Source of the DNA: Chitinophagaceae bacterium
Lineage (GTDB): Bacteria > Bacteroidota > Bacteroidia > Chitinophagales > Chitinophagaceae
Assembly: GCA_013694745.1 (NCBI GenBank)
Contig: JACDBU010000166.1
Location: forward strand, 1-32,364
Length of the DNA stretch: 32,364 nucleotides
Direction: 5' to 3'
Shown here: one piece after another, positions 1 through 32,364 of the stretch
Layout of the letters: each line of letters opens with the position of its first letter
Position numbering within the stretch: position 1 is the stretch's first letter
The notes under the pieces: model-generated
Databases searched by the model: none
What the model was told of the DNA's origin: nothing
Seen by the model: the letters and a program-made list of their open reading frames with translations, nothing else
Translations under genes and position numbers: made by a program

Positions 1-114
1 GTTATGAAGATCACTTTAAGTTGTGATCACAGGAGTGTTGATGGAGCTGTGGGAGCCGCATTCCTGCAGACTGTAAAAAAGTTTTTGGAAAACCCGGTCA
101 CGATGCTTGTCTGA
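1..114 (+). CDS. C-terminus of 2-oxoacid dehydrogenase dihydrolipoamide acyltransferase (E2), 5' truncated by window edge
   Basis: Frame 1 reads [37 protein letters not shown], the E2 catalytic-domain signature (SCDHRxVDGAxGAxFL...LENPxxML). Not in the ORF track. Confidence 0.9.
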
Positions 115-227
115 GTGTGCATTGAAATGCCCGGTCAAATTTTTTCCTGTTAGATGTAAAGCATAATCTTAAATAATTCCTTGATTTCCACCTGGCAGGT
201 AAGAAATAATCTGATCAAAATTTAGCA

Positions 228-1094
228 GTGAATAAAACACTCCGCTCCACGTTACAATTACTAAGGTTTCATTTCTCTTTCTTTTTAATGCCTGTGTACT
301 GGTTTGCCTTAAGCCAGGTAAATAAAATAAATACTTGGGATGCTATCCTGGTCTTTCTTGTGCTTCATGTTCTCGTTTACCCGGCCAGCAACGGTTACAA
401 CAGCTATATGGACAGGGATACCAGCAGTATTGGTGGTTTAAAAAAACCGCTGCAGCCTACCAAACAATTATTTTACACAACGGTGATAATGGATATCGCT
501 GCCGTTACGATTAGTATATGTATGAGCTGGATATTCGCAGTCGGGATCTTTTTATACATACTGGCATCCCGTGCCTATAGTTATAGAAAAATAAGGTTAA
601 AAAAATACTGGTTAATTGGCTACTTGACAGTGGTGATATTCCAGGGAGCAGTAACTTTTTTTTTAGTTTACAATGAAACGGATATTCACCATACATTAAA
701 TGTACCATGGATAGCTACAATTGCTTCCAGTTTGCTTATCGGTGGTTTTTACCCGCTTACGCAAATTTACCAGCACAATGAAGATGTTAAGGATGGTGTG
801 CGAACGATCAGTTATAAATTGGGATATAAAGGCACTTTTATCTTTACTGGCATTATATATGCCTTAGCTTTTTGCATGATCGCCTGGCAATTTTTTTTAA
901 ATCTTGAATGGAATCGCTTTTACATTTTACAAATCTTTATGCTGCCTGTGCTCGTATATTTTTTTATATGGTTCAGCAAAGTATTAAAAGATAAAAATGA
1001 AGCCAATTTTAAAAACACGATGCGAATGAATTTGCTGGCATCAGTTTGCACCAACCTGGGATTTATAACCTTGTTAATATTATATGTAATTTGA
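228..1094 (+). CDS. UbiA-like prenyltransferase family membrane protein
   Basis: GTG start. Multiple TM segments; Asp-rich motifs NSYMDRDTSSIGG and NEDVKDGVRTISYKLG match the two UbiA motifs. Confidence 0.8.
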   Translation: MNKTLRSTLQLLRFHFSFFLMPVYWFALSQVNKINTWDAILVFLVLHVLVYPASNGYNSYMDRDTSSIGGLKKPLQPTKQLFYTTVIMDIAAVTISICMSWIFAVGIFLYILASRAYSYRKIRLKKYWLIGYLTVVIFQGAVTFFLVYNETDIHHTLNVPWIATIASSLLIGGFYPLTQIYQHNEDVKDGVRTISYKLGYKGTFIFTGIIYALAFCMIAWQFFLNLEWNRFYILQIFMLPVLVYFFIWFSKVLKDKNEANFKNTMRMNLLASVCTNLGFITLLILYVI

Positions 1095-2185
1095 GTAAGA
1101 TTGTTTCGATAGCAACCGCAGTACCGCAATACAAACATAAACAGGAAGATATTTTAACCTTCATGCAAAATGTGTATGCAATGAACGAGGTGGATAAAAG
1201 AAAATTAAAATTCCTTTATCATCAAAGTGCCATAGATACACGCTATTCTGTTTTGCCCGATTACGGCCGCTCTGCCAATGACTGGGAGTTTTATCCTGCC
1301 ACAGAAAATCTTGAACCCTTTCCCAACCTTGAACTTAGGATGAAATGGTTTAATGATACAGCACCTGCCCTTTCAGTAAATGCTATTGAAAATTGCATCA
1401 CTGAAAAAATAGATAAAAGTGAAATAACACATCTCATAACGGTTACCTGTACGGGCTTGAGTGCACCTGGCCTTGATCTTCAAATTATGGAAGCGCTGGA
1501 TCTTTCCTCAAATATTTTCAGGACCTCGGTAAATTTTATGGGTTGTTATGCAGCCATTCATGCATTAAAGCTGGCTGATGCATTTGCCCGTGAAAATAAA
1601 GATGCTAAAATTCTAGTAGTATGCACTGAATTATGCACGTTACATTTTCAGCAAAAAAATTCGATGGATAATATTGCATCAAGCCTGCTTTTTGGTGATG
1701 GTTCAGCTGCTGTACTGGTTACACATGATGACAGCCCGTTTGATGGTTTGCACATAAAGAATTTTTATTCCGAAGTTTCTTTTAAAGGGAAAAAAGATAT
1801 GAGTTGGGGATTATCTTCCTCAGGCTTTTTAATGACCTTATCAGGCTATATACCAGATCTTATAGAAGAAGATTTTAACACGTTAACCGAGCATGCATTA
1901 GAAAATGCAAAATTGGAAAAGGAAGATATTTCACATTGGTGCATCCACCCTGGCGGTAAAAAGATATTGACCGCCATTCAAAAAAGTATTGATCTGCCGG
2001 CTGAATCGCTGCAACATTCTTATAATATTTTAAAAGATTATGGCAACATGTCTTCTCCCAGCATCCTCTTTGTTTTAAGAGAGATAAGTGATGAGCTAAA
2101 AAATAAAAAGGCGAAAGCAAATATTTTCGGGGCGGCATTTGGACCGGGCCTCACAATGGAAACTTTCATCTTAACCAATGATTGA
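1091..2185 (+). CDS. Type III polyketide synthase (chalcone/stilbene synthase-like)
   Basis: TVTCTGLSAPGLD, active-site Cys in NFMGCYAAIHAL, His in HWCIHPGG, Asn in DYGNMSSPS, C-terminal FGAAFGPGLTMET. Start placed at TTG 1091, overlapping the upstream TGA, rather than ORF-track ATG 1046, which lies inside the UbiA gene. Confidence 0.9.
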   Translation: MSKIVSIATAVPQYKHKQEDILTFMQNVYAMNEVDKRKLKFLYHQSAIDTRYSVLPDYGRSANDWEFYPATENLEPFPNLELRMKWFNDTAPALSVNAIENCITEKIDKSEITHLITVTCTGLSAPGLDLQIMEALDLSSNIFRTSVNFMGCYAAIHALKLADAFARENKDAKILVVCTELCTLHFQQKNSMDNIASSLLFGDGSAAVLVTHDDSPFDGLHIKNFYSEVSFKGKKDMSWGLSSSGFLMTLSGYIPDLIEEDFNTLTEHALENAKLEKEDISHWCIHPGGKKILTAIQKSIDLPAESLQHSYNILKDYGNMSSPSILFVLREISDELKNKKAKANIFGAAFGPGLTMETFILTND

Positions 2186-2879
2186 TTACTCCAGGCGCTC
2201 ATACAAAAAAGAATTATTAGACAGTGACGATATCCCATTTGCCGACATACAGCAAAACATGGCAGAACTTGATTTCATCAACACCTGCCTGGGTGGCCAT
2301 TCCATAACACTTTCCGGGATAAAAAAATTTTTACAGAACAGGAAATCAATAACCGTATGCGAAATAGGTTGCGGAGGCGGTGACAATCTTAATGCGATCT
2401 ATAAATATTGCAGTAAAAAAATTGATACAAAACTTATCGGCATCGATATAAATGCTGATTGTATTTCCTTTGCCCGCAAAAATACACCCATCGCAAATGA
2501 AAATTTTATTGTTTCTGATTATCGCATGATCGACTTTAAAAAAAACAAGCCCGATGTTATTTTCTCTTCCCTTTTCTGCCATCATTTTAGCGATGAACAG
2601 CTGTTAGAAATGTTGTTGTGGATGCAGGACAATTCCAGGCTTGGTTTTTTTATAAATGATCTGCATCGTCATCCTCTCGCCTTCCGTTTCATAAAATTCA
2701 GCACCCGGCTTTTCTCTAAATCTTATCTTGTAAAAAATGATGCGCCACTTTCAGTTTTGCGGGGATTTAAAAACAAGGAATGGATCAGCCTCCTGCAAAA
2801 AGCTGGCATTAAAAATTATTCAATTGAATGGAAATGGGCATTCCGGTATTTGATCACGGTACTAAATGACAGAGCATAA
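2178..2879 (+). CDS. Class I SAM-dependent methyltransferase
   Basis: CEIGCGGGDNLNAIYKYC motif I and LIGIDINADCISFARKN; overlaps the PKS gene by 8 bp. Confidence 0.85.
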   Translation: MIDYSRRSYKKELLDSDDIPFADIQQNMAELDFINTCLGGHSITLSGIKKFLQNRKSITVCEIGCGGGDNLNAIYKYCSKKIDTKLIGIDINADCISFARKNTPIANENFIVSDYRMIDFKKNKPDVIFSSLFCHHFSDEQLLEMLLWMQDNSRLGFFINDLHRHPLAFRFIKFSTRLFSKSYLVKNDAPLSVLRGFKNKEWISLLQKAGIKNYSIEWKWAFRYLITVLNDRA

Positions 2880-4005
2880 ATTATATGATGCAGTTATTGC
2901 AGGAGGCGGCCTGGCAGGGCTTTCACTGGCTATCCAGCTATCTAAAGCGGGATATTCAGTAGCGCTTTTTGAAAAAGAAAAATACCCGTTTCATAAAGTT
3001 TGTGGAGAATATATTAGTCTTGAAAGCTGGGATTTCATTGAACAGCTGGGCTTGCCTTTGCACAATATGAACCTGCCGGTTATTAAAAATTTAATGGTGT
3101 CGTCACCTAATGGTAATAAGATTGAAAGTGATCTTGGGCTGGGTGGTTTTGGCATAAGCAGGTACCTGCTGGATGATGAACTTTGCAAGATCGCCAGGCT
3201 AAATGGGGCCAATATTTTTGAGCAAACAAAAGTAAATGATATACAATTTGAAAATGAAATTTTTACCATTTCCACTACCGCACTTTCTGTAAAGGCAAAA
3301 GTTGTTGCTGGCACATTTGGCAAGCGGAGTAACCTTGATGTAAAATGGTCCAGGAAATTTTTAAAACAGAAGGCAGCCCGCCTCAACAATTATATAGGCG
3401 TAAAATATCACGTAACAACCAGCTACCCGGCGCAAACAATTGCCTTGCATAATTTTAAAAATGGTTATTGCGGAATTTCAAAGATTGAAGAAAATAAATA
3501 TTGCCTCTGTTATTTAACCACAGCCACTAACCTCAGATCATGCAATAATTCCATTGCTGTTATGGAGAAAAATATTCTGCAGCAAAACCCATTTCTTAAA
3601 CAGATCTTTTCTGAAGCTGCTTTTTTATATAGCTCACCGGTAACCATATCACAAATAAGCTTTGAAAAAAAATCGCAAATAGAAAATCATGTATTGATGA
3701 TAGGCGATGCAGCCGGAATGATAACCCCATTGTGTGGCAATGGAATGAGTATGGCTTTTCATGGTAGTAAATTCGCATTTGAAACCATAGATAGTTTTTT
3801 AAAAAATGCATGCACAAGAGAACAAATGGAAGTTCAGTATTCTTTTAAATGGAACAGGCAGTTTGCAAGACGTTTGCGAAATGGAAGGTTCATACAAAGT
3901 ATGTTTGGAAAAGAATGGGTAACCAATTTTTTTATAAGAACAATCAAACATTTTCCTTATCTCATAAAACATCTTATAAAGTCAACCCACGGGAAACCTT
4001 TTTAA
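2866..4005 (+). CDS. NAD(P)/FAD-dependent oxidoreductase (geranylgeranyl reductase/aromatic hydroxylase-like)
   Basis: N-terminal DAVIAGGGLAGLSLAIQLSKAGYSVALFEK Rossmann motif; VLMIGDAAGMITPLCGNGMSMA second FAD motif; 14-bp overlap with the methyltransferase gene. Confidence 0.88.
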   Translation: MTEHKLYDAVIAGGGLAGLSLAIQLSKAGYSVALFEKEKYPFHKVCGEYISLESWDFIEQLGLPLHNMNLPVIKNLMVSSPNGNKIESDLGLGGFGISRYLLDDELCKIARLNGANIFEQTKVNDIQFENEIFTISTTALSVKAKVVAGTFGKRSNLDVKWSRKFLKQKAARLNNYIGVKYHVTTSYPAQTIALHNFKNGYCGISKIEENKYCLCYLTTATNLRSCNNSIAVMEKNILQQNPFLKQIFSEAAFLYSSPVTISQISFEKKSQIENHVLMIGDAAGMITPLCGNGMSMAFHGSKFAFETIDSFLKNACTREQMEVQYSFKWNRQFARRLRNGRFIQSMFGKEWVTNFFIRTIKHFPYLIKHLIKSTHGKPF

Positions 4006-4022
4006 ACGGTATTTTTGCATTA

Positions 4023-4424
4023 ATGAATGAGCGGCCGGTTATATTATTTGATGGGGTTTGCAATTTGTGCAACAGCGCTGTAAAATTTGTTATCGCCAGG
4101 GATAAAAAAAAATTGTTCAGCTTCGCTTCTTTGCAGTCTGATGAAGGCCAAAAACGCCTGACCGAACACCAGCTTTCATCAATGGATCTGGATTCATTTG
4201 TATTGATCGAAAACGGAAAGGCCTACACAAGATCCGACGGCGCATTGCGCGTAGCGAAGAAATTAAAAGGTGGCTGGCCTTTATTATATGCCTTTATAAT
4301 TGTTCCAAAATTTATCAGGGATGGAATGTATAACTGGATCGCCCGCAACCGTTATAAATGGTTTGGCAAACAGGATGTTTGCATGATACCCACCCCCGAA
4401 TTAAAGGCAAGGTTTTTGAATTAA
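4023..4424 (+). CDS. DCC family (DUF393) thiol-disulfide oxidoreductase-like protein
   Basis: MNERPVILFDGVCNLCNSAVKFVIARD contains the DxxCxxC motif. Start moved to ATG 4023; the ORF-track N-terminus (3849) overlaps the upstream gene. Confidence 0.85.
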   Translation: MNERPVILFDGVCNLCNSAVKFVIARDKKKLFSFASLQSDEGQKRLTEHQLSSMDLDSFVLIENGKAYTRSDGALRVAKKLKGGWPLLYAFIIVPKFIRDGMYNWIARNRYKWFGKQDVCMIPTPELKARFLN

Positions 4425-4431
4425 TGATAAC

Positions 4432-4797
4432 ATGGAAAAGAAAAAAACGGTTGTTTTTGGCGCATCTGTAAATCCTGCCCGTTACAGTTTTTTAGCCGTG
4501 AATAAACTTACCACATTTGGCCATCCTGTTGTGGCTATCGGAAAAAGAAAAGGAGAGATCGCCAAAGTTGAAATTGAAACGGAGGCTAAGCCAATTGAAA
4601 ACGTTGATACAGTAACCCTTTATTTAAATCCTGCTAATCAGAAACAATATTATAATTATATTCTTTCACTCCATCCTAAGCGTATCATATTTAATCCGGG
4701 TGCAGAAAATGATGAACTCATCAAACTCGCTAATAAAGAAGGTATTAAAACAATGGAAGCGTGTACACTCGTATTATTAAGCACCGGCCAGTACTAA
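4432..4797 (+). CDS. CoA-binding domain protein (YccU-like)
   Basis: KTVVFGASVNPARYSFLAVNKL...GHPVVAIGKRKGEI...IIFNPGAENDEL fold pattern. Confidence 0.75.
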   Translation: MEKKKTVVFGASVNPARYSFLAVNKLTTFGHPVVAIGKRKGEIAKVEIETEAKPIENVDTVTLYLNPANQKQYYNYILSLHPKRIIFNPGAENDELIKLANKEGIKTMEACTLVLLSTGQY

Positions 4798-4904
4798 GAG
4801 TACTTTTACGCTTTTTGCACCGAAAACTACTAAGCACATAATTTTTTTTTATTCGGGTCGTTTATAATCTGTCCAGAAATCCGAATAACCAAAAATTCCA
4901 AACT

Positions 4905-5360
4905 ATGAAATTCTTTACAAAAGGATTTGTACTGTTTGCATTGCTTATGTCTTTTTTAAATAGCAAGGCACAAAACCAAACTCCAAAACCGCATCTGTTC
5001 GATGCCTTTGCACCTACTATCAGTTGTGTGCAAACAGAATTAGACAAAATTTTTACAACAGCAGCCGGTAACCCTATCCAGGTAGCATTTACAGGCAACT
5101 TATCTTTTACAGGAACGGTTTTATCTTCCCTGCAACGATACAGCAACCTGCAAAATGTTGTTATTAAATCTTCCCTTTTTGATGGGGCCATTTTTGGCAT
5201 ATCTAAAAGGATCAATGATGATAATTCTATTACTTACGTTGGCAGGATCATTAATGAAAAATATGCTGATGGGTATGAATTGAAAATTGATGGAAACGGA
5301 AAATATTATTTAAATAAAATAAATATGGACGATCTGTTACAGGATCATGAATTGTTTTAA
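4905..5360 (+). CDS. Hypothetical secreted protein
   Basis: Signal peptide MKFFTKGFVLFALLMSFLNSKAQ; overlaps the downstream ORF region; no family recognised. Confidence 0.6.
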   Translation: MKFFTKGFVLFALLMSFLNSKAQNQTPKPHLFDAFAPTISCVQTELDKIFTTAAGNPIQVAFTGNLSFTGTVLSSLQRYSNLQNVVIKSSLFDGAIFGISKRINDDNSITYVGRIINEKYADGYELKIDGNGKYYLNKINMDDLLQDHELF

Positions 5361-5397
5361 CGGCTTTATCCAATATCCAATAAAAAAATCCAATAGT

Positions 5398-6987
5398 ATG
5401 AAAAAATCCTTTACCCTCGTGGTGTTGTGGGTTTTATTTATCTCACTAAACGCCATAGCCTTACCAAAGCTAAGTAGCTTTCCTTCTGCACGTGCTACCA
5501 TATTTCTTGACTTCGATGGGCATCGTGTAGTATCCAGTTCATGGAATGGAGGTGCACCTTTAAACTGTGCGGCTTCAAGTTTTAATGATACACAAATAAC
5601 AGAAGTTTTTAACCGGGTTTCAGAAGATTACCGCCCGTTCAATATTAATATCACAACAGATTCAACCGTGTTTCTGGCTGCGCCATTAACATCAAGGATA
5701 AGAATAGTTGTAACTACCACCAGCGCATGGTATCCTAATGTGGGTGGTATTTCTTATACCGGTTCATTTAAGTGGGGTGATGATACACCAGGTTTTGTTT
5801 TTGTTGATAAGCTGGCTTACAATACAAAATATGTAGGCGAATGCTGCAGCCACGAAGCAGGCCATACCGTTGGACTATCACACCAGGCTAAGTATGATGC
5901 TAACTGCACTTTTATAACTACCTATAACGATGGTTATGGTACAGGAGAAATAGGCTGGGCGCCGATCATGGGGAACAGCTATTATAAAAATTTCTCGGGC
6001 TGGAACAATGGTCCTACACCAAATGGCTGTGCATCAAACCAGGATAATCTTTCTATAATAACAAGTAATAATGGATTTACATACAGGCCCGATGATTATA
6101 GTGATGATCCTAATACTAACCCGGCATTAATTACCATTACAAACCAGGCATTTAATGTTTCCGGGTTGATAACAACTACAACCGATAAAGATGCATTTAA
6201 AATTGTTTTACCTCAAAATGGTACACTTCATTTGAATGCTTCACCATATTCGGTTGGAATAAATGATGATGGGGCAGACCTTGATATAAAGTTAACGTTA
6301 TTGAATGCGGCAAAACAAACGATAAATACTTACAATCCTGCCACACTATTAAGTGCAACCATTGATACCGCATTAACCGCAGGTACATATTATATTGTAC
6401 TTGATGGCACTGGTAATGCCAACATCAGTGATTATGGAAGTTTGGGTTCTTACACGATCAATGGCACATTCGCCAGCGGTATACTTCCTATTAAAGATGT
6501 TGCCTTATCTGGTAAGATCGAAAATGATAAACACAATTTAAGCTGGAATATCATTTCGGATGATCCTATAAAGACTATCGAAATACAATCATCTGCTGAT
6601 GGTACCAATTTTAAAAGTCTTACCAATGTGGCTGCCAGTGCAAAGAATTTCTTATATAATCCATTTACAACAGGAAATGTATTTTATCGCCTGAAAGTAA
6701 CATCGGTAATAGATCAAACAGTTTACTCTAATGTGATCGTTTTAAGATCAGCAGCCTTAGTGGTAAAACCATTTACTGTATCAACACTCGTTCATGATGC
6801 AATAGTGGTAAATGCTTCAGAGGATTACCAGTTCCTTCTTGCTGACATGAGTGGCCGGATCATTATGAAAGGAAATAATAATGCAGGCGTTAACCGTATC
6901 AATATAAATAATGTCCCTAACGGTATGTACCTCATCCAAATGGTTGGAAATACCGCGAAAGCAACAGAAAGAATTGTAAAACAGTAA
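5398..6987 (+). CDS. Secreted metzincin-type zinc metalloprotease with C-terminal T9SS type A sorting domain
   Basis: Signal peptide MKKSFTLVVLWVLFISLNAIA; HEAGHTVGLSH (HExxHxxGxxH); pre-peptidase-like domain (KDAFKIVLPQNGTLHL...GTYYIVLDG); C-terminal LLADMSGRIIMKGNNNAGVNRININNVPNGMYLIQMVGNTAKATERIVKQ. Start moved from 5347 to the ATG before the signal peptide. Confidence 0.8.
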   Translation: MKKSFTLVVLWVLFISLNAIALPKLSSFPSARATIFLDFDGHRVVSSSWNGGAPLNCAASSFNDTQITEVFNRVSEDYRPFNINITTDSTVFLAAPLTSRIRIVVTTTSAWYPNVGGISYTGSFKWGDDTPGFVFVDKLAYNTKYVGECCSHEAGHTVGLSHQAKYDANCTFITTYNDGYGTGEIGWAPIMGNSYYKNFSGWNNGPTPNGCASNQDNLSIITSNNGFTYRPDDYSDDPNTNPALITITNQAFNVSGLITTTTDKDAFKIVLPQNGTLHLNASPYSVGINDDGADLDIKLTLLNAAKQTINTYNPATLLSATIDTALTAGTYYIVLDGTGNANISDYGSLGSYTINGTFASGILPIKDVALSGKIENDKHNLSWNIISDDPIKTIEIQSSADGTNFKSLTNVAASAKNFLYNPFTTGNVFYRLKVTSVIDQTVYSNVIVLRSAALVVKPFTVSTLVHDAIVVNASEDYQFLLADMSGRIIMKGNNNAGVNRININNVPNGMYLIQMVGNTAKATERIVKQ

Positions 6988-7007
6988 GGTAGATTCATGT
7001 GTAAGTA

Positions 7008-7040
7008 AGGGTCAGCGTTAGGGGCTGGCCCTTTTTTTTA
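7008..7040 (+). terminator. Rho-independent terminator downstream of the metalloprotease gene
   Basis: AGGGTCAGC / GCTGGCCCT 9-bp stem (one G-U) with short loop, followed by TTTTTTTA. Confidence 0.8.
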
Positions 7041-7215
7041 TGTATATTATTTTACGTGTATGCGTATACGTTAGTACTATTGTTTAAAGTTTACCTTTCC
7101 TCTGTTTATTGATCAAGGCAACACCTCGAATAAAGAAAGGTTATGGCATTTTTAATTTTTATTAATATACCGGACTGTATTGGGTTTTTCGGTAACTTTA
7201 AAAAACCTTCTTAAT

Positions 7216-7689
7216 ATGCTCTGGAGAAAATTTAACGGTGACCCCATAGAACTACCCATTAAAAATGCGGTGGAAACAGCCATTCAAAAAGAAACAGACG
7301 CAGGTTACAAATTAAAAGTTTGCATTGGTACGGATAGCCAGGTAAAAGGCATTGAAACAGAATTTGCCACTGTTATTGTATTCTTAAGGGAAGGTCGTGG
7401 CGGCTTCATGTTCATACATAACGAAAAAACAAAACTGGTTTACAGCATCAAGGAACGCATGCTGGTAGAAGTTGCCAAAAGCATTGAGATCGCTTATGAA
7501 TTATGTGATCTTTTTACATTGTATGATGTTGACATGGAAGTGCATGCCGACATCAATACCAATCCGCATTTTAAAAGCAATGAAGCCTTGCGGGAAGCAA
7601 TGGGATATATCCTGGGAATGGGTTTTGCATTCAAAGCCAAGCCGGAAGCCTTTGCCAGCAGCAGCTGTGCAAACAAAGTAGTTAACTAA
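7216..7689 (+). CDS. RNase H-like YkuK family (DUF458) protein
   Basis: VCIGTDSQVKG...FATVIVFLREGRGGFMFIH...DMEVHADINTNPHFKSNEAL...MGFAFKAKPEAFASSSCANKVV; start placed at the internal ATG 7216. Confidence 0.75.
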   Translation: MLWRKFNGDPIELPIKNAVETAIQKETDAGYKLKVCIGTDSQVKGIETEFATVIVFLREGRGGFMFIHNEKTKLVYSIKERMLVEVAKSIEIAYELCDLFTLYDVDMEVHADINTNPHFKSNEALREAMGYILGMGFAFKAKPEAFASSSCANKVVN

Positions 7690-7690
7690 C

Positions 7691-8065
7691 TTACTGTTTG
7701 ATTTTCGTTTTTCTTTTCCTCAGCATGCCAAATATCAGCACACCTAAAAAGAATACTCCCAGTGCGAGCCGTATCCACATTGCCCGCTTTTGTTTATCCT
7801 GTTGCTCTTTTTGCATCAACACAAACGCATCGAGGTTGCGATCGTTCCTTTACTGTTCCAGCGAATCCTGCTTTGAATAAGTAGATTTCAGAAAATCAAT
7901 ATTTGTATCCTTCATTAAACTGTCGAGTGCTTTCCTGGAGCTATCCATTTCCTTATGCATTTTTGCTAATTTATCACCCGCATCATCATGCAGTTCCCGG
8001 CTTTTAGTTTACGCCATAGAACAAAATGAAGATAAAATGATGATAAAAGTAAGGGCAGCTTTCAT
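7691..8065 (-). pseudogene. Small signal-peptide/TM protein gene interrupted by two in-frame TAA codons
   Basis: Minus-strand frame from ATG 8065: MKAALTFIIILSSFCSMA*TKSRELHDDAGDKLAKMHKEMDSSRKALDSLMKDTNIDFLKSTYSKQDSLEQ*RNDRNLDAFVLMQKEQQDKQKRAMWIRLALGVFFLGVLIFGMLRKRKTKIKQ* = 125 codons, no frameshift. Stops at 8009-8011 and 7850-7852. Confidence 0.75.
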
Positions 8066-8127
8066 TGTAAAATTTTTGCTAATCTCTTAAAATACTTTCA
8101 AAAAAATATACCCGAAGCACGGTATAA

Positions 8128-8799
8128 TCAGTTTTCGTAAGCTGTATTCATTTCCTGTATCAATGACAGGATCTTATCCCTCCCTGTTTTTTTTAATGAG
8201 CTGGTAACAAAATGCTGCGGCAAAAACTGCCACGTTTTTCTCATGGCTGCCAGGAACGATCTTACATTTTTACTTACAATAGCCTGGGTTTCTTTATCGG
8301 ATTTGGTAAAGATCAAAGTGAAGGGAATTTCCCATTTTTTTAATTGTTCCAGAAAAGCAAGGTCAATTTTTTGAGGCGAATGCCGTGCATCTATCAAAAT
8401 AAAAACATTAACAAGGTTGGTTCTTTTGCGAAGATAATTTTCTATCATCTGCTCCCATCTTCTCCTGCTGCTTTGAGAAATTTTTGCAAATCCATAACCC
8501 GGCAGGTCAACCAAATACCATAACCGCCCGGTGTTTCTTCGTGCCTTCCGGCCCGCATCTGCAACATTGCCTGCACCCGGATCGGTTGAGGATGATTCGA
8601 TGACAAAATGATTTATCATTTGCGTTTTGCCAGGTGAATTGGAAGTTTTAGCAAGTTTTTCATTATTACACAGCATATTAATGAGAGAAGATTTTCCAAC
8701 ATTGCTTCTCCCGATAAATGCATACTCCGGCCTGTCGGCCACAGGACACTTGGTAAAATCAGGACTACTGATAAGATAGCTTGCTGTTTTTATTATCAT
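8128..8799 (-). CDS. engB: Ribosome biogenesis GTP-binding protein YihA/YsxC/EngB
   Basis: PEYAFIGRSNVGKSSLINML, NSPGKTQMINHF, WYLVDLPGYGFAK, FTKSDK G-motifs; likely start is the second Met (MIIKTASYLISSPDFTKCP). Confidence 0.92.
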   Translation of the reverse strand: MIIKTASYLISSPDFTKCPVADRPEYAFIGRSNVGKSSLINMLCNNEKLAKTSNSPGKTQMINHFVIESSSTDPGAGNVADAGRKARRNTGRLWYLVDLPGYGFAKISQSSRRRWEQMIENYLRKRTNLVNVFILIDARHSPQKIDLAFLEQLKKWEIPFTLIFTKSDKETQAIVSKNVRSFLAAMRKTWQFLPQHFVTSSLKKTGRDKILSLIQEMNTAYEN

Positions 8800-8960
8800 A
8801 ATGCAAATTACAATCCTCTCCAATTTAATGAGCCAATTTAAAGATTAGAAAACTACTAATGTATTCAATGCCTTTTGATATGAGAAGATTGTCCTCAATG
8901 ATAAATTGTTAAATCCGGCAAAACAAAAATTTTTGAAAACATAAACTGGAAGCCGGAAAC

Positions 8961-8968
8961 TATCTTTG
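8961..8968 (+). promoter_or_regulatory. Bacteroidota-type -7 element (TAnnTTTG) upstream of ubiE/menG
   Basis: TATCTTTG immediately upstream of ATG 8975; no clearly spaced -33 element. Confidence 0.4.
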
Positions 8969-8974
8969 CGGCAT

Positions 8975-9718
8975 ATGTCATTGTACAAACATGATGCAAT
9001 TGTTCCTCTAATAAATTCACCTGACAGCAAGAAACAACAGGTAGAACAAATGTTTGATAAGATCGCGTTCAGGTATGATTTTCTAAATCATTTCCTAAGC
9101 GCAGGAATAGATGTTTGGTGGAGAAAAAAAGCCATTAAAGAACTTAAAAAGGTGCATCCCAAAGAAATGCTGGATGTGGCAACCGGTACCGCTGATATGG
9201 CTATACTGGCAAGTAAAATGCTTGGCCCTGTAAAGATCACCGGGATTGATATTAGTGAAGGAATGCTGGATATTGGAAAGAAAAAGGTTGAAAAACTGGA
9301 TCTCCAAAAAAAAATCGTCTTGTTAAAAGGGGACAGTGAAACAATATTTTTTGAAAAGAACTCGTTTGATGCGGTAACGGTGGCATTTGGTGTGCGTAAT
9401 TTTGAGAACCTGGAGAAAGGATTACAAGAAATATTAAGGGTATTAAAACCTGGTGGAAAGCTGGTGGTATTGGAGTTTACACGCCCTTCTTTACCCCTCA
9501 TCAAACAATTATATAACTTTTATCTTTCTGTACTTGCTCCAAAAGTTGGCAGGCTTTTTTCTAAGAATAATAGCGCTTATCAATACCTTAATGATTCGGT
9601 ACAAAAATTTCCAGAGAGAAAAATATTTGTTGAAATATTAAATAAGCTGGGATATAAAAACACTTCATGCAAACCACTGAGTTTAGGAATATGCAGTATT
9701 TATTGCGGAGAAAAATAG
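8975..9718 (+). CDS. ubiE: Demethylmenaquinone/ubiquinone methyltransferase
   Basis: DKIAFRYDFLNHFLSAGIDVWWRKKAIKEL, MLDVATGTADMAI, GIDISEGMLDIG, FGVRNFENLEKGLQEILRVLKPGGKLVVLEF. Confidence 0.93.
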   Translation: MSLYKHDAIVPLINSPDSKKQQVEQMFDKIAFRYDFLNHFLSAGIDVWWRKKAIKELKKVHPKEMLDVATGTADMAILASKMLGPVKITGIDISEGMLDIGKKKVEKLDLQKKIVLLKGDSETIFFEKNSFDAVTVAFGVRNFENLEKGLQEILRVLKPGGKLVVLEFTRPSLPLIKQLYNFYLSVLAPKVGRLFSKNNSAYQYLNDSVQKFPERKIFVEILNKLGYKNTSCKPLSLGICSIYCGEK

Positions 9719-10407
9719 CTATCCTTTTTACCGGGATAATTTTTTATGGCACCAGTAGTTTTGGACAACTCAACAATGTTGTTAACCAACCGGACCATGA
9801 TGATAAACCATATCATTTTGGCATTAACCTTGGCGTAAACTATTCACATTTTTCATTCACGCATCATCCCGAATTTTTGCAAAGGGATACGATAATGGAT
9901 GTTGAAAGCATCAATAGCCCTGGTTTGAACCTGGCCCTGTTGGTTAATATTCGCCTCGGCGAACATTGGGACCTCCGGCTGCACCCGGCCGATCTTACCT
10001 TCAGTGAAAAATCATTTCTTTATACAGAAAATTTTGGTGATGCACCAACCATCAAAAAATCTATTCAATCCATAACGGTTAGTTTCCCCGTACACCTGAA
10101 ATTTAGCAGTGACAGAATTAATAATTTTAAAGTGTATACAATTGGCGGGGTAAAATTTGATTACGACTTGGCAAGCAATGCCGGTGCAAAAAAAGCTGAA
10201 GAACTCATCAAATTAAAAAAGAGTGACTTTAGTGCCGAGCTTGGTGTGGGCTTTCATTTTTATTTCCCGGTATTTGTGTTAACGCCAGAAATTAAAGTAA
10301 GCTCGGGTTTGGTAAACCTGCACAGCCGCGATGAGAACCTCAGGTACTCAAATGTGATTGACAAGATCAATTCCAAAATGATCACCTTCTCCCTCACAGT
10401 TGAATAA
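9691..10407 (+). CDS. porT: PorT-like outer membrane beta-barrel protein (T9SS-associated)
   Basis: Signal peptide then KPYHFGINLGVNYSHFSFTHHPEFL...SINSPGLNLALLVNIRLGEHWDLRLHPADLTFSEKSF...GGVKFDYDLASN; downstream of and overlapping ubiE. Start taken as internal ATG 9691. Confidence 0.75.
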   Translation: MQYLLRRKIAILFTGIIFYGTSSFGQLNNVVNQPDHDDKPYHFGINLGVNYSHFSFTHHPEFLQRDTIMDVESINSPGLNLALLVNIRLGEHWDLRLHPADLTFSEKSFLYTENFGDAPTIKKSIQSITVSFPVHLKFSSDRINNFKVYTIGGVKFDYDLASNAGAKKAEELIKLKKSDFSAELGVGFHFYFPVFVLTPEIKVSSGLVNLHSRDENLRYSNVIDKINSKMITFSLTVE

Positions 10408-10415
10408 TTCCCTTT

Positions 10416-12137
10416 TTAATAATCGTATTCTCTCTTAAAAACATTCCAACGAATCCCAAATGTTACGAGGCTGGTATTGCTAACACCGGCAACACCATTT
10501 ATTTTAAAATTGCGGTATAAAATAGAGGTCTCTATAAAAAGATTTTCTCTAAGTTCGTATGCAATTTGCAAAGTAGTATTTATGCAGGTGGCTTCGCTTC
10601 CACTTCCTATCTTAAATCCATAATCCCGTGGCCTTGTTTGATAATTTTCCAGTGGGTCGCTGCCAAAATTTACACCAGCCGAATCTAGTCCCTGCTTATA
10701 ATATATGGCCCTTGCATTTATGTACCACTTAGGAGCGGGCTGGTATTTTGCAATCCCTATATATTCCTGGAAATTAGCACCGAGCGGATGTGCAAGCGGC
10801 TGGTTGTAGTGGGTATAGTTTGCAACTGAATCATAGTGTGAATAGGTGTAAGGCCGTACCCTGTTTGTTTCAAGTTGCAGATCAAGATTGTTTATTCCAA
10901 AGGCGTCTATGTATTTAAAGCCTCCCTGCAAGCCATATTTATTTGCCCAGTAGCCATCGTTTTTGGTGATATGCTTTAACTGGAATTCATCAAGCAAAAG
11001 CTGGCCATACAATTGTATGCGGTGAATAAGATTTGCTTTAAAATCAAGGCCTGCAACAGCATTATCCGGACTGCCAATAGTTCCTTCAACATGCCGTAAA
11101 AAAATGATCGGGTTCAAATATTGAAAGTCGAACCGGTTTCTTCTTCCGAAAATTACGCCTTCAAACAATCCTACATTAAGCCATTTAGTAACATTCATGC
11201 TGAGATGGTGCATGGCTGCATATTTCCTGTCGAGCAACGTATCTCCATTCTTAATGAACTGTGGCATCAGTTCCATGAATAAATTTTCATAGTTGAGCTT
11301 CCATATGCGTGTATTCACTTTCAAAAACAAATTGCTGTTTCCATAATCGCTTAAAAACAAACTACGGTACCCGTTACCAATAAAATTTTTATCATATCCA
11401 AACTGGAAATCGATATATTTTGTTGCATTGAAAGTTATGTATCCGCGTGCATCAAAATAATCAACGCCATCAGTTTTAAATTTTTTATAAAATCCCACAC
11501 CCGGCACTGCATGAAAAGCATTGATACGGCTTTGGAAGAATTGCGGGCCCCTTTCCTGGTTATCCGTGACAAAAGTGGAAAATCCTATTTTGTTTGCTAT
11601 CATACCCCGTGCAGTAACACCACGGCTGTTTAAAAATATTGCATGATCATAACCTGGCTCAACAGCCTGCTGAATTTGAAGTACGGGATTTACTGCAAGA
11701 AAAAAATCTTTTGTATTTACTTCCAGCAGGTTCACCTTTGTTTTATAAAAGGCATTGAATATTGGTTTTGCACTTACGAAATCTGCTTTGGACCCTGTAA
11801 CCCATTCTGAATTGTTCATGAGCAAACTATGCAGGTTATATTCATCAACACGGGTAAGATTAAGATCGGTCCATTGCCTGTATTTATCCTGCCCTGTAAC
11901 AGAATCGGCATAACCAAGGCGGGCACTATCAAGATATTCAGCCTGTCTTACTATAGCTTTACGGCTGTAAGGTTTGATTGTCGAAAAATTAAGGTCAGTA
12001 TTTTGTTGCTGTTTTATTTCAAGCCTGTCAATAAACTGGTAAGATTTTGTACCCTGGTCAAGGTAGGTAGATTGCGCCAAAGTAAAGGCAGGACAAATAA
12101 ATAGGGCTAGTCTGATTAAGCTTTTGATAATTTGCAT
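10416..12137 (-). CDS. Outer-membrane beta-barrel protein, possibly Wzi/gliding (RemB)-like
   Basis: Signal peptide ...LFICPAFTLAQ; alternating-hydrophobic barrel pattern; FGYDKNFIGNGYRSLFLSDYG segment; terminal aromatic ...FKREYDY. Confidence 0.55.
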   Translation of the reverse strand: MQIIKSLIRLALFICPAFTLAQSTYLDQGTKSYQFIDRLEIKQQQNTDLNFSTIKPYSRKAIVRQAEYLDSARLGYADSVTGQDKYRQWTDLNLTRVDEYNLHSLLMNNSEWVTGSKADFVSAKPIFNAFYKTKVNLLEVNTKDFFLAVNPVLQIQQAVEPGYDHAIFLNSRGVTARGMIANKIGFSTFVTDNQERGPQFFQSRINAFHAVPGVGFYKKFKTDGVDYFDARGYITFNATKYIDFQFGYDKNFIGNGYRSLFLSDYGNSNLFLKVNTRIWKLNYENLFMELMPQFIKNGDTLLDRKYAAMHHLSMNVTKWLNVGLFEGVIFGRRNRFDFQYLNPIIFLRHVEGTIGSPDNAVAGLDFKANLIHRIQLYGQLLLDEFQLKHITKNDGYWANKYGLQGGFKYIDAFGINNLDLQLETNRVRPYTYSHYDSVANYTHYNQPLAHPLGANFQEYIGIAKYQPAPKWYINARAIYYKQGLDSAGVNFGSDPLENYQTRPRDYGFKIGSGSEATCINTTLQIAYELRENLFIETSILYRNFKINGVAGVSNTSLVTFGIRWNVFKREYDY

Positions 12138-12169
12138 TGGATTTGATTAATTGATAATAATTTCAAGGT

Positions 12170-13522
12170 ATGCAAAAATATCTTTTTAAAAATATATCGG
12201 TGGTTAATGAAGGGAAAATATTTATTACAGATGTACTCATCGGTAAAGGAAGGATTGAAAAGATCGGCTCATCTGTTTCTGCAAAAGAAAAGATAACCGA
12301 GATACCCGGTGAAGGCCAAATGCTTTTACCCGGAATAATAGATGACCAGGTACATTTCAGAGAACCAGGGTTAACAGAAAAAGGCACCATATGCACTGAA
12401 AGCAAAGCAGCCGTAACAGGTGGTATCACGAGTTTTATGGAAATGCCAAACACCATTCCCAATGCATTGACCAAAGAACTGCTGGAAGAAAAATATGCGA
12501 TCGCTTCAAAAAATGCCCTGGCAAATTATTCATTCTACATGGGGGTAAGCAATAATAATCCGGATGATGTTTTAAGAATGAACAGCAGCAGAAAGAATAT
12601 TTGCGGCGTAAAAATTTTCATGGGATCCAGTACGGGGAATATGCTGGTGGACAAAGCTGAAACCCTGAATAAAATTTTTAGGGAAAGTGAACTTTTGATT
12701 GCCACCCATTGTGAAGATGAAAATATTATCAGCGAAAATTACCAGCGGATGAAAGAACAAAAGAAAAACCTGGAAGCCTCGGATCATCCTTTGATACGAA
12801 CTGATGAAGCATGTTACCGGTCTTCTTCATTTGCGGTTTCTCTTGCCAAAAAATATGGAAGCCGTTTGCATATTCTCCATATCTCAACTGAAAAAGAACT
12901 ACCATTATTCGAAAAAAATATCCCGCTGAAACAAAAGAAAATAACAACAGAAGTTTGCGTACATCATCTGCATTTTACGGCGGATGATTATGAAAAGCTT
13001 GGATATCTTATTAAATGTAACCCCGCAATAAAATCTTCTGCAAATAAAAGCGCTTTGTGGAAAGCCTTACTGGAAGACCGTTTGGATGTGATAGCAACTG
13101 ATCATGCTCCGCATTTATGGGATGAAAAACAACCCCCATATGAAAAAGCACATTCCGGGCTGCCCCTCGTGCAACATGCACTTCCCTTAATGTTGCGGTA
13201 TCACAAAGAGGGCAAAATTTCACTTGAAAAAATTGTTGAAAAAATGAGTCACGCTGTGGCAGATTGTTTCGCCATTGCAGACAGGGGTTACATCCGCGAA
13301 GGTTATTATGCCGACCTGGTAATGGTTGATATGAATGAAAAATTAACCGTAACAAAACAAAATATTTTATACAAATGTGGCTGGAGTCCTTTTGAAAATG
13401 AACTTTTTCCTGCATCTGTTACACATACTTTTGTAAATGGAAACTGCGTGTATGCCGGTCCAGGTTTTGATGGAAAATGGGATGAATCGGTAAAAGGAGA
13501 GCGATTGCATTTTAACAGGTAA
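12170..13522 (+). CDS. pyrC: Dihydroorotase (amidohydrolase family)
   Basis: LLPGIIDDQVHFREPGLTEKGTICTESKAAVTGGITSFMEMPNT, CGVKIFMGSSTGNMLV, ATHCEDENII, LHILHISTEKEL, VIATDHAPH. Confidence 0.88.
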   Translation: MQKYLFKNISVVNEGKIFITDVLIGKGRIEKIGSSVSAKEKITEIPGEGQMLLPGIIDDQVHFREPGLTEKGTICTESKAAVTGGITSFMEMPNTIPNALTKELLEEKYAIASKNALANYSFYMGVSNNNPDDVLRMNSSRKNICGVKIFMGSSTGNMLVDKAETLNKIFRESELLIATHCEDENIISENYQRMKEQKKNLEASDHPLIRTDEACYRSSSFAVSLAKKYGSRLHILHISTEKELPLFEKNIPLKQKKITTEVCVHHLHFTADDYEKLGYLIKCNPAIKSSANKSALWKALLEDRLDVIATDHAPHLWDEKQPPYEKAHSGLPLVQHALPLMLRYHKEGKISLEKIVEKMSHAVADCFAIADRGYIREGYYADLVMVDMNEKLTVTKQNILYKCGWSPFENELFPASVTHTFVNGNCVYAGPGFDGKWDESVKGERLHFNR

Positions 13523-13538
13523 ACTTAGTAACAGTAAA

Positions 13539-14855
13539 ATGGAAATAGACAAAACAACACTGAACGACCTTTCCGTTTTCAATCATGAAGAAGAATTTTC
13601 CATTTTTAATAAACTGGATTTCACGCGTACTATCGGTGGCATGGAAAGATTGTTTTATCAATTCAGCAGGCCACTTAACACCGTTGATGAAATAAATGCG
13701 GTTCAGCAAACGATCCAAATCATCGGGCAAAAAAAAGAGCTCTGGCCAGGGATGATCAGTAACGGCACAATCATGGTTATTCATAAATTTTACGAAACGG
13801 GTATTGATGCATTACCGTCCTATGCCACGGCCACTTCCGCCTATTCATATAAAATATTTCATGGGGCTGATTTTTCACTGGTAAAATATTCAACAGGCCA
13901 TGCTTTTGATTTTTTAAAAGGGATGAAGAAGATCATTGATATTTTTTTAGATGACAGCTGTCCTGCTTCTTTAAAAAAAATATTACAAAGTGCTGATTCC
14001 ATATTGAATAAAGAGCAACTGAAAATCGTTTTTAAAAAAGAAAAGAATGATGATCTTACTATGATCGATATGTTGCGGCTTGCAAATTTTATTCGTAATT
14101 ATTATAAGCAGAATGTATTTGAATTGATGGAGATCTATAATCAGCTTGATGCCTGGTACAGTATGGCACTGGCAATGGAAAAGTATGACCTTCATTTTCC
14201 CGTGTTTAGCAAAGATGAAGAGCCGGTAATTCAAGCAAAAGGATTGTATCATATTTTAGTGCCCGATCCTGTTTCTTATGATATAACGCTGAACCGTAAA
14301 TGCAATTTTATTTTTTTAACGGGCGCAAATATGGCAGGCAAAAGCACCTTCATAAAATCAGTTGGCGCTGCAGTTTTCCTGGCACATATTGGAATGGGAG
14401 TACCGGCAGTATCAATGCACCTTACTATGTTTGAAGGCATGCTGAGTAATATAAATGTGGTAGATAATATCTCTAAAGGAGAAAGTTATTTTTATAATGA
14501 AGTACAAAGAATAAAAAATACGATCTTAAAAATAAATGACCGCAGGAAATGGCTTATCCTTATAGATGAATTATTTAAAGGTACAAATGTGCAGGATGCT
14601 ATGAAATGCAGTGCTACCGTAATTGAAGGGCTGATAAAAATTAAAAATTCCCTCTTTATTCTTTCTACCCATCTTTACGAGATCGGGGAAGACCTGAAAA
14701 AATATCCCAACATCTCATTTAAATATTTTGAAACAACTGTTGAGGATGAGCAATTGAAATTCAGTTACCAGCTAATGAATGGGATCAGTAACGATCGGCT
14801 GGGTTACCTCATTTTAAAAAGAGAAAAAGTTATTGAACTGTTGGACGAATTATGA
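13539..14855 (+). CDS. Short MutS-family ATPase (MutS core + domain V only)
   Basis: Walker A FLTGANMAGKSTFIKSV, NVVDNISKGESYFYNEVQRIKN, LILIDELFKGTN, ILSTHLYEIG; only 438 aa, with no N-terminal mismatch-recognition domain visible. Confidence 0.85.
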   Translation: MEIDKTTLNDLSVFNHEEEFSIFNKLDFTRTIGGMERLFYQFSRPLNTVDEINAVQQTIQIIGQKKELWPGMISNGTIMVIHKFYETGIDALPSYATATSAYSYKIFHGADFSLVKYSTGHAFDFLKGMKKIIDIFLDDSCPASLKKILQSADSILNKEQLKIVFKKEKNDDLTMIDMLRLANFIRNYYKQNVFELMEIYNQLDAWYSMALAMEKYDLHFPVFSKDEEPVIQAKGLYHILVPDPVSYDITLNRKCNFIFLTGANMAGKSTFIKSVGAAVFLAHIGMGVPAVSMHLTMFEGMLSNINVVDNISKGESYFYNEVQRIKNTILKINDRRKWLILIDELFKGTNVQDAMKCSATVIEGLIKIKNSLFILSTHLYEIGEDLKKYPNISFKYFETTVEDEQLKFSYQLMNGISNDRLGYLILKREKVIELLDEL

Positions 14856-14950
14856 TCTTCAACATTTGGTTTGTTTTTCAACCTTACAATTGATGTGTTT
14901 TTCTCGCCCGCTAATGTCTATATCGGCGGGTAATTTACCTATTTTCAACC

Positions 14951-16492
14951 ATGCTCGTAAAAACCTTTGGGAGTGCAGTGTATGGAGTTGAAGCCATCAC
15001 CATTACTGTTGAAGTTAATGTTAGCAGCGGCAAATTTACTTCAATTGTTGGCCTTGCAGATAATGCAGTAAAGGAAAGCATGGAAAGAATGGAAAGTGCC
15101 ATCAAAGCAAACGGTTATCATTTTCCGCGCATAAAAGTTGTTGTAAATCTTGCCCCTGCGGATATACGGAAAAGTGGTACCGCCTTCGATCTGCCAATTG
15201 CTATTGGAACCCTTGCTGCTTCCGAACAATTAGAAAATCCTGAAAAGCTTTTGGATTATGTGATCATGGGAGAACTTAGTCTGGACGGTACCGTTAGGCC
15301 TATCAAAGGCGCCTTGCCCATTGCCATCCAGGCACGAAAAGAAAATTTTAAAGGGCTCATTCTCCCAAAAGAAAATGCACGCGAGGCTGCCATGGTTAAT
15401 AATTTGCAAGTGTATGGTGTGGGTCATATTTTAGATGTGATCAGTTTTTTTATTGATGAAAATTCATTGGCGCCCACGGTTGTAAATACCAGGGAAGAAT
15501 TTGCAAATGCACAAAGCGATTATGAAATTGATTTTTGTGATGTAAAAGGGCAGGAAAATATAAAACGTGCTTTGGAAATAGCGGCTGCAGGCGGGCATAA
15601 TGCCATTTTAATTGGCCCGCCTGGCGCTGGCAAAACTATGCTGGCAAAGCGTTTGCCTACAATTCTTCCGCCACTTACTTTACCGGAAGCCCTGGAGACT
15701 ACAAAAATTCACAGCGTGGCGGGCAAGCTTCCCGAAAATGCAACACTCATTTCTAAACGCCCTTTTCGTTCACCGCACCATACCATTTCCGATGCTGGTT
15801 TAGTGGGTGGCGGAGGCATTCCACAACCGGGTGAAATTTCACTGGCGCATAACGGTGTTTTATTTTTAGATGAATTACCCGAATTTAAAAGAACGGTTTT
15901 GGAAGTTATGCGGCAACCAATGGAGGAAAGAAAAATTACCATCTCGCGGGCAAAAGTTGCGCTCGAGTTTCCTGCAAGTTTTATGCTCATTGCATCTATG
16001 AATCCATGCCCTTGTGGTTTTTACAATCATCCCGAAAAAGAATGCAGTTGCCCACCCGGTGCGGTTCAGAAATACCTGAATAAAATTTCCGGTCCGCTTT
16101 TAGATCGGATCGATCTGCATGTAGAGGTTACGCCTGTTGCATTTACAGAATTATCATCAACGCAAATATTTGAAAAAAGCGAACGCATAAGAGAACGTGT
16201 TATTGCGGCCATGGATAAACAGGCAGAGCGCTATAAAAATAATCCCGGCGTTTATTGCAATGCACAGATGAGCAGTAAAATGCTTAAGGAAATTTGCGTG
16301 ATATCTCAGGCTGGTTCCAATCTTTTAAAAGTGGCCATGGAAAAATTAAATCTTTCTGCAAGAGCGTACGACAGGATCTTAAAAGTTAGCAGAACCATTG
16401 CAGACTTAGCCGGAAGTGATGAAATAAAAGTTGAACATCTTGCTGAGGCCATCCAGTATCGCAGCCTGGACAGGGAAGGATGGGCAGGGTAA
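14951..16492 (+). CDS. YifB/ComM family Mg-chelatase-like AAA ATPase
   Basis: IVGLADNAVKESMERM, FDLPIAIGTLAA, GGHNAILIGPPGAGKTMLAKRLPTILP, RPFRSPHHTISDAGLVGGG, MNPCPCGFYNHPEKECSCPPGAVQKYLNKISGPLLDRID. Confidence 0.93.
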   Translation: MLVKTFGSAVYGVEAITITVEVNVSSGKFTSIVGLADNAVKESMERMESAIKANGYHFPRIKVVVNLAPADIRKSGTAFDLPIAIGTLAASEQLENPEKLLDYVIMGELSLDGTVRPIKGALPIAIQARKENFKGLILPKENAREAAMVNNLQVYGVGHILDVISFFIDENSLAPTVVNTREEFANAQSDYEIDFCDVKGQENIKRALEIAAAGGHNAILIGPPGAGKTMLAKRLPTILPPLTLPEALETTKIHSVAGKLPENATLISKRPFRSPHHTISDAGLVGGGGIPQPGEISLAHNGVLFLDELPEFKRTVLEVMRQPMEERKITISRAKVALEFPASFMLIASMNPCPCGFYNHPEKECSCPPGAVQKYLNKISGPLLDRIDLHVEVTPVAFTELSSTQIFEKSERIRERVIAAMDKQAERYKNNPGVYCNAQMSSKMLKEICVISQAGSNLLKVAMEKLNLSARAYDRILKVSRTIADLAGSDEIKVEHLAEAIQYRSLDREGWAG

Positions 16493-16552
16493 CATGCTGG
16501 TACCTGTTTTTCAATAATTTATATTCTCGTAAATTGCATTCTAATTTTTTCT

Positions 16553-18373
16553 ATGAAATTATTGATGTCGTATTTAAGGCCGTATCGCTGGCTTGTAGCG
16601 TTGGCATTAGGACTTGCTGCAGTGAACCAGATTTTTTCAATGCTGGATCCACTGATCTTTGGTAAGCTATATGATAAATTTGCTATCCATCCCACACAGG
16701 TGGGGCATTTAGATAAACTGCATCACTTTATTGTTGAAAGAGAAAGAAGCCATTCAGAATTTGTATGGGGCGTAATGGGTTACCTCGGGCTGCTTATCAG
16801 CGTAGCTATGATCTCGCGAATAGCAAAAGCATTCCAGGATTATTTCAGCAATGTTATTGTTCAAAAATTCGGCGCCAAACTTTTTACCGAAGGTTTACAA
16901 CATTCAATGAAATTGCCTTACCAGGATTTTGAAGACCAACGCAGCGGTGAAACATTATCTATACTTACAAAAGCGAGAACAGATACGGAAAGGTTCATCG
17001 TTTCATTTATCAATATAATATTTGGTCTTTTTGTAGGGATCATTGTGGTAACGGTTTATTCATTTTCATTGCATTGGGCTATAATGCCGGTTTTTGTGGG
17101 AGGCATTATTTTATTATCCCTGCTTACGAGCATCCTCAGCAAGAAAATAAAAGTGATACAAAAAAATATTGTAAAAGAAACCACTTCCCTAGCGGGTTCC
17201 ACAACCGAATCTTTGCGGAATATTGAACTGGTTAAAAGTCTCGGACTTACGGGGCAGGAAGTAAAAAGGCTGAATAATAATACTTATAAAATCCTTGGCC
17301 TCGAATTAAGAAAAGTAAAAAGCATACGCTCCATCAGCTTTATCCAGGGCACTTTTGTAAACCTTTTACGGCAATCCATTATGTTCATGTTATTGATGCT
17401 TGTATTTGGTAATGTGATCACACCGGGACAGGTTATGACCCTCACCTTTTATTCATTTTTTATTTTCGGACCTTTACAGGAAATAGGCAACATCATAATT
17501 TCTTACAGGGAAACAGAAGCCTCCCTTAATAATTTTGATGTGCTCATGAAAAAAGCACCTGAGCTTAAACCCCTTACGCCTACTCATTTTGGCGCCATTG
17601 AAGAGCTGGAGTTCGTGAATGTAAAATTCAAACATCAGTCTGCCACACAGCCTGCCCTTAACAACATAAGCTTTGATGTTAAGACTGGCGAAACCATTGC
17701 ATTTGTTGGTCCCTCCGGTTCGGGCAAAACAACTTTGGTAAAATTGCTGGTGGGATTATACATACCACTTGAAGGAAAAATATTATACAATAACATTGAT
17801 GGAAAAGATATAGATTTCGATACACTTCGTACACAGATCGGCTTTGTAACGCAGGATACGCAACTGTTTGCAGGTTCCATAAAAGAAAATTTATTATTTG
17901 TAAATCCTGATGCAACAGATGCCGACGTGCTCGATGTTTTACAAAAGGCTTCCTGCACCAGCCTGCTTTCCCGCGCTGATAACGGTATCGATACCCTGAT
18001 CGGTGAAGGCGGCATAAAAATTTCGGGCGGAGAAAAGCAAAGACTATCTATTGCCAGGGCACTCCTGCGCAAGCCGCATTTACTGATATTTGATGAAGCA
18101 ACTTCTTCCCTTGATTCACTCACCGAAGAAGAAATTACCAATACGATCAAAAAAGTTTCATCGCAACAGGAGCAGATAACCGTTTTGATCGCGCACAGGC
18201 TCAGTACCATCATGCATGCAGACAGGATATATGTTTTGGAAAAAGGGGATGTTATAGAAACAGGCACCCATGAAAGTCTAATTGGCCAGATGGGATTATA
18301 TTATGCAATGTGGCGCCAGCAGATAGGAGAAAGAAAAAAAATTGCAGAGCCACCGGCGCCTGTTATGAATTAA
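16553..18373 (+). CDS. ABC transporter, fused permease/ATP-binding protein (MsbA/MDR-like half transporter)
   Basis: N-terminal TM domain; FVGPSGSGKTTLVKLLVG, ISGGEKQRLSIARALLRKPHLLIFDEATSSLD, LIAHRLSTI. Confidence 0.93.
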   Translation: MKLLMSYLRPYRWLVALALGLAAVNQIFSMLDPLIFGKLYDKFAIHPTQVGHLDKLHHFIVERERSHSEFVWGVMGYLGLLISVAMISRIAKAFQDYFSNVIVQKFGAKLFTEGLQHSMKLPYQDFEDQRSGETLSILTKARTDTERFIVSFINIIFGLFVGIIVVTVYSFSLHWAIMPVFVGGIILLSLLTSILSKKIKVIQKNIVKETTSLAGSTTESLRNIELVKSLGLTGQEVKRLNNNTYKILGLELRKVKSIRSISFIQGTFVNLLRQSIMFMLLMLVFGNVITPGQVMTLTFYSFFIFGPLQEIGNIIISYRETEASLNNFDVLMKKAPELKPLTPTHFGAIEELEFVNVKFKHQSATQPALNNISFDVKTGETIAFVGPSGSGKTTLVKLLVGLYIPLEGKILYNNIDGKDIDFDTLRTQIGFVTQDTQLFAGSIKENLLFVNPDATDADVLDVLQKASCTSLLSRADNGIDTLIGEGGIKISGGEKQRLSIARALLRKPHLLIFDEATSSLDSLTEEEITNTIKKVSSQQEQITVLIAHRLSTIMHADRIYVLEKGDVIETGTHESLIGQMGLYYAMWRQQIGERKKIAEPPAPVMN

Positions 18374-18436
18374 GACAAAAAAAATTGCCCTCTTACTTTA
18401 TAACAAAGTAATGAAGATGAAAAATTAAACCTGCAA

Positions 18437-18886
18437 ATGATCCTTCATAAAAAACCCAGACCTAATTTATTGTGGAGCATCCTCACTATGCGCTGTCCTA
18501 AATGCAGGAGGGGAAACTTATTTACACATACAAATCCTTTCAGAAAATTAAGCCTTTCCTATATGCTTGACATGCCTGTATCCTGCCCTGTTTGCAAACA
18601 AAAATTTGATCTTGAACCAGGCTTCTGGTATGGAACGGGCTACGTTAGTTATGGTCTTGCTGTTTTAATTTCGGCTATAACATTCATTGCCTGGTGGATC
18701 ATAATCGGCATTTCAATAAACGACAACCGTGTTTTTTACTGGCTTGGTTTTAACGCAGTTTTAATCCTGGTAATTCAGCCATGGCTTATGCAGTTTAGCA
18801 GGGCAGTTTATATTTATTTTTTTATACGCTACGATGAGCATTATGAAAACAGTGCGTCCAATGAACTTCACCTCGATGAAAAATAA
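18437..18886 (+). CDS. DUF983 family membrane protein
   Basis: MRCPKCRRGNLF...CPVCKQKFDLEPGFWYGTGYVSYGLAV with paired CxxC and TM segments. Confidence 0.82.
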   Translation: MILHKKPRPNLLWSILTMRCPKCRRGNLFTHTNPFRKLSLSYMLDMPVSCPVCKQKFDLEPGFWYGTGYVSYGLAVLISAITFIAWWIIIGISINDNRVFYWLGFNAVLILVIQPWLMQFSRAVYIYFFIRYDEHYENSASNELHLDEK

Positions 18887-18920
18887 AATAAATTATCAGC
18901 ACATAATTTAATATTATTTT

Positions 18921-19451
18921 ATGGCCGTTTATATAAACAATGACCCGAAAGTTATCAGGCACATCCTCCATGATGATGGCCGGTTTCCTAACAGCAGCTT
19001 GTTTGTTCTTATTTACAAAAATGCCTTTTATTTACCTGAAGAAGAGGCTGCATCAGTAATTGAAGGGACCTTTAAAAATAATGACTGGGGAAATTTATGG
19101 AGAAACGGAATCTATGATTATCATCATTTCCACAGCAACACACACGAAGTGCTTGGCGTTTATGAAGGCGAAACCACTGTACAATTAGGCGGACCAAATG
19201 GTATATCAGAAAAGCTAGAGCGGGGAGATGTAATAATTATTCCCGCTGGTGTAGCGCATAAAAATATTGAAGCAGGAAAAGATTTTAAATGTGTGGGTGC
19301 ATATCCGGAGGGGAAAGATTTCGATATTAAAAAAGGTGATCCTACGGAGCGACCAGAAGCCGATAAAAATATAAACGAGGTATTGTTGCCGGAAAATGAT
19401 CCGGTGTATGGGGAAACAGGATTATTAATGTTGAACTGGGAAATGCAGTGA
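18921..19451 (+). CDS. Cupin-domain protein
   Basis: HHFHSNTHEVLGVYEGETTVQLGG...LERGDVIIIPAGVAHKNIEAG double-motif cupin pattern. Confidence 0.82.
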   Translation: MAVYINNDPKVIRHILHDDGRFPNSSLFVLIYKNAFYLPEEEAASVIEGTFKNNDWGNLWRNGIYDYHHFHSNTHEVLGVYEGETTVQLGGPNGISEKLERGDVIIIPAGVAHKNIEAGKDFKCVGAYPEGKDFDIKKGDPTERPEADKNINEVLLPENDPVYGETGLLMLNWEMQ

Positions 19452-19455
19452 AATT

Positions 19456-20247
19456 CTAATAGCCAATTAATTTATTTTCTCGCTTTTCTTCTTTCTGCTG
19501 CGGCGTTAATTTTCTTTCATAATCGTATAATGCATTCTCCCATTCACCATACGTACTGTTAGGTAAAACAATAAATTTATCGCCCCAGTCTTTTCTTACT
19601 TTATCAACTTCCGTTTTACGGTCGGCAATATTTTTAGTCTCAAAAAATTGCGTAAAATCATTTAAGTTATCTCCCAGCAGCATTACCACTTTATATTTTC
19701 CCATAACCCTCTGCCGCCTGGTTTCTTTTGAAGATGTATTGGATGAGAACATCATGTGTGCTGTATCTGCATTGGGTAATTGTAATTTTTTTAAATTCTG
19801 CAGGGTTGCCATTACCTGGGATGTATCGCGGTTGCTGATGTAAAAAATAGTGAGTCCTTTTGTATGCGCCCATTGCAAAAATGCAGCAGCCCCGGGTACT
19901 TCAGTTGCAGCCGACTGGTTCACCCACCGTTTCCATTCTGCACTGCTATATTCTTTTCCGTCTTTTATGAGATTTGCTTCCGAGTAGCTGTTATCAAGAA
20001 TGGTTTCATCCAGGTCTGTGATTATTGCGCGTTTTTCATGGCGTCTTTTTTTTAAAGCAGAGATACGAATCTCCGCAATGTTAAAAGCCTGGTAACACAA
20101 TGCCCTGTATTCCGCTGCAGTTTGCTGCCATAAAACCGGGAGTTGTTTAAGCGACTCTTCGCTGCTGCGGCGCATGTAAGTACTATCCTGTGATTGTACC
20201 GTAAGAAAATCAAAAAGAATAAAACCGAAAAAAAAGAATCTTTTCAT
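19456..20247 (-). CDS. 5'-nucleotidase/acid phosphatase, lipoprotein e(P4) family (HAD)
   Basis: AIITDLDETILDNSYSEANLI, FYISNRDTS, LLGDNLNDF; signal peptide at N-terminus. Confidence 0.85.
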   Translation of the reverse strand: MKRFFFFGFILFDFLTVQSQDSTYMRRSSEESLKQLPVLWQQTAAEYRALCYQAFNIAEIRISALKKRRHEKRAIITDLDETILDNSYSEANLIKDGKEYSSAEWKRWVNQSAATEVPGAAAFLQWAHTKGLTIFYISNRDTSQVMATLQNLKKLQLPNADTAHMMFSSNTSSKETRRQRVMGKYKVVMLLGDNLNDFTQFFETKNIADRKTEVDKVRKDWGDKFIVLPNSTYGEWENALYDYERKLTPQQKEEKRENKLIGY

Positions 20248-20290
20248 GGATGCTTTTTATAAATGAAGCATATCAATCATGTACATTGAA

Positions 20291-21154
20291 TCAAATATCA
20301 GCTGCAATTATATTTTCATTTGCTTTGCGATTTTTCTTATTGCCCAGCCCCGAAAATATCCTGTAAAGCGCGGCTAAAATAAAAATAACTCCCAGCACTA
20401 CAACAATGGATGAGCCTGCCGGGAAATCATAATGGAAAGAAAAATTTAATCCAAAAAATCCTCCCAGGATACTTATCACAATTGCGATAATTAATACAGC
20501 TGCTTTATTTTTTGTGATCATAATTGCGGAAACCGCGGGTATGATGAGGTAAGAGAAAACGGGAATAACCCCATTTATCTTTACAGCAAAAACAATAGCG
20601 AGACCGATCGAAATATAGAATAAAAAATTCCAGATATTGAAAATTCCAACCAAATGATTTACACCATTTTCAAAAGATTCCGTTAAAGCAAAAAACTTTT
20701 TAAAAAATACCAGTTGCAAAAGCAAAAGCGCGCCGAAAACAACTGCAACCAATTTTATTTGTTCCCAGCTAACGGAAAGAATATTTCCAAACAATACTTC
20801 CTGGATATCAGAGTCTCCATGCGCGGTTTTGGAAATGAGTAAAACCGTTAGGGCAGATGCGAAAGCGTATAAAATTCCAATGATAGCCTCTTGTTTTAAG
20901 CGCTTATCTCTTATGTTTATAAATGACATTAACAAGGCGCCCGATAGGGTAAATATGAGTGGTATGGAGGTTACGCCTGTTCCGATAAAAGCTGCAAAGG
21001 CAACACCGAGTGAAGATATCTGGCCCAATGCGAGGTCAACAAAAACTATTCCCCTGCCAACAACATGAACGCCTAAATAAGATAATAGAACACCTGTTAT
21101 AATTGCTGCCGCAAAGGCCTGAACCATAAAGGGTAGCTGGAACATTTCAAACAT
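20291..21154 (-). CDS. Metal (zinc/manganese-type) ABC transporter permease
   Basis: FEMFQLPFMVQAFAAAIITGVLLSYLGVHVVGRGIVFVDLALGQISSLGVAFA; ABC-3 family pattern, many TM segments. Confidence 0.88.
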   Translation of the reverse strand: MFEMFQLPFMVQAFAAAIITGVLLSYLGVHVVGRGIVFVDLALGQISSLGVAFAAFIGTGVTSIPLIFTLSGALLMSFINIRDKRLKQEAIIGILYAFASALTVLLISKTAHGDSDIQEVLFGNILSVSWEQIKLVAVVFGALLLLQLVFFKKFFALTESFENGVNHLVGIFNIWNFLFYISIGLAIVFAVKINGVIPVFSYLIIPAVSAIMITKNKAAVLIIAIVISILGGFFGLNFSFHYDFPAGSSIVVVLGVIFILAALYRIFSGLGNKKNRKANENIIAADI

Positions 21155-21199
21155 CGAAAATAATTTTGCAACTAATTTAATAAAAAGATATTATTCTCT

Positions 21200-22102
21200 T
21201 CATTTTAAAACTGCGGTAAGGGCATTGATATCATAATCAAATAGATCAAAATAATTTTTTATTGTGGGAAAGGCTCCTGAAGAAGTTGCCAGGGTTAATT
21301 CTTTCACCCCCGTTTGTTTTGCCACTACATCCGATGAAGAAGTTGTAAAATAAGGCGATGAGATGATCACTTTAATTTTATCTGCCTGAACTTCTCTTAT
21401 CACTTTAACCAATTGTGAAGGTGAAGGCGGGATGCCGGGTTTTGGTTCCATAAAATCAACTATCTGTAATCCAAAACGCCTTTCAAAATAAACCCATTCG
21501 TTATGGTAGGCAATTATTTTTGATCCTTTATAAGGAGCCATTTTTATTTGCCATTCTTTTAGCTTCGCATCGATGCGGTCGAAAAAATCATACAGGTTTT
21601 TTTCATAAAAGCTTTTATTAACGGGGTCAATTCTTTCAAGGCCGTTTGCGATATTGCGGGCAATAACTTTTCCATTTAGGGGATCAAGCCAGTAATGCGG
21701 GTTGCCATAAATATGAATATCGCCTTCGCCCCTGTTAGATGAACTGGGAACCTGTAATAAGCCAATGCCTTCCGATGCATCAACATACCCGGGAGAGCCT
21801 TTTTGAATTTTTGAATTTCTTGAGCTGCTTAATAATTGTGGTGACCATCCTGTTTCCAGGTCAAGCCCAACTGTTACGAATAAATTTGCATTTGATAAAC
21901 TAATGATATAGCTCGGCTTTGGATCAACAAAATGCGGATTCTGGTAACCGGTAGCGATAGACGTTACTGAAACTTTATTGCCGCCAATTAGTTCGGTAAT
22001 ACTCCTGAGATCCATTGTGGTAGTAACCACCTTTATGGTTCCGGCACCGGCACTAAAGATCATAATGAATGTAAAAAAGCAGAAATTCAAAACTCTTTTC
22101 AT
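21200..22102 (-). CDS. Metal (zinc-type, ZnuA-like) ABC transporter substrate-binding protein
   Basis: Signal peptide; VVTTTMDLRSITELIGG, NPHFVDPKPSYI, NPHYWLDPLNGKVIARNIANGL, IAYHNEWVYFERRFGLQIV with metal-ligand His residues. Confidence 0.87.
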   Translation of the reverse strand: MKRVLNFCFFTFIMIFSAGAGTIKVVTTTMDLRSITELIGGNKVSVTSIATGYQNPHFVDPKPSYIISLSNANLFVTVGLDLETGWSPQLLSSSRNSKIQKGSPGYVDASEGIGLLQVPSSSNRGEGDIHIYGNPHYWLDPLNGKVIARNIANGLERIDPVNKSFYEKNLYDFFDRIDAKLKEWQIKMAPYKGSKIIAYHNEWVYFERRFGLQIVDFMEPKPGIPPSPSQLVKVIREVQADKIKVIISSPYFTTSSSDVVAKQTGVKELTLATSSGAFPTIKNYFDLFDYDINALTAVLK

Positions 22103-22150
22103 AATATTTATTTTTTAAAATTATCACATTTCAAATACCAAATTCCCGCA

Positions 22151-23323
22151 TCAGTACTGATGTGCGCCGTGTGCGCCTATCACAAAAATCCAGCGTATCC
22201 AGGCCTGGTAATATCTTGGCTGGGTATTATCTTCTGTTGTTTTACCTTCAAATTCCATCTTTGAAAATTCTGTAGCCAGCCAGCCGGCTGTTAAAGAATA
22301 AGCCTGCTCTACAATATTTTTATTATAAGGTTTTTCGGCATAATCATACCGCCCTGTTAAAAACCAGCGCTTGCCGGTTTGGTATTCGATAAATGAATAC
22401 AATCCAAACGTATTCTGTTTTTGATTGTTTAAATATTTTGCATTGCTGTAAAAAAATTCATTTTGCCAGGTTAATGAATGGTATGTATTGAGCTGAACCG
22501 GTTTCCATTTGTAAGTAAGATCGCCGGCAGCAATATTGGTTGTTGCAGCAGAATCATTAGGGCCTGTAACACCGGTGATACCTAGCTCCAGCGTGGCATT
22601 ATCACTTAGCGTGAAAAAATTCTTGAGATGGGCGAGATAAATAAATTGATTGTTATCTCCGCGGTGAAAGCTTGGAGATTCAGAAGCACCAGCAGTTCCC
22701 TGGAAGATCAATTCCTGGTAAAATGTTTTGGTAGGCACCAGCCAGCTTAATGAAACTCCTTCATCGTTTAAGCCTTCATGACCAAAATAATTTACATATG
22801 CGTTTGGCAGGTCAACAAATGGAAGTGCGTGTGCATGAACAGGATTTATCCTGCCAAGTGCTTCTTTAAATTTACCCGCCTTTAACTGCAGTTTTGCCGG
22901 AAGCGACAGCGTTGTAAGGTATCCTTCCTCTACATCGATGCCATATTTGTGCGTATCAGGATCTCTTGATAATGAAAGAAAAAAATCTGCTCTTATATAA
23001 GGATCAACTATGGATTGCAGGGATATCTCTGTTTCATTAAGGTAAGCGTCAAAATTCTTTTTGCCCTGGCTGTTGTAGGAAGTTTGAAAATCCCCGATAA
23101 CCCCTATATCCGGGTTGGCTGAGAGTCCTGAACGGGTTTGTTGTGGGGCTGGCTGCGTAACCGGGTTATTATTCAACATCTGTGCCTCTATCTGTTTCTG
23201 GAGAATAGAATCTGCGGCAGTACTGTCTTTAACGGTTTGCCCGTTGGTTGTATTAATGAATAAAATAACTGAAAAAATGAGTAATGAAAACCCCTGGAAC
23301 CGGGATCTAAGAAGATGATTCAT
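22151..23323 (-). CDS. Outer-membrane porin-like beta-barrel protein, likely first gene of the metal-uptake operon
   Basis: From internal Met: MNHLLRSRFQGFSLLIFSVILFINTTNGQ signal; barrel pattern; co-directional with the substrate-binding and permease genes at 45-48 bp gaps. Confidence 0.65.
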   Translation of the reverse strand: MNHLLRSRFQGFSLLIFSVILFINTTNGQTVKDSTAADSILQKQIEAQMLNNNPVTQPAPQQTRSGLSANPDIGVIGDFQTSYNSQGKKNFDAYLNETEISLQSIVDPYIRADFFLSLSRDPDTHKYGIDVEEGYLTTLSLPAKLQLKAGKFKEALGRINPVHAHALPFVDLPNAYVNYFGHEGLNDEGVSLSWLVPTKTFYQELIFQGTAGASESPSFHRGDNNQFIYLAHLKNFFTLSDNATLELGITGVTGPNDSAATTNIAAGDLTYKWKPVQLNTYHSLTWQNEFFYSNAKYLNNQKQNTFGLYSFIEYQTGKRWFLTGRYDYAEKPYNKNIVEQAYSLTAGWLATEFSKMEFEGKTTEDNTQPRYYQAWIRWIFVIGAHGAHQY

Positions 23324-23402
23324 TTGGTAAAAATATTTCGTTATGTTTTTGATTATGGGTGACAGTGAAAATGAAAAACGATGTTCTTTCAGGTTAGGAT
23401 AG

Positions 23403-23438
23403 CAAATGTAAAAACTTAACATGCTATTAAAATGTTAA
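23403..23438 (-). promoter_or_regulatory. Promoter -7 box overlapped by palindromic operator candidate upstream of the metal-uptake operon
   Basis: Minus strand TACATTTG (23403-23410) matches TAnnTTTG. ATGTAAAAACTTAACAT (23406-23422) is an imperfect palindrome. TTAACAT-N9-ATGTTAA (23416-23438) is a perfect 7-bp inverted repeat. Confidence 0.4.
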
Positions 23439-23534
23439 TACCCCGGGCTGGCGGCTTAAATTTAAATTGCGTGCAGCAAATCTTTGGCTATTTGCGTATC
23501 TGGCTATTTATGCAAAATATCTGATAAAGATTAT

Positions 23535-23542
23535 TAAATTTG
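23535..23542 (+). promoter_or_regulatory. Candidate -7 element upstream of the HU-family gene
   Basis: TAAATTTG matches TAnnTTTG, 65 bp upstream of ATG 23608. Confidence 0.3.
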
Positions 23543-23607
23543 TTGTTACAGGCTAGTTACGGTTTTATCGTATTGTAAATTATCAAGTCATTTTTTAAAT
23601 TATAGTC

Positions 23608-23907
23608 ATGAGAAAAGCAGATTTGATCAACCAGATTTCCGAAAAAACCGGTATCCCTAAAGTCGATGTTTTGGTAACACTTGAAACAATGTTTAAAGAA
23701 GTTAAAGAATCTCTTGCCAAAGGAGAAAATATTTATATCCGTGGATTTGGCAGCTTTATTACCAAAAAACGTGCAGCAAAGATCGGCAGAAATATAAAGA
23801 AGAATGTTGCCGTTGAAATCCCTGAACATTATATACCCGCATTTAAGCCAGCCAAAGAATTCGTGCAGGATATAAAATCCAAAAATTATAAAGAAAAGGC
23901 TGACTAA
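23608..23907 (+). CDS. HU/IHF family DNA-binding protein
   Basis: MRKADLINQISEKTGIPKVDVLVTLETMFKEVKESLAKGENIYIRGFGSFITKKRAAKIGRNI...IPAFKPAKEF. Confidence 0.93.
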   Translation: MRKADLINQISEKTGIPKVDVLVTLETMFKEVKESLAKGENIYIRGFGSFITKKRAAKIGRNIKKNVAVEIPEHYIPAFKPAKEFVQDIKSKNYKEKAD

Positions 23908-23962
23908 GCATTACCTTCGCAACCCTGAAATGGTTTTTTACCCGGGACATTAATTCATTTAT

Positions 23963-24805
23963 GTGAAACAACAATATCTCTTAACAGCAGGGGGACTCAT
24001 CCTCCTGGCTACCTTGTTTTTTTTTGGAAAAATTGAAACCCAAAAAAGCAATTTTCCGCACAATGAACCCGCAGCGGCCATATTTAATATTGACGCAAAT
24101 ATTAAACAGGCTAAGCAAAAGTTAACTCCCTCACAACTTATTTATGTAAGTAACCTGGAAAATGGGATCAGCAGGGGAGATATCAAGCAACAGGGACAAA
24201 AGCAATACACTTCTTTAGCATCTTTTTGGCGGGATTCTGCCCAGGTGTTTGAGCCATATGCCTGGTATTTAAGCCAGTCTGCCAAGTTGGATAATTCAGA
24301 AAAAAATCTCACCTTTGCAGCCCGGTTAATTTTTGAGGCAATGCGAAAAGAGGATGATGTATTGAAAAAGACGTGGGAAGCCGGGATAGCAGCTGATTTG
24401 TTTGAGGGTGCATTAAAGCTGGATCCATCAAATGATGATCTGAAGATAGGTTTGGGAAGTTGTTATGTTTATGGAAAGGGAATGATCGGTGATGCTGCCG
24501 AAACAATGAAAGGAGTTCAGCAATTGCTGCAGGTTGTAAGAAAGGATTCTGCAAATATGAAAGCGCAATTAGTGCTGGGGATTGGAGGAGTTATTTCAAG
24601 GCAATACGATAAAGCTATTGAACGTTTAAATAAAGTAGTAAAAGCAGAACCCGGCAACATGGAAGCTGTATCATGGCTTGCAGATGCATACGCTGCCACC
24701 GGAAATAAAGCGGATGCCGTTAAGTGGTATGAATACAGTAAACGAATGGTAAATAATCCTGCTTTCAGTAAAGAAGTTGATGAAAGAATAAAAGGGTTGA
24801 ATTAA
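23963..24805 (+). CDS. TPR-containing periplasmic/membrane-anchored protein
   Basis: N-terminal TM anchor; helical repeats (DLFEGALKLDPSNDDLKIGLGSCYVYG; AIERLNKVVKAEPGNMEAVSWLADAYAATGNKADAVKWYE); GTG start. Confidence 0.78.
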   Translation: MKQQYLLTAGGLILLATLFFFGKIETQKSNFPHNEPAAAIFNIDANIKQAKQKLTPSQLIYVSNLENGISRGDIKQQGQKQYTSLASFWRDSAQVFEPYAWYLSQSAKLDNSEKNLTFAARLIFEAMRKEDDVLKKTWEAGIAADLFEGALKLDPSNDDLKIGLGSCYVYGKGMIGDAAETMKGVQQLLQVVRKDSANMKAQLVLGIGGVISRQYDKAIERLNKVVKAEPGNMEAVSWLADAYAATGNKADAVKWYEYSKRMVNNPAFSKEVDERIKGLN

Positions 24806-24869
24806 AATAATTCTTGAACATTGATCATCAGGTTAATGTTGTAGTTATAAAAATAATAAAATAATTATT

Positions 24870-24959
24870 ATGCCTTGTGGTAAAAAAAGAAAACGTCATA
24901 AAATAGCAACTCATAAACGCAAAAAGCGTTTGAGAAAAAATCGCCATAAGAAAAAATAA
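24870..24959 (+). CDS. AURKAIP1/COX24-domain (mS38/bS22-like) small basic ribosomal-type protein, 29 aa
   Basis: ATG CCT TGT GGT ... TAA = MPCGKKRKRHKIATHKRKKRLRKNRHKKK*; absent from the supplied ORF track because of its size. Confidence 0.85.
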   Translation: MPCGKKRKRHKIATHKRKKRLRKNRHKKK

Positions 24960-24962
24960 AAT

Positions 24963-24995
24963 TGGTCCGGGCTTTCGGGTACCCTTTATTTTTCT
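24963..24995 (+). terminator. Possible weak intrinsic terminator/hairpin after the mini-gene
   Basis: GGTCCG-ggcttt-CGGgtACC with small bulge, then CTTTATTTTT. Confidence 0.35.
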
Positions 24996-25049
24996 CCGCT
25001 AATAATGTTTTCCTTCTGAGGTTGTAAGGTATAATTTAAAAAAATTCGC

Positions 25050-26597
25050 TTGAACAAGGAACTGATCATCAATGCTGCCCCCCAGGCAGTAGAAATAGCC
25101 CTGTTAGAAGATAAGGAACTGGTTGAATTGCACAGTGAACAAGCTGATGCGAGTTTTGCAGTTGGAGATCTCTATCTTGGCAAAGTTAAAAAACTCATCC
25201 CGGGTTTAAATGCCGCATTCATTGATGTTGGGTTTGAAAAGGATGCATTTTTACATTATACCGATCTTAGTCCATACGTACGCTCTATTTTAAAGTTCAC
25301 GAATATGTCGATGAACGACAGATCTGAGCAAGGTTTTGATTACAGCAAATTTCATGTAGAACCGGAGATCGTTAAAACAGGTAAGATCGCCGAGGTATTA
25401 AGTGGCAAGCCACACATCCTGGTGCAGATATTAAAAGAACCAATTGCAGCAAAAGGGCCAAGACTAAGTTGCGAGCTATCACTCCCGGGGAGGTTTGTGG
25501 TTATCACTCCATTCAATGATATCATCGCTGTATCAAGGAAGATACATTCTTCGGAAGAGAGAAAACGTTTGCATAAGATCATTGAAGCCATTAAGCCGAA
25601 AAATTTTGGTGTCATTGTGCGTACCGCAGCAGAGGGCAAACACAATGCAGAATTACAGGAAGATCTTTTAAGTCTTATCAATACCTGGAAAAGCATTCAA
25701 AAAAATCTGAAGGGCGCTGTTCCCCCGGCGAAGATCCTGAGTGAAGAAGGTAAGACCAACAGTATTTTGCGTGATCTGCTAAGTGAAGATTTTAATAAGA
25801 TCGTTGTGAATGATAAAAATATTTTTACAGATACAAAAACATACCTGCAGCGCATAGCTCCCGACAAAACTGATATCCTTAGCTTTCATAATAATGGTTC
25901 TCCTATTTTCGATAGTTACGGCATAACAAAACAGGTGAAAGCATCTTTTGGTAAGACCGTTAACCTGCCCAGCGGCGCATACCTGATCGTGGAACATACC
26001 GAAGCGCTGCATGTTATAGATGTGAACAGCGGATATAAAAGTGTAAGCAATAACCAGGAACAAAATGCCCTGGAAACCAACCTGGAAGCGGCTGCAGAGA
26101 TAGCCAGGCAATTAAGGTTACGTGATATCGGTGGAATTATTGTGGTTGATTTTATAGATATGCGCTTGCTGGAAAACAAGAAAAGGCTTGTTGAGCAAAT
26201 GGAATTATTCATGAAGCCCGACAGGGCAAAGCACGCTGTTTTGCCGATCACGAAATTTGGATTGATGCAATTAACCCGGCAACGGATGAAGCCGGAGATG
26301 AACATAAATACTTCTGAGATCTGCCCTAGCTGTGCTGGTACCGGCAAAATATCTTCTACCCTGATCCTCGAAGATGAGATAGAAAAAAATCTCAGTTATC
26401 TTATCATGCAAAAACATGATGGACTAACTATTGAAGTCCATCCTATCCTGCATGCCTACCTCACCAAGGGTTTCCCTTCCCGGCGTTTAAAATGGAGATG
26501 GAAATACAAGCAAAAGATCCTTATAAAAGCCAACAGTAATTATCATCTTACTGAATTCCATTTTTATGATAAGAATGATGAAGAGATAAAGTTGTGA
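25050..26597 (+). CDS. rng: Ribonuclease E/G family protein
   Basis: FAVGDLYLGKVKKLIPGLNAAFIDVGFEKDAFLHYTDL, HVIDVNSGYKS, LRLRDIGGIIVVDFIDM, LMQLTRQRMKP, CPSCAGTGKI; TTG start. Confidence 0.93.
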   Translation: MNKELIINAAPQAVEIALLEDKELVELHSEQADASFAVGDLYLGKVKKLIPGLNAAFIDVGFEKDAFLHYTDLSPYVRSILKFTNMSMNDRSEQGFDYSKFHVEPEIVKTGKIAEVLSGKPHILVQILKEPIAAKGPRLSCELSLPGRFVVITPFNDIIAVSRKIHSSEERKRLHKIIEAIKPKNFGVIVRTAAEGKHNAELQEDLLSLINTWKSIQKNLKGAVPPAKILSEEGKTNSILRDLLSEDFNKIVVNDKNIFTDTKTYLQRIAPDKTDILSFHNNGSPIFDSYGITKQVKASFGKTVNLPSGAYLIVEHTEALHVIDVNSGYKSVSNNQEQNALETNLEAAAEIARQLRLRDIGGIIVVDFIDMRLLENKKRLVEQMELFMKPDRAKHAVLPITKFGLMQLTRQRMKPEMNINTSEICPSCAGTGKISSTLILEDEIEKNLSYLIMQKHDGLTIEVHPILHAYLTKGFPSRRLKWRWKYKQKILIKANSNYHLTEFHFYDKNDEEIKL

Positions 26598-26677
26598 GTT
26601 GTTTCAATACTCAAGACTTACCATTGTGGACTATGTTCGTTTTTTGAAAGATCAATATCAATCTCAATTTTTTTATT

Positions 26678-28561
26678 TTATTCTTTTGTAGCCGTTAAGG
26701 TAAAATTTGCTTTATGCTCAATAGCACTCCCCTGCCCTATACTCATATCACCACTTCCTAAAATTTTTGTTCCTTTCTCTGTTACCTTAAATTCTGAATT
26801 CCGCTTTAATGTCGCTCCAAAGGTTTTTCCCATTTTATTAATTGGGAAGTTAATATACTTGATAATAGGTATGTTGGCAGCTATGATCATGATCAACCCG
26901 CGATTAGCAACTGCCGGTGTAAAATCAACAAGAGCAGTATTGTAAAAAAAAGTGATTGTTTCTGTTTCAGTATTATACTCTGCATCTACCGTTAAATTAA
27001 AATAGGAAGGCGTGGCAGCAGCCCTGGCGAATCCACCAAAACCGAGCGCATCATGTTGACTTGTTACAAACGGAACGGATAGTGGTGTAATTGAACGCTG
27101 ATCATAAATAGTAACATTCTTTGGTAGCATATGTTTTACATCATAGCCAAAAGTAAAATTGGTGGCATTGCCTTCAATATTTCCTTTCATTTTAATGATA
27201 CCTCCTGTTTGATTTATCGGGTACCGCAAAGAAACGGCTGCGCCGCAATCATAGGTATACTTCCACCAGTTATCCCCTTCATGACTGTAAATATTTTCAT
27301 AATGAAATTGCAGTTCGCCCTTATACGTGCCGCAATATCTTTTTAATAAAACTGAAATTCCATATTGTAAAACATCAGCCGTAATTTCTCCTTTACCTAA
27401 CATGGTTTCCAGGGACTTTGCATCAAATATTGCTGTCGCTAAAATTTTGGAAGGTTCTTTTACCCAAAAATCATGGTCTGATGGCATATCACCAACAGCT
27501 TTATTGGCCACTTCCGCCATTTTAGGAATAGCTTTATCAAGAACTATGTTTCCTAATACTTTTGTAATAGTTTTTGCATAAAAGTTGGTGACTGTTGAAA
27601 ACGCAGCACATACTTCATCCAGCCATACCAGAACCTCGCAAACAGTATTGTCTGCAGGTGCATGTGAAGCTTTTTCCACCTGCTCTTTCATTACTTCTTC
27701 CTGTTTTTTAAATACATCATTTAGTTCACCCATGTTTTTCCGAACATTTTCCGGCATACCTTTTCCCGCCATTGCTGCATCACCTAATTTTCCGCAACCA
27801 TCATTAATGCTTGTCAGCATTTTTTCTGCTGCATCAATTTTTTCTTCCGTCTCTTTCATTTTTTCATCAATTTCCTTAGCGTCTTTACTGGATATCTGCT
27901 CTTTTATTTTTGATACAACTTCTTTTAATTTTGTATTTGACTGCCTCAATAAATCTTTAACACCTGTGGCTATTTGATCAAGCTTACCAAAATCATAAAT
28001 GGTAAAAGTTATATCCTTTGATGCTTTTCCATCCGGGCTATTAACTTTTACCGAATAATTACCTTCAGCATTGGTATTATTGAAAGGAAGTTTAAAACTG
28101 CCGTCATTTTTATTTATCAGTGTTTTGTATGAAACTGCTTTTGCTCCTTTTGGTGGAGTAATAACAATGCTTACTTCTTTTATTTTATCGGAGTACATGG
28201 TTTCCCCGCTTATAACCAGAGAAGCACCTGTTAACGTTTGATCTGGAAATACCTTAGCCTGGATATAACCATCCTGTGGTTCCATGTTAGTATCGTCACC
28301 AGTTTTAGCGGGCAATTCGCTGGAAGTTTTTTCCGATTTGTTTTCGGTTTTATTATTTACCGCAGGCTGAGTATTTTTTTCTTTCTTCTTAGATTTAGTT
28401 CCTAAACTATCGATGGCTTTATTAATCGTTTCATCAACTTTTCTATCGGCTCTCCCCCGTACTGTCGCTTTTACCTGGTCACCCAGTCGTTTAAATATTT
28501 GCGCATCTGCTTTGTGAGAATGTGCAAAAAAAATGAGGATGAAAAAAAGTGTATAGCGCAT
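26678..28561 (-). CDS. Hypothetical secreted protein with coiled-coil region
   Basis: Signal peptide MRYTLFFILIFFAHSHKADAQ; Lys/Glu-rich region; central heptad-like stretch (IKEQISSKDAKEIDEKMKETEEKIDAAEKML); no family recognised. Confidence 0.6.
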   Translation of the reverse strand: MRYTLFFILIFFAHSHKADAQIFKRLGDQVKATVRGRADRKVDETINKAIDSLGTKSKKKEKNTQPAVNNKTENKSEKTSSELPAKTGDDTNMEPQDGYIQAKVFPDQTLTGASLVISGETMYSDKIKEVSIVITPPKGAKAVSYKTLINKNDGSFKLPFNNTNAEGNYSVKVNSPDGKASKDITFTIYDFGKLDQIATGVKDLLRQSNTKLKEVVSKIKEQISSKDAKEIDEKMKETEEKIDAAEKMLTSINDGCGKLGDAAMAGKGMPENVRKNMGELNDVFKKQEEVMKEQVEKASHAPADNTVCEVLVWLDEVCAAFSTVTNFYAKTITKVLGNIVLDKAIPKMAEVANKAVGDMPSDHDFWVKEPSKILATAIFDAKSLETMLGKGEITADVLQYGISVLLKRYCGTYKGELQFHYENIYSHEGDNWWKYTYDCGAAVSLRYPINQTGGIIKMKGNIEGNATNFTFGYDVKHMLPKNVTIYDQRSITPLSVPFVTSQHDALGFGGFARAAATPSYFNLTVDAEYNTETETITFFYNTALVDFTPAVANRGLIMIIAANIPIIKYINFPINKMGKTFGATLKRNSEFKVTEKGTKILGSGDMSIGQGSAIEHKANFTLTATKE

Positions 28562-28647
28562 AAATAAGGTTTTAGAAATGAAGATTATAAACCTCTGGCA
28601 TATTAATTTTTAAAAGAGAATAAAGGATCATAAACAGATTATTACTT

Positions 28648-30447
28648 TTATTTTTTCAACGCTTTAACAGCATTTACCAATTCTTCAATTTGCTTATCCA
28701 TTTTATTTATTTGCTTTTGCTGATCTTCAATTATTATTTGCTGCTTCCCGATCATCATCGGGATTTCACTTTGCTCAACCTGCTTGGTTAATTTCTCTAT
28801 TATCACCTGCTGCTCTTGTACTGCTTTTACAAGGGGCATAATAAATTGGCTGTACGCTAGGCTGTAATGATCTTTATCATTAGCAGGAGCATGAACGCCA
28901 TCAAACTCATACCCTAAATCCATTGCTATTTTTTCTACATCCTGTGCAAGAAAACCGGTGTGCAATTGTTTGTTGCCATCGTAAGAAATATTTTTTGCAA
29001 ATGTGTTATTCAATACGCCCGTCTTTGTGTATTCAGTTAACTTTATATCATCAAAATAATAGGTAACGGGTGTAAGCTTTTTAATTAAATCCAACCCCGG
29101 TACATTAGTTTTTATATTGTATTTAAATCTTGCATCAGAAGGATAGCTATACGCTACCTGCCCTTCAATTACAGTAACCGAAGTGTTACCCAAACGGATT
29201 TTATTGCTGGCATCCACGGTTGCTTTATACCCGACTGCAGTTGCATTTGTTAAGTTGCCGGTACTCACATCTGCCTCGTTACCTATTCCGGTATTATTGT
29301 TTCCTGTTTTATTCGATATAAGTGCATAGGCTCCTATTGCCGTATTATAGTTACCTATTTCATTTTGTCGAAGTGCAACAAAGCCGGTAGCCGTGTTTTC
29401 ATTTCCTAGTGTATTTAATTCAAGCGCAGCAAGTCCATCAGCAGTATTAGTGTTCCCATTATTTTCATGTAGCGCCCTCCAACCAGTTGCGGTATTGTCC
29501 AGACCAGACGTATTAGAATAAAGAGAATATGTGCCAATTGCAGTATTTTCGACTCCTGTTAAATTATTTTGAAGTGATTGGTAACCATTAGCAACATTAT
29601 CACGACCTGTAGTATTGGAATAAAGTGATTTTGATCCAATTGCTGTGTTTAATATGCCTCCATTTCCATTATTAAACAATGCTGAATCACCAATTGCAAC
29701 AAGATTGGAATTTGTAGTATTTGTAAATAGAGCACTGACTCCCATTGCTACATTGCTGTAACCGGTTGTGTTATTCTGCAGCGTCTGCATACCAATAGCA
29801 GTGTTGTTGTTGCCGGTATTATTTTTTAACAGAGCAAAATAGCCATTAGCGGTGTTGCTTGTTCCTGTTGTATTAAAAAAAAGTGCCTGGGCACCATTAG
29901 CGGTATTGTAAAGTCCAGTATTGGAATAAAGTGCATAACCCCCAATACCCGTATTTCCATTTCCCGGTATATTTGAATTTCCTGCCTGATAACCCCAAAA
30001 GGTGTTCAATAAATTATTGTCTATCCTTCCCGCTTTTTGGTTGTTTACTCTTACAGTTAATGGAACATTATCAGTAGTGCCAATAAAATTAGTGCCATCT
30101 ACCGTGCCTGCATTTCCTGTGAGTGACCAAGCATTTGATCCAGATGAGGCACCACCAATCTTTACCCAGTTCGGTGCAGCAGGTGTGCCCATGTTTATAT
30201 ATAACCCTGCTCCATCTGGTAAAGCAGAATTGGTGTTTGTAACTATAAGATAAGTTGCAGGTGATGGAACGGCTACTGCATCAGTTGATGAGGCAAGTGA
30301 TAGCCGTGGAAATAAAACACCTTTGTTACCTGCGGTAACATCTAGTATAGCGCTGGCATTGGGTGTAGGAGTGCCTATTCCTACACTTTGTCCCTGGCAT
30401 AAAAGGGATAATACTAATAGTGGAAATAAAATCAGATACGCTTTCAT
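28648..30447 (-). CDS. Secreted tail-fiber-domain protein: YadA-head-like repeats + C-terminal S74 (endosialidase chaperone) domain
   Basis: Signal peptide; repeated NTAxGxxALxxNTTGxx units; PSDARFKYNIKTNVPGLDLIKKLTPVTYYF...HTGFLAQDVEKIAMDLGY...LAYSQFIMPLVKAVQEQQ then coiled coil. Confidence 0.85.
   Translation of the reverse strand: MKAYLILFPLLVLSLLCQGQSVGIGTPTPNASAILDVTAGNKGVLFPRLSLASSTDAVAVPSPATYLIVTNTNSALPDGAGLYINMGTPAAPNWVKIGGASSGSNAWSLTGNAGTVDGTNFIGTTDNVPLTVRVNNQKAGRIDNNLLNTFWGYQAGNSNIPGNGNTGIGGYALYSNTGLYNTANGAQALFFNTTGTSNTANGYFALLKNNTGNNNTAIGMQTLQNNTTGYSNVAMGVSALFTNTTNSNLVAIGDSALFNNGNGGILNTAIGSKSLYSNTTGRDNVANGYQSLQNNLTGVENTAIGTYSLYSNTSGLDNTATGWRALHENNGNTNTADGLAALELNTLGNENTATGFVALRQNEIGNYNTAIGAYALISNKTGNNNTGIGNEADVSTGNLTNATAVGYKATVDASNKIRLGNTSVTVIEGQVAYSYPSDARFKYNIKTNVPGLDLIKKLTPVTYYFDDIKLTEYTKTGVLNNTFAKNISYDGNKQLHTGFLAQDVEKIAMDLGYEFDGVHAPANDKDHYSLAYSQFIMPLVKAVQEQQVIIEKLTKQVEQSEIPMMIGKQQIIIEDQQKQINKMDKQIEELVNAVKALKK
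29240..29955 (-). repeat. About 14 tandem ~17-aa (51-bp) degenerate repeats inside the tail-fiber-domain gene
   Basis: Successive units: NTANGAQALFFNTTGTS / NTANGYFALLKNNTGNN / NTAIGMQTLQNNTTGYS / NVAMGVSALFTNTTNSN / ... / NTAIGAYALISNKTGNN. Confidence 0.8.
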
Positions 30448-30464
30448 ATTTATTTATTGAATCG

Positions 30465-30488
30465 TTTTATAAAAAATATTTTATAAAA
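30465..30488. promoter_or_regulatory. Duplicated perfect palindrome TTTTATAAAA upstream of the tail-fiber-domain gene
   Basis: TTTTATAAAA at 30465-30474 and 30479-30488, 14 bp apart start to start, 18-41 bp upstream of the minus-strand start at 30447. Confidence 0.35.
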
Positions 30489-30627
30489 AGCTTGCTGAGT
30501 ATAAATAAATGTATGTCTTAATACAACCCTACTTTGTAGAAATGAGTGAGCACGCACTATCCACCTGTGTAAGGCTGTTTATAGTGTGTAAGGGAAATCT
30601 TATTTATGAATACTTTGAAAGAAAAAG

Positions 30628-31392
30628 TCAATTGGGCTTTAGAATGCTTCCTAACTGTTCTCTTTTATTTCGGGAAACGGGTATCTCTATTTCATTTTCC
30701 ATTATCAAATAACCTCCCTCACCTTTGATAAACTCTTTTATTTTTTTCGTGTTTACCAAATAGCTTCGATGTATGCGTAAAAAATGTGAAGTAATGAGTA
30801 TGTCTTCAATCTCGCCCAGTGTTCTGCAAACCGTAAATTTTGGTTCATTCACCAAATGGAGTACAGTATAATTGCTTTCTGACTCGCAATAAATAATATC
30901 GCTTAAAGAAATAAACCGGTAACCTTTTGTATGCGGAAACGCAATGCGCCCGGGCACATGTCCTTTCTCAGATTCGTGTAACATTTCACTTATCTGTTCT
31001 AATTGCTGCGGCAAAAATGCTGATTTTTCATTTATCTTTTTTACAGCACTTTTTAATTCAACCGGGTCAATAGGCTTTAATAAATAATCGAGCGCATTAA
31101 ACTTAAATGCCTTTACAGCAAACTGGTCGTAAGCTGTTGTAAATATTAAATGAAAATTAATTTCATCAAGACTTGATAATAACTGAAACCCATTCATCTG
31201 GGGCATTTCAATATCCAGAAAAACGATATCAGGTTTTAATGCTTTAATTTTTTCTAAACCTTCTATACTGTTTAATACCGAAGCAAGCACCTCAACTTGC
31301 GGGCAATGAATATCTAATAGTTTTCGTAAAACCACCAATGCATTGGGCTCATCATCTATGATAATTGCTGTGTGTTTTGATTCTGTTTTCAT
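30628..31392 (-). CDS. LytTR-family response regulator
   Basis: TAIIIDDEPNALVVLRKLL, KPDIVFLDIEMPQMNGFQLL, LLKPIDPVEL receiver; IIYCESESNYTVLHL...FLRIHRSYLVNTKKI LytTR domain. Confidence 0.93.
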   Translation of the reverse strand: MKTESKHTAIIIDDEPNALVVLRKLLDIHCPQVEVLASVLNSIEGLEKIKALKPDIVFLDIEMPQMNGFQLLSSLDEINFHLIFTTAYDQFAVKAFKFNALDYLLKPIDPVELKSAVKKINEKSAFLPQQLEQISEMLHESEKGHVPGRIAFPHTKGYRFISLSDIIYCESESNYTVLHLVNEPKFTVCRTLGEIEDILITSHFLRIHRSYLVNTKKIKEFIKGEGGYLIMENEIEIPVSRNKREQLGSILKPN

Positions 31393-31401
31393 GATAATAA
31401 A

Positions 31402-32364
31402 TTATACCGGAATGTTTAATGTAACTCGCGTACCACTTGCTTTTCCGTTTTTATGCAAATCTTCAAATTGTATAGTAGCCTCAATATTAAAAAGCATGTT
31501 TACAATATCTATCCTGTCCCTGGTTATTTGCATACCAAACGATTTATGTTTGGTTGCCGATTTGCTTTTTAGTTCATTTGCTTTTTCCCGCCCTATACCA
31601 TTATCCTCAATAATTACCTGTAATATATTTTCCTGATGCTGCGTAATCGTGATATCTAAATTACCGCTTTCAGTTTTTTGCATAAGCCCATGCCATATTG
31701 CATTTTCCACATACGGCTGAATTAATAATGGCGGCAATTGAACAAATTGCTGATCAATATTTTTATCAACCTTTATGGTGGTTATGAATTTATCTCCAAA
31801 TCGTAATTTTTCCATATCAATATATAATTGTAAAGCCTGCAAATCAGCTTCCAGAGGAACTCTTGATGACTTACTGTTTTCAAGAACCTGCCGTATGAGC
31901 CTGGAGAATTGTGTAAGATAATGCGATGCTTTTACACTATCATTTTCTAAAATATATTTATTGATACTGTTGAGCACATTAAAAATAAAATGAGGATTCA
32001 TTTGTGCACGCAAGGCTACCATTTCTGTTTCAGCAATTTGCTTTTCAAATTCAGCTTTTACCTGTTTCAATTCAGCTACGCTGCTTTTTGCAAATCCTTT
32101 TGCTTTTTCTTCTTCAATTCGTTGGCGGTAAAAAATATAAACCAGGGATAATATGACAAGAATACCAAGAATTTTAAACCACCAGGTTTGATACCAGGCA
32201 GGGATAATTACAATGGTTAACAATTGCATAGCTGGTCCTTGGAGTCCATCGTTATTAATAGCTTTTACAAAAAAATTATATTTACCAGGAGGTAATTGCG
32301 TATAGTATGCCGTTGTTCTGTTGGCTGCATATACCCAACCCTTATCTATACCAACAAGTTTATA
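31402..32364 (-). CDS. LytS-like sensor histidine kinase with Y_Y_Y domain, N-terminus beyond the window edge
   Basis: ALRAQMNPHFIFNVLNSINKYI (His_kinase), LIQPYVENAIWHGL, IEDNGIGREKA. The frame stays open to the edge (32364) as YKLVGIDKGWVYAANRTTAYYTQLPPGKYNFFVKAINNDGLQGPA, Y_Y_Y-like, so ORF-track Met 32229 is not the true start. Confidence 0.9.
   Translation of the reverse strand, partial: YKLVGIDKGWVYAANRTTAYYTQLPPGKYNFFVKAINNDGLQGPAMQLLTIVIIPAWYQTWWFKILGILVILSLVYIFYRQRIEEEKAKGFAKSSVAELKQVKAEFEKQIAETEMVALRAQMNPHFIFNVLNSINKYILENDSVKASHYLTQFSRLIRQVLENSKSSRVPLEADLQALQLYIDMEKLRFGDKFITTIKVDKNIDQQFVQLPPLLIQPYVENAIWHGLMQKTESGNLDITITQHQENILQVIIEDNGIGREKANELKSKSATKHKSFGMQITRDRIDIVNMLFNIEATIQFEDLHKNGKASGTRVTLNIPV

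Follow-up and report, generated by a model that had tools for sequence, protein, structure and literature searches.

In Streptomyces griseus, the srsABC genes lead from an alkylresorcinol to an alkylquinone. Of the products of agqA-D of Actinoplanes missouriensis, AgqB, AgqC and AgqD are reportedly a methyltransferase (MT), a flavin enzyme and a prenyltransferase. As summarized in the papers that cite the original study (Awakawa 2011, ChemBioChem 12:439, as cited in PMC3569393, PMC10896814, PMC7692728, PMC4044012), the alkylresorcinol-forming type III polyketide synthase (PKS) AgqA and the products of agqB-D yield, by prenylation and hydroxylation, 6-alkyl-4-O-dihydrogeranyl-2-methoxyhydroquinones (PMC10896814, PMC7692728, PMC3569393), the O-prenylation being ascribed to a membrane-bound UbiA-like enzyme (PMC4044012). 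The hierridin genes (hidA-C) and planctomycete MT-oxidoreductase-PKS operons encode the PKS, MT and oxidoreductase types without a UbiA and in a different gene order (PMC8086630, PMC10896814), and a hierridin-like cluster of the cyanobacterium Raphidiopsis mediterranea has been reported with a prenyltransferase (PMC8086630). When planctomycete PKSs, including several encoded in such operons, were expressed heterologously, alkylresorcinols were obtained (PMC10896814). The core of PKS, MT and FAD-dependent oxidoreductase (FAD) is a widespread alkylresorcinol/alkylquinone cassette, shared by the srs, hierridin and planctomycete clusters.

Here we analyze a window, namely the whole 32,364-nucleotide stretch examined, from a 2.75 Mb draft genome of a member of the Chitinophagaceae. 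It encodes a type III PKS with an associated MT and FAD-dependent oxidoreductase, preceded by a UbiA homolog. The core has the same gene set and order as srsABC, which lacks a prenyltransferase; a sequence-only reading of this DNA had proposed that analogy, and it is borne out. The planctomycete trio that we examined shares the MT family and the GG-red-like flavoprotein family of the window. With agqA-D the likeness is one of description: as the citing papers portray it, that system also combines a type III PKS and tailoring genes with a membrane-bound UbiA-type prenyltransferase, and its product fits the functions predicted for the window operon. It differs in belonging to an actinomycete and in that its enzyme class, in the account given in PMC4044012, carries a canonical NxxxDxxxD motif, whereas the second motif of the Bacteroidota UbiA is altered. 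Since agqA-D, by these same accounts (PMC3569393, PMC10896814, PMC7692728, PMC4044012), makes alkyl-O-dihydrogeranyl-methoxyhydroquinones, the gene combination has a precedent, which the sequence-only reading missed. The kind of pathway is known, and agq, as described there, is its closest experimentally known example; what is new is a branch spread across the Bacteroidota, whose separate UbiA clade has an invariant Gln in place of one Mg-binding Asp of the second motif. A search of the open-access literature found no paper on the Bacteroidota cluster or its product. A Dyadobacter alkylresorcinol paper considered as related work concerns flexirubin genes and is unrelated.

Organization and conservation of the operon

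The UbiA, PKS, MT and FAD genes lie on one strand in that order, and the conserved unit spans 228-4005 of the window (Table 1). Successive genes overlap by 4 nt (TTGA), 8 nt and 14 nt. Open reading frames and Pfam searches, in which the assignments of all six genes listed exceed the curated cut-offs, confirm the families and overlaps previously read from the sequence. All four enzyme types of an agq-type pathway are thus present and linked, an arrangement conserved across families. The end of a dihydrolipoamide acyltransferase gene lies directly upstream of UbiA. About 5 kb from the operon, at 8966-10407, a menaquinone methyltransferase (UbiE/MenG) gene overlaps a type IX secretion PorT/SprT gene by ~50 bases.

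Table 1. Genes of the operon and its downstream neighbors, with positions in the window.
Feature	Position	Strand	Details
UbiA-superfamily membrane protein, proposed prenyltransferase	228..1094	+	288 aa, GTG start; PF01040 E 2.7e-18
Type III PKS	1091..2185	+	364 aa, TTG start; PF00195/PF02797 E 4.9e-29/1.5e-24; triad Cys152-His286-Asn319
Class I SAM methyltransferase	2178..2879	+	PF13649 E 4e-12; best NCBIfam match NF004851 (PRK06202) E 1.7e-34
FAD-dependent oxidoreductase, proposed ring hydroxylase (flavin monooxygenase)	2866..4005	+	PF01494/PF01266; GG-red superfamily
DCC-type thiol-disulfide oxidoreductase, outside the conserved unit	4023..4424	+	PF04134
CoA-binding domain protein, outside the conserved unit	4432..4797	+	PF13380

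Genome contigs were scanned with the PKS and the best 80 loci were kept, nearly all of them labelled Chitinophagaceae, Chitinophagales, Sphingobacteriales or Bacteroidetes. UbiA sits directly upstream of the PKS on the same strand in 80/80 of these best loci, followed after the PKS by the MT in about 77 and the FAD gene in about 75, several contigs ending early; nearly all show the order UbiA-PKS-MT-FAD, mostly with overlaps or short gaps. About 75-80 further loci, nearly all from Chitinophagaceae, encode all four proteins in this order at 46-79% identity, so the operon is not a chance arrangement. It is real and strongly conserved, and the proposal has passed the neighborhood survey in relatives that had been named as its check, a lack of conservation having been set as its refutation.

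The same survey narrows the unit. The DCC and CoA-binding genes begin where the sequence-only reading placed them, 17 nt past the FAD gene and 7 nt past the DCC gene, but its extension of the unit to 4797 does not stand: the DCC gene adjoins the operon in only 6 of the best 80 loci and the CoA-binding gene is within reach in about 27-30, often kilobases off, so that we regard both as neighbors rather than members. The remaining neighbors of the operon are housekeeping genes.

The junction between UbiA and the PKS is itself conserved. The longest open reading frame of the PKS would start at 1046; we assign the start to the TTG at 1091, within the UbiA stop (TTGA), because the codon at this position is TTG in 74 of the 80 best relatives. 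This retention suggests that selection maintains a weak, coupled start. The two genes overlap in 62 of the best 80 loci, mostly by 4 or 8 bases. The sequence-only reading was right to describe UbiA as translationally coupled to the PKS.

Linkage is also kept where gene order and strand differ. Other Bacteroidia families frequently have UbiA beside the PKS but divergently transcribed, with the FAD gene on its far side. At two loci the MT and FAD genes are not next to the PKS and the FAD gene lies elsewhere in the genome; of nine genomes checked, most of them without FAD beside the PKS, all nine contain the FAD gene somewhere.

A UbiA clade with an altered metal-binding motif

The AlphaFold model of the window UbiA (pLDDT 95.2) has significant matches only to UbiA structures, which make up all of its top 14 PDB matches (TM 0.60-0.69), led by DGGGP synthase (7bpu) and then AfUbiA (4tq4). 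The protein is a member of the superfamily by fold, but it is not canonical by motif. In place of NDxxDxxxD and DxxxD it carries N58-S-x-x-D62-x-D64 and Q182-H-x-x-D186. Across the clade G, E, T or S mostly replaces the third Asp of motif 1, and Q182 is found in 98 of 99 clade sequences, the remaining one having a gap. This missing Asp of the second motif was overlooked in the sequence-only reading, and it weakens the family name as a guide to the donor and the metal chemistry.

AfUbiA coordinates two Mg ions through N68, D72, D198 and D202; its diphosphate contacts are R22 and K146, and Y139-S140 border the site of reaction (PMC4106721). The clade keeps equivalents of all of these except D198, which is replaced by Gln (Q182). 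N58, D62, D186, R13, K125 and Y117-S118 are invariant or nearly so among 98-99 clade sequences, so the diphosphate-binding Arg and Lys and the near-universal Tyr of TM4 are present; that R13, K125 and Y117-S118 correspond to AfUbiA R22, K146 and Y139-S140 is inferred from sequence alignments to ApUbiA and chlorophyll synthase.

These departures raise the alternative that the clade transfers not a prenyl diphosphate but another lipid group, or uses another activated donor, with the second metal site altered. The AfUbiA D198A mutant binds GPP 45-fold more weakly and the equivalent EcMenA mutants are inactive (PMC4106721), which makes Q182 a real departure; the third Asp of motif 1 is also missing from nearly all members, and a MqnP/UbiA-like paralog in the same genome keeps both NxxxDxxxD and DxxxD. 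We nevertheless consider a non-prenyl activity unlikely. The diphosphate and carbocation site is retained, Gln can coordinate metal as the Asn of motif 1 does, the closest fold is that of DGGGP synthase, and the alignment places no Asp at the Q182 position in chlorophyll synthase either, a true prenyltransferase. Prenyl transfer is the most likely activity predicted from these features. A more far-reaching version, to which we give somewhat less credence still, holds that a Bacteroidota-specific clade with a rebuilt metal site (NSxxDxD and QxxxD) uses another donor or metal mechanism to make a phenolic lipid or quinone of the membrane that belongs to no described class, is common among soil Chitinophagaceae and may act as a second carrier of electrons or protect the membrane.

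The polyketide synthase and the tailoring enzymes

Both chalcone/stilbene synthase domains (PF00195 and PF02797) are present in the PKS, as expected of a type III enzyme. C152, H286 and N319 are invariant in a 110-sequence alignment and correspond, when aligned, to the triad residues of Pks18 and further type III PKSs of known structure. In the PKS tree, the enzymes from the sampled UbiA-bearing genomes form one clade with support of 99/99 (22 rows, including one Psychrobacter plasmid copy). This clade lies next to PKS-MT-FAD trios and is separate from the flavobacterial trio, from the PKSs of f24, a family of another Bacteroidota class, and from others.

Trios of PKS, MT and FAD without an adjacent UbiA occur in Mesorhizobium, Microvirga, Roseomonas, Deinococcus, Paludisphaera, Psychrobacter and flavobacterial-type genomes. 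A PKS-FAD-MT set on plasmid 5 of Psychrobacter urativorans has a PKS that falls within the Bacteroidota clade, probably through transfer between phyla without the UbiA gene; a plasmid search for related UbiA gave no match. Three flavobacterial-type loci, from two families, contain a FAD-MT-PKS trio with a distant PKS (~30% identity) and FAD genes whose match to the window FAD family reaches E 1e-135, so that the PKS there does not share the history of the tailoring genes.

NF004851/PRK06202, a family associated with type III PKSs and the best match of the window MT, is also that of the trio MTs from Deinococcus (334 bits), Paludisphaera (232) and Mesorhizobium (67). The best NCBIfam match of the window flavoprotein is the GG-red superfamily, at 100 bits and below the cut-off of 158.8. 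WxWxIP is a halogenase signature and PxxYxWxFP a geranylgeranyl-reductase signature, and both are absent from all 76 window-family flavoproteins searched. The predicted fold is closest to flavin halogenases and aromatic hydroxylases.

The GG-red match, together with the dihydrogeranyl group of the agq product as given in the citing papers, would fit a geranylgeranyl-reductase-family enzyme that saturates the isoprenoid added by UbiA instead of hydroxylating the ring. This is doubtful: GG-red is also the best match of the flavoproteins in the Paludisphaera and Mesorhizobium trios, which have no UbiA in the cluster (two of three trios checked, the Deinococcus flavoprotein being of the aromatic-hydroxylase type), and neither the missing reductase signature nor the nearest folds agree with it. 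On these grounds we prefer hydroxylation over prenyl saturation.

Homologs of the flavoprotein on Bernardetia and Hymenobacter plasmids have no PKS alongside. On Hymenobacter swuensis plasmid pHsw1 one such homolog adjoins an isonitrile synthase and a TauD-type dioxygenase, which suggests that other pathways, too, make use of this flavoprotein family.

Co-occurrence of UbiA and the polyketide synthase

The dependence of UbiA on the PKS was followed in two genome samples. Some type III PKS is present in 176 of 396 Bacteroidota genomes. With a threshold of E < 1e-90, the UbiA clade occurs in all 26 genomes that have the PKS clade of the window and in none of the 370 others (Fisher p 3e-41, uncorrected for shared ancestry). 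In six of the 26 the UbiA gene is unlinked, hundreds of kb away or on another contig. The coupling is stronger than the sequence-only reading had claimed, being perfect in the phylum sample even where the two genes lie apart.

Among 150 genomes of the window's own family, with the PKS counted from matches below 1e-70 and from one fragmented copy next to UbiA, 67 have both genes, 2 the PKS only, 0 UbiA only and 81 neither. Inside four single genera UbiA and the PKS are gained or lost together, which argues against simple hitchhiking. This distribution indicates a one-way dependence, of UbiA on the PKS, and so points to a tailoring step; the two PKS-only genomes retain MT and FAD, so that UbiA looks like a late, dispensable one. 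UbiA is functionally tied to the PKS and is probably a tailoring enzyme. The correlation of UbiA and PKS distances (0.87) is uninformative on co-evolution, as vertical descent produces the same value for MT and PKS.

Family f24 was tried as an additional UbiA-coupled group and is not counted as support, because its distant UbiA homologs are unlinked and less tightly coupled (73/92 versus 85/92 with a PKS). At eight f24 loci, a second UbiA subfamily with the same NSxxDxD/QxxxD signature stands beside different genes that are conserved among these loci.

It is very improbable that the operon is an ordinary srs/hierridin-type alkylresorcinol-alkylquinone operon with UbiA as a bystander or part of a separate pathway such as that of menaquinone: the core trio is indeed widespread without UbiA, and two own-family genomes keep it so, but UbiA overlaps the PKS start in most of the best loci, accompanies the PKS in 26/26 and 67/69 genomes even when unlinked, never occurs without it in a sampled genome, and shares this genome with separate canonical UbiA/CtaB-type paralogs.

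Proposed pathway and implications

We propose, with a probability of roughly two in three, that the four genes encode a pathway for a membrane-resident phenolic lipid, in which the PKS would form an alkylresorcinol, the MT and FAD enzymes would tailor the ring and UbiA would prenylate it. The type III PKS would extend a fatty-acyl starter with malonyl units to give the alkylresorcinol. By analogy with srs/hierridin-type clusters, the MT and flavoprotein would convert it, by methylation and hydroxylation of the ring, into a methoxy-hydroquinone, which could be oxidized to the quinone. Finally, the UbiA-clade enzyme, translationally coupled to the PKS, would act within the membrane to attach an isoprenoid, perhaps to a phenolic oxygen as the agq pathway does. 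An alkylpyrone or another ring is also a possible product.

The pathway is present in ~46% of the sampled species of its own family (69/150 by PKS count) and in many other soil Bacteroidota. The UbiA clade also offers a natural experiment on how much alteration the second Mg site of UbiA enzymes tolerates. If the proposed pathway is correct, a prenylated phenolic lipid or quinone would be a common, unrecognized membrane component of soil Bacteroidota, and the strict coupling of UbiA to the PKS would offer a clean genetic handle for finding it.
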